NCBI GenBank assembly: GCA_001586195.1
Contig: CP014609.1
Coordinates: 1,028,001-1,092,000 of the forward strand
From: Solibacillus silvestris
GTDB lineage: Bacteria; Bacillota; Bacilli; Bacillales_A; Planococcaceae
Reading direction: 5' to 3'
DNA: 64,000 bases
Shown here piece after piece: positions 1-64,000 of the stretch. The position numbers and the translations under genes were made by a program. The notes beneath the pieces are model-generated. The model did no database searches, was not told the DNA's origin, and was given only the letters and a program-made list of their open reading frames with translations. Within the stretch, counting starts at the first letter, position 1. Every line of letters begins with the position of its first letter.

Positions 1-2
1 CA

Positions 3-89
3 TTTATTGAATTTAAAGTTAAGGACACCGGTCATATAGTAATTCTACACAAAACAAAAGAAGTAAAAATTAATGAAATTAAGTATTAA
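3..89 (+). CDS. C-terminal end of a gene entering from the left
   Basis: An open frame runs from the window edge to a TAA stop at 87-89 and encodes 28 residues ending in HKTKEVKINEIKY. It is followed within 25 bases by a strong hairpin terminator, which supports it as the true end of a gene. Too little is visible to name the protein. Confidence 0.5.
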   Translation, partial: FIEFKVKDTGHIVILHKTKEVKINEIKY

Positions 90-111
90 CTCAGACCTTA
101 TACAGTACATT

Positions 112-164
112 GAAAAATAAAAATAAGCCTTCCACTAAATTGCGGAAGGCTTATTTTTATTTTA
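112..164. terminator. Bidirectional intrinsic terminator
   Basis: A 20-bp near-perfect stem (114-133 with 144-163) has a GC core, AAGCCTTCC pairing with GGAAGGCTT, a 10-base loop, and A/T tracts on both sides. It can stop transcription from the left gene and from the minus-strand small gene at 207-386. Confidence 0.85.
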
Positions 165-206
165 GGGTACAAAAGAGTATGTACCGTGTATTAAATTTAA
201 AATAGT

Positions 207-386
207 CTAGCCCACTAAGTTATGCTTAACTACTTCATACGCTTGGCAAATATTTTTATAAGAATCTTTATGCTGAGCAATCATTTCAACTGCAATTTCA
301 TATAAGTCAGAAGAGTCTGTTGTGACTAAATCATTAAGTAAAGCTGCTTCCATTTTTTCTACAAATGACAAAATTTCCGTATTCAT
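207..386 (-). CDS. Small acidic protein, 59 residues, unknown function
   Basis: This short frame starts with ATG at 386 behind GGAGATG and ends with TAG at 207-209. It encodes 59 residues beginning MNTEILSFVEKMEAALLNDL and ending VVKHNLVG. There is no signal peptide, membrane segment or recognisable motif. The sequence looks alpha-helical and amphipathic, with a single cysteine near residue 47. A good ribosome binding site, a plausible promoter (420-449) and terminators on both sides make it likely to be a real gene. Its family is not recognised. Confidence 0.65.
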   Translation of the reverse strand: MNTEILSFVEKMEAALLNDLVTTDSSDLYEIAVEMIAQHKDSYKNICQAYEVVKHNLVG

Positions 387-419
387 AATTTCATCTCCGA
401 ATCGTTAGTTGTTACTAAA

Positions 420-449
420 AATATACAGTAAACAGACGTCTGACTTCAA
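420..449 (-). promoter_or_regulatory. Candidate promoter with a palindrome in the spacer (59-residue gene)
   Basis: On the minus strand TTGAAG and TATATT are separated by 18 bases. The spacer contains the perfect 10-bp palindrome CAGACGTCTG (433-442), a possible operator. The remainder of 387-607 shows no gene. Confidence 0.4.
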
Positions 450-558
450 AGGAGATGGGAGTGAAAACGAGTAAAACTTTTAAAGTTTGACGATAAAATG
501 AACTTCACGATTTTTAGCTCTTTGAAAGCGTTTTTCTAATAATAATCTAAATATTTAC

Positions 559-600
559 ATAAAAACCTGTTTTCAGAAGAATTTCTGTGAAACAGGTTTT
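559..600 (-). terminator. Terminator of the phosphodiesterase operon
   Basis: On the minus strand AAAACCTGTTT pairs with AAACAGGTTTT and is followed by a T-rich tract, just beyond the stop codon of the gene at 608-1306. Confidence 0.8.
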
Positions 601-607
601 AGTTATT

Positions 608-1306
608 TTATAGGTTTACTACGTCAGAAAAAACAGCATCGATGCCGAGTGATTCCATTTGCCGGGCTATTGCGCCATCATTTACTGTATAAGCTCGGAC
701 GATTATCCCGTTCTTAACGGCTTGCTGAACAATGGATCGCATCCCGTAATAATAGGGGATATGTATAGCATCAGTATTGAACTTCTTAATATATTCCTCT
801 AAGTTCATAATAAGCGAAGCAAATAGCAATGCGGTTTTCACATTAGGCATAATTTGCTGGAAGCGTGCAATGCTTTCATGATTAAAGGAAGAAATAATGA
901 CCCGATCTTCTAAATTAAAGGCATGTATTTCATTTGCAATGAGCGCTTCAATGCCTGGATATTCAAAAATGTCTGACTTAATCTCAATATTGATCTGGAA
1001 AGGGGTCGCTTTGAAAACTGTCAGTACTTCCGCCAATGTAGGTATTTTTTGACCCGCAAATTCCGGAGCAAACCATAAGCCATAATCGAATGTTTGCAAT
1101 TCCTCCAGCGTCATATCTTTCACAAAGCCTTTTCCCGTTGAAGTCCGGTTGATTGATTCATCATGAATGACGACTAACTGGTTGTCCTTTGTTAAATGGA
1201 CATCAAATTCAACTCCCCAAATATTCAACTTTGCGGCTTCCAGAAAAGCGATCATCGTATTTTCCGGATATTTGACACTGTAACCACGGTGAGCGAGAAT
1301 TTTCAT
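608..1306 (-). CDS. Glycerophosphodiester phosphodiesterase
   Basis: Predicted to hydrolyse glycerophosphodiesters such as glycerophosphoglycerol to glycerol-3-phosphate and an alcohol. The 232-residue protein is a bare GDPD TIM barrel: HRG (6-8), PENT (14-17), metal ligands E33 and D35 in VEFDVHLTKD, and catalytic H48 in HDE. There is no signal peptide, so it is probably cytosolic, like the short GlpQ/UgpQ-type proteins of Firmicutes. The start codon lies 14 bases after the stop of the excalibur gene, and its Shine-Dalgarno GGAG overlaps that stop, so the two genes are probably co-transcribed. The family is secure; the physiological substrate is unknown. Confidence 0.9.
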   Translation of the reverse strand: MKILAHRGYSVKYPENTMIAFLEAAKLNIWGVEFDVHLTKDNQLVVIHDESINRTSTGKGFVKDMTLEELQTFDYGLWFAPEFAGQKIPTLAEVLTVFKATPFQINIEIKSDIFEYPGIEALIANEIHAFNLEDRVIISSFNHESIARFQQIMPNVKTALLFASLIMNLEEYIKKFNTDAIHIPYYYGMRSIVQQAVKNGIIVRAYTVNDGAIARQMESLGIDAVFSDVVNL

Positions 1307-1320
1307 CTATTTCACAACTC

Positions 1321-1596
1321 CTATTTTTCGCAAGCAATGCCGTCATTATCGCGGTCACTTTTCTCGTTTAATTTATAAAGTTCGGCTGATACGAATGGTT
1401 TATATTTTGTTTTTCCGCCTTTGTTCGTTGTTTTTGCGTCTTTTGATACGCCGCCTTTGTAAACTTTGTTTAATTCTGTGCAATTTTTATAAGCGACTGC
1501 TTTTACTTTTGCAGCTCCTTCTACTTCCATTGTCGAAAACGAGAAACTTATTATTAAAACAGTACCCATTAACATTGCGGAAATATACTTTTTCAT
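1321..1596 (-). CDS. Secreted excalibur calcium-binding domain protein
   Basis: This 91-residue protein has an N-terminal signal peptide (about 1-28, cleavage near VEGAA). The rest is one excalibur domain. It starts with the YKNCTELNKVYKGG motif and ends with the DRDNDGIACEK calcium-binding loop, which resembles an EF-hand. The two cysteines of the domain are present. Excalibur domains often sit on secreted nucleases or wall-associated proteins; here the domain stands alone. A strong Shine-Dalgarno (GGGAGG) precedes the ATG. It is the first gene of a likely two-gene operon with the phosphodiesterase. A role at the cell surface is inferred from the signal peptide only. Confidence 0.85.
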   Translation of the reverse strand: MKKYISAMLMGTVLIISFSFSTMEVEGAAKVKAVAYKNCTELNKVYKGGVSKDAKTTNKGGKTKYKPFVSAELYKLNEKSDRDNDGIACEK

Positions 1597-1640
1597 TGGA
1601 AAAAACCTCCCAAACCTGTATTTTCCAATATTTTACCATA

Positions 1641-1678
1641 GAAAAAAGCGAATTCACAAGGGAGGTAGTGAATTCGCT
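1641..1678 (-). terminator. fabI terminator
   Basis: A perfect 11-bp stem, AGCGAATTCAC with GTGAATTCGCT, is followed on the minus strand by TTTTTTC. It lies directly after the fabI stop codon at 1684. Confidence 0.9.
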
Positions 1679-1683
1679 CAGGA

Positions 1684-2460
1684 CTAACCCATAATATTAT
1701 AACCGCTATCGATATAAATCGTTTCGCCAGTCACACCGCGGGATAGATGGCTTAACATCACGATCGTCATGTCAGCAACTTCTTCCTGGTTTGTGTTGCG
1801 TTTTAACGGAGATGTTTCTTCGATTTTGTGCAGGATCTGATTGAAACTTGGCACACCTTTTGCTGCCAATGTCCGGATAGCACCAGCTGAAATCGCATTT
1901 ACACGAATATTTTCTGCACCAACATCCGCTGCTAAATAGCGCATCGATGCTTCAAGTGCTGCTTTAGCAACGCCCATTACATTGTAGCCGTCAAGCACAC
2001 GCTGTGCACCTAAATAAGACATCGTTACGATAGAGCCGCCTTCTGTCATATAAGGTTTTGCAGCTTTTGTTACAGCAATCAGCGAATAAGCACTTGTATC
2101 TTGTGCAAAGGCATAGCCATCACGAGTTGTTTCGACGAATCGGTTGTGCAGGTCTTCGGCATGTGCGAAGGCTACAGAGTGGATAATGCCATGAATTACT
2201 TTAAATTGCTCACCAATTTGATTGAATGCTTTTTCAATGCTTTCGTCGCTGTTTACGTCACACTCAATAACTGTTGCATTATGATCTTCGTAATTTGTTA
2301 AAAGCTTTTCGATTTTTCCTTTTGAACGTTCTTTCCGATATGTGAAAATTACATTTGCTCCAACATCAAATAATCGCTTTGCGATGCCCCAAGCAATACT
2401 GCGCTCATTGGCAACACCCATTACGACAATATTTTTCCCTTTTAATTGTAATAAATCCAT
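1684..2460 (-). CDS. fabI: Enoyl-[acyl-carrier-protein] reductase FabI
   Basis: Catalyses the NAD(P)H-dependent last reduction of each fatty-acid elongation cycle (FAS-II). The 258-residue protein has the short-chain dehydrogenase fold: dinucleotide-binding segment GVANERSIAWGIAK (15-28) and the catalytic pair Y159 and K166 in YNVMGVAK (Tyr-x6-Lys), with the additional conserved Y149. Length matches FabI from Bacillus and Staphylococcus. It is monocistronic, with its own promoter, a FapR-type operator over the start of transcription and a strong terminator. It should therefore respond to malonyl-CoA through FapR, as in B. subtilis. Confidence 0.97.
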   Translation of the reverse strand: MDLLQLKGKNIVVMGVANERSIAWGIAKRLFDVGANVIFTYRKERSKGKIEKLLTNYEDHNATVIECDVNSDESIEKAFNQIGEQFKVIHGIIHSVAFAHAEDLHNRFVETTRDGYAFAQDTSAYSLIAVTKAAKPYMTEGGSIVTMSYLGAQRVLDGYNVMGVAKAALEASMRYLAADVGAENIRVNAISAGAIRTLAAKGVPSFNQILHKIEETSPLKRNTNQEEVADMTIVMLSHLSRGVTGETIYIDSGYNIMG

Positions 2461-2481
2461 AATGACACCCCTAAAATAGTT

Positions 2482-2514
2482 AGTTAATATTAGTACCTAC
2501 TACTAATATTAACT
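2482..2514. promoter_or_regulatory. FapR operator upstream of fabI
   Basis: A 33-bp near-perfect inverted repeat is centred at 2498. Its core (2489-2507) reads ATTAGTACCTACTACTAAT, which agrees with the known FapR box (TTAGTACC-N2-TACTAA type). It overlaps the predicted -10 region and transcription start of fabI, so bound FapR would block initiation until malonyl-CoA releases it. Confidence 0.85.
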
Positions 2515-2540
2515 ATAACATCTCAATTCTAGATGCGCAA
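2512..2540 (-). promoter_or_regulatory. fabI sigma-A promoter
   Basis: On the minus strand TTGCGC (2535-2540) and TATAGT (2512-2517) are separated by exactly 17 bases. The -10 element runs into the FapR operator. Confidence 0.65.
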
Positions 2541-2560
2541 TGAGAAAAATAGGGCAAAAT

Positions 2561-2590
2561 AAAAAACGATCCTTGAAAAAGAATCGTTTC
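2561..2590 (-). terminator. Ferredoxin gene terminator
   Basis: On the minus strand an AAACGAT stem with a mismatch pairs with ATCGTTT and runs into a T tract, about 10 bases beyond the fer stop codon. Confidence 0.7.
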
Positions 2591-2599
2591 GTTTATAAA

Positions 2600-2890
<291 letters not shown>

Positions 2891-2892
2891 TT

Positions 2893-2921
2893 ATTCTAAT
2901 GCTGTTTTCAGTACTTTTCAA
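2893..2921 (-). promoter_or_regulatory. fer sigma-A promoter
   Basis: On the minus strand TTGAAA (2916-2921) and TAGAAT (2893-2898) are separated by exactly 17 bases, upstream of the ferredoxin start. Confidence 0.7.
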
Positions 2922-2950
2922 CCTAATACTACTAAAATGGGGGATTTGAT

Positions 2951-3991
2951 ATGCTAATCCAACAAATTCTTTTAAAAATTTTACATACTTTTCAACAGGA
3001 ACGTACTGTTTCCGCCGCCTATCATCTACTGAAGGGTAAGCGGTCGGGTCAGACAATTCATGATGTAGGGCTCTTTAATTTATATTCCTACTTTGGGCTG
3101 CTCCCAAAACTAGCCCGTCATAAATTTGATGAGCAAATTGATCTCATGTTTGCCAAGAGTATTATTATAATAGAAGAAAACGGTTTTTATACAATGACCG
3201 AACAAGGAAAACAACTTGCGGTACAACCGCTGTCTCTTTCTTTTGATGGCTGGCATTACCGTGGCAATGAACATGTATTTTTCGGCAGACTTGCGCTTAT
3301 TATCCAAAGCCTGTCACACCAGCAGCATCATAAAAAGGCATTTATACCGATTGAAAAGAACGAACAGACACAGCAATGGGTACGCCAGTTTTTAGTACGC
3401 CACCACTATCAGAACGGCATGCTGCAACAGGCGATTTACAGCGAAATGACGGCGAGTTTGTCCAAAAGCGCAATAGAAGAAATCATGAAAGATATACTCA
3501 TGTATCGACTGACAGGCTATAATGAACCCGGATTTACGTGGCAACAACTTGCTTTTGGCTATAACATGCAGGAAATGGATGTTCAACTGCATTATATAAG
3601 TGCATTGCATACTTGGTTAAATGAGTTGTACCGTGAAAAATCACAATACCCACTATTAAATGAAATCATGCAAAATATACGAGTGGAAGTAGTATTGACT
3701 GCTTCGACCAACTCAACCGCCCAGTTATACAGAGCGGGTAGAACATTGGAAGAAATCAGTCATATTCGACGATTGAAAATGAGTACGATTGAAGATCATA
3801 TTGTCGAGCTTGCGATGAATGAACCGAACTTTTCAATCGAACCATTTGTAACAAATGAAGAACAGAAACAAATTTTGGATGCAGTCGAAAATTACGATAC
3901 GAAACGATTAAAAACATTAAAGGAATTACTACCGCAACTCAGCTATTTTCAATTGCGGCTAACGTTGGCGAAAGGAGCGTCCCCTACATGA
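2951..3991 (+). CDS. ypbB: YpbB-like protein with C-terminal helix-turn-helix
   Basis: This 346-residue protein is the conserved partner gene upstream of recQ in Bacillales. The C-terminal third (about 255-300) contains a helix-turn-helix of the type seen in RQC/helicase-associated domains, around QLYRAGRTLEEISHIRRLKM. The N-terminal part has no motif I can name. Its stop codon overlaps the recQ start by four bases (ATGA), so translation is coupled. A role in DNA binding or in recruiting RecQ is inferred from the context and the helix-turn-helix. Confidence 0.85.
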   Translation: MLIQQILLKILHTFQQERTVSAAYHLLKGKRSGQTIHDVGLFNLYSYFGLLPKLARHKFDEQIDLMFAKSIIIIEENGFYTMTEQGKQLAVQPLSLSFDGWHYRGNEHVFFGRLALIIQSLSHQQHHKKAFIPIEKNEQTQQWVRQFLVRHHYQNGMLQQAIYSEMTASLSKSAIEEIMKDILMYRLTGYNEPGFTWQQLAFGYNMQEMDVQLHYISALHTWLNELYREKSQYPLLNEIMQNIRVEVVLTASTNSTAQLYRAGRTLEEISHIRRLKMSTIEDHIVELAMNEPNFSIEPFVTNEEQKQILDAVENYDTKRLKTLKELLPQLSYFQLRLTLAKGASPT

Positions 3992-5433
3992 AATTACAAA
4001 GTGCCTTAAAGCAATATTTCGGATATGATGCATTCCGGCCAGGGCAAGAAGAGATTATAAGAAATATTATGGATGGCAAAGATGTTGTTGCCATTTTACC
4101 GACCGGCATGGGGAAGTCTCTATGTTACCAGCTGCCGGGCTATTTATTTGAAAAACCGGTACTTATTGTGTCGCCGCTTTTATCGCTCATGCAAGACCAG
4201 GTGGATCAGCTAAAGCAAATGGGGGAAAAACGGGTTGTTGCATTAAATTCATTTCTAACGGTGGACCAGAAAAGATATGCACTTCACTTTTTGGGCGAGT
4301 ACCGGTTTATTTTCGCTTCTCCCGAAATGCTATTGCAGCCTCAAGTAAAGGCGCGGATTCAGGAGATGGAACTTTCGTTGATTGTTGCAGATGAAGCACA
4401 TTGTATTTCACAGTGGGGGTTTGATTTTCGTCCGGACTATTTACGGATTGGCGAAATATTATCGGAAACGAACCGTCCCCCTATACTCGCGTTATCTGCC
4501 ACAGCAACAGATACCGTATTGGCAGATATTCAATCCTATCTGAAAATGAAATCACCTTTTCACTACGTGCACGCTGTAAACAGGGAAAATATTCATTTAG
4601 TAAAAAAGTTGTTTTCAGAGCGTGAAGAAAAGATTGAATGGATTATTGAACATGTGAAAAATACAGCCGGTCCAGGCATCATTTATACACAATCCCGCTC
4701 AAAAGCAGAAGCAATCAGTTTACAGCTTTTACAGCAAAATATTTCAGCGGCCGCTTATCATGCCGGTAAGGAAGCACAGGACCGTCAGTTTATACAGCAA
4801 CAATTTTTAGCCGGACATCTTGAATGGATTGTTGCGACAAATGCATTTGGTATGGGTGTCCATAAAGAGAACGTCCGTCAAGTCATTCATGAAACAATGC
4901 CTGCAACGTTATCGAATTATATGCAGGAAATTGGCCGGGCGGGTCGAGATGGCAAGAAAGCAGTTGCTTTTTTGTTATATTGTGAGGGAGATGAGCAATT
5001 TGCAAAGTTTATTGCGTCAGAAGATTTGCCGAAAAATATACATGTAGACCGATTTACTGAAGTGATGGCCACTGGGGGACAGCCGCAGTCATTGCTTGCA
5101 AATGGCGAAATGTCAGAAGTGGTATTCCGTGTATTAAGTTATTGGCTGGCACGTGAATCAGCTGAGGAAGTAAAGAGCCGGATGATGAATTTACAGATAA
5201 AGAAATATGAAGAAGTTCAGCTCGTATTAAAGCTTATTAAACATTCGGATTGTATGCGTAAGCAAGTAGTTCAATACTTTGGTCAACAATTAACAAAGCA
5301 GCAGGAATATTGTTGTTCCAACTGCGGAATTGAAATTTCTGAACTTGTGGAAGAGAGAGAGATTTCAAAAACTATGATTAAAATGACAAATTGGCAACAT
5401 CGCCTCAAGAAAATATTGTTAATAAACTCTTAA
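3988..5433 (+). CDS. recQ: RecQ-family ATP-dependent DNA helicase
   Basis: A superfamily 2 3'-5' DNA helicase for recombination and fork repair. The 481 residues show the RecQ motif 0 (FRPGQ, 16-20), Walker A TGMGKS (39-44), DEAH box (135-138), the ARL-like HCISQWGFDFRP stretch, and the motif VI region with GRAGRDG. Near the C-terminus a Cys cluster (SDCMRK...CCSNC) forms the RQC zinc site. There is no room for an HRDC domain, so it resembles the shorter RecS-type Bacillus protein rather than E. coli RecQ. It is translationally coupled to ypbB. Confidence 0.95.
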   Translation: MKLQSALKQYFGYDAFRPGQEEIIRNIMDGKDVVAILPTGMGKSLCYQLPGYLFEKPVLIVSPLLSLMQDQVDQLKQMGEKRVVALNSFLTVDQKRYALHFLGEYRFIFASPEMLLQPQVKARIQEMELSLIVADEAHCISQWGFDFRPDYLRIGEILSETNRPPILALSATATDTVLADIQSYLKMKSPFHYVHAVNRENIHLVKKLFSEREEKIEWIIEHVKNTAGPGIIYTQSRSKAEAISLQLLQQNISAAAYHAGKEAQDRQFIQQQFLAGHLEWIVATNAFGMGVHKENVRQVIHETMPATLSNYMQEIGRAGRDGKKAVAFLLYCEGDEQFAKFIASEDLPKNIHVDRFTEVMATGGQPQSLLANGEMSEVVFRVLSYWLARESAEEVKSRMMNLQIKKYEEVQLVLKLIKHSDCMRKQVVQYFGQQLTKQQEYCCSNCGIEISELVEEREISKTMIKMTNWQHRLKKILLINS

Positions 5434-5448
5434 TCTACTATCGAACCG

Positions 5449-5477
5449 TTTACTTTTATGTAGAAATTGGTCATAAT
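5449..5477 (+). promoter_or_regulatory. Candidate promoter of the LysM protein gene
   Basis: TTTACT and CATAAT are separated by 17 bases. A second choice, TAGAAA with TATAAT (5483-5488, 16-bp spacer), overlaps it, so the exact start is uncertain. Confidence 0.4.
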
Positions 5478-5514
5478 AAAGTTATAATTTTTAGTAGTTG
5501 GAGGGGTGCAGGCC

Positions 5515-6222
5515 ATGACAAAAGAAGATTACCGGGAAAAGGTAGAGGAGCATCGTCAAGAGATTGACCTACATAACGAGTCAGGTACAAAAATGTCACG
5601 TGTTAGCCGACATCGAAAGAAAAGCGGAAAAAAACAAACAAACCCAATTATGACGGTTTTAACAGTTGTCTTAATTTTTATTCCTTTAGTTATTTTAGCT
5701 TATGTGTGGTTGATCTATGAACCGAACACATCTGCAAGTGAAAACGTAAATGCGGATAAGAAGGACGACTTAGTAGTGGAGATTCAAAAGCAGGATCCGA
5801 AAACACATTCATCTGCTACTAACGATGACGAAGAAAAAAAGGATGACAATACAGCCGAAGTGGATGAGGCGAAAGTGAAAGCGGAAAAAGAAAAATTAGC
5901 TGCTGAAGAAGCGAAAAAGGCGGAAGCACGAATCGCAAAAGAAAAAGCAGCAAAAGAAGCAGAAGAAATAAAAAAGGCGGAAGAAGCACAGAAAGTAGCA
6001 GCGGCTAAAGCTAAAGAGCAGGAAGCGAAGAAAAAAGCGGCTCAGGAAGCGGCTAAATCACAGCAAAAAACACATACTGTACAATCGACTGACAATTTAT
6101 ATCGTATTGCATTAAAGTACTACGGCAATGGTAGTGCTGAATATGTTAATAAAATAAAAGCTGCCAACAATTTATCATCCGACAGTATTGCGACGGGGCA
6201 GGTTTTAGTAATTGTTCCATAA
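5515..6222 (+). CDS. Membrane-anchored LysM protein (YpbE-like)
   Basis: Start chosen at ATG 5515, which has GGAGGGG at the right distance; an in-frame GTG at 5506 would overlap that site. The 235-residue protein has a basic cytoplasmic N-terminus, one transmembrane helix (about 43-66), a long Ala/Lys/Glu-rich probable coiled coil (about 110-185) and a C-terminal LysM domain (about 188-235, THTVQSTDNLYRIALKYYG). The LysM domain should bind peptidoglycan outside the membrane, with the coiled coil as spacer. The position after recQ matches ypbE of B. subtilis. No enzymatic domain is present. Confidence 0.85.
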   Translation: MTKEDYREKVEEHRQEIDLHNESGTKMSRVSRHRKKSGKKQTNPIMTVLTVVLIFIPLVILAYVWLIYEPNTSASENVNADKKDDLVVEIQKQDPKTHSSATNDDEEKKDDNTAEVDEAKVKAEKEKLAAEEAKKAEARIAKEKAAKEAEEIKKAEEAQKVAAAKAKEQEAKKKAAQEAAKSQQKTHTVQSTDNLYRIALKYYGNGSAEYVNKIKAANNLSSDSIATGQVLVIVP

Positions 6223-6249
6223 TTTTTTCTATCTTGTATAACGACTAGT

Positions 6250-6283
6250 AAAAAGACGAACCGTTCCGGCTCTCGTCTTTTTC
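6250..6283 (+). terminator. Terminator after the LysM gene
   Basis: AAAAGACGA pairs with TCGTCTTTT across a short loop and is followed by T residues. Confidence 0.85.
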
Positions 6284-6402
6284 TTTATGAAGGAAATTTA
6301 TTATTTTAGCAAACTTTATAAACACTATGTTAAATTAATGGTTATCAAAACGTTAAAGAAGGCTATTGTATAATTAGTCTTTTTTGAATTGGAGGACCGT
6401 GT

Positions 6403-7161
6403 ATGGTCATAATAAGTATTATTGGAATCGCATGTATTTTAGTGCTTCTCTATATGTATAAAGAAGGGCATGAAAACAATATCCGTTCACACGAAGTGAA
6501 GGCAACAGGCGACAGTGAAACAATCAACCTTTTTTTCATATCGGATACACATGCGCGCAAAATTAATGAGGCAATGATTGATTCGATTGATCAAAAGATA
6601 CAGGCTGTCCTTATAGGAGGAGATTTTGTCGATCGCCGGACTTCTGAAGAAACGGTACTTCACAATATCCGTACGCTCAAAAAACTGGGCCCTACCTATT
6701 TTATATGGGGAAATAATGATATCGAATTCGGCGAACAAAAGCTGCGACAGCTACTTGCAGACCATCATATTCGTATTATAGAGAATGGGACAGTCAAGCT
6801 GGAAAGTAAAAATGATGTGTCAGTCAGCGCGGTCTCATATCGTCCGGGAGAACAAAATATCCAGCGTGCAATTGAGCAATGTGAAGAAAAGAATACCGTT
6901 TTCATTGCACATAACCCGGAGTTGTTCGGCAAAGTACATAAGCAGTTTCAGCCACTGCTCAGTATTGGAGCACATTTACATGGAGGGCAAATCCGCCTTG
7001 GGAAATTTGGATTGCAGCCACACGGATATTTTAAAAAAATCAAAAACCGCTATGAACTTGTCAGCAATGGGTATGGTACGACTCTTGTCCCGTTGCGCCT
7101 CTGTGCTAAACCGGAAAGTCATCTTATTACAATTAAATTTGAACAAGGGGAATTGGAATAA
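6403..7161 (+). CDS. Membrane-anchored calcineurin-like metallophosphoesterase
   Basis: Predicted metal-dependent phosphoesterase of 252 residues. An N-terminal hydrophobic helix (about 2-18) is followed by the metal-ligand motifs SDTH (D48, H50), GGDFVD (D74), GNND (103-106), a downstream AHNPE histidine and GAHLHGGQ. It matches YkuE/YpbG-like proteins, which are membrane-tethered and proposed to act on phosphorylated envelope or lipid substrates. It starts at ATG with GGAGG 8 bases upstream. The gene stands between two terminator-bounded units, just upstream of ypdA. The substrate is unknown. Confidence 0.85.
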   Translation: MVIISIIGIACILVLLYMYKEGHENNIRSHEVKATGDSETINLFFISDTHARKINEAMIDSIDQKIQAVLIGGDFVDRRTSEETVLHNIRTLKKLGPTYFIWGNNDIEFGEQKLRQLLADHHIRIIENGTVKLESKNDVSVSAVSYRPGEQNIQRAIEQCEEKNTVFIAHNPELFGKVHKQFQPLLSIGAHLHGGQIRLGKFGLQPHGYFKKIKNRYELVSNGYGTTLVPLRLCAKPESHLITIKFEQGELE

Positions 7162-7203
7162 GTAAATAGCGATCTATAGGAATTGGAATAAGGAGATGTT
7201 AGT

Positions 7204-8169
7204 ATGCAAAAGGTAGAAGCAATCATTGTTGGTGGAGGTCCTTGTGGATTAGCTGCAGCGATTGAACTACAAAATATCGGATTGTCCCCAGTCATTATCG
7301 AAAAAGGTAATATTGTCAATACGATATACAATTATCCGACACATCAAACTTTTTTTAGTACGAGTGAAAAACTGGCTATCGGTGATGTACCGTTTATTAT
7401 TGAACAACGAAAACCAAAACGCAATCAGGCGCTTGTCTATTATCGTGAAGTGGTGAAGGCAAAAAAACTTCTTGTGAACCGTTTTGAAAAAGTGGAAAGT
7501 GTTAAAAAGGTGGATGGTATATTCAATGTCAAGACAGACAAAGACAGCTATGAAACACCGTATGTAGTCATTGCAACAGGATATTACGATCATCCAAATT
7601 ATTTGCATATACCTGGAGAAAGTTTGCCGAAAGTTCATCATTATTTTAAAGAAGGACACCCGTTTTTTGATTTGAATGTGTTAGTGATCGGCGGGAAAAA
7701 CTCTGCAATTGATGCGGCATTGGAACTCAATAAAGCAGGTGCACATGTGACGGTTATCTATCGGGGCAATGATTATTCTGCCAGCATTAAGCCATGGGTA
7801 TTGCCGGAATTTTTAGGTCTTGTCCGAGAAGGAGAAATTACGATGCACTTTAATACAGAAGTGAAAGAAATTAGAGAAAAAGAAGTCATTGTCGAAATAG
7901 CCGGCCAAAAAGAAACAATTGATAATGATATCGTATTTGCAATGACCGGTTATCATCCTGACCACCGCTTCATCCGTGAAATGGGCGTCGAAATTGATGA
8001 ACAAACAGGAAGACCGACATTCGATCCCGAAACAATGGAAACAAATGTACAAAATTTATTTATTGCCGGTGTCATCGCTGCAGGAAATAATGCAAATGAA
8101 ATCTTTATAGAAAATGGTCGCTTTCATGGGAATTTGATTGCTCAAAAAATTGCTCGTCAAACTACATAA
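7204..8169 (+). CDS. ypdA: YpdA, bacillithiol disulfide reductase
   Basis: A 321-residue FAD/NAD(P)H pyridine nucleotide-disulfide oxidoreductase-like enzyme. The N-terminal FAD motif is GGGPCGLAAA with the family's diagnostic Cys at position 14. A second dinucleotide motif (GGKNSAIDAALE) lies near 160-170, and the FAD-contacting IAGVIAAGNNANE near the C-terminus. The classical CxxxxC active site is absent. In Staphylococcus aureus YpdA uses Cys14 to reduce bacillithiol disulfide with NADPH. The presence of bshA in this window supports a bacillithiol-using host. The asparaginase gene follows after 12 bases, so the two are probably co-transcribed. Confidence 0.93.
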   Translation: MQKVEAIIVGGGPCGLAAAIELQNIGLSPVIIEKGNIVNTIYNYPTHQTFFSTSEKLAIGDVPFIIEQRKPKRNQALVYYREVVKAKKLLVNRFEKVESVKKVDGIFNVKTDKDSYETPYVVIATGYYDHPNYLHIPGESLPKVHHYFKEGHPFFDLNVLVIGGKNSAIDAALELNKAGAHVTVIYRGNDYSASIKPWVLPEFLGLVREGEITMHFNTEVKEIREKEVIVEIAGQKETIDNDIVFAMTGYHPDHRFIREMGVEIDEQTGRPTFDPETMETNVQNLFIAGVIAAGNNANEIFIENGRFHGNLIAQKIARQTT

Positions 8170-8181
8170 GGGGTGAATATT

Positions 8182-9147
8182 GTGAAGAAAAAAGTAGTGC
8201 TTATTACGACAGGCGGAACGATTGCGAGTACTCGCAATAATAAAAACAAACTCGAGTCCGGCAAACTGGATGGGCAAGCCATTTTATCAATGTGCCAGCT
8301 GGAAAATGAGATGGATATTGAATTGATTGATCTCTATCAAATCCCATCGATGCATATGACATTTGAAAATTTAAATTTACTGAATCAAACGATTAAAAAT
8401 GTTTTTAATGATCAATCGGTGAGCGGAATTGTCATTACGCATGGTACAGACAGCTTAGAGGAGACAGCCTACTTTTTAGAGCTGACAATTCATGATGAAC
8501 GTCCAATTATTGTAACGGGCTCACAAAAATCACCTGGCGATATTGGTACAGATGTTTATTCCAATCTTCGTAATTCATTATTGGTTGCTTCAAATGAAGA
8601 AGCAAAAAATATAGGGGTTTGCGTCGTCTTTAATGAAAAAATTATTCATTCCAAATACGTAAAGAAGATGCACTCATCAAGTATTAACGGCTTTGGGGCA
8701 ATTGGCTATGGCATGCTTGGATTTATCGATAACGACGAGGTAATTATATACCAGAAGCCAACCCATAAAGAAGTATATGAAATAAAAGAAAGCTATCCTG
8801 CTGTCGAGATTGTATTTGCCTATCTTGGAGCAAGTTCTATTATTTTGGATGCCCTTTACGAAGCAAATGTTGAAGGTGTGGTGCTTGTCGGTGCCGGTCG
8901 AGGTCAAGTTGCCCCAAAAATGATGGGCGCGATCGAAAAGCTATGCCAAAAAGGAACGAAAGTTGTATTGACGACATCGACAGAAGAAGGGCGTGTTTTC
9001 CCGACTTATGATTATTACAGTAGTGCGAATTATTTGAAGGATGCCGGTGTCATTATGGGCGGGGACTTTGATCCGAAAAAAGCACGCCTCAAGCTCCTGT
9101 TGATGATTGCAAACGGTAATAAGAACTTTGATACATTTATGCATTAA
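8182..9147 (+). CDS. ansA: L-asparaginase
   Basis: Hydrolyses L-asparagine to aspartate and ammonia. The second in-frame GTG at 8182 has AGGGGTG at optimal spacing and is the better start; it gives 321 residues. The N-terminal TTGGTIAS carries the nucleophilic threonine (T13), and THGTDSLEETAYF carries the second catalytic Thr-Asp pair. No signal peptide is present, so it is cytosolic. A gene in this position, in the ypdA-ansA-prsW order, fits Bacillales synteny. It ends with a strong terminator. Confidence 0.93.
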   Translation: MKKKVVLITTGGTIASTRNNKNKLESGKLDGQAILSMCQLENEMDIELIDLYQIPSMHMTFENLNLLNQTIKNVFNDQSVSGIVITHGTDSLEETAYFLELTIHDERPIIVTGSQKSPGDIGTDVYSNLRNSLLVASNEEAKNIGVCVVFNEKIIHSKYVKKMHSSSINGFGAIGYGMLGFIDNDEVIIYQKPTHKEVYEIKESYPAVEIVFAYLGASSIILDALYEANVEGVVLVGAGRGQVAPKMMGAIEKLCQKGTKVVLTTSTEEGRVFPTYDYYSSANYLKDAGVIMGGDFDPKKARLKLLLMIANGNKNFDTFMH

Positions 9148-9150
9148 CAA

Positions 9151-9184
9151 TAAAAACTCGGTGTGAAAGTAGCCGAGTTTTTAT
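9151..9184 (+). terminator. Terminator after asparaginase
   Basis: AAAACTCGG pairs with CCGAGTTTT with an 11-base loop and a T tract. Confidence 0.9.
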
Positions 9185-9271
9185 ATTTTCTAGACAAAAA
9201 ATGGGTATGCTACACTGCATTGAAAAAAATAGTGCTATACTAATAAGAGCCTAGAATCGAAAGGAGCCGGC

Positions 9272-9946
9272 ATGATGTTTATACTTTTATCAGCAGCGAT
9301 TGCGCCGGGTTTAGCCCTTTTAAGCTACTTTTATTTACGCAATGAGATGGATACCGAGCCACGGCGTACATTAATGCATTCCTTCATATATGGCGGGGTT
9401 ATTACATTCCCCGTTTTATTTATACAGTTCGTTATAAAAGAAGAACAGACATTTTCGAATCCATTCTTTATCAATGCCGTATTTACCAGTTCGATAGAAG
9501 AATTTGTGAAATGGCTCATTATTCTTGCCGTAATCTTACGCCATATTGAGTTTGATGATCCTTATGACGGTATTTTGTATGGGGCAGCTGTTTCATTAGG
9601 CTTTGCTACTGTGGAAAACGTTCTCTACTTACTATCTTTCGGAATAGATCAAGCTTTTATGCGTGCGTTATTGCCGGTATCGAGTCATGCACTGTTCGGT
9701 GTAGTCATGGGTTACTATTACGGAAAAGGGAAGTTTTCAAGTGAAGAAATACAGAAGAGGTATATCGCCCTTGCACTCTTTGCACCTGTTGGACTTCATA
9801 TTATCTATAATTCGATATTAATGTTAGAAGAATACTTTTTGTATGCGATGCTGCCGTTTATGCTGTTCTTATGGACATTTGCTCTGCGCAAAGTAAAGCA
9901 GGCACACGAACATCTAATTGAACATTTATCCCGCTTTAACGGGTAG
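9272..9946 (+). CDS. prsW: PrsW, intramembrane protease for anti-sigma factor
   Basis: A 224-residue polytopic membrane protein of the PrsW family. In B. subtilis PrsW makes the site-1 cut in the anti-sigma factor RsiW and so activates sigma-W under envelope stress. Several hydrophobic helices are visible. Conserved features include the RNEMDTEPRR loop, the EEFVKW motif with the essential paired glutamates (about 71-72), ENVLY near residue 112, and conserved histidines near 132 and 169. AAGGAG precedes the tandem ATG. It is monocistronic, upstream of sleB, the same order as in B. subtilis. Confidence 0.93.
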   Translation: MMFILLSAAIAPGLALLSYFYLRNEMDTEPRRTLMHSFIYGGVITFPVLFIQFVIKEEQTFSNPFFINAVFTSSIEEFVKWLIILAVILRHIEFDDPYDGILYGAAVSLGFATVENVLYLLSFGIDQAFMRALLPVSSHALFGVVMGYYYGKGKFSSEEIQKRYIALALFAPVGLHIIYNSILMLEEYFLYAMLPFMLFLWTFALRKVKQAHEHLIEHLSRFNG

Positions 9947-10000
9947 GAATTTATCTGTCTCGAAATTGAAGTTTCACTTTATCCTATAGCAATCATTTAT

Positions 10001-10040
10001 TAAAGGTTTGTTACAAATGTTTTTGTAGCAAACCTTTTTC
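10001..10040 (+). terminator. prsW terminator
   Basis: A 14-bp stem (AAAGGTTTGTTACA with TGTAGCAAACCTTT, one G-U pair) is followed by T residues. The 18-base motif at 9965-9982 just upstream recurs before folE. Confidence 0.9.
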
Positions 10041-10119
10041 TATGTAAAAAATCTTATTAGCAAACGAAAAACGAGTAAAGAAAATATTTTCAATAGACTT
10101 AAAAAAGCAACTTTACAAT

Positions 10120-10148
10120 GTATAAACTTTTCAAATTTCTCCATCCTA
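10120..10148 (+). promoter_or_regulatory. Sigma-G-type promoter of sleB-ypeB
   Basis: GTATA (10120-10124) and CATCCTA (10142-10148) are 17 bases apart and agree fully with the sigma-G consensus (gHATR and CATnHTA). The predicted start, near 10155, falls at the edge of the AAAGGAG ribosome site, so the leader would be very short. Confidence 0.65.
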
Positions 10149-10165
10149 CTGAAAAAGGAGTGGAA

Positions 10166-10954
10166 ATGTCAGTGAAAAAAATCGTCTTGTTCGTATTCAT
10201 TATATCAAGTAGTTTTGTAAGTCATACATTTGCATTTTCAGGTCAGGATGTGCAACGGGGTGCATTTGGTGACGATGTAATCGAGTTACAGGCACGACTT
10301 CAATATTTAAGTTACTATAATGGAAAAATTGACGGGAAATTTGGTTACGGAACGTATTGGGCGCTTCGTAATTTTCAGGAGCAGTACGGGCTACCTGTAG
10401 ACGGAATTGCCGGAAGGTCGACGAAGGAAAAGCTTGAAAATAATTCGGATTTTGATAAAGCATGGGTTCATAAACAAATCAATGCAGGGAACAGCTTTAC
10501 GTATTACGGCGGAATAGCATTGGAAAACCAGGTGAAAAAAGGCGGAAATGGCGGTACAAGTGCAAATAATACAACCTCCATGCAGCTGCCGCCAGGCTAT
10601 ACAGAACAGGACTTGCAAATTTTAGCGAATGCAGTGTATGGGGAAGCGCGAGGCGAGCCGTATGAAGGACAAGTTGCTGTTGCAGCTGTAATTTTGAATC
10701 GTTTGGAATCCCCTGAATTTCCTGATACGATTTCGGAAATTATTTTCCAGCCGTTAGCTTTCACAGCGGTTGCGGACGGTCAGATTTGGCTTACTCCAAA
10801 TGAACGTGCCAAACAGGCAGTACTGGATGCGATCAACGGCTGGGACCCATCCGAGAATGCATTGTATTATTTTAATCCTGTTACAGCGACGAGTAAATGG
10901 ATTTGGTCGAGACCTCAAATCAAACAAATTGGTGAGCATATTTTCTGCTTATAG
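10166..10954 (+). CDS. sleB: Spore cortex-lytic enzyme SleB
   Basis: A germination-specific lytic transglycosylase that cuts muramic-delta-lactam-containing cortex peptidoglycan. Start chosen at ATG 10166 (AAAGGAG just upstream); an upstream ATG at 10118 precedes the sigma-G promoter and has no ribosome site. The protein (262 residues) has a signal peptide ending near HTFAFS, a peptidoglycan-binding domain (about 30-95, GDDVIELQARLQYL), a Gly/Asn/Thr linker, and the hydrolase-2 catalytic domain (about 145-262) with the conserved glutamate in VYGEARGE. It forms an operon with ypeB, 14 bases downstream. Confidence 0.96.
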   Translation: MSVKKIVLFVFIISSSFVSHTFAFSGQDVQRGAFGDDVIELQARLQYLSYYNGKIDGKFGYGTYWALRNFQEQYGLPVDGIAGRSTKEKLENNSDFDKAWVHKQINAGNSFTYYGGIALENQVKKGGNGGTSANNTTSMQLPPGYTEQDLQILANAVYGEARGEPYEGQVAVAAVILNRLESPEFPDTISEIIFQPLAFTAVADGQIWLTPNERAKQAVLDAINGWDPSENALYYFNPVTATSKWIWSRPQIKQIGEHIFCL

Positions 10955-10968
10955 GCGGGGGTAAAAAC

Positions 10969-12252
10969 ATGAAAAAATTTGCATATTTATTAGGTTTATT
11001 TGTTGTTATATTAGCCTTTGTATCCTTTGATTTATTTACACAGAATAAAGATTTGGAGCGAGCTGTTTATGCTACCCAATCAAGGGATCTCTCGGCAGCG
11101 ACTGAAAAGTTATCGACATTGCATACAACAGTGGAACAATCTTTACTCTTTAAGGATGAAAAAGCATTAAATAATGAATTGGATTCCATTTGGCGGATGA
11201 GCAGTGATTTAAGAAAAACTGTTGCGAATTTGCCGATCCAGGCAGAAGTTCAAAATGAATGGATGCGTTATTTAGGGAAAATCGGTGATAATGCAAAACA
11301 AGCGGCTGCTACGGGAGACTACGAAAACTGGCGCAATAAAATGGGAACGGTTGCTTCCAATTTACATTCTTTCGCAGAGGAATGGAATATTGCCACAGTC
11401 GCATTTTATGAAAATGATGGTAATTTAAAAAAATGGTCAACGAATCAAACGACCAATCTTAAAGATTCACCATTTATGAACGTATCAAAACAATTGAAAA
11501 CATATAATGAAACCGATTTTCCATTAACGGCGAGTGAATCGGACTATGAAAAAAAGCGTGAATTACAGCATTTAAAAGATAAAAAAATTACGAAAAACGA
11601 AGCCATTCAAAAATTTAAAAACTTCTTCCCGAATATCGACGATTCGATTGTAACGGTTACGAAAAGCAGTGATGATGCACCATACCCGTTCTATCATATT
11701 CAATTTATCCATGGTTCCAAAATCGGGTATGCCGACATAACGGAAAGTGGAGGCCATCTTCTTTCGTTCCTGCTTGAACGACCGGTTAAAAAGGATGCGC
11801 GTTCACATGAAGAAATTTTAAATACGGCAAAAAGTTTTATGAATAAAGTGGGATACACTGATGTGAAGCTTTCCGAATCACGAGAAAATCATGAAGCATG
11901 GCATCTCGTATTTACAAGAGTGCATGGAGATGATGAAGCTTTAATTTACCCGGATAGTATTCAAGTGAAAATTGCGAAGGATAACGCGGAGATTTTAGGT
12001 GTCAATGCAATGGAATATATTCAGGAAGAAAAAATTAAAGAACAAAGCGAAGTACCGATAGATTGGGATAAATTTTTTGCTGATCATGTAGGTGTTGAAC
12101 AAGTGCAAAAAATTTATACAGGCAATGGAAATCTGGAACTTCGTAAATGTTATGAGGTTATTGCAAGGCTCGACAATAAGACACAGGATACGTATCGTGT
12201 TGTAATCGATGCGGAAACACATGAAGTAATTAAAAATGAAAAAGTGTTTTAG
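10969..12252 (+). CDS. ypeB: Germination protein YpeB
   Basis: A 427-residue partner of SleB, required for SleB accumulation and stability in the spore. It has an N-terminal signal-anchor helix (about 4-22), a helical N-terminal half, and two to three PepSY-like repeats in the C-terminal half (about 195-425), for example around DADITESGGHLLSF-type strands. Known biology: SleB and YpeB depend on each other in dormant spores, and YpeB is proteolysed on germination. It is 14 bases after sleB with GGGGG before the ATG, and probably shares the sigma-G transcript. Confidence 0.94.
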   Translation: MKKFAYLLGLFVVILAFVSFDLFTQNKDLERAVYATQSRDLSAATEKLSTLHTTVEQSLLFKDEKALNNELDSIWRMSSDLRKTVANLPIQAEVQNEWMRYLGKIGDNAKQAAATGDYENWRNKMGTVASNLHSFAEEWNIATVAFYENDGNLKKWSTNQTTNLKDSPFMNVSKQLKTYNETDFPLTASESDYEKKRELQHLKDKKITKNEAIQKFKNFFPNIDDSIVTVTKSSDDAPYPFYHIQFIHGSKIGYADITESGGHLLSFLLERPVKKDARSHEEILNTAKSFMNKVGYTDVKLSESRENHEAWHLVFTRVHGDDEALIYPDSIQVKIAKDNAEILGVNAMEYIQEEKIKEQSEVPIDWDKFFADHVGVEQVQKIYTGNGNLELRKCYEVIARLDNKTQDTYRVVIDAETHEVIKNEKVF

Positions 12253-12360
12253 TACCTTGAATCAGGTGCGAGGTCCAGTGAAATTAATTGTAAAAATATA
12301 GCTATATTTACATTCCCATGAGATAATAAAGTATGAATAATTTCTTATGGGGAGAGGCAA

Positions 12361-13014
12361 ATGGAACTAAAAATTGGAACGCAACTAACGCTGGAGCCAA
12401 CCTATACGGAAAGGGTCGAAAAATTTAAATGTCGTGTTGTCGATCGACAGGACAATATGATTTTTATCGATTATCCAATTAATACGGCAACTAAAAAAAT
12501 TGCTTTTTTAATTGATGGCGCACAATTCCGTGCAACATTCAGTACGGAAAAAAAAGAAAGCTACTGTTTTAATACGGAAGTTTTAGGACGTAAAGGCGGC
12601 AATGTTCAGATGATACTGCTTGCATGTCCACCTGCTGAAGAATTTATTAAAATTCAGCGTCGCGAATATGTTCGTGTGGAAACACCTGTAGATATTGCAA
12701 TTGAACATGAAGGACAGAAATTTCAGCTTGCAGCTGAAGACATTAGCGCTGGAGGGTCATTGATTCATATTAAGTCACCGGTCAATTTTACTGAAGGTGA
12801 TACAGTCAAGGCTTTTGTCGTCCTGCCATTTATAAATGGTGAAATTCGATATGTAGAAACAGATGCGAGAGTAGTGAACGTGTTCAATCGTAATGAAATG
12901 ATGATGGCTTCATTGAATTTCACGGATACGGATGATTATGATAAGCAGCAAATTGTCCGTTTTTGCTTCGAACGACAAGTAATGATCCGCAAGAAAGAAA
13001 TGAATGAATTATAA
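12361..13014 (+). CDS. ypfA: PilZ-domain cyclic-di-GMP receptor (YpfA/MotI-like)
   Basis: A 217-residue protein with an N-terminal YcgR-type domain (about 5-95) and a PilZ domain (about 97-210). The cyclic-di-GMP binding signature is intact: RxxxR at R101-R105 and DxSxxG at D127-G132. The B. subtilis counterpart MotI (DgrA) binds c-di-GMP and acts on the flagellar stator as a clutch. It lies directly upstream of cmk, as in B. subtilis, but is separated from it by a terminator. Confidence 0.9.
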   Translation: MELKIGTQLTLEPTYTERVEKFKCRVVDRQDNMIFIDYPINTATKKIAFLIDGAQFRATFSTEKKESYCFNTEVLGRKGGNVQMILLACPPAEEFIKIQRREYVRVETPVDIAIEHEGQKFQLAAEDISAGGSLIHIKSPVNFTEGDTVKAFVVLPFINGEIRYVETDARVVNVFNRNEMMMASLNFTDTDDYDKQQIVRFCFERQVMIRKKEMNEL

Positions 13015-13018
13015 GCGA

Positions 13019-13055
13019 GAGGTCTAAAAAGTATCATACTTTTTAGACCTTTTTA
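13019..13055 (+). terminator. Terminator after the PilZ gene
   Basis: A perfect 13-bp stem (AGGTCTAAAAAGT with ACTTTTTAGACCT) and a T tract. Confidence 0.92.
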
Positions 13056-13156
13056 AATAAGTAAAACTAATGTGACGGAAGTTGATCCGGTATGTATGGA
13101 GGAGCAGCTTTTTTCAAAAAAATATAGCGTAAAGAAGGTAAAAATTTTTTCGGTTA

Positions 13157-13165
13157 TGATACAAT
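13157..13165 (+). promoter_or_regulatory. Candidate extended -10 promoter of cmk
   Basis: TGATACAAT is an extended -10 element. No good -35 is visible 17 bases upstream (GTAAAA), which extended -10 promoters tolerate. Confidence 0.4.
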
Positions 13166-13190
13166 AGCAACGGAAAGTAGGGAATTAATT

Positions 13191-13865
13191 ATGATGAAAA
13201 AAATTCAAATTGCAATTGATGGTCCTGCAGGTGCGGGGAAAAGTACCATTGCAAAAATTGTAGCCGAAGCACTTCGATTTACATATATCGACACAGGTGC
13301 AATGTATCGGGCAGTGACGTATAAAGCGATGAAAGAAAACATACAATTACATGACGCAGAAGCGATTGAAAAAATGCTGCAGCAAACGGCGATTACATTA
13401 CAACCGTCTGAGCAGGGACAACTCGTTTTTGTGGATGGACAAGATGTGTCACAGGCTATACGTTCAAATGAAGTTACAGCAAATGTTTCAGAAGTTGCGG
13501 CACACGCGAATATTCGTGAAATTCTCGTAGCGATGCAGCAAAAGCTGGCTGCTGATGGCGGCGTTGTAATGGATGGACGAGATATTGCGACACATGTACT
13601 TAAAGATGCAGAGCTTAAAATCTACATGTCTGCAACAGTTGAGGAACGTGCACATCGACGCTTCCTTGATAATGAACGCCGCGGTATTCCTTCAACAATC
13701 GAATCATTACAGAAGGAAATTGCTTTACGGGACAAGCTTGATAGTGAACGTGAAGCCTCACCGCTCATCCAAGCAGAAGATGCTTTATTTTTAGATACGA
13801 CGAATTTATCAATTGATGAAGCGGCACAGGAAATTTTGAAATTAGCGCAGCAAAAAATGCAGTAA
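13191..13865 (+). CDS. cmk: Cytidylate kinase
   Basis: Phosphorylates CMP and dCMP to the diphosphates with ATP. The 224-residue protein has the P-loop GPAGAGKS (about 12-19), the CMP-binding DTGAMYRA and the conserved DGRDIATHV. Length equals B. subtilis Cmk. A second ATG at 13194 is an alternative start, and the ribosome binding site is weak for either. It is followed by the S1 homologue ypfD, the usual cmk-rpsA neighbourhood. Confidence 0.97.
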   Translation: MMKKIQIAIDGPAGAGKSTIAKIVAEALRFTYIDTGAMYRAVTYKAMKENIQLHDAEAIEKMLQQTAITLQPSEQGQLVFVDGQDVSQAIRSNEVTANVSEVAAHANIREILVAMQQKLAADGGVVMDGRDIATHVLKDAELKIYMSATVEERAHRRFLDNERRGIPSTIESLQKEIALRDKLDSEREASPLIQAEDALFLDTTNLSIDEAAQEILKLAQQKMQ

Positions 13866-13980
13866 CCGCTATTGAAAAATGAAGCTAACGTACGAAATTT
13901 CTGAAAATAAAGGGTTATTTTTTGTCTTTGTAGAACTTATCGAATAAAATAAAAGTGGAATACGCGAAGGAGGGCTACAT

Positions 13981-15123
13981 ATGTCTGAGGAAATGAATTT
14001 AGGGTCAAACCAAAAATTTCAAGAAGGAGATATTGTGAAAGGTGTTGCTGAACAGGTTGAAGAGAAGTCAGTAACGGTTTCGGTCGAGGGGGCACCATTC
14101 GACGGGATTATACCTATTAGCGAACTTTCAAGCTTACACATTGAAAAAGCTTCTGATATAGTTTCAGTTGGCGATCAGCTAGAGCTTATGATTACGAAAG
14201 TTGAAGAAGAGAATTTTGTATTATCGAAACGCAAAGTAGATGCACTACATGCGTGGGATGATTTAAAAGCGAAATTCGAATCTGGTGAAGTATTCGAAGC
14301 AGAAGTGAAAGATGTAGTGAAAGGCGGACTTGTCGTCGATTTAGGCGTACGCGGTTTCGTTCCGGCTTCACTCGTTGAAGATTATTTTGTCGAAGATTTT
14401 GAGGATTACAAAGGCAAAACATTACGTTTAAAAATTACAGAGTTAGATAAAGAAAAAGGCAGACTCATTTTATCTCATCGTGCAGTACTGGATGAAGAAA
14501 AAGCGTCGAAAAAGCAACAAGTGATTCAAAACATCCATCAGGGTGATATGCTTGAAGGTACAGTTCAGCGCTTGGCAAAATTCGGTGCGTTCATTGATTT
14601 GGGTGGCATTGATGGATTAGTCCATATTTCACAAGTAGCGCATGAACATGTTGAAGATATTTCGACGGTATTACAGGAAGGACAATCCGTAACTGTAAAA
14701 GTGCTTTCAGTGGATATTCCGAATGAACGTGTTTCATTATCGATCAAAGATACGTTGCCTGGTCCTTGGACAGACATTGAAGAGAAGGCTTCAAAAGGCG
14801 CAATTTTAACAGGTACTGTAAAACGTCTTGTTACATTCGGCGCGTTTGTAGAAGTATTCCCTGGAGTAGAAGGACTTGTCCATATTTCTCAAATTTCCCA
14901 CAAGCATATTACGACACCACATGAAGTTTTAAAAGACGGTCAAGAGGTGGAAGTAAAAGTACTTGAGGTAAATGAGGCGGAAAAACGACTTGCACTGAGC
15001 ATTAAAGCATTGCAGGAAGATTCAGCGAGTGACGAGGATTTCGATTATGAACTGCCGGAAGAAAATAAAGGCTTCTCATTCAGCGATGTCATCGGTGATC
15101 AGCTAAAAGGATTTAAAAAATAA
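13981..15123 (+). CDS. ypfD: 30S ribosomal protein S1 homologue YpfD
   Basis: An RNA-binding protein of 380 residues made of four S1 (OB-fold) repeats at about 15-82, 100-165, 186-255 and 270-340. The third and fourth contain the typical FGAFIDLGGIDGLVHIS and FGAFVEVFPGVEGLVHIS signatures. It is shorter than E. coli S1 (six repeats). The B. subtilis homologue is non-essential and loosely tied to ribosomes. An acidic tail ends in GDQLKGFKK. A strong Shine-Dalgarno (AAGGAGGG) precedes the ATG, and a strong terminator follows. Confidence 0.94.
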   Translation: MSEEMNLGSNQKFQEGDIVKGVAEQVEEKSVTVSVEGAPFDGIIPISELSSLHIEKASDIVSVGDQLELMITKVEEENFVLSKRKVDALHAWDDLKAKFESGEVFEAEVKDVVKGGLVVDLGVRGFVPASLVEDYFVEDFEDYKGKTLRLKITELDKEKGRLILSHRAVLDEEKASKKQQVIQNIHQGDMLEGTVQRLAKFGAFIDLGGIDGLVHISQVAHEHVEDISTVLQEGQSVTVKVLSVDIPNERVSLSIKDTLPGPWTDIEEKASKGAILTGTVKRLVTFGAFVEVFPGVEGLVHISQISHKHITTPHEVLKDGQEVEVKVLEVNEAEKRLALSIKALQEDSASDEDFDYELPEENKGFSFSDVIGDQLKGFKK

Positions 15124-15127
15124 TAAG

Positions 15128-15172
15128 ATCAAAACCGCCCATGTAAGGATTCCTTATATGTGCGGTTTTTTG
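15128..15172 (+). terminator. ypfD terminator
   Basis: A long stem with CCGC/GCGG ends and an inner TAAGGA/TCCTTA helix, followed by TTTTTT. Confidence 0.9.
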
Positions 15173-15192
15173 CTTGGGATATATATTAGTAT

Positions 15193-15388
15193 AGCTGTGT
15201 GGCGAATTTTATTAGAAAGATTTATTAGTTTATAGGAAAAAGAAAATGATATTTTAGAAGAACTGCAGGCATTATTTGAACAAGTGGCATTCATTTTAGA
15301 ACTTTCGGGAAATATATTAGAAAGCTGGCTATTTATTCGAACAAATAAAAATATATTAGATAATTTTTGAGTATTTTAGAAAATCATG
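15193..15388. repeat. Phased ATTAGAA array, copy A
   Basis: Part of the 382-base gap before der. Nine TTAGAA-like motifs (TTAGAA, TATAGG, TTTGAA, TTCGAA and similar) have their G at 15215, 15235, 15257, 15278, 15299, 15320, 15339, 15359 and 15379. Spacings are 20, 22, 21, 21, 21, 19, 20 and 20. The segment is homologous to 52380-52573. A translated stretch FIRTNKNILDNF resembles the frame of copy B, but an in-frame TAG at the left and the lack of a start codon argue against a gene. Confidence 0.8.
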
Positions 15389-15422
15389 CGCCTCGAAAAG
15401 TTTGTCGATAAATCGAAATCGA

Positions 15423-15451
15423 TTTTGAATGTTGTGAAAAAATGATATAAT
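15423..15451 (+). promoter_or_regulatory. der promoter
   Basis: TTTTGA and TATAAT are 17 bases apart with an extended -10 (TGATATAAT). A second TATAAT 24 bases further on (15475 area) may be a secondary start. Confidence 0.65.
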
Positions 15452-15505
15452 AGTCAAATTCGTGTATAATACGGAAAGACAAGAGTTTGGAAGGATGAAG
15501 TACAG

Positions 15506-16816
15506 ATGACAAAACCAGTAATCGCCATCGTAGGACGTCCGAACGTAGGTAAATCGACAATTTTTAACAGAATTGTTGGAGAACGTGTATCGATCGTGGA
15601 AGATATCCCAGGTGTAACACGTGACCGTATTTATAGTTCGGCTGATTGGCTAGCACATGAATTTAATATTATCGACACTGGTGGTATTGAAATTGGAGAC
15701 GAGCCGTTTTTAGAGCAAATTCGCCAACAAGCGGAAATTGCGATTGATGAGGCGGACGTTATTATTTTCATGACTAATGGACGTGAAGGTGTTACGGCTG
15801 CAGATGAGCAAGTAGCAAAAATTTTATATAAAACAAAAAAACCGGTTGTCTTGGCAATTAATAAAATCGACAACCCGGATATGCGTCATATGATTTATGA
15901 CTTCTATTCATTAGGTTTCGGTGAGCCTTGGCCAATTTCAGGTTCGCACGGATTAGGCTTAGGGGATTTATTGGATGAATGTGCGAAACATTTCCCGCAG
16001 CCGGATGAAGAGCAATATGATGATGATACGATTAAATTCTCTTTAATCGGGCGTCCGAATGTTGGGAAATCTTCACTTGTGAATGCCTTTTTAGGTCAGG
16101 ACCGCGTTATTGTAAGTGAAATTCAAGGGACAACTCGTGATGCAATCGACTCTCCGTACTCATATGATGGACAAGATTATGTCATTATTGATACAGCGGG
16201 TATGCGTAAAAAAGGGAAAGTCTATGAATCAACAGAAAAGTATTCGGTATTACGTGCACTGCGCGCAATCGAGCGTTCAGACGTTGTTTTAGTTGTTCTG
16301 AATGCAGATGAAGGCATTCAGGAACAGGATAAAAAAATCGCTGGCTATGCACATGAAGCTGGTAAAGCAGTCATTATTGTTGTAAACAAATGGGATGCGA
16401 TTGAAAAAGACGAGAAAACGATGAATATCTTTACAGAACAAATTCGTGAGCATTTCCTGTTTTTAGATTATGCACCAATCGTGTTTGTATCTGCTAAAAC
16501 AAAACAGCGTGTACACAATATTTTACCGATTATTAAGCGTGTTAGTGAAAACCACGCAATGCGTATTCAATCATCAATTTTAAATGAAGTAATTGAAGAT
16601 TCGATCGCACGTAATCCTGCACCAACAGATAAAGGGCGTCGTTTACGTATTTACTACGCAACACAAGTGGCGATTAAACCACCGACATTCGTTGTATTCG
16701 TAAATGAACCGGAAATGATGCACTTCTCATACGAGCGCTTTTTAGAAAACCGTATCCGAGAGACTTTCGACTTTGAAGGAACTCCGATACGTTTAATTAC
16801 ACGTGCTCGTGACTAA
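15506..16816 (+). CDS. der: GTPase Der (EngA)
   Basis: An essential double GTPase needed for 50S ribosome subunit maturation. The 436 residues hold two G domains, each with GRPNVGKS(T/S) P-loops (about 9-17 and 180-188), DTGG/DTAG switch motifs and NKID/NKWD specificity motifs, plus a C-terminal KH-like domain (about 350-436). Length equals B. subtilis Der. It is preceded by its own promoter after the phased repeat and followed by a terminator. Confidence 0.98.
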
Positions 16817-16821
16817 ATCAA

Positions 16822-16862
16822 TAAAAAGAGCGCTAGTTTATGTAAATGAACTAGCGTTTTTG
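16822..16862 (+). terminator. der terminator
   Basis: CGCTAGTTT-type stem with AACTAGCG and a TTTTTG tail. Confidence 0.85.
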
Positions 16863-16929
16863 TTCATAATAGGGTTTGACTTGAAGGATAAATTTTAAAT
16901 GACTTTAAGTGAAATTGGGGGTTTTTTTA

Positions 16930-17943
16930 ATGGAAAATGTAGTAGTTTTAGGAGCCGGTTCCTGGGGAACGGCACTGGCCGTTGTTTTAGCTGAAAACGG
17001 CCATAATACGTTAATTTGGTCGCATCGCGAAGATCAGGCATCTGAGATTAATGAACAGCATACAAATAAAAAATATTTGCCGAATACGATATTGCCAAGT
17101 AATTTAAAGGCGACTTCAAATTTAGAAGAGGCAGCGCAACACGGTTCTACGATTGTTATGGCAGTACCGACAAAAGGGATTCGCGAAGTTTGCGGCAACA
17201 TTTCGGAGTATTTAACTGAAAAAGCATTATTTGTCCATGTATCTAAAGGGATTGAGCCGGATACATTAATGCGTATCTCAGAGCTGATGAAAGAAAGCCT
17301 TGCTGAAAATGCGGTAAGTGATATCGTTGTTTTATCTGGTCCTTCTCACGCGGAGGAAGTCGTTTTGAAACACCCGACTACGGTAACTGCTGCTTGCGAA
17401 AACTTAGAAGCTGCAGAAAAAGTGCAGGATCTATTTATGAATCAATATTTGCGTGTTTACACGAATGATGATGTAATTGGTGTTGAAATTGGCGGGGCAC
17501 TTAAAAATGTTATTGCGCTTGCTGCAGGGATGACGGATGGACTTGATTTCGGTGATAACGCAAAGGCTGCCCTGATTACACGCGGTCTCGCAGAAATTAC
17601 GCGGCTAGGTGTTAAAATGGGGGGCAACCCATTTACGTTTGCTGGACTGACTGGGATGGGCGATTTAATTGTTACATGTACAAGTGTCCATTCCCGAAAC
17701 TGGCGCGCAGGCAATATGCTCGGAAAAGGAATGAAGCTTGAGCAAGTACTGGATGAGATGGGAATGGTTGTCGAAGGTGTACGGACAACGAAGGCGACAT
17801 ATCAGCTCTCAAAAAAATACGATGTTTCTATGCCAATTACATCAGCGCTATATGATGTGCTGTTCAATAATATGGAACCGAGAGCATTGGTTGAATCATT
17901 AATGCTGCGGACGAAAAAAAGCGAAATTGATGAGATGAGCTGA
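16930..17943 (+). CDS. gpsA: Glycerol-3-phosphate dehydrogenase [NAD(P)+]
   Basis: Reduces dihydroxyacetone phosphate to sn-glycerol-3-phosphate for phospholipid synthesis. Start at ATG 16930, 8 bases after GGGGG; an in-frame GTG at 16909 lacks a ribosome site. The protein (337 residues) begins with the dinucleotide-binding [10 protein letters not shown] (8-17), has the conserved SGPSHAEE, and the catalytic lysine in [13 protein letters not shown]. The gene order der-gpsA is conserved in Bacillales. Confidence 0.97.
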
Positions 17944-17994
17944 ACTAGTATATTTTTCAGGATTTCCAATTAATTTAATAATTTGTCACAAATA

Positions 17995-18030
17995 AGGAGG
18001 GATACTTGTATGCCTCCTGTTTTTTTTTAC
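17995..18030 (+). terminator. gpsA terminator
   Basis: AGGAGG pairs with CCTCCT around a 10-base loop, followed by a run of T residues. It partly overlaps the likely promoter region of the next gene (TATAAT at 18041-18046). Confidence 0.75.
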
Positions 18031-18086
18031 CTGAAAAGGCTATAATTATTAGCGGTATCAACAATAAATGGAAAGGCGGTTTTAAT

Positions 18087-18356
18087 GTGCAACACAATCT
18101 GCAGCTCATGAATCCACTATCAAATTTACTTTTAAATTCTGCACGTGGCCCATTAGCGAGTATGCATGCGTTAGATGTTATGTGGATTTCTTTTTATTCG
18201 ATTGGTTTACTGTTAGTATCAATTCTCATTATTACAGCAGTCCGTAAGTGGGTACATAATATGGTTTTGTCATTTTTATTGAAATTAGTAGCTTATGTCA
18301 TGTTTTTTATCGGCACATTGTTAATGGTTCTTGTCGTGCTTACATGGCCGAACTAA
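18087..18356 (+). CDS. Small membrane protein, YphE-like (DUF2768 type)
   Basis: Start chosen at GTG 18087, which follows AAAGGCGG by 7 bases; the open frame extends upstream without a ribosome site. The 89-residue protein has a soluble N-terminus and two transmembrane helices (about 28-50 and 57-85). The segment from ALDVMWISFYSIG to the end matches the small YphE-type proteins between gpsA and yphF in B. subtilis. The function is unknown. It is followed 20 bases later by the lipoprotein gene, so both are probably one transcript. Confidence 0.7.
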   Translation: MQHNLQLMNPLSNLLLNSARGPLASMHALDVMWISFYSIGLLLVSILIITAVRKWVHNMVLSFLLKLVAYVMFFIGTLLMVLVVLTWPN

Positions 18357-18376
18357 TATAGGAGGAAATACATAAT

Positions 18377-19099
18377 ATGAGATCATCAAAATGGTTTGTT
18401 CTATTGTCGTTGGTCATTTTAGTGTTGACCGGCTGCGGCTCACCGACAAATTTTGACCAGTCCAGTTTAAGGCCGGATGTCGATATGCTTGCCAGCGTTC
18501 AGCGTGCGGTCAATGAATATCGCGAAGATACAGGGGTTCTTCCGATTAAAACTCGTGACCAGGATACAGACATCTTCATTAAATACTTAATCGACTTTGA
18601 AAAGCTTGTTCCAAAATATATTGGCTCCCCTCCTGCAAATTCCTATGAAAAGGGCGGTATTTTTCAATATATTATTTGGGATCCGGAAGAAAATCCGACA
18701 GTAAAGCTCGTCGATTTACGCACACCGGAACGTATTCGCGAAATTAATATCCGCTTTAAAGGAACCACATATCCGCAATTCAAAGATAAAATAGTTGAGC
18801 ATGTCTACACGGTTAATTTTAAGAATATTGGCTATGAAGAAGATATAACTGTTCAAAGTCCTTATTCGAACAATCAGCTGCCGATTGTCGTATCTGCTGA
18901 AGGGGACTTGTATGTCGATTATTCAATCGATTTATATACGTATATGAAAGACAATAATATAACAGCGGAGCCGGGAGAAGACATTCGCGAAATCTTGGTG
19001 GAAAACTTCCCGGTCGTTCCAGCTTACTCATTGCCGTACACGGTAGATGAAAACAATGAGCCTGTCATTATGTATGATCCGACGAAAAAAGAAAATTAA
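18377..19099 (+). CDS. Lipoprotein YphF-like
   Basis: A 240-residue secreted lipoprotein. A signal peptide ends in the lipobox LTGC (C near residue 20), so the mature protein should be anchored to the outer face of the membrane, or in the intermembrane space during sporulation. No known catalytic motif is visible. The gene lies between the YphE-like gene and spoIVA, the position of yphF in B. subtilis. GGAGG precedes the ATG. Confidence 0.85.
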   Translation: MRSSKWFVLLSLVILVLTGCGSPTNFDQSSLRPDVDMLASVQRAVNEYREDTGVLPIKTRDQDTDIFIKYLIDFEKLVPKYIGSPPANSYEKGGIFQYIIWDPEENPTVKLVDLRTPERIREINIRFKGTTYPQFKDKIVEHVYTVNFKNIGYEEDITVQSPYSNNQLPIVVSAEGDLYVDYSIDLYTYMKDNNITAEPGEDIREILVENFPVVPAYSLPYTVDENNEPVIMYDPTKKEN

Positions 19100-19103
19100 A
19101 CAA

Positions 19104-19146
19104 GAAAAGGTGTGTAAAAAGTTAAATCTTTCTGCACACCTTTTTC
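19104..19146 (+). terminator. Terminator before spoIVA
   Basis: AAAAGGTGTG pairs with CACACCTTTT and runs into T residues. The 3' end abuts the -35 element of the spoIVA promoter. Confidence 0.85.
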
Positions 19147-19173
19147 ATATTTAAAAATGTCAGTACATATAGT
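19145..19173 (+). promoter_or_regulatory. Sigma-E promoter of spoIVA
   Basis: TCATATT (19145-19151) and CATATAGT (19166-19173) are separated by 14 bases. They match the sigma-E consensus (KMATATT and CATACAnT) with one mismatch. spoIVA is a mother-cell sigma-E gene in B. subtilis. Confidence 0.75.
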
Positions 19174-19232
19174 GTTTTGATAATGAATACTTCTAATTGG
19201 AGAAGATTACGGTATATAAAGGAGGCAATACA

Positions 19233-20711
19233 ATTAGCGAGCATATTTTTCAGCAATTGGCAGAGCGTACGAATGGTGATCTTTATATCGGCGTTGTAGG
19301 ACCGGTTAGGGTAGGGAAATCGACGTTTGTTAAAAAGGTAATGGAAGGCGTGATTTTACCTAATATCGAAAATGCCGAGGACCGCATGCGAGCGATGGAT
19401 GAACTTCCTCAAAGCTCACCTGGACCTACAATTATGACGGCTGAGCCAAAGTTTGTCCCAGCACAGGGAACTACGGTTGCCTTTGGGGAAAGTGCAATAC
19501 CGTTTCGCGTTAGAATGGTAGATTGTGTTGGCTATGTGATTGATGGCGCAAAAGGCTATGAAGATGAGTCAGGACCGAAGTATGTGCAAACACCTTGGCA
19601 TAATGAAGCAATAGCGTTTCAAGAGGCTGCTAAAATCGGTACGGATAAAGTAATTCGGGATCATGCCAATATCGGGATTGTTGTGACAACAGATGGAACA
19701 GTAAACGGCATGTCACGAGCGGCTGTAGAAAAAGCGGAACAGCAAATTATTGAGCAGCTTACAGAGATTGGAAAGCCTTTCGTTATTGTTCTCAATAGTA
19801 CGACACCGCATTCTACTGAAACACTACATTTACAGAATGCCCTGGCACAAAAATATGATGTTCCTGTTATTCCGACAGCCATTCAACATATGCAGTTGAA
19901 CGATGTGATGCTTATTTTGCAAGAAGCGTTATTTGAGTTTAATGTGAATGAAATTCAAGTTGAAAAACCGGATTGGTTGGATGTTTTAGATGATACTCAC
20001 CATTTAAATGAAACATTGGCATTTGCAACGGCGCAATTACAAGATGATGCAATGAAAATCCGTGATGTGGAAGCAGCAAGTCAACTGCTTCGCGAAATTG
20101 ATTTTGTAGAAAGTTGTACCGTTGAAAATATTGATGCTGGACAGGGGATTGCGACATTACGTGTCAACATTCACAACGATTACTATAAGGAAGCGTGTAC
20201 AGAATGGCTTGAAAAACCAGTCGATACAAAGAAAGAGTGGCTCCTATTTATTAAGGAAGCTTCAGAAGCAAAAGCGGCACAGCGAAGATTCCGCGATGCG
20301 ATTGAACAAGCGAAGGAACACGGCTATGGTGTCACATTGCCTGCGATGGATGAATTTGATCCGAGCGAGCCGGAGCTGATTGAGCAAAACAATTTCTATG
20401 GTGTTCGTATGAAGGCGAAAGCTCCTTCTTATCATATTATTCGAATTGATATGGAAGCGGAATTCTCGCCGTTGATCGGATCTGAATTCCACAGTCAGCA
20501 CCTGCTGAAAGACTTGCAGCATGCTTATGAATTTGACCGTCAGGCATTATGGCAAACACAATTATTCGGAACACCGCTCCATGAAGTATTGACGGAAAGT
20601 ATTCGTTTCAAAATGAAAAGTGTTCCGACACATGCGAAAAACAGAATGCGCCTCATGCTGGAAAGATTAATAAATGAAGGCGAAAGAGGTTTAATCACGT
20701 TTATTATCTAA
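19233..20711 (+). CDS. spoIVA: Stage IV sporulation protein A (spore coat ATPase)
   Basis: SpoIVA polymerises with ATP hydrolysis around the forespore and forms the basement layer of the coat. The Walker A motif is GPVRVGKST, followed by DCVGY (Walker B-like) and conserved KGYEDE and TTDGT segments. Start placement is unusual. The first in-frame canonical start is TTG 19197, with no ribosome site. A perfect AAAGGAGG (19218-19225) stands 7 bases before ATT at 19233. Starting there gives exactly 492 residues, the length of B. subtilis SpoIVA, and an N-terminus (xSEHIFQQLAERT) that lines up with its MEKVDIFKDIAERT. I therefore place the start at ATT, with TTG 19197 (504 residues) as the alternative. 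Confidence 0.9.
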   Translation: MSEHIFQQLAERTNGDLYIGVVGPVRVGKSTFVKKVMEGVILPNIENAEDRMRAMDELPQSSPGPTIMTAEPKFVPAQGTTVAFGESAIPFRVRMVDCVGYVIDGAKGYEDESGPKYVQTPWHNEAIAFQEAAKIGTDKVIRDHANIGIVVTTDGTVNGMSRAAVEKAEQQIIEQLTEIGKPFVIVLNSTTPHSTETLHLQNALAQKYDVPVIPTAIQHMQLNDVMLILQEALFEFNVNEIQVEKPDWLDVLDDTHHLNETLAFATAQLQDDAMKIRDVEAASQLLREIDFVESCTVENIDAGQGIATLRVNIHNDYYKEACTEWLEKPVDTKKEWLLFIKEASEAKAAQRRFRDAIEQAKEHGYGVTLPAMDEFDPSEPELIEQNNFYGVRMKAKAPSYHIIRIDMEAEFSPLIGSEFHSQHLLKDLQHAYEFDRQALWQTQLFGTPLHEVLTESIRFKMKSVPTHAKNRMRLMLERLINEGERGLITFII

Positions 20712-20739
20712 CATACTAATTGAATAGGAAGTACTTACA

Positions 20740-20796
20740 ATTACAGGGCGGTTCACTTTTATAGGTGAATTGTCCTGTAATTTTAGTTTTTTTTCA
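20740..20796 (+). terminator. spoIVA terminator
   Basis: A long stem, AATTACAGG with CCTGTAATT plus an inner GGTTCAC/GTGAATT helix, is followed by a T-rich tract. Confidence 0.85.
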
Positions 20797-20835
20797 AAAA
20801 ATGATGAAATATATGCAAAACATGAAGGAATTCAG

Positions 20836-20864
20836 TTGCGTCGCGGTTTTCTGTATGTTAATCT
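20836..20864 (+). promoter_or_regulatory. hbs promoter
   Basis: TTGCGT and TAATCT are 17 bases apart with an extended -10 (TGTTAATCT). Confidence 0.55.
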
Positions 20865-20910
20865 TTTTACAGGATTTAGATTCATGACCCTTTGAGAGGA
20901 GGTGAATGGT

Positions 20911-21183
20911 GTGAATAAAACAGAATTAGTAAACTCTGTTGCTGAAGCTGCAGGTCTTTCTAAAAAAGACGCTTCTAAAGCAGTTGAAGCTGTATTTGAT
21001 ACAATTCAAGATGCTCTTGCAAAGGGTGACAAAGTACAATTAATCGGTTTTGGTAACTTTGAAGTTCGTGAGCGTGCAGCACGTAAAGGTCGTAACCCAC
21101 AAACGGGTAAGGAAATCGAAATTGCTGCTTCTAAAGTACCTGCTTTCAAGCCAGGTAAAGCACTTAAGGACGCTGTAAAATAA
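20911..21183 (+). CDS. hbs: DNA-binding protein HU
   Basis: A nucleoid-associated histone-like protein that bends and packages DNA. Start at GTG 20911 behind AGGAGGTGA; it gives 90 residues beginning [20 protein letters not shown]. The IQLIGFGNF-type core, here [20 protein letters not shown], and the DNA-clamping NPQTGKEI arm are intact, nearly identical to B. subtilis HBsu. Monocistronic with a strong terminator. Confidence 0.98.
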
Positions 21184-21203
21184 TTCAGTTTCTCGAGGTA
21201 CAT

Positions 21204-21241
21204 AGAGCAGCTCTCAGTCTAACTGAGAGCTGCTCTTTTTT
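21204..21241 (+). terminator. hbs terminator
   Basis: A perfect 14-bp stem (AGAGCAGCTCTCAG with CTGAGAGCTGCTCT), 5-base loop, and TTTTTT. Confidence 0.95.
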
Positions 21242-21521
21242 GATTTCAGTTGTTTTTACCTAACTATGCTAAAAATAGTATAACTGTTTTGAACTTATGA
21301 GCTTAATGTGCTACGATTCAAGAGTGTATTTAACCTTTTTCGCTTAGGTATGAACAAATAGTGAAAAATTTAATATAGATTAAAAATTAATTTTCCCGCA
21401 ATTAACGGGTACTTAGCTTGTGTTTCTTCTAATCCGTAGGGGAAAACCTTACTGATTGAAGTTTCACTTTATATAAATTTATACATAATAAACGTTTTGG
21501 TTTGTAGGAGGAATTTGTTTC
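21242..21521 (+). promoter_or_regulatory. hbs-folE gap: folE leader and promoters
   Basis: No gene is visible. Near the end, TTGAAG (21457-21462) with a TTATAC/TATACA element 17-18 bases downstream is a plausible folE promoter. A further candidate is TTTACC with TATAAC near 21256-21285. The 18-base motif at 21455-21472 is repeated after prsW at 9965-9982. Confidence 0.4.
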
Positions 21522-22091
21522 ATGTCAAATGTCGATTTAAATAAGATAGAAGAAGCAGTAAAGATGATTTTGGAAGCAGTTGGGGAAGATGTGACGCGTG
21601 AAGGATTACTGGATACACCAAAACGTGTTTCGAAAATGTATGCGGAAATGTTCAGCGGCTTACAAGAAGATCCGCGTGATTATTTCAGTACAGTGTTCCA
21701 TGAAGATCATGAAGAACTAGTTTTAGTAAAAGATATTCCATTTTTTTCAATGTGTGAACATCATTTAGTTCCTTTTTACGGAACAGCCCATATTGCCTAC
21801 ATACCTAAAGACGGAAAAGTTGCAGGTTTAAGTAAACTTGGACGCTGCCTTGAATCAGTAGCACGCCGTCCACAACTTCAGGAACGTATTACTTCAACTG
21901 TAGCGGATACAATTATGGAAATGCTGAATCCAAAAGGCGTTTATGTTGTAGTGGAAGCGGAACATATGTGTATGACGATGCGCGGATTAAAAAAACCGGG
22001 CGCTAAAACAGTTACGGCTGTAGCGCGAGGTATTTATGAACAGGATGTAGTAAAGCGCAATGAAGTGAATACATTCATCCAAATGAAATAA
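21522..22091 (+). CDS. folE: GTP cyclohydrolase I (FolE, type IA)
   Basis: Converts GTP to dihydroneopterin triphosphate, the first step of folate synthesis. The 189-residue protein has the zinc ligands C78 and H81 in [10 protein letters not shown] and a further cysteine in EAEHMCM (near 150), with the conserved RPQLQER motif. It is of the zinc-dependent FolE family. In B. subtilis folE (mtrA) and mtrB form an operon; here mtrB follows after 55 bases without a terminator. Confidence 0.97.
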
Positions 22092-22146
22092 TAATAACAA
22101 ATATGGTATTATAGACAAAGAAATTAACATGTGGGGAGATTGTATA

Positions 22147-22362
22147 ATGGGACAATCAGAATATATTATTATCGAAGCAGAAGAAGATGGTGTACATGTT
22201 ATTGGTTTAACACGCGGGACAGATACTAAATTCCACCATTCAGAAAAGCTGGATGCTGGTGAAGTTATGATCGCCCAGTTTACTGAACATACATCGGCAA
22301 TGAAAATTCGCGGTAAAGCTAAAATTCACTCTGCACACGGTACGGTTCAAAGTAAAAAATAG
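22147..22362 (+). CDS. mtrB: TRAP, trp RNA-binding attenuation protein
   Basis: An 11-mer ring protein that, with tryptophan bound, binds (G/U)AG repeats in target leaders and attenuates trp genes. Start at ATG 22147 gives 71 residues. The conserved core [20 protein letters not shown] is nearly identical to B. subtilis TRAP, including the RNA-binding KIRGKAK region and the Trp-pocket TEHTSA. The trp structural genes are not in this window, so its targets lie elsewhere. Confidence 0.97.
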
Positions 22363-22431
22363 CATATCATAATTTTTAGGTAAATATAAAATCGTACTTA
22401 TGCTTTATAACATTGAAATGGAGTAATTTCT

Positions 22432-23172
22432 ATGAATGCAACATCTATTACACAATCGGTTCAGACGCTAAAATCTAATATTCTTCAGCATGTTCATCAT
22501 AGAGCATTACTTCAAAACGTTGGACAACCGACTTTACAAGAAGAACAGCTGTTTTTCATCCAGCTTCCTTTTTTAAATGGTGCTCTTATGAACGATGAAC
22601 ATCAAATAAGCGCAGTTACAGTTGGGATTGTACATGCTTCACTGACAGAGCACGAAAAAGTGAAGGAAGTGGAAGCGACGAGCAAAGAACAGCAGCTGCT
22701 TGTTCTTTCCGGTGATTATTATAGTGGTCGGTATTATCAGTTACTCGCACAATCAGGGAATATTTTCTTAATCCAAAAGCTGTCGGAAGGAATCGTAAAT
22801 CGTTGTGAGCACCAAATACGTGTTTATGAAGCGCAAAAACGGTCATTTGAACAGTGGATTGAAAGTTTGATGGTGATTGAAAGCGAATTGATTGCCCAAT
22901 ATTATGATGTATATGGTTTCGCATCTTATGCAGAATTGATGAAACGAACGTTAACATATATTCGTTTGAAAAAAGAGCTGGATTTATTGAAAAAAGGACA
23001 GCCATGTTTTTTATATAAGGCGTTTGTAGCTGATTCAATTATGATGGACTCTATTATTGAAGCCTTACAGGATCATTTATATGACATGGAGCGACAATTG
23101 AGAGAAGACTTGACGAATATCGATTTAAAAGATGAATTAAAACATTCCATTGAGCAATACATCACTTTTTAG
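22432..23172 (+). CDS. hepS: Heptaprenyl diphosphate synthase component I
   Basis: A non-catalytic subunit of the two-component prenyltransferase that makes the C35 side chain of menaquinone-7. The 246-residue protein is poorly conserved in general, but its length and position directly before menG and hepT match hepS (gerCA). It has no aspartate-rich motif, as expected for component I. It overlaps the frame upstream of menG; the true menG start lies 26 bases after this stop. Confidence 0.88.
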
Positions 23173-23197
23173 TGAGTTTAGAAAGGTCTTGAAAAAA

Positions 23198-23899
23198 ATG
23201 GCGAAATCGAAAGAACAACATGTTCATGAAGTGTTTGAAAACATTTCAGAGAGCTACGATAAAATGAACTCGGTCATTAGCTTCCAAATGCATGTTGGAT
23301 GGCGTGAAGATACGATGAAACGTATGGCAGTAAAAAAAGGTTCGAAATGTCTTGATGTTTGCTGCGGTACAGCTGATTGGACAATTGCTTTATCGAAAGC
23401 AGTCGGTGAAGAAGGGGTAGTAAAAGGGCTGGATTTCAGTGAGAATATGCTGAAGGTCGGCAAGCAGAAAACCGAGAATATCCCGAATATCGAGCTGATT
23501 CACGGAAATGCAATGGAACTACCATTTGAAGATAATACATTTGATTATGTGACGATTGGTTTTGGCTTACGAAATGTACCGGACTATATGCAAGTATTGC
23601 GTGAAATGAATCGGGTCGTTAAACCAGGCGGAATGGTCGTATGTCTGGAAACTTCTCAATCCGAAATTCCGGTATACCGCCAACTTTTCCGTTTTTACTT
23701 TAATCATATTATGCCACTGTTCGGAAAGATTTTTGCGAAAAGCTATAAAGAATATTCATGGCTGCAAAAGTCTGCGAATGATTTTCCAGGCATGAAAAAA
23801 TTAGCGCAAATGTTCCGGGAAGCCGGTTATGAAAATGTCACATATAAACCATATAGCGGTGGGGCAGCAGCTATGCACATGGGTTTTAAGAAGAAATAA
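23198..23899 (+). CDS. menG: Demethylmenaquinone methyltransferase MenG (UbiE family)
   Basis: SAM-dependent C-methylation of demethylmenaquinone, the last step of menaquinone synthesis. Start at ATG 23198 yields 233 residues ([17 protein letters not shown]), which lines up with the B. subtilis N-terminus. The SAM-binding [14 protein letters not shown] motif and [14 protein letters not shown] are intact. The start codon lies within the hepS-menG-hepT cluster, which makes the quinone tail and completes the head group. Confidence 0.96.
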
Positions 23900-23921
23900 A
23901 AGTGGGAGTAGGTTTTGACGC

Positions 23922-24896
23922 GTGGAAAAGATGAAAATCAAAATGCTATATGCCGATATTAAATCAGATATAGAAGTCATCGAAAACGAATTGGAACAAG
24001 CGTTGAATTCATCTTCACACTTATTGAATGATGCCTCAGTCCATTTACTGCAAGCTGGTGGAAAACGTATTCGACCAGTATTTACGTTACTAAGTGCCAA
24101 GTTTGGTGACTATAATATTGACCGAATGAAAAACATTGCCGTTCCCCTGGAATTGATTCATATGGGTTCATTGGTGCATGATGATGTCATTGACAATTCA
24201 GATATGCGCCGTGGCCGGGAGACAGTGAAAGCACAGTGGAACAACCGTGTGGCGATGTATACAGGAAATTTTATATTTGCACGTGCATTACAATATGTAA
24301 CAAGCATTGAAAATCCAAGAGCCCATCAAATATTAGCTAAAACAATGGTTGAGCTAGTAAATGGTGAAGTCATTCAAATTGAGGATAAGTTTCGTTTAGA
24401 TCAAAGCTTGAAAGATTACTTCCGACGTATTAAACGTAAAACTGCTTTATTGATTGAATCAAGTTGTGAGCTTGGGGCAGTCGTAAGTGGTGCCGATGAA
24501 AAAACAGCAAGGCATTTAAAACGTTACGGTTATTTTGTAGGAATGAGCTTTCAAATAGTAGATGATATATTAGATTTTACAGCGACAGACAAGCAGCTCG
24601 GGAAACCGGCTGGCAGTGATTTAATGAACGGGAATGTCACATTGCCGATATTGTTGATGAAAGATGATCCACAGCTTGCCCCTTATTTGACGAAAGTGGC
24701 AGTAGCTGGATTAACAGAAGAAGAGCGCCAAAATATGCTGGCCCTTGTCCGGAATTCGGAAGCGATAAAAGAAGCAACCCATATTAGTAATTTGTATTTA
24801 AAAAAGGCTTTAAAAGAAATCGAGGCATTGCCGAAGCACCCAATGAAGAAAAAACTGCGTGATATTGCGCTGTTTATGGGGAAGAGAAAATCTTAG
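23922..24896 (+). CDS. hepT: Heptaprenyl diphosphate synthase component II
   Basis: The catalytic trans-prenyltransferase subunit that, with HepS, extends farnesyl diphosphate with isopentenyl diphosphate. First aspartate-rich motif HDDVIDNSDMRRG and second DDILDFT are present, with GKRIRP near the N-terminus. The start is ambiguous: GTG 23922 gives 324 residues, and in-frame ATGs at 23931 and 23943 give 321 and 317; none has an ideal ribosome site. Confidence 0.95.
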   Translation: MEKMKIKMLYADIKSDIEVIENELEQALNSSSHLLNDASVHLLQAGGKRIRPVFTLLSAKFGDYNIDRMKNIAVPLELIHMGSLVHDDVIDNSDMRRGRETVKAQWNNRVAMYTGNFIFARALQYVTSIENPRAHQILAKTMVELVNGEVIQIEDKFRLDQSLKDYFRRIKRKTALLIESSCELGAVVSGADEKTARHLKRYGYFVGMSFQIVDDILDFTATDKQLGKPAGSDLMNGNVTLPILLMKDDPQLAPYLTKVAVAGLTEEERQNMLALVRNSEAIKEATHISNLYLKKALKEIEALPKHPMKKKLRDIALFMGKRKS

Positions 24897-24959
24897 CAAA
24901 TCTAGCCAATTGATAGAATCATCATAAGTTGGTGATGGCAAAATTTAATATCAACGCAA

Positions 24960-25067
24960 GTTGATTGGAATGGAGGGGAGGCGACTTCTGCGGGAATAGC
25001 GTGACGCCTGAGACTACAGGCTCAGGCCACGCCCGCGGAAAGCGTCCGACCCGCAATGGAAATCAAC
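24960..25067. repeat. GC-rich dispersed palindromic element
   Basis: A 108-base structured element in the 292-base hepT-ndk gap. GTTGATT (24960-24966) pairs with AATCAAC (25061-25067), an inner CTGCGGG/CCCGCGG helix follows, and the apical GCCTGAG (25006-25012) pairs with CTCAGGC (25021-25027). It is distinctly more GC-rich than its surroundings. From memory it resembles the about 100-base palindromes scattered through many Bacillaceae genomes. No frame is open in it. The rest of the gap shows nothing else. Confidence 0.7.
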
Positions 25068-25188
25068 CTATGTTATTGAATGAACCAATTTATGGGCAAA
25101 TCTAATATTTGTTGCAGTATGAGTAGGATTTTGGTAATATTTATCGGTAGGTGTAAAACCTTTTACTCAAATTTAAGGAGTGTTTATA

Positions 25189-25608
25189 ATGGCAATCGAA
25201 AAAACTTTTTTAATGGTTAAACCAGATGGCGTAGAACGTCAAGTAATCGGAGATATCGTTGACCGTTTTGAGCGTCGCGGTTTCGTAATGCGCGGAGCAA
25301 AATTAATGGTACCAACTCGTGATTTAGCTGAAAAACACTATGCAGAGCACGCTGAGCGTCCTTTCTTCGGTGAATTAGTAGACTTCATCACTTCTGGCCC
25401 AGTATTCGGTATGGTTTGGGAAGGCGAAAACGTTATCCAATTATCTCGTATCATGATGGGTGCTACAAAGCCAGAAGAATCAGCTCCTGGTACAATCCGC
25501 GGTGACTACGCTGTAACTTTATCACACAACGTAATCCACGGTTCTGACTCTTTAGCTTCTGCTGAACGTGAAATCGGTTTATGGTTCCCAGAAGGAATCG
25601 CTGAATAA
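25189..25608 (+). CDS. ndk: Nucleoside diphosphate kinase
   Basis: Balances nucleoside triphosphate pools by gamma-phosphate transfer. Start at ATG 25189 (AAGGAG 8 bases upstream); 139 residues. The active-site histidine is in NVIHGSDS, with the ATP-binding KPDGV near the N-terminus. The C-terminus is about 10 residues shorter than in B. subtilis or S. aureus. It follows the hep/men cluster as in B. subtilis. Confidence 0.97.
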
Positions 25609-25617
25609 TAAAACTTA

Positions 25618-25653
25618 CAAAAAGCTACCACTTTTAAGTGGTAGCTTTTTTTA
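25618..25653 (+). terminator. ndk terminator
   Basis: AAAGCTACCACTT pairs with AAGTGGTAGCTTT with a 2-base tip plus TTTTTTT. Confidence 0.92.
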
Positions 25654-25761
25654 TATGGAACAGGAAAAACATGGACTATTAATGGTATAATAAATCGGAA
25701 TAATGAAACTATTTTTGGAATACATACGTATAAAAAGTACTGATAGATTAGGGGGATGTAT

Positions 25762-25977
25762 ATGTGGGTTTTGGCCGTTATTTCAGTTATGGCAGTAGGG
25801 GCGATTGCAGTCATCACCGATGCACGCAATGAAAGTAAACGGATTGAAGTAAATAAATTAACGAAAGAAATTGAGCTGGAACAATTACGTCTTGAAAATT
25901 ACGATAAAGAAACAGAAAAAATGCGACTGGAATTGGAACATTCAAAGCAAATATTGTTGGAGCATAACCAAAAGTAA
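25762..25977 (+). CDS. Small membrane-anchored coiled-coil protein, paralogue 1 of 3
   Basis: A 71-residue protein from ATG 25762 (GGGGG six bases upstream; ATG 25756 lacks spacing). An N-terminal transmembrane helix (about 2-19) is followed by a short charged turn and a heptad-like Glu/Lys/Leu helix (about 28-65): KEIELEQLRLENYDKETEKM. It shares that core with the next two genes. It has the same general layout as PspB-like or other short membrane coiled-coil proteins, but no family is recognised. The three genes lie between ndk and cheR, where B. subtilis has none. Confidence 0.75.
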   Translation: MWVLAVISVMAVGAIAVITDARNESKRIEVNKLTKEIELEQLRLENYDKETEKMRLELEHSKQILLEHNQK

Positions 25978-26016
25978 TTATTCTACTAATTTAACTATTC
26001 ATAAGGGGTGACATCC

Positions 26017-26238
26017 ATGTTCTGGGCAATGATTACAATAATCGCTGTAGTAGGAATATTAACAGACACGTATACGAAAAATAAAAATATAGAGCTAAAG
26101 CGTCTCGATAAAGAAATCAAACTTGAAAAACTTAGACTCGAAACTTACGATAAAGAAACAGCGAAGATGCAGCTTGAATTGGAACAGACAAAGCAATTAC
26201 TGCTTGAAACACAATTAACAGATCGATCAGACAAGTAA
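26017..26238 (+). CDS. Small membrane-anchored coiled-coil protein, paralogue 2 of 3
   Basis: Start at ATG 26017 behind AAGGGGTG; 73 residues. The transmembrane helix (about 1-17) precedes a helical tail containing KEIKLEKLRLETYDKETAKM, LELEQTKQLLLE. It is the closest relative of paralogue 1 in the tail, while the membrane segments differ, which suggests the coiled coil is the constrained part. It probably shares a transcript with its neighbours (gaps 39 and 21 bases). Confidence 0.75.
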   Translation: MFWAMITIIAVVGILTDTYTKNKNIELKRLDKEIKLEKLRLETYDKETAKMQLELEQTKQLLLETQLTDRSDK

Positions 26239-26259
26239 AATAATCATTAGAGGAGCGTA

Positions 26260-26499
26260 ATGAAACGTATGGAAGATATTATTATTATATGTATTATTTT
26301 CGGGTCAGGGGCTTTGATTGCATTAACCGCAATACTGACAGCACATAAACGATCGAGTATGAAACTGCAAATTAGAATGTTGGAGAAAGAGGCCGAACTT
26401 GAACAGATTCGTTTGCAGAGCTACCATTCTGAAACGGAAAAGATGAAGCTGGAACTTGAACAATCGAAACAACTTTTGCTGGAAAGACACATTGATTAA
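26260..26499 (+). CDS. Small membrane-anchored coiled-coil protein, paralogue 3 of 3
   Basis: Start at ATG 26260 behind AGAGGAG; 79 residues. The transmembrane helix (about 6-27) precedes the coiled-coil tail EKEAELEQIRLQSYHSETEK, MKLELEQSKQLLLE. It is the most divergent of the three and has a slightly longer linker. The shared (S/D)ETxKMxLELExxKQ(I/L)LLE pattern could let the three form homo- or hetero-oligomers at the membrane (inference). Confidence 0.75.
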   Translation: MKRMEDIIIICIIFGSGALIALTAILTAHKRSSMKLQIRMLEKEAELEQIRLQSYHSETEKMKLELEQSKQLLLERHID

Positions 26500-26518
26500 C
26501 GTTTATGGGCGAAATCTG

Positions 26519-26547
26519 TTTCGAGTTCTGAAATTTTCAGCTATAAT
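26519..26547 (+). promoter_or_regulatory. cheR promoter
   Basis: TTTCGA and TATAAT are 17 bases apart, 33 bases before the cheR start. Confidence 0.55.
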
Positions 26548-26576
26548 AGGCATACGTTAGATGAGGGGAAAGATGA

Positions 26577-27350
<774 letters not shown>

Positions 27351-27419
27351 TAGTACAATAATAGATGCTCTGTCGAACGTAGAAGCTTAAGTTGAGATAT
27401 ACTTTAGAAAGCTATATAT

Positions 27420-27459
27420 GAATGCGCTTTTCGGATAATAGAGCGAAAAGCGTATTTTT
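27420..27459 (+). terminator. cheR terminator
   Basis: AATGCGCTTTTCG pairs with CGAAAAGCGTATT and continues into TTTTTG. Confidence 0.85.
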
Positions 27460-27544
27460 GTTTCTTTCTGCTGATAAATGTGGCGTTTTTTAGTTGGAAC
27501 GTTCAGAATATTCTAAAATAGCTTGTTTAATAGCGGAAACAGTA

Positions 27545-27573
27545 CTGTTATTTAATTTGAAATATGTTATAGT
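27545..27573 (+). promoter_or_regulatory. Promoter of the aromatic amino acid operon
   Basis: CTGTTA and TATAGT are 17 bases apart, with extended -10 TGTTATAGT. The leader to aroC is about 35 bases, and no T-box or TRAP-type repeats are seen. Confidence 0.5.
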
Positions 27574-27615
27574 GAAAAATACATACTTTAGCGAGTTGAA
27601 GGGAGAAAGTGTTTA

Positions 27616-28797
27616 ATGCGTTATTTAACAGCAGGTGAGTCACACGGACCACAATTAACAACAATTATCGAGGGGTTGCCTTCATTACTTCCAGTAACAG
27701 CAGAAAAAATAAATTATGATTTAAAACGTCGTCAAGGTGGTCACGGTCGTGGTCGTCGCATGCAAATTGAGACAGATACAGTGGAAATTGTATCAGGAGT
27801 CCGTCACGGGCAAACATTAGGCTCACCAGTCGCATTAGTCGTAACAAATGATGACTGGAAACACTGGACAAAAATTATGGGTGCGGCCGAGTTGCCGGAA
27901 GATATCGATCCATCTGAAATTAAACGTCAAATTTCACGTCCACGTCCAGGTCACGCTGATCTAGTCGGAGGAATGAAATACGGTCACCGTGATCTACGGA
28001 ATGTACTGGAGCGTTCAAGTGCACGTGAAACGACAGTACGTGTTGCAGTTGGTTCTGTGGCGAAAGCGTTGTTAAACGAGCTTGGGATTTCGATTGTTTC
28101 TCATGTTACGGAAATTGTAGGTATTAAAGCAGACAGCAGTCTATTAGAAGGAAAAACAGCAGATGAAATCCGTGCAATTATTGAAAATGACCCATGTTAC
28201 TGTATCGATCCGGAAGCTTCGGCAAAAATGGTTACAGCTATTGATGAAGCGAAGAAGGCTGGGGATTCAATCGGCGGTGTTGTAGAAGTCATTGTAGAAG
28301 GCTTACCTGCTGGAATCGGTTCTTATGTACATTATGATCGTAAGTTGGATGCAAAGCTGGCATCAGCAATGCTGAGTATTAATGCATTTAAAGGTGTCGA
28401 GTTTGGGATCGGTTTTGAAATGGCACGCAAAAAAGGATCGGAAGTACACGATGAAATTTTATGGGATGAAGAAAAAGGCTATACGCGAGCAACAAATCGT
28501 TTAGGTGGTTTGGAAGGTGGAATGACGACAGGAATGCCGATTGTCGTACGTGGTGTGATGAAGCCAATTCCAACATTATATAAACCGTTGCAAAGTGTGG
28601 ACATTGAAACGAAAGAGCCGTTTAAAGCAAGTGTCGAGCGTTCTGACAGCTGTGCAGTACCTGCAGCATCAATCGTTGCGGAACATGTTATTGCCTGGGA
28701 AATCGCAAATGCAATTGTTGAGCAGTTCCATAGTGACCAATTACCACAATTAAAGGCGCAGTTGGATGAAATGCGTCAGTACACGAAGGAGTATTAA
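27616..28797 (+). CDS. aroC: Chorismate synthase
   Basis: Final step of the shikimate pathway, from 5-enolpyruvylshikimate-3-phosphate to chorismate, with reduced FMN. The 393-residue protein has the signatures GESHGPQL near the N-terminus, [12 protein letters not shown], and RSSARETT(V). It is first in a tightly packed operon with aroB-aroH-hisC-tyrA-aroA. Named aroF in the B. subtilis system. Confidence 0.98.
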
Positions 28798-28798
28798 T

Positions 28799-29884
28799 AT
28801 GGAGATTCCGGTAAAAACTCCTTCAAACTCATATGCTGTAACGATTGGGAAAGGGATATTACGTGAAGCTTTAACAGCACAACATGACTTGTTTACTAAA
28901 GCAGATAAAATCATCGTATTGACAGACGAAAATGTTTGGACAGCACAGCAAAGCTATTTTGAAGCGAATTTCCCTTATATATTCGAAGTACATGTCATGC
29001 CTGCAGGGGAAAAGTGTAAAAGCTTTGAAAACTACAATGAGGTCCAAACATATTTACTTAAGCAAAAGTGTACTAGAAAATCACTCATTATTGCGTTCGG
29101 CGGTGGTGCAGTCGGTGATTTGGCCGGTTTTGTTGCAGCCACTTATATGCGGGGTATTCCGTTTATCCAAGTGCCGACAACAATTTTGGCGCATGATTCA
29201 GCTGTTGGCGGAAAGACAGCCATCAATCATGAATTAGGGAAAAATATGATCGGTGCATTTTACCAGCCGGAAGCCGTAATTTTCGATATAACATTCTTAC
29301 ATAGCCTATCCGAAAAAGAAGTGCGCTCAGGGATGGCAGAAGTAATTAAGCATGCTCTGATTTCCGATGCACAATGGGTAGAAGAGCTGCTGGAAGGTGA
29401 TCATGTTACGGAACTTCCGGAAGATCTATTGGCGAATTATTTGGCGCATGGTATTCAAGTGAAAGCGACTATTGTTGAGCAGGATGAAACAGAACAGTCT
29501 GTCAGAAAGTATCTTAACTTAGGCCATACTTACGGACATGCAATTGAGGCAGCTGCAGGCTATGGACGTGTCGCCCATGGAGAAGCTATCATGATCGGCC
29601 TTATTTTTTCACTTTTATTAAGTGAGAAATTCGGAAAAGTAAATCATCAATTTACAAAGCGCTTTTTACATTTTGCTATGGAAAATGGCTATCCGTTTGA
29701 AGCTGTTCAGGAATTTACATTTGAACAACTGACTGAATATTTACTGAAAGATAAAAAAGCAGACTACGGTCAATTGCAGTTCGTACTGCTTGAAACGATC
29801 GGACAGCCATTTGTCCAAAAAGTTGAACTTGAACAATGCAGAGAAATTGATCGTCAACTAAGAGCATTATTAGCGGAGGTGTAG
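28799..29884 (+). CDS. aroB: 3-dehydroquinate synthase
   Basis: Converts DAHP to 3-dehydroquinate using NAD+ and a metal. Start at ATG 28799, one base after the aroC stop, with AAGGAG inside the end of aroC; 361 residues. NAD-binding GGGAVGDLAGF and the metal ligands in EVIKHALI and GHTYGHAIE are present. The spacing implies translational coupling. Confidence 0.97.
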   Translation: MEIPVKTPSNSYAVTIGKGILREALTAQHDLFTKADKIIVLTDENVWTAQQSYFEANFPYIFEVHVMPAGEKCKSFENYNEVQTYLLKQKCTRKSLIIAFGGGAVGDLAGFVAATYMRGIPFIQVPTTILAHDSAVGGKTAINHELGKNMIGAFYQPEAVIFDITFLHSLSEKEVRSGMAEVIKHALISDAQWVEELLEGDHVTELPEDLLANYLAHGIQVKATIVEQDETEQSVRKYLNLGHTYGHAIEAAAGYGRVAHGEAIMIGLIFSLLLSEKFGKVNHQFTKRFLHFAMENGYPFEAVQEFTFEQLTEYLLKDKKADYGQLQFVLLETIGQPFVQKVELEQCREIDRQLRALLAEV

Positions 29885-29886
29885 CA

Positions 29887-30249
29887 ATGATTCGTGGAAT
29901 TCGCGGCGCAATTACGATTGTTGAAGATAAAGCCGAGTATGTATGGGGAGAAACGGCAAGACTTGTGAAAGAAGTTGCGAAACAAAATAAGATTGAACCG
30001 GAAGATATTGCCTCTGTGACAATTTCTACAACACCGGATATTCATTCTGCCTTTCCTGCCAAATCGGTACGGACGATGCCAGGATGGCAGTATGTGCCGA
30101 TTATGTGTATGCATGAAATGGATGTGCCGGGTGCATTGCCATTATGTATTCGAGTATTACTACATGTAAATACGGATACGCCGCAAAAAGAAATCCATCA
30201 TGTATATTTAGAAGATGCGGTAAAGTTAAGACCAGATTTAGTGAAATAA
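29887..30249 (+). CDS. aroH: Chorismate mutase, AroH type
   Basis: Rearranges chorismate to prephenate for Phe and Tyr. The 120-residue protein is the trimeric AroH fold, with RGIRGA at the start, the catalytic glutamate in MHEMDVPG, the arginine in CIRVLLHV and the tyrosine in HHVYLED. It is slightly shorter than B. subtilis AroH (127). In B. subtilis the trp operon starts after aroH; here hisC follows directly. Confidence 0.97.
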   Translation: MIRGIRGAITIVEDKAEYVWGETARLVKEVAKQNKIEPEDIASVTISTTPDIHSAFPAKSVRTMPGWQYVPIMCMHEMDVPGALPLCIRVLLHVNTDTPQKEIHHVYLEDAVKLRPDLVK

Positions 30250-30274
30250 TTGCAAGTTAGAGGAGACGTTGAAG

Positions 30275-31375
30275 ATGAAGTGGAAACAACAGTTATTTGG
30301 AATGAAAGCTTACCAACCGGGTAAACCAATCGAGGAAGTAAAGAAGCTTTTCGGTTTAGATGAAGTCGTGAAGCTTGCTTCAAATGAAAATCCCTTTGGC
30401 AGCTCACCAAAAGTAAAACAATTTTTACAAAAAGATGAGTCCAATCATGCAATTTATCCAGATGGCTATGCACAAAGCTTACGTACATCGTTGGCGAATT
30501 TTTATGGTGTTGCAGAAAATGAACTTATTTTAGGGAATGGATCAGATGACTTAATCGCAATCATTACCCGGGCATTACTTTATCCGGGTGTGAATACAGT
30601 CATGGCAGACCTGTCATTTTCTCAATACTGGCATAATGCTGAGATTGAAGGAGCAGAAGTGCGTAAAGTACCATTGAAAAACGGTGTCCATGATTTAGAA
30701 GCAATGCTAGAAGCAATTGATGAGAAAACATCAGTTGTTTGGGTATGTAATCCGAACAATCCGACAGGTACAATCGTATCGGATGACACATTAAGTGCCT
30801 TCTTGGCAAAAGTGCCTAAGGATGTTTTTGTAGTATTGGATGAAGCATATGTGGAATACATTAACGATGCCTCTTATAAAGATACATTGCATTATTTCCG
30901 TGACTACCCGAACTTAATTTTACTGCGCACATTCTCAAAAGCGTATGGATTGGCATCTTTCCGTGTCGGTTACGGGATTGCGCAGGCTGATATTATTGCG
31001 AAGCTTGATCCTGTGCGTGCGCCGTTCAACAATACGATCCTAAGTCAGCAAGTTGCGCAAATCGCTCTTCAGGACCAGGAATACATTGCCAGCTGCCGTG
31101 AAGCAAATGAAATCGGCAAAAAGCAGTTTGTAGAGTTCTGCAAGCAGCACGGATTAAATTATTTCCCTTCTCAAACAAACTTTGTGATGTTTGAAGTGAA
31201 GGCTCCAAGTAATGTAGTTTTTGAAGAAATGATGAAGCGCGGATTTATTATCCGAAGCGGTGCGGCACTAGGATTGGAAGGGTATATTCGGGTGACAATC
31301 GGTACGGAAGCCCAAAATGCGAGATTTTTACAATTGCTTGGAGAAGTCTTAAATGAGCAAGGAGTACTTGCATGA
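30275..31375 (+). CDS. hisC: Histidinol-phosphate / aromatic aminotransferase
   Basis: A PLP aminotransferase used in histidine synthesis and, in Bacillus, also in the last step of Tyr/Phe synthesis. Start at ATG 30275 (AGGAG 9 bases upstream; a TTG at 30269 is too close). 366 residues; SNENPFG substrate loop, NPNNPTGT, and the PLP lysine in RTFSKAYGLASFRVGYG. Its place between aroH and tyrA supports the aromatic role. Confidence 0.96.
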   Translation: MKWKQQLFGMKAYQPGKPIEEVKKLFGLDEVVKLASNENPFGSSPKVKQFLQKDESNHAIYPDGYAQSLRTSLANFYGVAENELILGNGSDDLIAIITRALLYPGVNTVMADLSFSQYWHNAEIEGAEVRKVPLKNGVHDLEAMLEAIDEKTSVVWVCNPNNPTGTIVSDDTLSAFLAKVPKDVFVVLDEAYVEYINDASYKDTLHYFRDYPNLILLRTFSKAYGLASFRVGYGIAQADIIAKLDPVRAPFNNTILSQQVAQIALQDQEYIASCREANEIGKKQFVEFCKQHGLNYFPSQTNFVMFEVKAPSNVVFEEMMKRGFIIRSGAALGLEGYIRVTIGTEAQNARFLQLLGEVLNEQGVLA

Positions 31376-32469
31376 CACGAAATGTCTTCGTAATCGGACT
31401 AGGGTTAATTGGTGGATCTGTAGCGATGGCTCTGCAGAAGGCACCACATACAAAAGTGTTCGGCTATGATGCTCATGAACAAACGCGACAATTAGCAGAC
31501 ACATTACAGGTCGTTCATGAAGTAGTTAAAAATCCTGCAGAGTTTGCAAAAGAAGCAGACGTAATTATATTCGGTACACCGGTAAATATCACACTCGATT
31601 TTATGGACCAGTTAAAGTCATGGGAATTAAAACGCAATGTTATTATTACAGATACAGGCAGTACGAAAGCAAAAATAATGGAAAAAGCATTAGAGCTGAG
31701 ACAAATGGGCATTACATTTATCGGGGGGCACCCAATGGCAGGTTCCCATAAAAGCGGTATTACAGCAGCGAAGCCGTATTTACTGGAAAATGCCTACTAT
31801 ATGCTGACTCCTCATGAAGGAGAAGAACTTGAAAAGCTTGCGGCACTGGACGACCTGCTAAAATTTACGCTCGGTAAAATGGTCGTTGTCGATGCAAAGG
31901 TACATGATCATATGACGGCTGTTGTCAGCCATTTCCCTCATATTATCGCAGCATCTTTAGTACATCAGCTAAATAGTGAAAAAAAGACGTATCCGATGAC
32001 CTCTTCGTTAGCTGCCGGGGGTTTCCGTGATATTACACGTATTGCTTCCTCGAACCCTGCTTTATGGCGTGACATTACAATGCAAAACAAGCAGGAACTA
32101 GTCGATCAGCTTGATAATTGGCTTACAGAAATGCAGCGGGTACGCAATTTATTAGCTGAAGGTGATGCGAAAGCAATCGAAAATTACTTCAGTGAAGCGC
32201 GTGATGTCCGGGACAGCTTGCCGGTTGCAAACGGTGCCTTATATATGCCGTATGATTTATATGTCGATATCCCGGATTATCCAGGGGTCATTTCAGAAGT
32301 GACAGGCTTATTGGCAGAAAATAATATTAGTATTACAAATATTCGTATCGTTGAAACACGTGTCGATGTTTTCGGTATTTTAGTCATTAGTTTCCAGACA
32401 AACGAAGACCGGGAACGTGCTGCACAATGCATTGAGCACAAGGCGAAGTTCGATACTTATATTTCTTAA
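31372..32469 (+). CDS. tyrA: Prephenate dehydrogenase
   Basis: Oxidatively decarboxylates prephenate to 4-hydroxyphenylpyruvate for tyrosine. The 365 residues have the NAD-binding GLGLIGGSVAMAL at the start, the GGHPMAGSHKSG motif, the helical TyrA core, and a C-terminal ACT domain (about 292-363, VDIPDYPGVISEVTGLLAE) that suggests feedback control by tyrosine. It overlaps hisC by four bases. Confidence 0.96.
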   Translation: MTRNVFVIGLGLIGGSVAMALQKAPHTKVFGYDAHEQTRQLADTLQVVHEVVKNPAEFAKEADVIIFGTPVNITLDFMDQLKSWELKRNVIITDTGSTKAKIMEKALELRQMGITFIGGHPMAGSHKSGITAAKPYLLENAYYMLTPHEGEELEKLAALDDLLKFTLGKMVVVDAKVHDHMTAVVSHFPHIIAASLVHQLNSEKKTYPMTSSLAAGGFRDITRIASSNPALWRDITMQNKQELVDQLDNWLTEMQRVRNLLAEGDAKAIENYFSEARDVRDSLPVANGALYMPYDLYVDIPDYPGVISEVTGLLAENNISITNIRIVETRVDVFGILVISFQTNEDRERAAQCIEHKAKFDTYIS

Positions 32470-32481
32470 AGGGGGGTTCAT

Positions 32482-33768
32482 ATGAGTACAACATTACAAT
32501 ACAGTCAACCGTCATTACGGGGAGATATTACAGTACCAGGTGATAAATCTGTCTCGCATCGGTCGGTTATGTTCGGCTCCATTGCAGAAGGAAAAACGAC
32601 TGTCAGCGGCTTCTTATTAGGAGAAGATTGTCTGCGTACAATTGACTGCTTCCAAAAGCTTAGGGTAGACATTGAAGTGAACGGGACAGATGTAACGATA
32701 AACAGTCCAGGAATCGACGGTTGGACAGAACCGAAAGAAGTGCTTTACACAGGAAATTCCGGTACGACAACGCGTTTAATGTTAGGCCTGTTATCCGGCA
32801 CGAAATTACATACGATCATGACAGGTGACGCATCGATTGGTAAGCGTCCAATGCGCCGTGTTGCAGATCCATTGCGCTTAATGGGTGCGCAAATAGCCGG
32901 ACGCGACAATGGTCAGTATACGCCACTTGCCATTCAGGGTGGACCGTTAAAAGCAATTGACTACAAAATGCCTGTTGCAAGTGCCCAAGTGAAATCAGCT
33001 ATTTTACTTGCCGGTATCCGTGCAGAAGGTACAACGGTTGTTCGTGAGGAAGAGATTTCACGTGACCATACAGAACGTATGCTGCGACAGTTCGGTGCAA
33101 CAGTAACAGTTGAAGATGGTGTCGTGTCACTGCAGGGCGGCCAAACACTGACGGGGACACATGTAAATGTGCCAGGCGATATTTCCTCGGCTGCTTTTTT
33201 CCTTGTTGCTGGTGCAATCGCGAAAAATAGCCGAATTGTTCTAAAAAATGTGGGGATCAATGAGACTCGTGATGGCATTTTGGAAGTGCTTCAAAAGATG
33301 GGTGCGAAAATGTCGGTTGCTATCGATGACGAGAATGCGGCAGAACCAACTGCCACAATCACAATAGAAACTTCCGATCTGAAAGGAACGACAGTGGAAG
33401 GGGCTATTATTCCACGCTTAATCGATGAAATTCCAATTATTGCGCTGCTTGCCACACAAGCAGCCGGTAAAACGATTATTAAAGACGCGGAAGAACTTAA
33501 AGTGAAAGAAACAAACCGTATTGATGCCGTTGTCAATGAGTTAAAGAAGCTGGGAGCAAATATTGAAGCAACAGATGACGGTATGGTAATCGAAGGCCCA
33601 ACACCTTTACATGGCGGAAGTTTAAGAACATATGGTGATCATCGAATTGGCATGATGGGTGCAATCGCTGCCCTTATTGCGGACGGAGAAGTGGAATTGG
33701 ATGATGCGGACTGTATCGCTGTTTCCTACCCAACTTTTTTTGATCATATCAATAATATTTTAAAATAA
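32482..33768 (+). CDS. aroA: 3-phosphoshikimate 1-carboxyvinyltransferase (EPSP synthase)
   Basis: Joins shikimate-3-phosphate and phosphoenolpyruvate. The 428-residue protein has GDKSVSHR near the N-terminus, [19 protein letters not shown] and the C-terminal DHRIGMM signature. The GNSGTTTRL segment carries the Gly-Thr type of the class II enzymes (inference from residue pattern). It is the last gene of the operon before a strong terminator. Called aroE in older B. subtilis naming. Confidence 0.97.
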
Positions 33769-33776
33769 TGATTTGC

Positions 33777-33815
33777 GGAGATGTAAAAAGAAACTCACTT
33801 TTTACATCTCCTTTT
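33777..33815 (+). terminator. Terminator of the aromatic operon
   Basis: A perfect 14-bp stem (GGAGATGTAAAAAG with CTTTTTACATCTCC) followed by TTTT. Confidence 0.93.
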
Positions 33816-33922
33816 CACTTTGCCAAGATGAATTTTATAAAACAACCAGATTCTTTTTCTTGTGATGCATTGCTTCGTCATGTAGCATAATATTGAGAAC
33901 AAAAGAAAAAGGTGAACTACAC

Positions 33923-35167
33923 ATGGAACTATTACTACAAGCGATTCAAGAAGGAAATTTAGAGGAGATTAACCGACTTCTTGAATCTTTTTTAATGGAT
34001 GCTGAACCCGCAGCACAATATGAAGTAGCTGAAGCACTTATGCATTACGGGTTTTTAAATGAAGCAGACCGAGTATTTGAGCATTTGCAATTTTTATTTC
34101 CTGAGGAAGCGCAAATTTCAATCGACCGAGCAAGTGTGCTAATTGAGCTAGGTGAAGAGGATAATGCCCTTGATTTATTAATGGGAATTGCCGATGATGC
34201 ACCAGAATATCCTCAAGCATTGTTAGTATTAGCGGACTATTATCAGATGCAGGGATTATTTGAAGTGGCGGAACAACGAATTAATGATGCGCTGCAAATT
34301 TTACCCCATGAACCTTTACTGCAATTTGCCAAAGCGGAATTATTATTTGAAACAGGACGTTTTACTGAGGCTGTTCGAATTTATGAGGAGCTTTATGCAA
34401 TCGATAAAAAGTTTGCCGGTATAATTTTAGCCCAACGTCTTGCGGAAGTTTACCGTGCAGGTGCAGGTTATGAAACGGCCCTCGATTATTATATGGAAGC
34501 ACTTGAAGAAGAAGTTACAGCAGATTTACTGTTTGGCTCGGCCTATGCAGCCTTCCAGACGGAAAAATATGAGCTTGCTATAAAACAATTGGAAGATTTA
34601 AAAGAGTTAGACCCTGACTATTTCGCTGCTTATTTACTGCTGGCGGAAAGTTATGCAATGCTCGAGGATAATGAGCGAGCTTTAAAAGTGATTAAAGAAG
34701 GTCTTAAACGAGATGAATACGATAAATCCCTCTATTTATTTGCGGGGAAAATGGCGATAAAAAATGGCAAACAACAAGAAGCGGTAGAGTTTTTAAGTGA
34801 GGCTATTGCCTTGGATCCAGAATATATGGAAGCAATTTTAGTATTAATGTCTGTTTACAATACGGAACAACGTTATGAAGAAATTATTTCACTATATGAA
34901 CAGTTGCATCAAAATGAGTTCGAATGGGTCGCTTTATATCCATTTGTGGCCAATGCTTATAATGAAGAAGAACTGTTCGAAAAAGCATACGAAATTTATA
35001 AAGAGGCATATAATGAATTTAACGATGATGTTGAATTTTTAGAGAAGTACTTCCTGTTTTTAGTTGAGGACGGCAAGCGTGATGAAGCAAAACAAATTGC
35101 AGAGCGACTTGTCCAATTACAGCCTTCTGAACAGCAATGGACTGATTTATTAGAACGCTTTGAGTAA
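33923..35167 (+). CDS. ypiA: Tetratricopeptide repeat protein YpiA
   Basis: Start at ATG 33923 (AAAGGTGA seven bases upstream) rather than TTG 33893. The 414 residues are nearly all TPR-like helical repeats (about ten), for example around FETGRFTEAVRIYEELYAID and AIALDPEYMEAILVLMSVYN. Acidic, no signal peptide: a cytosolic scaffold. It precedes ypiB 12 bases later, as in B. subtilis, where the pair lies upstream of the bc complex genes. Function unknown. Confidence 0.9.
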   Translation: MELLLQAIQEGNLEEINRLLESFLMDAEPAAQYEVAEALMHYGFLNEADRVFEHLQFLFPEEAQISIDRASVLIELGEEDNALDLLMGIADDAPEYPQALLVLADYYQMQGLFEVAEQRINDALQILPHEPLLQFAKAELLFETGRFTEAVRIYEELYAIDKKFAGIILAQRLAEVYRAGAGYETALDYYMEALEEEVTADLLFGSAYAAFQTEKYELAIKQLEDLKELDPDYFAAYLLLAESYAMLEDNERALKVIKEGLKRDEYDKSLYLFAGKMAIKNGKQQEAVEFLSEAIALDPEYMEAILVLMSVYNTEQRYEEIISLYEQLHQNEFEWVALYPFVANAYNEEELFEKAYEIYKEAYNEFNDDVEFLEKYFLFLVEDGKRDEAKQIAERLVQLQPSEQQWTDLLERFE

Positions 35168-35179
35168 AGGGAGGATTGC

Positions 35180-35731
35180 ATGTTGACATATTCCGTACCA
35201 CTGAATGACAAAAAGTTGTTTATCAGGTGGTTTCTGAAAAATTTCCAGTTAAAAAGACGTGAAGGTGTATGGATTTTAAATTACTTACTAAGTAATGATG
35301 ACTTGTTGAAAAACGTTCACTTTGTTGATGAAGCACATTATTGCCCGCGTTCCATTGTTATGTCGACAATTGAGACGACGAGCATCCCATTCCGATTTTA
35401 TAAAGAAAATATTATGACATCCGATGCTGAAAAAGCATTCCATGATTTACGTATTAATGCTCATGAAGCAATTTATTTTCAGTTGAATTTTCCTAGTGTA
35501 CCGCCTGATCCTCTGTATTTGGCGGTACTGGAGGAGAATCCTTATGTACCTGCTGATATCTTTATCAGTGAAAAAGACCGTCTAGCAGCAGAGCGTTTGC
35601 TGGAAAATAGTGTTCTAGAGTTCCAGGAACAGCAACTATTGAAAGAAATTGATGAAGCGCTGGATTCGGGAAATAAAGAGCGTTTTTTCGAGTTATCTAA
35701 TTTATTGCAGGCATTAAAGCATACGAAGTAA
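35180..35731 (+). CDS. ypiB: YpiB, UPF0302 family with C-terminal IDEAL domain
   Basis: A 183-residue conserved Bacillales protein. The N-terminal UPF0302 domain (about 1-120, with HYCPRSIVMST) is followed by a C-terminal IDEAL segment (about 150-180), literally KEIDEALDSGNKERFFEL. IDEAL domains are short helical interaction motifs; in B. subtilis YpiB is implicated in control of outer-surface sugar/LPS-assembly-like YpiA partners (LapB-related suggestions are uncertain). The ypiA-ypiB pairing argues for joint function. The biochemical role is not established. Confidence 0.9.
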   Translation: MLTYSVPLNDKKLFIRWFLKNFQLKRREGVWILNYLLSNDDLLKNVHFVDEAHYCPRSIVMSTIETTSIPFRFYKENIMTSDAEKAFHDLRINAHEAIYFQLNFPSVPPDPLYLAVLEENPYVPADIFISEKDRLAAERLLENSVLEFQEQQLLKEIDEALDSGNKERFFELSNLLQALKHTK

Positions 35732-35801
35732 TTTTGAACTTTATAAAAAAATTACTTCTTTCCTATTTTCAGAAGTTTTATATGTACTAGGAGGAAAGAA
35801 T

Positions 35802-36245
35802 ATGAACTTTATTGTAAAAGATGTAGAGCAGTTTCAGGCACAAAAGCAGTTTATAGATACGGCGATTGTCCCGCTCGTACATTTGGATTTTTCGGATCAA
35901 GGAATGAAGCAGAGCAGTTCTGCTTCAGAATATTTAATGACGTTGACGAATTTCATAGAACAGCAGTTTAAAGGTCGTCTTTTATTATTCCCCCCCTTTT
36001 CATATACGATGGGATCTAAGTCAGATACAATGCCAGCTACATTGGAAAAAGAACTGAAGGAAGCAGGTTTTAAAGCAGTGGTCTTTATTACCTGTGACCA
36101 TTCATGGACTGAATATAAAGAATATTTAAATATTATTTGGCTTCCAGCTATCCCGCTTGAGTCCATGGATCAAGCCGTTAAGCAGCGAATTTTGGAAGAT
36201 CAGTTAAAACAAGTCATTCCAACTTTTACGAAAATATGGATTTAA
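35802..36245 (+). CDS. ypiF: YpiF-like protein (DUF2487)
   Basis: A 147-residue cytosolic protein immediately upstream of the qcr operon, the position of ypiF in B. subtilis. Strong AGGAGGAAAG site before the ATG. No catalytic motif is evident; the N-terminal half contains a VPLVHLDFSDQGMKQSS stretch and the C-terminal half resembles a small alpha/beta domain. Its function is unknown. Confidence 0.82.
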   Translation: MNFIVKDVEQFQAQKQFIDTAIVPLVHLDFSDQGMKQSSSASEYLMTLTNFIEQQFKGRLLLFPPFSYTMGSKSDTMPATLEKELKEAGFKAVVFITCDHSWTEYKEYLNIIWLPAIPLESMDQAVKQRILEDQLKQVIPTFTKIWI

Positions 36246-36314
36246 CGAGCAATTATCTGCAACATTTGTTTCATTAAATGTTCACAAACTACACTTTTGG
36301 AAATGAATGCTATA

Positions 36315-36343
36315 TTGACCAACTTATTCAGTTGATATATCAT
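36315..36343 (+). promoter_or_regulatory. qcrABC promoter
   Basis: TTGACC and TATCAT are 17 bases apart, about 70 bases upstream of qcrA. Confidence 0.65.
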
Positions 36344-36420
36344 AGATATGTCCTAGTTATTTACTATTTTAAAAAGTATATGTCCGTTGGACTGACCTTT
36401 TAGTAAGAGGGGGGAAAAGG

Positions 36421-36927
36421 ATGAGTAGGAATCGAGTTACAAGACGTCAATTTTTAACTTATACAATTACTGGTGTAGGTGGATTTATGGCGGCAGGAAT
36501 GTTAATGCCAATGGTACGTTTTGCTATTGACCCAATTCTTCAGTCAAAAGAAGATGGAGATTTTGTACAAACAAGCAAAAAAATTGCCGAAATTACAGAA
36601 GTTCCAGTTAAAGTGGACTTCTCGTATGAACAGACGGATGGTTGGTACAAATCAGAAGTAGCAGATGCTGCTTGGGTTTACAAAGAAGGTGACGAAATCA
36701 TCGCAATCTCACCTGTATGTAAGCATTTAGGGTGTACTGTAAACTGGGAAGGTAATCCAGAACACGCAAATCAGTTCTTCTGTGCATGTCATGCGGGACG
36801 TTATGAAAAAACAGGTGTAAACGTCAAAGGTACACCACCTCTTGGACCACTGGATATGTATGAAGTGTCAGAAAATGATGGTTTCTTAATGCTTGGGAAA
36901 AAAATCGCTAACACACACAGTAAATAA
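36421..36927 (+). CDS. qcrA: Menaquinol:cytochrome c reductase, Rieske iron-sulfur subunit
   Basis: Transfers electrons from menaquinol to the cytochrome c of QcrC. The 168-residue protein has an N-terminal twin-Arg-like TRRQFL followed by a transmembrane helix (about 12-36), and the Rieske [2Fe-2S] ligands CKHLGC and CACHAG. First gene of qcrABC. Confidence 0.97.
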   Translation: MSRNRVTRRQFLTYTITGVGGFMAAGMLMPMVRFAIDPILQSKEDGDFVQTSKKIAEITEVPVKVDFSYEQTDGWYKSEVADAAWVYKEGDEIIAISPVCKHLGCTVNWEGNPEHANQFFCACHAGRYEKTGVNVKGTPPLGPLDMYEVSENDGFLMLGKKIANTHSK

Positions 36928-36949
36928 ATAAGTTAGGGGGTACGACACA

Positions 36950-37624
36950 GTGCTAAATAAAATTTATGATTGGGTCGATGAACGTTTAGATATTACTCCT
37001 ATTTGGCGTGATATTGCCGACCATGAAGTGCCAGAGCACGTTAACCCTGCCCATCACTTTTCAGCATTCGTTTACTGTTTCGGGGGATTAACATTCTTTA
37101 TTACAGTAATTCAAATTCTATCAGGTATGTTCTTAACGATGTATTATGTACCAGATGTAGAGAATGCTTGGAAATCAGTTTACTATTTACAAAACGAAGT
37201 AGCATTCGGTGAAATCGTTCGTGGTATGCACCATTGGGGGGCATCTTTAGTAATTGTCATGATGTTCTTACATACACTTCGTGTATTTTTCACAGGTTCA
37301 TATAAAAAACCGCGTGAATTAAACTGGTTAGTTGGTGTAGGTATCTTTGCCATTATGTTAGGTTTAGGTTTCACAGGTTATTTATTACCATGGGATATGA
37401 AAGCATTATTCGCAACTAAAGTAGGTATCGAAATTGCTGCATCTGTTCCGTTTTTAGGTGAAACGATAAAAATATTATTAGCTGGGGATTCCACGATTAT
37501 CGGGGCGCAAACATTAACTCGTTTCTTTGCAATTCATGTATTCTTCTTACCAGCAGCGTTATTTGCTTTATTGGCAGTTCACTTTATTATGATCCGCCGC
37601 CAAGGTATTTCAGGACCTCTATGA
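36950..37624 (+). CDS. qcrB: Menaquinol:cytochrome c reductase, cytochrome b6 subunit
   Basis: A heme-bearing membrane subunit with four transmembrane helices. It starts at GTG 36950 behind GGGGG; 224 residues. The b-heme ligand histidines lie in the HHWGASL and HVFFLPA helices. The covalently bound heme site of b6-type proteins (Cys near residue 43, in FVYCFGG) is present. It pairs with QcrC, whose N-terminal half equals subunit IV. Confidence 0.96.
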   Translation: MLNKIYDWVDERLDITPIWRDIADHEVPEHVNPAHHFSAFVYCFGGLTFFITVIQILSGMFLTMYYVPDVENAWKSVYYLQNEVAFGEIVRGMHHWGASLVIVMMFLHTLRVFFTGSYKKPRELNWLVGVGIFAIMLGLGFTGYLLPWDMKALFATKVGIEIAASVPFLGETIKILLAGDSTIIGAQTLTRFFAIHVFFLPAALFALLAVHFIMIRRQGISGPL

Positions 37625-37663
37625 TCCGAAACTAATTGTACTATTTTTTAAGGAGGGGACACT

Positions 37664-38458
37664 ATGCAACGCGGAAAAGGTATGAAGTTCGTAGGTGATT
37701 CACGTGTAAAAGCGAATAACCGTATGCCGAACGTGCCAAAAGATTATTCCGAGTATCCGGGGAAAACAGAAGCTTTCTGGCCTGACTTCTTATTAAAAGA
37801 ATGGATGGTTGGTGCAGTTTTCTTAATCGGTTATTTATTATTAACTGTCGCACATCCTTCACCACTTGAAGGTCCGGCAGATCCAACAAATGCATCGTAT
37901 ATACCGTTACCAGACTGGTACTTCCTATCAATGTACCAACTATTAAAATACTCTTATGCATCTGGTCCATATAACGTAATTGGCGCGATGGTCATTCCAG
38001 GTATTGCATTTGGTTCATTAGCATTGATACCATTTTTAGATAGAACACCTGAACGTCGACCATTTAAACGACCATTACCGACAGCATTTATGTTGTTGGC
38101 AATAGCAGCACTTATTTATACAACATGGGAATCTGTTCAGGCTACTAACTGGGAAGCAGTTCATGCTCAAGGTGAAATTACGGATAAACATTTAGGATTG
38201 CTTCCGGATGTTGAAGTAGATGAAACGTCCGAAGGTTATGAAATCTATCAGGCCCAAGCTTCATGTATTGGGTGTCATGGTGGAGACCTGGCAGGAGTAT
38301 CCGGCCCAATGCTTCTCGGCAATGAGTTAACAGCTGAAGAAGTTCAAGAAGTAATTGTGAACGGACGTGGCGGTATGCCTGCCGGAGCATTTACAGGTAC
38401 AGACGAAGAACTTCAAGTTTTAGCCGAATTTATTGCAGGATTAAAAGAAGCTGAATAA
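37664..38458 (+). CDS. qcrC: Menaquinol:cytochrome c reductase, subunit IV-cytochrome c fusion
   Basis: A 264-residue fusion typical of Bacillus bc complexes. The N-terminal part (about 1-160) has three transmembrane helices resembling subunit IV (PDWYFLSMYQLLKY), and the C-terminal domain (about 185-264) is a class I cytochrome c with heme motif CIGCHGGDLAG and an axial Met in GGMPAGAF. Operon ends with a terminator. Confidence 0.97.
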   Translation: MQRGKGMKFVGDSRVKANNRMPNVPKDYSEYPGKTEAFWPDFLLKEWMVGAVFLIGYLLLTVAHPSPLEGPADPTNASYIPLPDWYFLSMYQLLKYSYASGPYNVIGAMVIPGIAFGSLALIPFLDRTPERRPFKRPLPTAFMLLAIAALIYTTWESVQATNWEAVHAQGEITDKHLGLLPDVEVDETSEGYEIYQAQASCIGCHGGDLAGVSGPMLLGNELTAEEVQEVIVNGRGGMPAGAFTGTDEELQVLAEFIAGLKEAE

Positions 38459-38467
38459 TTTTTACAC

Positions 38468-38497
38468 TGGAGAGTCAGAATATTGACTCTCTTTTTA
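38468..38497 (+). terminator. qcr operon terminator
   Basis: GAGAGTCA pairs with TGACTCTC followed by TTTTT. Confidence 0.88.
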
Positions 38498-38639
38498 ATT
38501 TTCATTTAGTTGCAATGTTATAGTGAGCGCTTGCGTATCAATTGAGAACATATATAATTAAAGACGTACAATATTTAGTTTAGTTGCACAGAATACATAA
38601 TACGGAATGATGAAGAATGAAGGAGAAAAAGGTGAACAA

Positions 38640-39239
38640 ATGAAAGCATATATGATGCAATTATGGTACGTGTTAAACCATCGTGCCTTTTTAACCTTAC
38701 TGCTTATTATTAACTTGCTTGGTACGATTTACGGCTATTACTGGTACCGAGGGCAGTTGGCAGTAACAGAACCGATTTACTATATATTCGTACCGGATTC
38801 GCCCACCGCAAGCTTATTTTTCTGTTTTGCCATTATTGGTTGGCTGATCGGCAGAAATTTTAAATTAATCGAAGTTCTTGCCTTTATCACCTTAATTAAA
38901 TATGGATTATGGGCAGTTGCGATGAATCTTCTCACATTTGCGGAGAATGGACAGTTGGGAATGGATGGTTGGATGCTCGTGGCCTCACATTTTTTGATGG
39001 CTGTACAGGCTGTTCTTTATTTACCGAATTATCGATTTAAAATGTGGCACGTGATGGTTGCGGCCATTTGGACATTGCATAACGATATAATCGATTATTT
39101 ATTTGGGCAAATGCCATTTTACCGAGTCATTTATCAGTATCCGAGCGAGATTGGGTACTTCACTTTTTGGCTTTCTGTGGTCTGCATAATCTTTGCTTTT
39201 CTCGAAAGTCGTAAGCGTGAATATTTGCAACAAGACTAG
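38640..39239 (+). CDS. ypjA: YpjA-like membrane protein (DUF1405)
   Basis: Start at ATG 38640 (AAAAGGTGA six bases upstream); an upstream ATG at 38607 or 38610 lacks a ribosome site. The 199-residue protein has five to six transmembrane helices, typical of DUF1405. It follows the qcr operon as in B. subtilis. Function unknown; the next B. subtilis gene, ypjB, is not present here. Confidence 0.87.
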   Translation: MKAYMMQLWYVLNHRAFLTLLLIINLLGTIYGYYWYRGQLAVTEPIYYIFVPDSPTASLFFCFAIIGWLIGRNFKLIEVLAFITLIKYGLWAVAMNLLTFAENGQLGMDGWMLVASHFLMAVQAVLYLPNYRFKMWHVMVAAIWTLHNDIIDYLFGQMPFYRVIYQYPSEIGYFTFWLSVVCIIFAFLESRKREYLQQD

Positions 39240-39288
39240 AAAGCCTTTAAAATTAAAGAATAGAAAGAGATAGAAAGGGAGTTCGATA

Positions 39289-39969
39289 ATGGGATTGTAT
39301 ATCATTTATTTTATCATCATTTTGCTGTTACCGTTGTATGCGCAAATGAAGGTAAAGAGTACGTACAAAAAATTTGCTCAAGTTTCAGCTGAAAAAGGGA
39401 TGACAGGTGCTCAAGTAGCACGTTATATTTTAGATCAACATGGTTTAACAGATGTTCGTGTAGTTCCGACTCAAGGCTATTTAGCTGACCACTATAATCC
39501 TGCAACTAAAACGGTTGCCTTGTCTGAAGACAACTACTATAATTCTTCAATCGCCGGTACAGCTGTAGCGGCGCACGAAGTCGGTCATGCAATGCAACAT
39601 GCGGAGGCTTATTCGTTTTTAACATTACGTTCAAAATTAGTGCCAGTAGCTAATATTTCATCGAATATGTCTTGGATTTTTGTAATGATCGGTATTTTTG
39701 CTTCATCTTCAGGTTTCCTGTTATTAGGTATTGCTTTATTATTAGCAGGTGTTGTATTCCAAGTGGTAACATTACCGGTTGAGTTCGATGCATCAAAACG
39801 TGCGATGAATGAAGTTGTTTCTTTAGGTATTATCAACAATACTGAAGAACGCTCAGCACGCAAAGTTTTAAATGCAGCGGCAATGACATACGTTGCAGCA
39901 GCAGCTGTAGCAGTAATGGAGCTATTACGTTTAATCCTGATTTACACTGGGATGACTTCGGAAGATTAA
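39289..39969 (+). CDS. Zinc-dependent membrane metallopeptidase, YugP-like
   Basis: A 226-residue membrane protein with an N-terminal helix, the zinc-binding HEVGHAMQH motif (about 95-103), and two to three C-terminal hydrophobic helices. A further conserved glutamate is in LPVEFDAS, which supplies the third zinc ligand in this family. It belongs to the YugP/neutral zinc metallopeptidase group. In B. subtilis yugP lies elsewhere, so its place after ypjA is a local rearrangement. Substrate unknown. Confidence 0.88.
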   Translation: MGLYIIYFIIILLLPLYAQMKVKSTYKKFAQVSAEKGMTGAQVARYILDQHGLTDVRVVPTQGYLADHYNPATKTVALSEDNYYNSSIAGTAVAAHEVGHAMQHAEAYSFLTLRSKLVPVANISSNMSWIFVMIGIFASSSGFLLLGIALLLAGVVFQVVTLPVEFDASKRAMNEVVSLGIINNTEERSARKVLNAAAMTYVAAAAVAVMELLRLILIYTGMTSED

Positions 39970-39997
39970 TCATTAACGTAAAAAAGTTGAAAAAAAA

Positions 39998-40040
39998 GAA
40001 AAAAGTCATTTTCTCATTAGGGAAAATGACTTTTTCTTTT
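39998..40040 (+). terminator. Terminator after the YugP-like gene
   Basis: GAAAAAAGTCATTTTC pairs with GAAAATGACTTTTTC; the T tract follows. It can also act weakly on the opposite strand. Confidence 0.9.
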
Positions 40041-40103
40041 GATAATTATTCAAACATTAACCTAAGTATGTCCACTTAAATCAACGGACTTTATAAAAAA
40101 GGC

Positions 40104-40970
40104 CTAATGGATAGGCTGCTTTTTATCATCCAGTGTGAAGCCTTCTCCTGTTACATCGCGAACATCCATGACGGAAACAAATGCATGTGGATCAACGCCG
40201 TGGACGATGTTTTTTAACCGGACGAGTTCGTTTCGGCCGATTACACAGTACAGAACATCGCGATGCTCTTTTGTAAAATGCCCATGTCCGTCAAAAACGG
40301 TTACGCCGCGGTCCATGTTATTTGTAATTAAGTTTGCGATTTCATCAGACTTAACAGAAATAATAAACGCGCCTTTTGCTGAATAGGCACCTTCCTGCAC
40401 TAAATCGATGACACGACCGCCGACATAAACGGCTACTAATGTATACATCATCGAGCGGGCATCCAAAAACGTCATCCAGGAAAGGATTATGACAAAGAAA
40501 TCAAAGCCGAACATCGTTTTACCCATACTCCAACCAAGATATTTATTTGCCAGTCGGGCTAAAATATCGACCCCGCCAGTTGTCCCGCCAAATCGGAACA
40601 CAATCCCTAAACCGATTCCGACAAATACCCCTGCAAACAACGATACAAGGAATAAATCATCCTGCAAGTTCATATCGACTTCGTAAATTTGAAAGATTTT
40701 TAAGAATACTGATACGCTAAGTGTACCGATGATCGTATAGATAAATGATTTTTTCCCTAGTAAACGCCAGCCTAGAATAAACATTGGAATATTTAATAGT
40801 AAATTCATTAATGCTGGGTCCCAATTTAGTGTAAAATATAAAATAAGTGTAATACCACTAAATCCACCTTCACCCAGTTGGTTTTGCATATTAAAGTGGA
40901 CAAAACCGAAACTGAATATTGCGGATCCTATCAGAATTCCGATGATATTCTGTATTTTTATTCCTTGCAT
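40104..40970 (-). CDS. YitT family membrane protein (DUF161/DUF2179)
   Basis: Start at 40970, where TTAGGAGG stands 6 bases before ATG; the longer frame to 41069 lacks a site. The 288-residue protein has five to six transmembrane helices (about 1-190) with the glycine-rich YitT signatures GEGGFSGITL and RFGGTTGGVD, and a cytosolic C-terminal DUF2179 domain (about 205-280). The counterpart in B. subtilis (ypjC) also sits near dapB. It is the only minus-strand gene in 5-60 kb. A short hairpin with a T tract (40080-40115) overlaps its stop codon and may end transcription. Function unknown; membrane transport is a common suggestion. Confidence 0.88.
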   Translation of the reverse strand: MQGIKIQNIIGILIGSAIFSFGFVHFNMQNQLGEGGFSGITLILYFTLNWDPALMNLLLNIPMFILGWRLLGKKSFIYTIIGTLSVSVFLKIFQIYEVDMNLQDDLFLVSLFAGVFVGIGLGIVFRFGGTTGGVDILARLANKYLGWSMGKTMFGFDFFVIILSWMTFLDARSMMYTLVAVYVGGRVIDLVQEGAYSAKGAFIISVKSDEIANLITNNMDRGVTVFDGHGHFTKEHRDVLYCVIGRNELVRLKNIVHGVDPHAFVSVMDVRDVTGEGFTLDDKKQPIH

Positions 40971-41037
40971 AGTAAACCTCCTAAAATCGGTTGAGTAAGA
41001 ATATATGTGTTGGAGCAGAAAAAAGGTTACATTGTTT

Positions 41038-41066
41038 ATTATGTTTGATTTTGTCGCATTTGACAA
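41038..41066 (-). promoter_or_regulatory. Promoter of the YitT-family gene
   Basis: On the minus strand TTGTCA (41061-41066) and CATAAT (41038-41043) are 17 bases apart. The -35 overlaps a TTGACA on the plus strand (41060-41065), so divergent promoters toward dapB may share it. Confidence 0.55.
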
Positions 41067-41158
41067 CAATATGGATGAACGGTTGAATGACGCAACATAT
41101 TACTCAAAATAAATAAACAAGGATAAAGCAACTAAAAGTAAAAAGGAGTTATTTTAGT

Positions 41159-41956
41159 ATGACAATTAGAGTAGCAATTGCCGGTGCACGAGGCAAAATG
41201 GGTACAGAAGCAGTACATACAATCATGAATAATGACGGGATGGAACTTGTGTCAGCACTCGACTATAAAGAGGTCGGTACATCCCTGGGCCTACTTGAAG
41301 AGTTTCCGAATCATTATGAAGTTCCGATTTATACAAATTTTGTTGAGCTTGTGCGTGAGACAAAGCCGGATGTGCTTTTGGATTTAACAAATCCGCTTTG
41401 TGTTTATGAACGAACAAAACAGGCACTACTACATAATATACGTCCAGTTGTAGGGACGACAGGTTTTACCGAAGAACAACTTGAAGAACTGCAGCAAATG
41501 GCAACCGAAAAACAATTAGGCTGTATTATTGCGCCGAACTTCGCGATTGGTGCAATATTAATGATGAAATTTGCGAAAGATGCCGCAAAATATTTCCCGG
41601 ATGTGGAAATTATCGAAATGCATCATGATCAAAAGCTTGATGCGCCATCTGGTACCGGCATTAAAACAGCGCAAATGATCAGTGAAGTACGAAAGGCGAA
41701 AAAGCAAGGGCATCCGGATGAAAGAGAAACACATACTGGTGCAAGAGGCGCAAACTATGACGGAATGCACATCCATTCAGTAAGACTTCCAGGTTTAGTA
41801 GCGCACCAGCAAGTACTGTTTGGCAGCACAGGTGAATTATTAACGATTCGTCATGATTCTTTAAATCGCGGAAGCTTTATGAGCGGTGTTACATTTAGTA
41901 TTGAAGAGGTAATGAAAACCAATACATTAATCTATGGATTAGAGAACATCATTTAG
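41159..41956 (+). CDS. dapB: 4-hydroxy-tetrahydrodipicolinate reductase
   Basis: NAD(P)H-dependent step of lysine and dipicolinate synthesis. The 265 residues have the GARGKMG dinucleotide motif (near 9-15), the ATG-less TTGFT segment at the catalytic entry, and the conserved E(M)[12 protein letters not shown] with the catalytic histidine and lysine. Starts mgsA-bshA-cca-birA as a tight plus-strand run. Confidence 0.97.
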
Positions 41957-41972
41957 AAATGAGTTGATAATA

Positions 41973-42377
41973 ATGAAAATTGCATTAATAGCACATGATC
42001 GGAAAAAGGATAATTTAATTCAGTTTGCGATTGCTTATCGCGATATTTTAAAAGAGCATGATCTATATGCGACCGGCACTACGGGCACAATGATTGAAGC
42101 CGAAACAGCACTTCCGATTACGAAGTTTCGCTCAGGTCCACTGGGGGGAGATCAGCAAATTGGTGCGATGATCGCAAATAATGATATGGATATGGTATTT
42201 TTCTTCCGTGATCCATTGACAGCACAGCCACATGAGCCGGATGTTATGGCATTAGTGAGGTTATGCGACTTGTATCATATACCCCTTGCGACAAATATGG
42301 GGACAGCGGAAATTTTATTAAAAGGGCTTCAGGAAGGTTTTGTTGACTGGCGCATTTTAGAAGAGCGCAGAAAATAA
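41973..42377 (+). CDS. mgsA: Methylglyoxal synthase
   Basis: Converts dihydroxyacetone phosphate to methylglyoxal, a bypass of lower glycolysis. Start at ATG 41973 gives 134 residues ([15 protein letters not shown]). Conserved active-site features are the phosphate-binding [15 protein letters not shown] and [15 protein letters not shown]. The ribosome binding site is weak, perhaps relying on coupling to dapB. It follows dapB as in B. subtilis. Confidence 0.96.
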
Positions 42378-42461
42378 AGAGCCAGTCAATTTTACTTTAT
42401 AAATGTGTTAAATCATTTTGAAGAAAGTTAAAATCGTATTGTTGAAAGGATGGGGAGCCGA

Positions 42462-43634
42462 ATGAAAAAATTAAAAATTGGTATTACATGTTACCCGACA
42501 GTGGGAGGCTCGGGTGTAATTGCAACAGAGCTAGGCAAAATGTTGGCAGAACGAGGACATGAAATTCACTTTATTACATCAAGTGTGCCATTTCGACTTA
42601 ATAAAATTTATTCAAACGTCTTTTTCCACGAGGTTGAAGTGAATAATTATTCGGTATTTCAATACCCACCATACGATATTGCATTAGCAAGTAAAATGGC
42701 TGATGTTATAAAAGAGGAAAAACTCGATTTATTACATGTTCATTATGCGATTCCTCATGCGGTTTGTGCGGTATTGGCCCGTCATATGAGCGGCGAGAAC
42801 TTTGGTATTGTCACAACACTTCACGGAACAGATATTTCTGTTTTGGGAGAAGATTCTACGCTGGCGCAGGCAATCAAGTATGGAATTGATTGTTCGGATG
42901 CAGTGACGACTGTTTCGGAATCGTTAAAACAGCAGACGTATGCTTTAATCGATACGAAAAAACCGATTGAGACAATTTATAACTTCGTCGATGAGGATGT
43001 ATTTAAGCCAGTGGACCCTGGCAATCTAAAAGAGCAATTTGGTATTTTGCCGCATGAAAAAGTAATTATCCATGTGTCGAATTTCCGTAAAATAAAAAAT
43101 CTGCCTGATGTAGTCGAGTCATTTCTGAAGATTCGTGAGCGTATTCCGGCAAAATTATTATTAGTCGGGGATGGCCCGGAAAAGCATCGTGTCACAGATA
43201 TGGTTAAAGATTCACCTTATACGGATGATGTTTTGTTTTTAGGTAAACAGGAAAACATTACAGAACTTTTTGCAATTAGTGATTTAAAGTTATTGCTTTC
43301 AGAAAAAGAATCGTTTGGGCTCGTATTATTGGAAGCGATGGCATGCGGTGTACCAGGTATCGGTACTGCAATCGGAGGGATTCCTGAAGTGATCAATGAT
43401 GGTGTGAACGGCTATTTGGTGCCACTTGGTGATACCCAGGCTGTCGCGGATTATGCGGTCGAACTGCTGCAGGATGAAGAAAAACATCAAGCTTTCAAAG
43501 AAGCCGCACTACAATCAGTACGCGAACAGTTCCATCAAACAAAAATGGTTGAACAATATGAACGGATATATGAAAGTGTGGTTGAAAAAAAGAATGATTC
43601 CGCAACAATGGCAAGCGGCAAAGGAAGTCATTAA
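42462..43634 (+). CDS. bshA: Bacillithiol synthase step 1, glycosyltransferase BshA
   Basis: Transfers GlcNAc from UDP-GlcNAc to L-malate, the first step of bacillithiol synthesis. Start at ATG 42462 (a GGGGAG and AAAGGA lie upstream) yields 390 residues. GT4 family features: the GGSG loop (CYPTVGGSGVIATELGK), HVHYAIPHA, and the C-terminal EKESFGLVLLEAMACG nucleotide-sugar motif. In B. subtilis the deacetylase gene bshB1 lies between mgsA and bshA; here only 84 non-coding bases separate them. Confidence 0.95.
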   Translation: MKKLKIGITCYPTVGGSGVIATELGKMLAERGHEIHFITSSVPFRLNKIYSNVFFHEVEVNNYSVFQYPPYDIALASKMADVIKEEKLDLLHVHYAIPHAVCAVLARHMSGENFGIVTTLHGTDISVLGEDSTLAQAIKYGIDCSDAVTTVSESLKQQTYALIDTKKPIETIYNFVDEDVFKPVDPGNLKEQFGILPHEKVIIHVSNFRKIKNLPDVVESFLKIRERIPAKLLLVGDGPEKHRVTDMVKDSPYTDDVLFLGKQENITELFAISDLKLLLSEKESFGLVLLEAMACGVPGIGTAIGGIPEVINDGVNGYLVPLGDTQAVADYAVELLQDEEKHQAFKEAALQSVREQFHQTKMVEQYERIYESVVEKKNDSATMASGKGSH

Positions 43635-44763
43635 AAAGATTGAACATGCCGGCTTTGAAGCATTTATTGTAGGTGGAGCGGTACGTGATTATTATTTGAA
43701 AAAGGAAAATAATGATGTCGATATCGCAACGAGTGCAATGCCTGAAGAAATTCAAACGATCTTTTCACAAACAATTGATGTTGGAATCGCTCACGGAACG
43801 GTCATTGTACTGGACTGTGGAGAGCCAATCGAAGTGACAACTTACCGGACAGAGTCTACTTACAGTGATCATCGTCGTCCGGATACTGTCGAATTTGTTC
43901 GTAATTTACAAGAAGATTTAAAACGCCGGGATTTTACAATGAATGCGATGGCACTTAGCCAATCGGGAGAGTACATCGATTATTACAATGGCCGCCAACA
44001 TATCGATAGCAAAGTTATTTGTGCGGTAGGTGAGCCGGATCAGCGTTTTGAAGAAGATGCTCTCCGAATGCTGCGTGCTGTCCGATTTGCTGCACAGCTT
44101 CACTTCTCAATCGAGGAAAATACATTCGAAGCAATCCGGAAAAAAGCAGCTTCAATTGAGTATGTTGCAATCGAGCGCATTCAAGTTGAACTTTCAAAGA
44201 TTTTTATATCTGCTCATGCGTCATTCGGCATTGATTACATGGAAAAAACGACATTGGGCGATTACTTGCATGGCAATTTTACTGCTTCTAATTGGGCACA
44301 TTATTATTCGGAAGATCGCCAAGTTGGGTGGGCATATTTTTGTTTAGTAAACGGCAGCGATTTATCGTTGCTTACGAAGTATCGCTGTTCAAATAAGGAT
44401 AAGCTTTTCGTAAAAACAGTTTTGGATGCTTATGAAAGCTTACGCAATGGGATGAGCCTTGTTGATTTGTTACGCTACGATACAATCGTTCTTAAAACGT
44501 CCTTCCAGTTTACTATTTGGCAAAATTGTAAACTTGAATTGAGTTATGAAGAATTAGTGGGCCGAAAAAATGGATTGCCAATTCAGCATGTAAATGAGCT
44601 TGCGATTACAGGAAAAGACTTGTTGGACTGGTCCTCAAAAAAGCGCGGCAGTTGGATTAAACAGACATTAGATGCAGCAGTAGAAGCGGTCTTAAATGAG
44701 GAAGTACAAAATGATAAACAACAATTAAAGGAATGGTTTTATGCATTTCACGATGAAGGATGA
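43594..44763 (+). CDS. cca: CCA-adding tRNA nucleotidyltransferase
   Basis: Adds or repairs the 3' CCA of tRNAs. Start at ATG 43594 (MIPQQWQAAKEVIKKIEHAGF) overlaps the end of bshA by 41 bases; it gives 389 residues and matches the family N-terminus. Class II polymerase-beta fold with GGAVRDYYL, catalytic DVDIATSA, the RRDFTMNAMA motif and EDALRMLRAVRFAAQL. An in-frame GTG at 43576 is a possible alternative start. Confidence 0.95.
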   Translation: MIPQQWQAAKEVIKKIEHAGFEAFIVGGAVRDYYLKKENNDVDIATSAMPEEIQTIFSQTIDVGIAHGTVIVLDCGEPIEVTTYRTESTYSDHRRPDTVEFVRNLQEDLKRRDFTMNAMALSQSGEYIDYYNGRQHIDSKVICAVGEPDQRFEEDALRMLRAVRFAAQLHFSIEENTFEAIRKKAASIEYVAIERIQVELSKIFISAHASFGIDYMEKTTLGDYLHGNFTASNWAHYYSEDRQVGWAYFCLVNGSDLSLLTKYRCSNKDKLFVKTVLDAYESLRNGMSLVDLLRYDTIVLKTSFQFTIWQNCKLELSYEELVGRKNGLPIQHVNELAITGKDLLDWSSKKRGSWIKQTLDAAVEAVLNEEVQNDKQQLKEWFYAFHDEG

Positions 44764-45727
44764 AATTTTGAAACGGTTTTTGACTGCGGAAGGAGAACCG
44801 ATTTCCGGCCAAGTGTTGGCGGATGAGCTAAATGTGTCTCGAACTGCTATATGGAAACATATGCAAACATTGAAGCAGGAAGGCTATGAGTTTGAAACAG
44901 TAAAAAAACGCGGGTATAAACTTCTATCTGTACCGGATAAAGTGGATATGGGACAATTGCAGCAATTTTTGACGACGGAACGTTATGGCCGCCAAGTACA
45001 TTATTATGAAACGGTTGAGTCGACACAGCTTGTTGCGCATGAACTTATCCGAGCTGGTGCACCGGATGGCACGGTTGTCATCGCTGAGCATCAAACAGCA
45101 GGGCGAGGGCGGATGATGCGTGAATGGGAATCTACAGAAGGGCAAGGGATTTGGATGACGGTAATCATTCGTCCGGATGTTGCCCCACACCAAGCCCCTC
45201 AATTTACCCTAGTCACTGCTGTAGCCATTGTTGAAGCGATGAAATCCAGTTTTAAAAATTTCACTCCTGAAATCAAATGGCCGAATGATATTTTAATTAA
45301 CGGCAAAAAAACAACGGGAATTTTGACTGAAATGGTAGCTGAGGCTGATCGTATCCAGGCATTGTTAATTGGTATAGGCATCAATGTCAACCAGAAGATA
45401 GATGATTTTCCTGAACAGTTACAAACGATGGCTACTTCGATTGCGATTGAAGAAGGAGAACCGATTGAACGTGTACATTTCGTCGCCAATGTGCTTGAAT
45501 CTTTGGAGAAATACAGTGATGAATACGTGAAAAATGGCTTCGGTCAAATAAAACAGCTATGGGAACAGTCTTCGGGGACAATCGGAAAGCGTGTAAAAGC
45601 AACAACACTGCGGGAAGTTGTTGAAGGGGAAGCTGTCAGTATCACTGAGAGCGGTGTCCTGGAAATTCGTCAAGCGAACGGGGAAATTAAAGGCATTTAC
45701 TCTGCGGATATTGAACTTTTACCGTAA
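44741..45727 (+). CDS. birA: Biotin-protein ligase and biotin operon repressor BirA
   Basis: Biotinylates carboxylase carrier domains and represses biotin genes. The 328-residue protein has an N-terminal winged helix (about 5-62, ADELNVSRTAIWKHM), the ligase domain with GRGRMMREW and KWPNDIL, and a C-terminal SH3-like domain. It overlaps cca by 23 bases, with AAAGGA inside cca, so the two are translationally coupled. A terminator 250 bases downstream closes the unit. Confidence 0.95.
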   Translation: MHFTMKDEILKRFLTAEGEPISGQVLADELNVSRTAIWKHMQTLKQEGYEFETVKKRGYKLLSVPDKVDMGQLQQFLTTERYGRQVHYYETVESTQLVAHELIRAGAPDGTVVIAEHQTAGRGRMMREWESTEGQGIWMTVIIRPDVAPHQAPQFTLVTAVAIVEAMKSSFKNFTPEIKWPNDILINGKKTTGILTEMVAEADRIQALLIGIGINVNQKIDDFPEQLQTMATSIAIEEGEPIERVHFVANVLESLEKYSDEYVKNGFGQIKQLWEQSSGTIGKRVKATTLREVVEGEAVSITESGVLEIRQANGEIKGIYSADIELLP

Positions 45728-46040
45728 AAGCTAAGTAGAAATGTTTTTTACATTAATTATTTATTCTGTACGTTTTCTTCCAAACTTGTTATAGTAGCTT
45801 TAGGACAGTATCTTAATAGAACTGTACCTGCAACTGCTAGTCAACATTTAAAAAATCTGCTTTGATCTACACAAGACAGAGACGGAAGAAAACGCGCATA
45901 AATGAATTCATTTTATACTTGTCGTTGGATTATTTCCATTTTAAGTATGGAATGTATTGAATTTACGTATGGTACTACCCTTCTGTCTAATTTTAGATAG
46001 AAGGGTATTTTTGTTTTCTTTCCACTTAAGGAGGAAGAAC
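45728..46040 (+). other. 313-base birA-panB gap: likely panB leader
   Basis: No gene is visible. An extended -10 promoter (TGTTATAGT, 45787-45795, with weak TGTACG upstream) could start a leader of about 240 bases. This leader contains the 14-bp palindrome AAATGAATTCATTT (45900-45913) and a strong terminator hairpin (45976-46013) just 28 bases before panB. This layout fits either transcription attenuation of panBCD or simple termination of birA readthrough. Confidence 0.45.
45976..46013 (+). terminator. Strong terminator just before panB
   Basis: TACCCTTCT pairs with AGAAGGGTA, and the helix continues to 14 bp with one G-U pair and a 4-base loop, then TTTTTG. Confidence 0.88.
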
Positions 46041-46877
46041 ATGAAAACAACAGCACAGTTTTTAAAAATGAAAGAGCAAGGCGAGAAAATTGTCATGATT
46101 ACCGCTTATGATTATCCGGCAGCGAAATTTTCAGAAGCGGCAGGTGTTGATATGATTCTTGTCGGGGATTCCCTCGGGATGGTCGTATTGGGCTATGAAT
46201 CCACAATGCGTGTGACAGTAGAAGATATGATCCACCATAGTAAAGCGGTTCGCCGTGGTGCACCGGATACCTTTATCGTAGTCGATATGCCTTTCGGTTC
46301 TTATCACGGAGATATCAATGAAACATTGAAAACAGCTGTGAAAATGATGCAGGAAACGAATGCGAATGCCCTCAAAGTTGAAGGTGCAGATGAAATCGTA
46401 CCTGTTATTAAGAAATTAACGAATGCCGGTATCCCGGTAGTTGCACATTTAGGCTTACTACCACAATCGGCAGGTGTACTTGGCGGTTATAAAGTGCAAG
46501 GCAAAACAGCCGAGCAAGCAGAAAAGTTAATAAAGGATGCTTTACTCGTTGAACAAGCAGGCGCATGTGCCGTCGTACTTGAATGTATTCCGCATCAGTT
46601 GACGGAAGCTGTATCGCAAAAATTAACGATTCCGACGATTGGCATCGGTGCAGGTGTAAAAGCGGATGGCCAAGTACTTGTATTCCATGATTTATTGCAA
46701 TACGGAAAACATCACATACCAAAATTTGTTGAAGCATTTGCACGAGTAGGTGATGAGGTGGAGAAGGGGATTACAAGTTATACAAACGCAGTAAAATCAG
46801 GTGCTTTCCCGACATTACAACAAAGTTTTACAATGAAAGAAACGGAGCTAATCGAGCTTTACGGAGGCGTAAAATAA
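46041..46877 (+). CDS. panB: 3-methyl-2-oxobutanoate hydroxymethyltransferase
   Basis: First step of pantothenate synthesis. Start at ATG 46041 (AAGGAGG upstream) gives 278 residues. Conserved [25 protein letters not shown](A) and HLGLLPQS motifs are intact. Its stop overlaps the panC start (TAATG), so panBCD is one coupled operon. Confidence 0.97.
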
Positions 46878-47740
46878 TGAATGTATTAACAACAATTGCC
46901 CAGCTGCGTGAAGTAGTTAAAACGGCAAAATACAACCGGCAGTCAATTGGTCTTGTTCCGACAATGGGCTATTTACATGAAGGGCATCTAACATTGGCAG
47001 CACATGCACGCAGCGAAAATGAGCTTGTCATCATGAGCATATTCGTCAATCCAACACAATTTGGTCCAAATGAAGATTTTGAATCATATCCAAGAGATTT
47101 ACCGCGTGATACAGAACTGGCAAAATCGGCAGGGGTAGATTATATATTTGCGCCCTCTGTAGAGGAAATGTATCCGCACGATGGAGGAATCACTATTCGA
47201 GCAGGACGTCAGGCACATATTTTATGCGGGGCGACCCGACCTGGTCATTTTGACGGAGTTTTGCAAGTTGTAGCGAAGCTCTTTAATTTAGTGCAGCCGG
47301 ACCGTGCTTATTTCGGACAAAAGGATGCCCAGCAAGTGGCAATTATTCAAACAATGGTGCGCGATTACAATTTTCCGGTAACGATCCGTGTTGTTCCGGT
47401 TATACGTGAAGAGGATGGTTTAGCCAAATCAAGCCGCAATATTTATTTGTCTGCTGAAGAGCGTTCACAGGCACCTGCAATACAGCAGGGGCTCCAACTG
47501 GCAAAAAGGGAACTGTTGGAATCCGGAAGTGTCGAATCGGCCATTTCACTGGCTAAGAAAATAATACATGACAACACGGATGGCCACGTTGATTATTTGA
47601 TGATATTATCCTACCCGGATTTACAGGAAGTCGATGATCAGACAGATCAAATCGTTGTTGCAGCTGCCGTTCATATTGGTGAAACACGTTTAATCGATAA
47701 TTTAATTTTTTCGTTAAAAGGGGAAATAATCCATGTTTAG
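46877..47740 (+). CDS. panC: Pantothenate synthetase
   Basis: ATP-dependent joining of pantoate and beta-alanine. The 287-residue protein has the nucleotidylyltransferase [10 protein letters not shown] motif, [13 protein letters not shown], and the KMSKS-like SSRN segment. Starts overlapping panB and ends overlapping panD by eight bases. Confidence 0.97.
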
Positions 47741-48116
47741 AATGATGATGAACAGTAAAATTCACCGTGCCCAAGTGACACAGGCAGATTTAAATTATGT
47801 TGGTTCCATTACAATTGATGAAGATATTTTGGATGCAGTTGGGATGCTGCCGAATGAAAAAGTCCATATTGTCAATAACAACAACGGTGCGCGCTTTGAG
47901 ACATATATTATTGCCGGGGAACGCGGTTCAGGAGTTATATGCGTAAATGGAGCAGCGGCACGTCTTGTTCAAAAAGGTGATATTGTCATCATCATTTCTT
48001 ACGTGTATGTGGATAATAAAGAAGTTGCCGAACATACCCCAACTGTGGCCATTATGGGGGAAAGCAATACAATTAAAGAAATAATCGCATACGAACCGGA
48101 AGCAACAATTTTGTAA
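47733..48116 (+). CDS. panD: Aspartate 1-decarboxylase
   Basis: Makes beta-alanine for pantothenate. It is a pyruvoyl enzyme that self-cleaves at Gly24-Ser25 in [11 protein letters not shown], which is conserved here. 127 residues, the same as B. subtilis PanD. AAGGGGAA lies 8 bases upstream of the ATG. Last gene of panBCD. Confidence 0.97.
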
Positions 48117-48126
48117 ATGAACATAT

Positions 48127-48168
48127 GAAAAGCTGTCATGGATTATTCCTATATGACAGCTTTTTTTA
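48127..48168 (+). terminator. panBCD terminator
   Basis: AAAAGCTGTCAT pairs with ATGACAGCTTTT, followed by a T run. Confidence 0.92.
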
Positions 48169-48221
48169 TATTACATTTTTGGTTTGAAAAGGATATTTTT
48201 GTAATTTTTATATTATCTCCC

Positions 48222-48238
48222 TGTAATCTTTTTGAAAT
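48222..48238 (+). promoter_or_regulatory. Putative WalR box upstream of the 3D-domain gene
   Basis: TGTAAT-N5-TGAAAT has one mismatch to the WalR direct repeat (TGTWAH-N5-TGTWAH). A further TGTAAT lies 22 bases upstream at 48200-48205. WalR is known to control wall-hydrolase genes such as yocH. Confidence 0.5.
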
Positions 48239-48309
48239 ATAAAATGTGTAGACTTGGATTTAGCTTTATTTTACAAAATAGACAAAAGATACAGGGGGAA
48301 ATAATTAGT

Positions 48310-48888
48310 ATGTTTCAAAATAAACTATTATTTAGCTTTGCCTTCTTTATGGTCACTACCTTATTTTTCGCGAGCGGAGCAATCGCAGCTACGCATACAG
48401 TGAAGAAAGGGGAAGAATTGGATGAAATTGCAGATCTTTATGACACATCAGTATATACATTGCTAGAACTAAATGAGGTTGAAGATATTGAAGAAGTTAC
48501 GGAAGGTTTCGTGCTGAAATTACCGGACCATATTCAAAATAAAAAAGTACCGGCTGAAAAAGAGAAAAAAAAGGAAACGATTGAGGACTATGAGGTTGTC
48601 AAAACATTAACTGTTGAAGCAAGTGCTTTTACAGCCTATTGCAAAGGGTGTTCGGGAAAGACGGCATCCGGAATTGACTTGAAGAAAAACCCGGATATAA
48701 AACTAATCGCAGTCGATCCAAAGGTGATTCCGCTTGGTACAAAAGTATGGGTGGAAGGATATGGGGTAGCGGTTGCCGGTGATACGGGCGGTTCGATTAA
48801 AGGAAATCGTATTGATGTATTTGTCAAAACAAAAAAAATAGCCCTTAATTGGGGACGTAAAAATGTGGAAATTAAAGTATTGAAGTAA
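48310..48888 (+). CDS. Secreted LysM and 3D-domain cell wall protein
   Basis: Start at ATG 48310 (AGGGGG upstream at a long spacing) gives 192 residues. A signal peptide (about 1-27, ending near AIAA) precedes a LysM-like domain (about 28-73, THTVKKGEELDEIADLYDTS), a Lys/Glu linker and a C-terminal 3D domain (about 100-192). The three Asp motif is visible in AVDPKVIPLGT, AGDTGGSIKG and RIDVF. This is the YocH/Sps-like layout, related to MltA-type lytic transglycosylases, so a peptidoglycan hydrolase role is likely. The preceding WalR-like site would fit this. Confidence 0.85.
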   Translation: MFQNKLLFSFAFFMVTTLFFASGAIAATHTVKKGEELDEIADLYDTSVYTLLELNEVEDIEEVTEGFVLKLPDHIQNKKVPAEKEKKKETIEDYEVVKTLTVEASAFTAYCKGCSGKTASGIDLKKNPDIKLIAVDPKVIPLGTKVWVEGYGVAVAGDTGGSIKGNRIDVFVKTKKIALNWGRKNVEIKVLK

Positions 48889-48895
48889 TGGATGA

Positions 48896-48938
48896 ACAAG
48901 CGGCGAGTGCAATTGGCATTTCGTCGCTTTTTATTGAC
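48896..48938 (+). terminator. Terminator after the 3D-domain gene
   Basis: An imperfect stem (AGCGGCGA with TCGTCGCT, one mismatch, plus an inner TGC/GCA) is followed by TTTTTAT. Confidence 0.65.
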
Positions 48939-49025
48939 TAAATATTTTGAATTAAATAAAAATAGGTATACGATTTGTTGCATTCCCTGAACTGTAATGC
49001 TAATGTGAAAAATGAGGTGGTATAT

Positions 49026-50363
49026 ATGGAAAACTTTGATTTAGCTGTTATTGGTGCGGGTCCCGGTGGATATGTTGCAGCAATTCATGCGGCAAAAAGC
49101 GGGCTGAAAGTAGCGCTTGTAGAAAAAGATAAAGTCGGCGGGGCTTGTTATAATGTCGGCTGTATTCCATCGAAAATTATGCTTGAGCATAGCAAATTGG
49201 TACAGGAAATTCGGCGCGGGACGGATTGGGGTGTGACAGTACCGACGATTAATATTGATTTTCCGAAGTTAATGCAGCGAAAAGATCGAGTTGTTGACGA
49301 ACTATTATCAAATATTGAAACGTTTATCGAAAATGCGCAGATTACTATGTATCGGGGGAAAGCGACTGTAACCGCAGAACGAAAAGTGATCATCGGTAAT
49401 CAGGCATTTACAGCAGATTATGTCATTTTAGCAACAGGCAGCCACCCATTTGTTCCGCCATTTAAAGGGCTTGAAAATGCAAATTATCATACAACCGATA
49501 CGTTTTTTTCGATCCAGGAGCTGCCGAAACAATTAACAATTATCGGAGGAGGGGTCATTGCAATTGAAATGGCATTTGCGCTAGCGCCAATGGGAACAAA
49601 AGTAACCGTATTAAACCATAGTAAAGATATATTGCAAACAGAAGAACCAGATGCACGACCGATTATTAAAGAAAAAATGAAACAACTGGGAATCGAACTT
49701 GTGACAGACTTTACGTTCGAAGAAATCCATGCTGACTATGTTCAAACATCAATTGGAAATTTCCCGTTCGAAAATTTACTGTTTGCGACAGGGCGCCGTC
49801 CAAACACTGAAATCGCGGAAGTGCTGGAAATGCAAATGGATGGTCGTTTAATCAAAGTGAATAACCATTATGAAACGAGTATTCCCGGTATTTTTGCGAT
49901 AGGGGATTTAGTTGGCGGATTCCAGCTTGCCCACTCTGCAAGCGCAGAAGGGGTACATGCGGTGGATTATATTTTAGGGAAGCATCCGAAAGTGATCAAT
50001 CAGCAGGAAATCCCGCGATGCGTTTATACGCATCCTGAAATTGCAACATTTGGCATGCTGGAGCATGAAGCACCTGCAGATAGTATTGTTACGAAGATGT
50101 ATTTACCTACAAATCCTAAAGCACTGCTTGAAGGTAATACACAGGGCTTTATGAAGTTTGTAGCGAGTCCTGAAGGCGATATTTACGGCGCATGTGTCGT
50201 TGGTGATGGAGCGACAGAAATGATTAACTCCATGCTGGCAGCAAAAGTATTGGGAGGATCAGTAAAAGATCTGGCAAGACTCATTTTCCCGCATCCGACA
50301 GTGAGTGAACATGTTGGAGATGCGGCACGTTCGGTTTTCGGAAAAGCAATTCATGCAAAATAA
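49026..50363 (+). CDS. Dihydrolipoamide dehydrogenase (E3), stand-alone
   Basis: A flavoprotein disulfide oxidoreductase of 445 residues (start at ATG 49026, GAGGTGG upstream). The FAD motif GAGPGGYVAAI, the redox disulfide in GACYNVGCIPSK, a second NAD motif GGGVIAIEMA, and the C-terminal active-site HPTVSEH are all present. It is not beside pdh or other 2-oxoacid dehydrogenase genes, so its partner complex is unknown. It is absent from this position in B. subtilis. Confidence 0.92.
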   Translation: MENFDLAVIGAGPGGYVAAIHAAKSGLKVALVEKDKVGGACYNVGCIPSKIMLEHSKLVQEIRRGTDWGVTVPTINIDFPKLMQRKDRVVDELLSNIETFIENAQITMYRGKATVTAERKVIIGNQAFTADYVILATGSHPFVPPFKGLENANYHTTDTFFSIQELPKQLTIIGGGVIAIEMAFALAPMGTKVTVLNHSKDILQTEEPDARPIIKEKMKQLGIELVTDFTFEEIHADYVQTSIGNFPFENLLFATGRRPNTEIAEVLEMQMDGRLIKVNNHYETSIPGIFAIGDLVGGFQLAHSASAEGVHAVDYILGKHPKVINQQEIPRCVYTHPEIATFGMLEHEAPADSIVTKMYLPTNPKALLEGNTQGFMKFVASPEGDIYGACVVGDGATEMINSMLAAKVLGGSVKDLARLIFPHPTVSEHVGDAARSVFGKAIHAK

Positions 50364-50367
50364 CCTG

Positions 50368-50405
50368 ATGCTACGGTGCAGATAAGATGTTCCGTAGCTT
50401 TTATC
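50368..50405 (+). terminator. Terminator after the E3 gene
   Basis: GCTACGG pairs with CCGTAGC and is followed by TTTTAT. Confidence 0.7.
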
Positions 50406-50476
50406 AATCCAATTTCTTTTTTATTGTGCTGAATTCTACTATACTTGTTGTATACAATTCCAACATGAGGTGACAT

Positions 50477-50815
50477 ATGGAAAATCAGTCAATGGAGCTT
50501 GTAGAAAAAGAAGTGGAAAACACATTATATCAATGTATTGATTTTAATATAGAAGAAAACTATATTGCGATGGGAAAAGAGTTTGCAAAAGTGCTTGCAC
50601 TTTTGCAGGAACATAGGCTTATTAGTCCGGCTTTACAAGTAATTATTGATCCGGAACAATGTCTGACGGAAACACGGATATTGCTCGAAAGTCTGCAGGA
50701 AGCGCAAAGAAGGCATGCTTCACGGAGAAAGCTGCTGACACATCGCCATATTTTAAATGTTTGGTTAAGAAAAAATCAATATTTTCAACGAGAGGTATTG
50801 CCGGGGTTTTTCTAA
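50477..50815 (+). CDS. Hypothetical protein, 112 residues
   Basis: ATG at 50477 behind GAGGTGAC. The sequence begins MENQSMELVEKEVENTLYQC and ends REVLPGFF. It is predicted to be largely helical, with a basic C-terminal half (RRHASRRKLLTHRH) and no signal peptide or membrane segment. No family is recognised. It stands alone between a dihydrolipoamide dehydrogenase gene and a cation antiporter, with its own ribosome site. Confidence 0.7.
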   Translation: MENQSMELVEKEVENTLYQCIDFNIEENYIAMGKEFAKVLALLQEHRLISPALQVIIDPEQCLTETRILLESLQEAQRRHASRRKLLTHRHILNVWLRKNQYFQREVLPGFF

Positions 50816-50884
50816 TCTATCTTTTTGTTATTGAATAAGGAATATTCAGATAACGATAAAATATTATTGCTTTTTCCTTTTTTA

Positions 50885-50912
50885 TTGTTTAAAATAAAAC
50901 TAATCTTATATG
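50885..50912 (+). promoter_or_regulatory. Candidate promoter of the antiporter
   Basis: TTGTTT and TATATG are 16 bases apart. The predicted transcription start lies only a few bases before the hairpin at 50918-50961. Confidence 0.45.
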
Positions 50913-50917
50913 AAGCG

Positions 50918-50961
50918 AGGCATGGTGGAGTCAGTCAAAACTGGCGGCACCATGCCTTTTT
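50918..50961 (+). terminator. Terminator-like hairpin in the antiporter leader
   Basis: GGCATGGTG pairs with CACCATGCC, then a GA/GG internal loop, then GTCAGT with ACTGGC (one G-U), a CAAA tip and TTTTT. It may close the upstream 112-residue gene or act as an attenuator, as only 21 bases separate it from the antiporter start. Confidence 0.85.
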
Positions 50962-50982
50962 CTATAGTAAAAGGGGGATATT

Positions 50983-52131
50983 ATGTTTATTTTTCAAATA
51001 GTTATCGTACTATTGGCAACAAAAATAGCAGGGCATTTTACAGTGCGTCTAGGGCAACCTTCAGTACTGGGGAAAATCCTGATCGGTATTATTATCGGTC
51101 CTGCTATGCTTGGCTGGATTACTGACAGTGAAGTGATGCAAACATTCAGTCAAATAGGGGTTATTCTATTAATGTTTTTAGCCGGTTTAGAAACTGATCT
51201 GGAAGATTTAAATGCAAATATGAAAGGCGCAATTTTCGTCGCAATTGGCGGTGTCATTTTACCGATTGCGATGAGTTATCCGTTGGCAATGGCATTTGGC
51301 CTTACGCAAGGGCAGGCAATTTTCATCGGACTAACATTAGCTGCTACATCAGTTAGTATTTCAGTTCAAACATTAAGCGAAATCGGTTGGCTGAAGAGTA
51401 AAGAAGGGTCTACATTATTAGGTGCTGCCGTACTGGATGATATTATCGTCGTAGTATTAATCGCAATTGCAATGAGTTTCCTTGTAGGGGATGATGTTTC
51501 AATTCCAGTATTAATCGGCGGAAAAGTATTCTTCTTTGTTTTATTATTTGTTGTAATGAGATGGGTTATTCCACCGTTCCTAAAAGCGTTCAGCCGTCTG
51601 AAAGTTACGGAGGCACTGTTAAGCGGAGCGCTTATTGCATGTTTTGCGTTAGCATACATAGGTGAGCATTACTTTGGTATCGCTACAATTATCGGAGCAT
51701 TCTTTATCGGTATTGCGATCGGACGCACTCCATTTAAAGAGACAGTCGAGCATAAAGTTGAACCAATTGCGAGCGGAATTTTTGTGCCGTTCTTCTTCGT
51801 TAGTATCGGATTATCTGTTACATTTGATGGGATTACAGAAAATATTTGGTTTTTGGTGATCTTCTCAATCGTTGCAATTTTATCTAAGCTGATCGGATCT
51901 GGTATTGGTGCGAAATTGGCAGGCTTTAGCTGGAAATCTTCTGCAGGTATCGGTGCAGGGATGATTTCTCGTGGTGAAGTTGCATTGATTCTTGCGGGTA
52001 TGGGTTTATCAAGTGGTTTACTGCCGGCGGAAGACTATACGCCAATGGTAATCGTAATTATTATTACAACATTAGTTACACCACCAATGTTAAAAGGAAT
52101 TTTCGGAAATCGTTCAAATTTAATGGATTAA
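50983..52131 (+). CDS. Cation:proton antiporter (CPA2 family)
   Basis: A polytopic membrane protein of 382 residues with about 12 transmembrane helices (KefB/NapA-like). The family signatures around GQPSVLGKILIGIIIGP, FLAGLETDLEDL, and the conserved TM helix with LGAAVLDDIIVVVLIA (paired aspartates of the antiport site) are present. No RCK/TrkA-N domain follows, so it is the short, non-regulated type. AAAGGGGG precedes the ATG. It may exchange Na+ or K+ for protons; the ion is not deducible from the sequence. Confidence 0.87.
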   Translation: MFIFQIVIVLLATKIAGHFTVRLGQPSVLGKILIGIIIGPAMLGWITDSEVMQTFSQIGVILLMFLAGLETDLEDLNANMKGAIFVAIGGVILPIAMSYPLAMAFGLTQGQAIFIGLTLAATSVSISVQTLSEIGWLKSKEGSTLLGAAVLDDIIVVVLIAIAMSFLVGDDVSIPVLIGGKVFFFVLLFVVMRWVIPPFLKAFSRLKVTEALLSGALIACFALAYIGEHYFGIATIIGAFFIGIAIGRTPFKETVEHKVEPIASGIFVPFFFVSIGLSVTFDGITENIWFLVIFSIVAILSKLIGSGIGAKLAGFSWKSSAGIGAGMISRGEVALILAGMGLSSGLLPAEDYTPMVIVIIITTLVTPPMLKGIFGNRSNLMD

Positions 52132-52136
52132 TCTAG

Positions 52137-52165
52137 TTGAAAGAATTCTTAATTTGTTGTATTCT
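52137..52165 (+). promoter_or_regulatory. Sigma-A promoter of the structured RNA
   Basis: TTGAAA and TATTCT are separated by exactly 17 bases, starting five bases after the antiporter stop codon. The predicted start is near 52172. Confidence 0.75.
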
Positions 52166-52172
52166 ATGTTTT

Positions 52173-52337
52173 AGGTGCCAAAACCTCTGTGAAGATTTAG
52201 TCTTCACAACAAAAGCCTCCACCAACAGCACGGATTTGCTGGGAAGCTTTTGAATTGTGCAGGGAGATGAGCCCCTGCACACCTATACATAGTATATTAA
52301 CCTAGTGTTGTCCTTGAGGCGGCACTAGGTTTTTTTT
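52173..52337 (+). ncRNA. Structured non-coding RNA, about 165 nt, family not identified
   Basis: It lies between a good promoter and a strong terminator and has no ORF with a ribosome site. Pairings that I can see are as follows. P1 closes the molecule: GGTGCC (52174-52179) with GGCACT (52321-52326) and CCTC (52184-52187) with GAGG (52316-52319). P2 is a perfect 8-bp hairpin (52188-52208). P3 is AAAAGC/GCTTTT (52211-52251) with an inner CAGCA/TGCTG. P4 is 9 bp (TGTGCAGGG with CCCTGCACA, 52256-52281). P5 is TATAC/GTATA (52284-52296). The 3' half of P1 is also used by the terminator, so the two folds exclude each other. It could be a 6S-like RNA or a riboswitch-type regulator, but I cannot assign it. 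Confidence 0.6.
52300..52337 (+). terminator. Terminator of the structured RNA
   Basis: ACCTAGTG (52300-52307) pairs with CACTAGGT (52323-52330), followed by eight T residues. Its right arm competes with the RNA's closing stem P1. Confidence 0.9.
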
Positions 52338-52379
52338 GCCTAAAAAATATGAAAAGTAATACGTTAATGGCAAAAGTGA

Positions 52380-52573
52380 AGCTGCGTGTAATTTTTATTA
52401 GAACAATTGAGCTTATAATAGAATACTTGAGATGGATATTAGATGAACTTGAGATGATATTAGAACAATTTGGATGTTTATTTGAACAGTTGGCGGTTAT
52501 ATTAGAAAACTGTAATTTTATTAGAACAAATAAGGATTTATTAGATGATTTTAAAATATATTAGAACATTTAG
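52380..52573. repeat. Phased ATTAGAA array, copy B
   Basis: Nine TTAGAA-like motifs have their G at 52401, 52421, 52442, 52463, 52484, 52505, 52524, 52544 and 52564. Spacings are 20, 21, 21, 21, 21, 19, 20 and 20, nearly identical to copy A at 15193-15388. A 71-residue frame (52349-52564) crosses it but has no ribosome site. The stretch up to dinG (52574-52717) shows no other feature. Confidence 0.8.
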
Positions 52574-52717
52574 AACGTTCATATATCGGCATCGGCTCTA
52601 TATTTACGATGGCAGCATTCCACCGCCACGTTCATCCGTTCTATCCAATTACATGACCTCATCGCCTCCAGTATGATAAAATGCCGTTATATTACTTGAA
52701 CTGTGAGTTGAAGAAAA

Positions 52718-55498
52718 ATGAAGGAAAGTCAAAAGTATGCGATTGTCGACATAGAAACTACAGGACATTCTCCTGCAAGCGGCGACCGTATGATACAAAT
52801 CGCGATCGTTATTATGCAAGGATGGGAAATCGTAAAAAAATATTCTACATTTATCAATCCGGGAAAACCGATCCCGTTATTTATACAGGATTTAACTAAT
52901 ATTACAGACGAAGATGTAAAAGATGCTTTACCATTTGAGGCGTATGCGGATTATATTTACGAGCTGCTGGAAGGGGCAGTATTTGTTGCCCATAATACCG
53001 ATTTTGACTTGAACTTTTTACAGGCAGAATTTAACCGTGCAGGCCTATCGAAATGGCACGGCAAGAAAATTGACACAGTCGAACTAACAAAAATTTTGTT
53101 TCCGATGTCGTTAAGCTACAAATTATCGGATTTAGCGAACGATTTTAATATCCTGCTGCAAAGTGCACACCGAGCGGATGATGATGCACTCGCAACAGCT
53201 TACCTGCTTAAACATTGTTGGGAAGAGCTGTTAACATTGCCGCTCGTTACTTTGGAACAATTGCATAAACGTTCTTTCCGTTTGAGAACAGATTTGGCCC
53301 AGCTGTTTTTTGACGCGCTTGTCATCAAACGCAACAAAGCAATAACGGATGAAGGGCATGTCTTTTACCGTAAAATCGCAATTCGCAAAATGGCACCAAC
53401 GCCAAAGTGCGATGGGGATAAACTTGTTTATCCGCAGACGACTGATGAAAAAATGACTTTATTATTAAATGGAATTCCCGATTTTGAAGAGCGCCCGCAG
53501 CAGTTTCAAATGATGGACAGCATTTGGCATGCACTCAACACAAATGCGGAGCACGTTATCGAAGCATCAACGGGCATCGGAAAAACGATGGGCTATTTAG
53601 TGCCATCGATTTATTATGCTAAGAAAACAAATCGGAAAATAGGAATTAGTACGTATACTTCTCATTTGCTTGATCAGCTTATGCAAAACGATATTCCGAT
53701 ATTGGAACAGGCACTTGGCCAGCCGATTAAAATGGCTTTATTAAAAGGGATGAATCACTATATCGACGTTGAAAAGTTCGAGAAAGAGCTAAAAACCCAG
53801 GATGAATCCTATGATCAGACTTTTACAGTACTGCAAACACTGATCTGGCTGGCGAAAACGGAGACTGGTGATTTAAGTGAGCTGAATGTGTCAGGCGGCG
53901 GTCAGCTGCTCCTTGATAAAATCCGAAAGAGCGCATTGCCGAAAACGACAATGCCGCTCTATGATTTTTACTCACGGGCAATTCAAAATAGTCATCAGGC
54001 AGACATTATTGTGACAAATCATGCAATGCTGCTAAGTGATCTGGTTCGCAATGATCAGATTTTTAATTCATTAGGCGGATGGATAATTGATGAAGCGCAT
54101 CAGTTTATTCAAGCTGCAATCAATCAGCATGAAAAAATCTTTACTTATATGAATTGGAAATATTTATTTGGACAAATTGGTATACAGGAAGATGAACAGC
54201 TGTTTTATAAAATTCGTCGGGTTGCAATTAAGAAACAGCTGCTGAATTATCAAACACTGGATCAGCTGGAAAAGCGCTATATTCAAATGGTCAATGCGTT
54301 TGATACAGCAATGGCGGCATTGCTTCGAGAAGTGAAGGTTGCAAATCACCAGTCTAAACAACAGAAAATTGAAGTCTTTATTTCTGAATTGCAGTTGGGG
54401 CGTGAAGTTTTAATAAAAGTTTCGCTCACGGTGCAGCAATGGGTGGATGAGGCGACCGAGCTTATACGGAAGTTCACTTCTAGTGTGGAGGAGCTTGCAC
54501 CAGAGCATGAATATTTAATTGAGCAATGGCAGTATATCGTCAATGAGTTTACGATTAAAATTGCAGAATGGGATGATGTATTTTTAAACCAGGATCCCGA
54601 CTATTCATGCTGGCTGGAATTGGACCAGCGCAGTGTTCCGGGAAGTATCCAGCTTTATAAAAAACCGATCGAAGTGACATCGACGATTGGGAAACTTTTT
54701 GATCCAATCCGTGAAAAAAGCGGCATTGTCTGGACATCCGGAACGTTAACAGTGCCAAGTAATGAGCGTTTTATTACGAACCAGCTGGGAATCGATCCGT
54801 CGATTCCAATTGAAAAGCTCCATGCTGACCCGAGTTATTATGACGGGGCGGAAGTGTATATTGTCAATGACATGCCGGACATTCAGGCCGTTTCACAATC
54901 CGAATATATTGAAGAGGTCGCGCATGCGGTCACAAATACAGTGCGAATGACGAATGGTAGATGTTTTGTTTTATTCACATCTCAGGACATGCTGCGTAAA
55001 ACGGTCAACCTAATACAGGAAAGTGAATTGTTAAGCGACTATATGATTTTTGCACAAGGTGTCACATCCGGAAGCCGTATGCGCTTATTAAAGTCTTTCC
55101 AAAAGTTTAATCATTCCGTATTATTTGGAACGAACAGTTTTTGGGAAGGGGTCGATGTGCCGGGTGACGGTTTGTCTGCAGTTATTGTCGTGCGGCTGCC
55201 GTTTTCTTCTCCGGAAGAGCCTGCATTTAAAGCGCGGGCCAATTATTTAACACAGCAAGGACGCAATTCCTTTACAGAGCTTTCGCTGCCTGATGCTATT
55301 ATCCGGTTCAAACAAGGGTTCGGCCGGTTAATTCGTTCCAGCCATGATAAAGGGGTGTTTATCGTTTTGGATCGCCGGATTGAAACAAAATCATACGGAC
55401 AGCAGTTTATCGAGTCATTACCGCCAATTTCTATACAAAAACTGCCTCTACACAGTATGGTACAAAGCTTAGGAAATTGGTATAATGAAAAACGATGA
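52718..55498 (+). CDS. dinG: DinG-type exonuclease/helicase
   Basis: A 926-residue fusion typical of Firmicutes. The N-terminal DEDD 3'-5' exonuclease domain (about 5-170) shows DIETTG, AHNTDFDLNFL and AHRADDDA. The rest is an XPD/DinG-type helicase: Walker A in ASTGIGKTM, DEAH in WIIDEAHQ, and motif VI around QGFGRLIR. The four iron-sulfur cysteines of E. coli DinG are not evident; S. aureus-type DinG is likewise a nuclease rather than a helicase. The ribosome binding site is weak. The order panD-dinG-ypmB-aspB matches B. subtilis apart from the inserted genes. Confidence 0.95.
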   Translation: MKESQKYAIVDIETTGHSPASGDRMIQIAIVIMQGWEIVKKYSTFINPGKPIPLFIQDLTNITDEDVKDALPFEAYADYIYELLEGAVFVAHNTDFDLNFLQAEFNRAGLSKWHGKKIDTVELTKILFPMSLSYKLSDLANDFNILLQSAHRADDDALATAYLLKHCWEELLTLPLVTLEQLHKRSFRLRTDLAQLFFDALVIKRNKAITDEGHVFYRKIAIRKMAPTPKCDGDKLVYPQTTDEKMTLLLNGIPDFEERPQQFQMMDSIWHALNTNAEHVIEASTGIGKTMGYLVPSIYYAKKTNRKIGISTYTSHLLDQLMQNDIPILEQALGQPIKMALLKGMNHYIDVEKFEKELKTQDESYDQTFTVLQTLIWLAKTETGDLSELNVSGGGQLLLDKIRKSALPKTTMPLYDFYSRAIQNSHQADIIVTNHAMLLSDLVRNDQIFNSLGGWIIDEAHQFIQAAINQHEKIFTYMNWKYLFGQIGIQEDEQLFYKIRRVAIKKQLLNYQTLDQLEKRYIQMVNAFDTAMAALLREVKVANHQSKQQKIEVFISELQLGREVLIKVSLTVQQWVDEATELIRKFTSSVEELAPEHEYLIEQWQYIVNEFTIKIAEWDDVFLNQDPDYSCWLELDQRSVPGSIQLYKKPIEVTSTIGKLFDPIREKSGIVWTSGTLTVPSNERFITNQLGIDPSIPIEKLHADPSYYDGAEVYIVNDMPDIQAVSQSEYIEEVAHAVTNTVRMTNGRCFVLFTSQDMLRKTVNLIQESELLSDYMIFAQGVTSGSRMRLLKSFQKFNHSVLFGTNSFWEGVDVPGDGLSAVIVVRLPFSSPEEPAFKARANYLTQQGRNSFTELSLPDAIIRFKQGFGRLIRSSHDKGVFIVLDRRIETKSYGQQFIESLPPISIQKLPLHSMVQSLGNWYNEKR

Positions 55499-55574
55499 GG
55501 AAGGAAAGCAGGTTGGCAAAAATGAAACAAAATTTTAAACAACATTCAAATACATCGGAATGCAAGGTGCAGTT

Positions 55575-56057
55575 ATGAAAAACTGGATTATCTTTTCGGT
55601 TGTCTTTATTTTATCTTTGTCGCTTGTTATTTCAGTGTTCGTATTTTGGAAAGCCAATGCTCCGTTTAGTGAAATAGAACAAAAGGCGGAAAGTTTTGCG
55701 CTGGATACGAAAGCACTTGCTGTTGTTGATGATTCCTATGTTTACAATGGGAATAAGCCATATGTCACTGTTTTCGGAGTGGATGAGTATGGGAAGGAAA
55801 AAGCAGTCTTCGTCCCAATGAGTTTAGATGAGAATTCAATGCAAGAAGTATTTTTAGCGGATGGCATTACAGAAGAACAGGCGTTGTCTGTTTTTCAGGA
55901 TGATACTGCCGTGAAAGAGATTCTTCATATGAAGTTAGGATTCGAGGAGCCGGGTCCAGTATGGGAAATTACCTATAAAAGTGAATCCGGCAGCTTGAAT
56001 TATGTCTATCTTCTATTTGAAGACGGGCAATGGTGGAAACGCATATTGAATTTGTAG
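55575..56057 (+). CDS. ypmB: YpmB-like membrane-anchored protein
   Basis: Start at ATG 55575 (AAGGTG five bases upstream). The 160-residue protein has an N-terminal signal-anchor helix (about 4-24) and an extracytoplasmic PepSY-like region (about 45-158, with ITEEQALSVFQDDTAVKEI). It lies between dinG and aspB as in B. subtilis. Function unknown. The small ypmA gene found before ypmB in B. subtilis is not seen here. Confidence 0.88.
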   Translation: MKNWIIFSVVFILSLSLVISVFVFWKANAPFSEIEQKAESFALDTKALAVVDDSYVYNGNKPYVTVFGVDEYGKEKAVFVPMSLDENSMQEVFLADGITEEQALSVFQDDTAVKEILHMKLGFEEPGPVWEITYKSESGSLNYVYLLFEDGQWWKRILNL

Positions 56058-56070
56058 AGGAGAGAGCAAC

Positions 56071-57264
56071 ATGAAACAATTGTTGGCAAATCGTGTAAAA
56101 ACTTTAACACCATCTTCTACTTTAGCGATTACAGCTAAAGCGAAAGAGTTAAAGGAGCAAGGTATTGATGTAATTGGTTTAGGTGCAGGGGAGCCTGACT
56201 TTAATACACCGGAGAATATTTTAAATGCAGCAAAAAAATCGATGGATGCTGGTCTGACAAAATATACGCCGGCTGGAGGGTTACCTGCTTTAAAGAAAGC
56301 AATTATTGATAAATTGGCTCGTGACAATAACCTTACATACAAAGCAAATGAGATTATCGTTGGTGTCGGAGCAAAACACGTTCTGTATACATTGTTCCAG
56401 GTTATTTTAAATGAGGGCGATGAAGTAATTATCCCGATTCCTTACTGGGTATCTTATCCTGAACAAGTGAAGCTTGCTGGCGGTGTACCCGTATATGTTG
56501 AAGGAACACAAGAACAAAACTTTAAAATTACAGCACAGCAATTACGTAATGCTGTTACAGAAAAAACAAAAGCTGTAATTATAAACTCGCCATCCAATCC
56601 TTCTGGTATGATTTATACGAAGGAAGAATTGGCAGAGCTTGCACAAGTGGCAGAAGAAATGGATATTTTAATCGTTTCAGATGAAATTTATGAAAAGCTT
56701 GTTTACAATGGAGTAGAGCATTATTCAATTGCGGAAGTTTCAGACGCAGTGAAAGCACGTACAATTGTTGTGAACGGTGTTGCAAAATCTCACTCTATGA
56801 CAGGATGGCGCATTGGCTATGCAGCTGGTGATGCGACAATCATTAAAGCGATGACGGATTTAGCCTCTCACTCTACTTCAAATGCTACAACTACAGCACA
56901 ATATGCAACGATTGAAGCATATAACGGCTCGCAGGATGCAGTAGAAAAGATGAGACTAGCGTTTGAATCACGTTTAGAGGCGATTTTCCCGAAATTAGCA
57001 GCAATTCCCGGCGTAAAAGTTTTAAAGCCACAAGGTGCTTTCTACTTATTGCCGGATGTTTCAGAAACAGCCGAAAAAACAGGTTACACTTCAGTGGATG
57101 ATTTTGTATCGGCACTATTAACAGAAGCAAATGTTGCGGTCATTCCAGGGTCAGGATTTGGTGCACCCGCGACAATACGCTTATCGTATGCGACATCTTT
57201 AGAACTATTAGAAGAGGCAGTTCGCCGAATCGATGCATTTGTTAAAGCAAAATGGCAAGATTAA
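56071..57264 (+). CDS. aspB: Aspartate aminotransferase
   Basis: PLP-dependent transamination between aspartate and 2-oxoglutarate. 397 residues of the class I family: the substrate-contact GAGEPDF, NSPSNPSG, SDEIYEKLVYNG and the PLP-lysine region NGVAKSHSMTGWRIGY. It is followed by asnS, the same pair as in B. subtilis, linking aspartate supply and asparagine charging. Confidence 0.97.
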   Translation: MKQLLANRVKTLTPSSTLAITAKAKELKEQGIDVIGLGAGEPDFNTPENILNAAKKSMDAGLTKYTPAGGLPALKKAIIDKLARDNNLTYKANEIIVGVGAKHVLYTLFQVILNEGDEVIIPIPYWVSYPEQVKLAGGVPVYVEGTQEQNFKITAQQLRNAVTEKTKAVIINSPSNPSGMIYTKEELAELAQVAEEMDILIVSDEIYEKLVYNGVEHYSIAEVSDAVKARTIVVNGVAKSHSMTGWRIGYAAGDATIIKAMTDLASHSTSNATTTAQYATIEAYNGSQDAVEKMRLAFESRLEAIFPKLAAIPGVKVLKPQGAFYLLPDVSETAEKTGYTSVDDFVSALLTEANVAVIPGSGFGAPATIRLSYATSLELLEEAVRRIDAFVKAKWQD

Positions 57265-57296
57265 GCGAGCCTGCAACTTAAGCTTTGGAGGACTTT

Positions 57297-58592
57297 ATGA
57301 AAAAAATTATGATTAAAGATATGCCAAATCATATTGGCGAAACAGTAAAAATTGGTACATGGTTAGCTAACAAACGTTCTAGCGGTAAATTGGCTTTCCT
57401 TCAGTTACGTGATGGCTCAGGCTTCGCACAAGGTGTAGTCGTGAAAGAAGAAGTAGGCGAAGAACTGTTTGCAGTAGCTAAAGGCATGACACAGGAAACG
57501 TCAATGTATGTTATTGGTGAAGTTAAAGCAGACGAGCGTTCTTCTTTCGGTGCTGAGTTAAGTGTTACAGGTATCGAAGTAATCAGTCCTGCTAAAGACT
57601 ACCCAATTACACCAAAAGAACATGGTACAGAATTTTTAATGGACAACCGTCACTTATGGTTACGTTCTCGTAAACAACATGCGATCATGAAAGTACGAAA
57701 CGAAATTATTCGTGCAACATATGAATTTTTCAATGAAAATGGCTTTACAAAAATGGACCCGCCAATTTTAACAGGTTCTTCACCTGAAGGGACATCAGAG
57801 CTGTTCCATACGAAATATTTCGATGAAGATGCATTCCTTTCCCAATCAGGTCAGCTTTACATGGAAGCTGCTGCAATGGCATTAGGAAAAGTATTCTCGT
57901 TCGGTCCTACATTCCGTGCAGAAAAATCAAAAACGCGTCGTCACTTAATCGAGTTCTGGATGATCGAGCCTGAAATGGCATTTGTCGAACATGATGAAAG
58001 CTTGGAAGTACAGGAGCAATATGTATCACATATCGTACAATCTGTTCTGAAAAACTGTAAGCTTGATTTAGAGCGTCTAGGCCGTGATACATCTAAACTT
58101 GAAAACGTGAAAGCACCATTCCCGCGTATTTCTTATGATGAAGCGATCGAGTTTTTACATGAGCAAGGCTTTGATGATATTCAGTGGGGTGATGATTTCG
58201 GTGCACCACACGAAACAGCAATTGCCAACCATTATGACAAACCAGTATTTATTACATGCTACCCAATCGGTATTAAACCGTTCTACATGCAGCCACACCC
58301 AGAGCGCGATGATGTTGTTTTATGTGCAGACTTAATCGCTCCGGAAGGCTATGGTGAGATTATCGGTGGTTCTGAACGTATTTATGATTATGAATTAATG
58401 AAGTCACGTTTGGAAGAACATAACTTATCAATGGATGCATATGCATGGTATTTAGATTTATGTAAACAAGGTGCAGTACCTCACTCAGGCTTCGGCTTAG
58501 GGTTAGAGCGTACAGTTGCATGGATTTCCGGAACAGAGCATATCCGTGAATCCATCCCGTTCCCACGTTTATTAAACCGTTTATATCCATAA
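57297..58592 (+). CDS. asnS: Asparaginyl-tRNA synthetase
   Basis: A class II synthetase, 431 residues from ATG 57297 (TTGGAGGA upstream). An N-terminal OB anticodon-binding domain (about 17-105) is followed by the catalytic core with motif 2 ([15 protein letters not shown]) and motif 3 ([10 protein letters not shown]). It has its own terminator before dnaD. Confidence 0.97.
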
Positions 58593-58615
58593 TTAATTTT
58601 AATTTATAAAACGAG

Positions 58616-58647
58616 AAAACGTCCGGAATTTTGCCGGGCGTTTTGTC
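58616..58647 (+). terminator. asnS terminator
   Basis: AAAACGTCCGG pairs with CCGGGCGTTTT (one G-U). Confidence 0.85.
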
Positions 58648-58676
58648 GTTACGAGCGCACAAAGGGGGATTCAACT

Positions 58677-59408
58677 ATGTCTAAAAATTTTAATCGAATC
58701 CGCGTTTGGACGGAGCAATTGCAAATTACTATTCCACAATTATTTTTTAAACATTATAGCGAACTAAATATACAAGATGACGAAGCATTAATTATTCTGC
58801 ATTTACTAACGTTCGAACAGGAAGGAATCGACTTTCCGACACCAAATGATTTAATACAGCGGACCAATTTTCAATTGACGGCTATTTCTCAAATAATACA
58901 ACGTTTAATGCAAAAAGGCTTTGTCGAAATTTCTCAAAGTACTGATGAATCTGGACGCCTTGCCGAGAAATATTCGATTTATCCTTTATGGGAACGACTA
59001 TTGGATTTGCTGCAGTCAAAAGAACAACAACAGGTTTCAACTGCCAACAAAATGGATGAGGCAAAAATTTTCCAGCTATTTGAACAAGAGCTGGGACGCC
59101 TGCTTTCCCCAATGGAAATCGAAACAATCGGTATGTGGATGGACTTGGACCAGCATAGTCCTGAAATCATAAAAGCCGCATTAAAAGAAGCGGTACTGGC
59201 TGATAAAGTGAACTTACGCTATATTGACCGCATTTTGATCGAGTGGAAGAAGCGCAACATTAAGACACTCGCACAAATTGAAAAACATAGTGAGCAATAC
59301 CGGAAAAATACGATGACAGCATCACCGGTTCAACCGGTACATCAGCAAGAAGCGGTTCAGAAAACGGAGAAAGTTTCTTTCTATAACTGGTTAGAGGAGC
59401 GAGAATAG
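58677..59408 (+). CDS. dnaD: Primosome protein DnaD
   Basis: A DNA replication-restart and initiation protein. The 243 residues comprise an N-terminal winged-helix oligomerisation domain (about 1-105) and a C-terminal DnaB_2/DDBH2 domain (about 125-205, containing RLLSPMEIETIGMWMDLD) with a short Lys/Gln tail ending YNWLEE. It precedes nth in the conserved dnaD-nth-ypoC-ponA order. Confidence 0.96.
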   Translation: MSKNFNRIRVWTEQLQITIPQLFFKHYSELNIQDDEALIILHLLTFEQEGIDFPTPNDLIQRTNFQLTAISQIIQRLMQKGFVEISQSTDESGRLAEKYSIYPLWERLLDLLQSKEQQQVSTANKMDEAKIFQLFEQELGRLLSPMEIETIGMWMDLDQHSPEIIKAALKEAVLADKVNLRYIDRILIEWKKRNIKTLAQIEKHSEQYRKNTMTASPVQPVHQQEAVQKTEKVSFYNWLEERE

Positions 59409-59426
59409 GAGGACATTCAACTTAAT

Positions 59427-60086
59427 ATGATAACAAAAGCAAAATGGAATCACTTTCTAGATGAGATGGATCGCATGTATCCCGATGCACATTGTGAATT
59501 AGTGCATGACAATCCGTTTGAGTTGACGATTGCAACATTATTATCTGCACAATGTACGGATGTTCTCGTCAATAAAGTGACGAAACAACTCTTTCAAAAA
59601 TATAAAACACCACAGGATTATTTAAATGTGTCACTTGAGGAACTACAGAATGATATTCGTTCAATTGGACTTTACCGAAACAAAGCAAAAAATATTCAAT
59701 TACTATGTGCACGTCTGATAAACGAATATGGTGGAGAAGTTCCGGCATCTCGTGAAGAGCTAGTCACATTGCCAGGTGTAGGCCGTAAAACAGCAAATGT
59801 CGTATTGTCGGTTGCATTTGATATACCTGCGATGGCTGTCGATACACATGTAGAGCGTGTCTCGAAGCGATTAGGACTTTGTCGATGGAAAGACAGTGTA
59901 TTGGAAGTAGAAGAAACAATTATGAAAAAAACACCGATTGAACGATGGAGCCGTGCACACCATCAAATTATTTTCTTTGGTCGCTATCATTGTAAAGCGC
60001 AAAATCCGGGTTGCGGAACATGTCCGTTACTGGATGACTGTAGGGAAGGGCAGAAGCGTTTGAAAAAAGGTTTGGTAAAAATATGA
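59427..60086 (+). CDS. nth: Endonuclease III
   Basis: A DNA glycosylase/AP lyase for oxidised pyrimidines. 219 residues, with the HhH motif LPGVGRKTANVV (near 113-124) including the catalytic Lys, the Asp in VDTHVERVS, and the [4Fe-4S] cysteines C-x6-C-x2-C-x5-C (HCKAQNPGCGTCPLLDDC). The ypoC start overlaps its stop. Confidence 0.97.
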   Translation: MITKAKWNHFLDEMDRMYPDAHCELVHDNPFELTIATLLSAQCTDVLVNKVTKQLFQKYKTPQDYLNVSLEELQNDIRSIGLYRNKAKNIQLLCARLINEYGGEVPASREELVTLPGVGRKTANVVLSVAFDIPAMAVDTHVERVSKRLGLCRWKDSVLEVEETIMKKTPIERWSRAHHQIIFFGRYHCKAQNPGCGTCPLLDDCREGQKRLKKGLVKI

Positions 60087-60433
60087 TGATTTCAGTACAA
60101 CAAGAGGCAATTTCAAAAGAAGTGGTGGACGCGTGGTACAGTGAGTGGGAGACAATGCGTGAGACGATTCATGCAGCCCATGAACGACGTGATGGATCAG
60201 CACAGCAATTCATGGTGGAAGGTATCGAACATTTCGAACAGTTTATTGTGGGCGGTTCAATTACAGAAACACCGTTTTCAGTGCAAAGCGAGTATGAGCT
60301 CATGCCAATCAATGGGATGGAACGTCTGCAGTTTATTAAAGCACGTCCTGGGCAATATGCATGCTATCGTCAATTGGACGAACTTTATAAAGAAACAAAA
60401 AAGCGCTGTGCAAGACTGAGAATGAAAAAGTAA
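60083..60433 (+). CDS. ypoC: YpoC-like protein
   Basis: A 116-residue cytosolic, helix-rich protein with no known catalytic motif. It overlaps nth by four bases (ATGA), so is translationally coupled. The position between nth and ponA equals ypoC of B. subtilis. The function is unknown. Confidence 0.85.
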   Translation: MMISVQQEAISKEVVDAWYSEWETMRETIHAAHERRDGSAQQFMVEGIEHFEQFIVGGSITETPFSVQSEYELMPINGMERLQFIKARPGQYACYRQLDELYKETKKRCARLRMKK

Positions 60434-60498
60434 ACTAACCTGAAAATTTCTTCGCTTATTTTCACGTATTTCATGAATTGCGAATTATATATAAAAGA

Positions 60499-60545
60499 AA
60501 AAAACATCAATTTTTCCCTTAATGAGAAAAATTGATGTTTTTTAT
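60499..60545. terminator. Bidirectional terminator between ypoC and ponA
   Basis: A near-perfect 17-bp stem AAAAACATCAATTTTTC with GAAAAATTGATGTTTTT stands between two convergent stop codons. Confidence 0.92.
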
Positions 60546-60546
60546 T

Positions 60547-63255
60547 TTAATCGTCTTCTGAGTCTTCAGGTCTTGTTTCGCCGCCTGAAGCGGGTGGGCT
60601 AGGCTGGTTCGGTGCTGGTGGTTCAGGATTGGATTCATCTGGCTCTACCGTATTATCGTTGCCATTTCCATTGCCGTTATTTCCGTTACCGTTCCCATTA
60701 TTTCCATTACCGTTCCCATTATTTCCATTACCGTTCCCGTTGTTTCCGTTGCCATTTCCATTATTCCCATTGTTGTTCCCATTACCCGGCTGTTCAGGTT
60801 GTTCAGCTTCGTTCGGATCTTCAATGGAGTCATTTGGATCTTCAGGTTCTGTTATCTGGTCACCTTCCACGAATAATGCAACGCTTGCCGGATCACTTCG
60901 TAAATCACCTGAAATCGCAGTAACTGTAAATGTATATTCTTTACCGCGTTCGATGTTCGGTACTTGAATTGCGGTTGCGCTTGTCGTAGAAATGACCGTT
61001 GCCGGACCGCCATCAACTTTCATCGATACTTCAAATGTAACGGGATCCGTTTCTTCGCCGGAACCGTCAAGTGAAGAATGTGACCATGTTACATCTGCCA
61101 GTTGTGCTGCATCATTGTATGACGCTTGTAAACTAGTAGGTGAATCTAAAGTTTGAGGGACAAATTCCTCTGTATATTCAGTTGGCTCTGTTCCTTTAAC
61201 GAACAGCTCTGTTGCCTTTTGTGTAGCAGGTGTATATTCATTTGCCAGTTTTAAAGGATTCGATCCGATTACAATCGAAGCTGATACAACGCTGCTTGGC
61301 TGTTTAAATGATGATGACGGGTTATGCTGATTTAAATCCGTCATGATCGATTTGAACAATGTTTGTGGCAACCAGCGCTCTTCCCATGTTGTAATGGCAT
61401 CTTTACGCTGTGAATAACCGCCCCAAATAGCGATCGAGTAGTTTGTTGTATACCCGGCAAACCATGTATCTGGTACTGAGCCATTCTTTAAATTGAACTT
61501 TTCAAATTCATCTGAGCCATAGTTTGTTGTACCTGTTTTACCTGCGATATCAACGCCTGATACCATCGCACGTGTTGCAGAGGCATTGCGTTTGTTACTA
61601 ACTACATCACGTAAAATATCCGTTACCATATAAGCAGTATAATCACTCATCGCTTTTTTGGTTTTCGGTTTAAACGATTTTGAAGTTTTTCCATCACGGA
61701 AAACAATTTTAGTAATGGCGTGCGGACTATTATAAGTACCGTTGTTGCCGAATGCTGCATATGAAGCAGCCATTTGGACAGGAGAAATATTGACGCGTCC
61801 TCCACCTAAAGCTTCAGATTCTGTTAATCCGCTTGATTCAATACCTAAGTTGCCTAAAAACTCTTTGGCGCGGTCCGGACCAACTTCACGGAAAGTTTTC
61901 ACCGCCGGAATATTTCGTGATGTATAGAGCGCTTCACGCACTGTCATCGTCCCTAAATAGCGGCCATCCCAGTTTCCGATAACCTGATCTGAACCAGAAT
62001 ACGTAATTTTTTCATCGACCGTAGTTTGACCAGTCGACCATTTTAAATATTCAATGGCAGGACCATAATCAATTAAAGGTTTTAAAGTCGAACCAGGCTG
62101 GCGGGTTGTCATATCGTAGGCAAAGTTATAGTTAAATTCACCTGTGTAATTGCGTCCGCCGCCAATTGCACGAATTTCACCTGTTGGTGTATCGATGACT
62201 GCAACACCGGCCTGAATCTCTTCAGTAGGGAAGTTGCTGTCATTGTTCATCAAATCTTCTACAATCGTCTGTGCTTTTGGGTCTAGCGTTGTATAAACTT
62301 TGATCCCTTCGGAAGTCAGTTCGCTATCACCGTTTTTTTCAAGTTCTGCTAAAACGACATCCAAAAAGGCAGGATATTTCGTTGTACTATTTGCTACACG
62401 CTCTTCTTCAGGAATGAGCCCACCTGTAATAGGTTCCTTTTTCGCTTTTTCCGCTTCAGCTTCAGTAATTTTACCGTGCTGAACCATTAAGCCTAAAACG
62501 ATATTACGACGTTTTTTTGCACGGTCCGGCTTTTTATATGGATTATAATTGTTCGGACTTTGAGGCATCCCTGCTAATTGAGCATATTCAGCCAATGATA
62601 GTTCACTTAATTCTTTTCCGTAAAATTCTTTTGCTGCTGTACCAAAGCCATGGATTCTACCTGACATTAGGATTTTATTAAAGTACATTTCGAAAATTTC
62701 TTCTTTACTATATTGACGTTCCAGCTTAATTGCGAGCCAAGCTTCCTGCGCTTTACGCTCCAACTTTTTCTCATTGGTAAAGAACGAGTTTTTTACAACT
62801 TGCTGTGTAATTGTACTCGCACCTTGAGCACCAAATCCATCACGGAAGTTGGCAAGTACGGCACCGCCAAGACGCCACAAGTCAACACCGAAGTGATCGA
62901 AAAATCGTGCATCTTCTGTTGCGATAATCGCGTCAATCATTTGCTGTGGTATATCTTCATATTTTACATAATTTCGTTTTTCTGCACCAATTGTTGCAAA
63001 AAGTTCTCCATTTATATCATAAAACTCCGACGAGATCGGATCCTTTAATGCATCTTCATCCAGTTCAGGTGCTTTGCTGACATAGTAGCCAAATAATGCA
63101 GCACCACTTAGGAAACCAATTACCCCAATTAAAACGATTGCTAAAACAATGCGCTTAATCCATTTTCCTGCAGAAGTTTTCGGTTTTCTGGATTTTTTGT
63201 TTTTTTGTTGACGTTCGCGCTTAATTTGTTCGCGTGTTTTTCTATTTTCCGTCAC
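60547..63255 (-). CDS. ponA: Penicillin-binding protein 1A/1B (class A)
   Basis: A bifunctional peptidoglycan glycosyltransferase and transpeptidase. Start chosen at GTG 63255 (GAGGAG seven bases upstream), overlapping recU by 14 bases; 902 residues. A basic N-terminus and transmembrane helix (about 37-60) lead to the GT51 domain (EDARFFDHFGVD, QGASTITQQVVKN), then the transpeptidase with SxxK in RQPGSTLKPL, SxN in TSRNIPAVK and KTGTTN. After these come a fibronectin type III domain (about 715-800) and a Gly/Asn tail, (NNGNGNG)n, encoded by a 21-bp tandem repeat. Transcribed with recU, as in B. subtilis. Confidence 0.96.
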   Translation of the reverse strand: MTENRKTREQIKRERQQKNKKSRKPKTSAGKWIKRIVLAIVLIGVIGFLSGAALFGYYVSKAPELDEDALKDPISSEFYDINGELFATIGAEKRNYVKYEDIPQQMIDAIIATEDARFFDHFGVDLWRLGGAVLANFRDGFGAQGASTITQQVVKNSFFTNEKKLERKAQEAWLAIKLERQYSKEEIFEMYFNKILMSGRIHGFGTAAKEFYGKELSELSLAEYAQLAGMPQSPNNYNPYKKPDRAKKRRNIVLGLMVQHGKITEAEAEKAKKEPITGGLIPEEERVANSTTKYPAFLDVVLAELEKNGDSELTSEGIKVYTTLDPKAQTIVEDLMNNDSNFPTEEIQAGVAVIDTPTGEIRAIGGGRNYTGEFNYNFAYDMTTRQPGSTLKPLIDYGPAIEYLKWSTGQTTVDEKITYSGSDQVIGNWDGRYLGTMTVREALYTSRNIPAVKTFREVGPDRAKEFLGNLGIESSGLTESEALGGGRVNISPVQMAASYAAFGNNGTYNSPHAITKIVFRDGKTSKSFKPKTKKAMSDYTAYMVTDILRDVVSNKRNASATRAMVSGVDIAGKTGTTNYGSDEFEKFNLKNGSVPDTWFAGYTTNYSIAIWGGYSQRKDAITTWEERWLPQTLFKSIMTDLNQHNPSSSFKQPSSVVSASIVIGSNPLKLANEYTPATQKATELFVKGTEPTEYTEEFVPQTLDSPTSLQASYNDAAQLADVTWSHSSLDGSGEETDPVTFEVSMKVDGGPATVISTTSATAIQVPNIERGKEYTFTVTAISGDLRSDPASVALFVEGDQITEPEDPNDSIEDPNEAEQPEQPGNGNNNGNNGNGNGNNGNGNGNNGNGNGNNGNGNGNNGNGNGNDNTVEPDESNPEPPAPNQPSPPASGGETRPEDSEDD
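60656..60790 (-). repeat. 21-bp tandem repeat in ponA (GN-rich tail)
   Basis: Seven-residue NNGNGNG units are repeated about five times, encoded by 21-bp direct repeats with some silent variation. Such repeats vary in copy number by slippage. Confidence 0.8.
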
Positions 63256-63925
63256 GTTGTTTCTCCTCACTTTCACAAACATTGTAGTTTGCGATTAACT
63301 TTTTTACCGCCTGTAAATAATCGAGCCTTGGTACATAACCTTCGGAAATTTCGATGGCATCCTGCTCAAAAACGGCGATTGGTATGGATTTCCTTCCACC
63401 TTCACCCATTGCTGAAAACCATTTTGCCACAACATGATACGAAATGACAAAGTTACGGTTTAACGTGCTGAATCGTACAATGAAGAATGCAACTCCTCGC
63501 TGGATTGTCACGGAATGCATATGGTCCATTTGGTGAGGGTGAATGTTTTTTAATGGAAAGGATGTTTTACTATCCGTTTCTTTTGCTTCAAAGTCAATGT
63601 AATATCCATTCCATACGCCATTATAATCCGTCGTTGAAGGTGTGCGGAAATAAGCCTCTTTAATAACCGCAGCACTTCTTGCCGGATAATCTACTTTGAC
63701 GATTTGTATAGGAACAGGTTTCTTGTGTATATTTGCCATATTCCTATGTAAATAAAACATATTTGTTTCATTTAGGTCATCTTCTAAGCTTTTTCCACGG
63801 TTACTGTAATTGACGGCTCTTTTATTTGTTTCTTTTGCAACCGATTGAGATTTGGCGGATTCCTTTTTTGTCTCAATCTTTGGCGCACTTTCATAGAGTT
63901 TACCGTTTGGATAACGAATCACCAT
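63242..63925 (-). CDS. recU: Holliday junction resolvase RecU
   Basis: Resolves Holliday junctions during recombination and chromosome segregation. The 227-residue protein contains the RecU nuclease core around NRGKSLEDDLNETN and a metal-ligand segment with the DFEAKET motif, and HPHQMDHM near residue 135. Start ATG 63925 has GAAGGTG upstream. The gene is first in the recU-ponA unit, as in B. subtilis. Confidence 0.96.
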   Translation of the reverse strand: MVIRYPNGKLYESAPKIETKKESAKSQSVAKETNKRAVNYSNRGKSLEDDLNETNMFYLHRNMANIHKKPVPIQIVKVDYPARSAAVIKEAYFRTPSTTDYNGVWNGYYIDFEAKETDSKTSFPLKNIHPHQMDHMHSVTIQRGVAFFIVRFSTLNRNFVISYHVVAKWFSAMGEGGRKSIPIAVFEQDAIEISEGYVPRLDYLQAVKKLIANYNVCESEEKQRDGK

Positions 63926-63950
63926 GGAATCACCTTCTTTCCTGGAAGAA

Positions 63951-63979
63951 ATAATACTTTAATAGTGTATCACAAACAA
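63951..63979 (-). promoter_or_regulatory. recU-ponA promoter
   Basis: On the minus strand TTGTTT (63974-63979) and TATTAT (63951-63956) are 17 bases apart. Confidence 0.65.
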
Positions 63980-64000
63980 TGTACCCGTTAATAATTTTGT

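What the first reader, a model, noticed from the sequence alone, without database searches (positions are those of the whole stretch)
52380..52573. Helically phased nine-motif array shared by two distant intergenic regions
The G of each TTAGAA-like motif falls at 52401, 52421, 52442, 52463, 52484, 52505, 52524, 52544, 52564. The other copy, 37 kb away (15193-15388), has nine motifs with spacings 20, 22, 21, 21, 21, 19, 20, 20, against 20, 21, 21, 21, 21, 19, 20, 20 here. Conservation of the spacing, including the 19-base step, while much of the sequence between motifs differs is what a phased DNA-bending or protein-docking array would give. Both copies lie just after an intrinsic terminator and before a plus-strand gene. 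A nucleoid protein, origin-distal organiser or transcription buffer are possible roles.
Basis: partly seen in the sequence, partly recalled or inferred. Interest (0 to 1): 0.8.

Follow-up and report, generated by a model that had tools for sequence, protein, structure and literature searches.

The report
Helically phased motif arrays beside terminators
This bacterium carries about fifty copies of a roughly 180-base stretch in which nine near-identical short DNA words sit two helix turns apart next to gene ends; relatives carry arrays with a similar rhythm but different words, which suggests a protein-docking device on the chromosome whose purpose is not yet known.

Summary
The window lies in a Solibacillus genome (3.99 Mb). 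It holds 52 strong copies of the nine-motif array, not two. Step 6 is 19 bp in 51 of 52, steps 2 and 3 are 21 bp in 52 of 52, and the span is 164.1 +/- 0.8 bp. Between copies the motifs are 92% identical and the linkers 38% (26% by chance). At the window's locus, six orthologues keep motifs at 91% against 71% for linkers (p = 4e-16). No conserved RNA pairing, no coding signal and no intrinsic curvature under a recalled model were found. 47 of 52 lie within 90 bp of a terminator-like site (no null). Other lineages carry arrays with different core words at about two helical turns. At the 15.2-kb site, three sister genomes have a different-core array in the same place. Best reading: DNA-level docking arrays for a sequence-specific, oligomerising protein bound on one helix face, probably a boundary at gene ends. 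The protein is unidentified; the function is inferred. Ten full-text searches of open papers listed no description.

The parts
52393..52572 (+). Nine-motif phased array (terminal module), motif TATTAGAA(C/A)A; motif starts 52396, 52416, 52437, 52458, 52479, 52500, 52519, 52539, 52559; steps 20,21,21,21,21,19,20,20
   Evidence: same site in seven other Solibacillus genomes
15207..15387 (+). Second copy of the nine-motif array; motif starts 15210, 15231, 15252, 15273, 15294, 15315, 15334, 15354, 15374 (second motif degenerate)
   Evidence: the same interval holds a different-core array in three sister genomes
52300..52337 (+). Intrinsic terminator 56 bp before the array (end of the preceding transcript)
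   Evidence: sequence read directly; hairpin plus T-run found by script
15131..15172 (+). Intrinsic terminator of the S1-domain gene, upstream of the second copy
   Evidence: sequence read directly
50983..52131 (+). Upstream gene, sodium/hydrogen exchanger (PF00999)
52718..55498 (+). Downstream gene, exonuclease-helicase of DinG type (PF00929 + PF13307; the name dinG is recalled)
13981..15123 (+). Gene upstream of the second copy, four S1 domains (PF00575)
15506..16816 (+). Gene downstream of the second copy, EngA/Der-type GTPase (PF01926, PF14714)

Best explanation
A dispersed family of non-coding, double-stranded-DNA docking arrays. Each terminal module presents nine head-to-tail copies of an 8-10 bp word (here TATTAGAA(C/A)A) on about the same face of the helix, two turns apart; 19-20 bp steps keep the whole array near 10.25 bp per turn. 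Shown: copy number, fixed architecture, constraint on words over linkers, proximity to terminator-like sites, other core words with a similar rhythm in other lineages, and a different-core array at one orthologous site. Inferred: a sequence-specific protein binds the words cooperatively and forms a filament or wrapped complex, as ParR does on parC. Beside a terminator such a complex would act as a boundary that keeps residual read-through, converging RNA polymerase or transcription-driven supercoiling from crossing between neighbouring genes. Lineages use different words because protein and words co-evolve or because families replace one another. I put the DNA-level docking part at about 0.65 and the boundary role at about 0.3; the confidence given covers docking with a boundary or chromosome-organising role.
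For: 52 strong copies with a near-invariant step order, 13 of them not used to build the model. Motif identity 0.917 vs linker 0.378 between paralogues, random 0.261. Orthologous motifs 394/432 vs linkers 423/595, p = 4e-16. Arrays occur in either orientation to neighbouring genes (20 with both, 12 against both) and to replication (26 of 52), which fits a DNA rather than an RNA function. No conserved RNA pairs in 39 sequences. Convergent intervals enriched, 16 of 51 vs 9 of 86 (p = 0.003); terminator-like site within 90 bp in 47 of 52. Other words with comparable steps: G009 (21 x5, 19, 21), G003 (21,21,21,20,21,19,21), G128 and Ureibacillus four-word modules with a 40-bp gap. Fitted repeats 10.20-10.35 bp/turn for own and five other modular arrays. 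Different-core array in the same interval in G004, G006, G008.
Against: No binding protein was found or tested. Proximity to terminators has no null here, and gene ends may simply be the most tolerant places. Plain tandem arrays in other genomes (L070, L072, L073, L077, L079 and genus g14) run at 21 bp without the short correcting steps. Compensation between steps is not significant (p = 0.08). Arrays are absent at the dinG site in eight of 16 Solibacillus genomes, so any role there is dispensable. Neighbouring genes show no functional theme in the 19 looked at.
Confidence: 0.5

Rival explanations
1. Non-autonomous mobile repeats (REP- or MITE-like) that settle after terminators; the words are kept because mobilisation needs them and the host gains nothing.
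For: Lineage-specific expansion, presence/absence at orthologous sites and a different family at one site; tandem copies in relatives; 31 foreign arrays share almost no gene ends with the own arrays.
Against: No terminal inverted repeats seen at the two window copies. Words stay constrained within orthologous copies that have not moved. No match in plasmids or phages. No mobilising enzyme was identified.
Confidence: 0.2
2. DNA-uptake or DNA-recognition signals with lineage dialects, kept by biased uptake and recombination, like the DUS of Neisseriaceae.
For: Lineage-specific core words sharing a few positions; intergenic, near terminators. DUS dialects show both features (passages of PMC3630211).
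Against: In the window TATTAGAA is not enriched outside the arrays (4 outside, 3.7 expected in all), whereas DUS are single words in thousands of copies. Helical phasing is not needed for uptake. No Gram-positive uptake sequence is known to me (recalled).
Confidence: 0.08
3. Preferred binding or wrapping sites of DNA gyrase or another topoisomerase that relax transcription-driven supercoils at gene ends.
For: E. coli gyrase sites carry a ~130-bp motif with periodic G/C content and are enriched downstream of highly transcribed operons, and BIME-2 elements are gyrase sites (passages of PMC6379681). The arrays are 164-180 bp and lie at gene ends.
Against: The gyrase motif is degenerate with 10.75-bp periodicity; here an exact word recurs every ~20.5 bp and the word differs between lineages.
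Confidence: 0.1
4. A decayed or real gene for a heptad-repeat protein (21 bp = seven codons).
For: 21 bp is seven codons; the 43-copy array in L077 may be a translated repeat; a true coding 21-bp repeat exists in the window at 60662-60784.
Against: The conserved 19- and 20-bp steps break frame; only 13 of 52 arrays have any open frame against 10.1 +/- 2.4 with shuffled linkers.
Confidence: 0.03
5. An RNA element (riboswitch, sRNA, terminator extension).
For: It lies next to terminators and promoters.
Against: RNAalifold on 39 copies predicts 0 pairs; no Rfam family matches it; arrays occur in both orientations to neighbouring genes.
Confidence: 0.03

Closest known systems
ParR-parC plasmid centromeres (e.g. 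pSK41, pCW3)
   Same: Series of direct repeats (20 bp in pSK41, 17 bp in pCW3; parC of pCW3 192 bp), DNA wrapped around ParR, recognition specific to each family (passages of PMC9426499).
   Different: parC is one plasmid site upstream of parM; here ~52 chromosomal sites next to unrelated genes, with no parM/parR seen among the neighbours examined.
DNA uptake sequence dialects of Neisseriaceae
   Same: Lineage-specific variants of a short word with a few shared positions; found in intergenic regions and at terminators (passages of PMC3630211).
   Different: DUS are single words in thousands of copies, often as inverted pairs; here head-to-tail arrays with fixed helical phase.
BldC-type head-to-tail oligomers on direct repeats
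   Same: Asymmetric head-to-tail oligomerisation on direct repeats with sites of varying length (abstract of PMC5859096).
   Different: BldC controls a developmental regulon; no BldC-like candidate was tested here.
REP/BIME elements and gyrase sites
   Same: Dispersed extragenic repeats; BIME-2 bind gyrase, and gyrase sites are enriched downstream of transcribed units (passages of PMC6379681).
   Different: REP are palindromes; these arrays have no conserved pairing and a strict multi-word phase.

Membership tests
REP/BIME | Palindromic, hairpin-forming repeat unit | tested here: not met
   0 conserved pairs in 39 copies; only short inverted repeats within the two window regions
parC centromere | Series of direct repeats for a DNA-binding adaptor | tested here: met
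   nine head-to-tail words with fixed steps; binding itself not tested
parC centromere | Next to parM/parR genes on a plasmid | tested here: not met
   chromosomal; 19 genes beside or near arrays are unrelated; no match in 72,556 plasmid records
DUS dialect | Short word over-represented genome-wide as single copies | tested here: not met
   window only: 4 TATTAGAA outside the arrays, 3.7 expected in all
DUS dialect | Promotes DNA uptake | not testable with these tools
   needs transformation assays
MITE | Terminal inverted repeats and target-site duplication | tested here: inconclusive
   no terminal inverted repeats at two copies; filled and empty sites compared by eye only, duplication not resolved
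CRISPR array | Repeats of about 23-50 bp separated by longer unique spacers (recalled) | tested here: not met
   8-10 bp word, 9-13 bp linker
Rfam RNA element | Match to a covariance model | tested here: not met
   no match over either array at gathering thresholds; none over 52393-52572 at E <= 1
Intrinsically curved phased DNA | Curvature above shuffled sequence | tested here: not met
   0.915 vs 0.912 over 52 arrays (wedge parameters recalled)
Gyrase site | Gyrase cleavage or binding | not testable with these tools
   needs Topo-Seq

The most novel reading that the evidence does not exclude
A chromosome-wide docking code: helically phased arrays with fixed geometry (four- and nine-word modules, about 10.3 bp per turn) whose recognition word changes as a set between lineages, and even at one orthologous site, because a fast-evolving family of oligomerising DNA-binding proteins co-evolves with them to build boundary complexes at gene ends.
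Probability: 0.25. Interest if true: 0.9.

Novelty: categorically new. Interest (0 to 1): 0.76.

Why it matters
If the docking reading holds, a group of Bacillales carries dozens of chromosomal sites, built rather like plasmid centromeres but lying at gene ends, for which I found no description. Because the rhythm is kept while the word changes, they form a natural series for asking how a DNA-binding protein and hundreds of sites change specificity together, and a direct test of whether bacteria use fixed protein-DNA boundaries next to terminators. Short open frames that happen to run through arrays (such as 52349-52564) should not be annotated as genes.

Tried and rejected
Coding heptad repeat: rejected for this family (13 of 52 arrays with any open frame vs 10.1 +/- 2.4 null). 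RNA element: rejected (0 pairs in 39 sequences; both orientations to genes; no Rfam match). Intrinsic curvature: no signal. Replication polarity: none. Terminus depletion: p = 0.02 in the own genome and 0.13, 0.02, 0.14 in three relatives that share arrays with it and whose listing was cut (150 positions entered of 175 matches); not claimed. Step compensation: p = 0.08 on 49 arrays; not claimed. Shared loci between genomes: of 31 foreign arrays, one lies directly beside the orthologue of an own array-bearing gene end (G128/L011), near my own rough expectation for chance. Theme among neighbouring genes: none in 20 proteins, 19 of them beside or near arrays. Binding protein: not found; whole proteomes were not held, so no phyletic screen was possible. 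Literature: ten searches; I saw capped listings with abstract starts (for example 20 of 79, 10 of 401), none about such arrays. The library holds open-licence papers only.

Limits. The family search (41 of 200 genomes at E <= 1e-4) includes weak matches to other-core arrays and what looks like a coding repeat (L076), so it is not a census. The chain detector looked at 51 stretches of 20 kb from 18 genomes (1.02 Mb), not a random sample: six of the 18 (G128, G156, G132, G158, G137, G009), and G002, already had matches. Chains of four or more words outside an open frame of 100 codons or more: 11 at 19-22 bp, against 1, 0, 0, 1, 0, 0, 0 for seven other lag sets. One of the 11 (G038) is an 11-bp tandem repeat; the other ten come from 3 genomes (G128, G003, G009). 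Without the frame filter: 16 against 3, 1, 0, 1, 1, 1, 0. Fifteen of the 18 genomes showed no phased array in the stretches seen (G038's are 11- and 22-bp tandem repeats). Dropped before counts: L027 (score 33, no array), L210-L213 (scores 55-61, degenerate), L214 (fetched for a weak match, not scored), and matches under 54 bits, some of them upstream modules. The aligner penalised departures from the expected spacing; the first scan did not. One search also lists lone matches in unrelated taxa, which I take for chance or coding repeats.

Full report
WHAT IS THERE. Copy 1 spans 52393-52572 and copy 2 spans 15207-15387. The window is G000:C1:1028001-1092000 of a 3,991,226-bp genome. Same-genus handles have contigs whose lengths equal named records of Solibacillus: G005 (713,714 and 443,811 bp, S. 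faecavium), G007 (129,679 bp, S. merdavium), G015 (1,422,349 bp, S. palustris). The genus is therefore Solibacillus as used by that taxonomy.

THE FAMILY. A sequence-only model built from 39 copies finds 52 places at 54 bits or more in the genome. Thirteen of these were not in the training set and show the same steps. Over all 52: step 1 is 21 bp in 35 and 20 in 17; steps 2 and 3 are 21 in 52 of 52; step 4 is 21 in 51; step 5 is 21 in 49; step 6 is 19 in 51; step 7 is 20 in 44; step 8 is 20 in 26 and 21 in 23. The span is 164.1 +/- 0.8 bp. The aligner penalised other spacings, but a first scan allowing steps of 18-23 bp gave the same order. Of 49 arrays scoring 85 or more, 24 have at least two further motifs 30-260 bp upstream; in 14 of them a strict test places a four-word-type module (21, 21) 143-146 bp before the terminal module. 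The pair pattern TATTAGAA-N{2,32}-TATTAGAA occurs 246 times against 1 for the reversed pattern; in the part of the list shown nearly all pairs are 19-21 bp apart or skip one degenerate motif. Three array-rich relatives hold 58, 55 and 62 matches at E <= 1e-14.

CONSTRAINT. Between paralogues, motif identity is 0.917, linker identity (bases 10-15 after each motif start) 0.378, random expectation 0.261. At the window's locus the array is at the same place in the seven other array-rich Solibacillus genomes. In the six aligned, motif identity is 394/432 and linker identity 423/595 (p = 4e-16), with no gaps in motifs. Thus the words are kept while the rest drifts. There is no conserved RNA pairing, no coding signal and no intrinsic curvature above shuffles under a recalled wedge model.

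PLACE. Of 51 arrays with both neighbours called, 20 lie between genes co-oriented with the array, 12 between genes that both oppose it, 16 between convergent and 3 between divergent genes. In own-genome stretches, some of them fetched because they hold arrays, intervals of 60 bp or more are 67 co-directional, 9 convergent and 10 divergent, so convergent intervals are over-represented (16 of 51 vs 9 of 86, p = 0.003). A terminator-like site lies within 90 bp on at least one side in 47 of 52; I made no null for that. Orientation does not follow replication (26 of 52; dnaA at 3,708,241).

GAIN, LOSS AND CORE SWAP. At the dinG site all 16 Solibacillus genomes could be compared. Eight carry the array. 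Eight do not: in G002, G010, G011 and G013 the dinG-side sequence follows the terminator's T-run within a few bases, in G003 and G014 after some tens of bases, and G009 and G015 have other, longer sequence there. At the S1/der site 15 of 16 genomes matched the query. G000, G001 and G012 carry the TATTAGAA array. G004, G006 and G008 carry in the same interval an array of ATTTAGTCAA words at 21 bp. G005 and G007 could not be aligned at the downstream anchor and gave no chain, and seven others show none. The TTTAGTCA family exists elsewhere: 5 of 16 genomes match, the own genome 5 times, the reversed control 0 in all 16.

OTHER LINEAGES. Other genomes show other words with a similar rhythm. G009: TTAATAGACAA, 21 x5, 19, 21. 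G003: AACTAGCCA with 21,21,21,20,21,19,21, and TGGATAGAA directly after terminators. G128: TTGTAGTAAA / TTGTCGTAAA in four-word modules with a 40-bp gap. Ureibacillus: TTATTAGAAAA in four-word modules with mostly the same 40-bp gap (L142 differs). Genus g14: TTATCGGAAYA at 21 bp. The search for TTATNNGAACA triplets at 21 bp finds 24 of 261 genomes in 3 of 19 genera; its reversed control matches in 4 of 261 (9 matches). Fitted helical repeats are 10.25 bp/turn for the own arrays (mean coherence 0.895; 99th percentile of a random-step null 0.820), 10.20-10.35 for five other modular arrays and 10.35 for the own two-module form; a plain tandem array (L077) fits 10.50. Plain 21-bp arrays in other genomes (L070, L072, L073, L079, g14) lack the correcting short steps, so long-range phase near 10.3 is a property of the modular families only.

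MECHANISM. Shown: a fixed multi-word geometry at DNA level under constraint, in variable orientation, with family turnover at orthologous sites. Inferred: a sequence-specific protein that binds cooperatively on one face and wraps or stiffens the DNA, and a boundary role at gene ends. ParR-parC is the nearest mechanical analogue (passages of PMC9426499). DUS dialects are the nearest evolutionary analogue (passages of PMC3630211). Gyrase-binding elements at gene ends are a live alternative (passages of PMC6379681). For REP/BIME, parC, DUS and CRISPR a defining feature was tested and not met, so I file the arrays under none of them. 'Categorically new' rests on those tests and on ten searches of an open-licence library; a description in a subscription journal could have been missed.

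Noticed in passing
window 52170-52330: A ~160-nt non-coding segment ending in a terminator, just upstream of the array, is conserved in 16 of 16 Solibacillus genomes (85-100% identity over the matched part) and has no Rfam match above threshold (best 18.2 bits, cut-off 50): possibly an undescribed small RNA.
   Followed up: partly
window 60662-60784: A 21-bp tandem repeat (5.9 copies) inside a penicillin-binding-protein gene on the minus strand: an ordinary coding repeat, unlike the arrays.
   Followed up: partly
window 45802-45889: Match to the Rfam pan motif (64.3 bits).
   Followed up: no
L230 (G015), downstream of the dinG-site terminator: A different, non-phased insert of about 190 bp occupies the place where array-rich relatives carry the array.
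   Followed up: no
L353:1470-1600 (own genome about 2,593,700): A second phased family in the own genome, core TTTAGTCA (minus strand) at 21 bp, close to a terminator-like hairpin.
   Followed up: partly
L077 (G067): 43 copies at exactly 21 bp of a TTATCCGAACAA word; one frame would read as a leucine-type heptad repeat, so it could be a translated repeat or a young array.
   Followed up: no
G004 and G006 genomes: 16 DnaA-domain (PF00308) matches each against 2 in the own genome; probably transposon ATPases in several copies (recalled family relation).
   Followed up: no
L264:4566-4991: A gene next to one array matches the rifampin ADP-ribosyltransferase family (PF12120).
   Followed up: no
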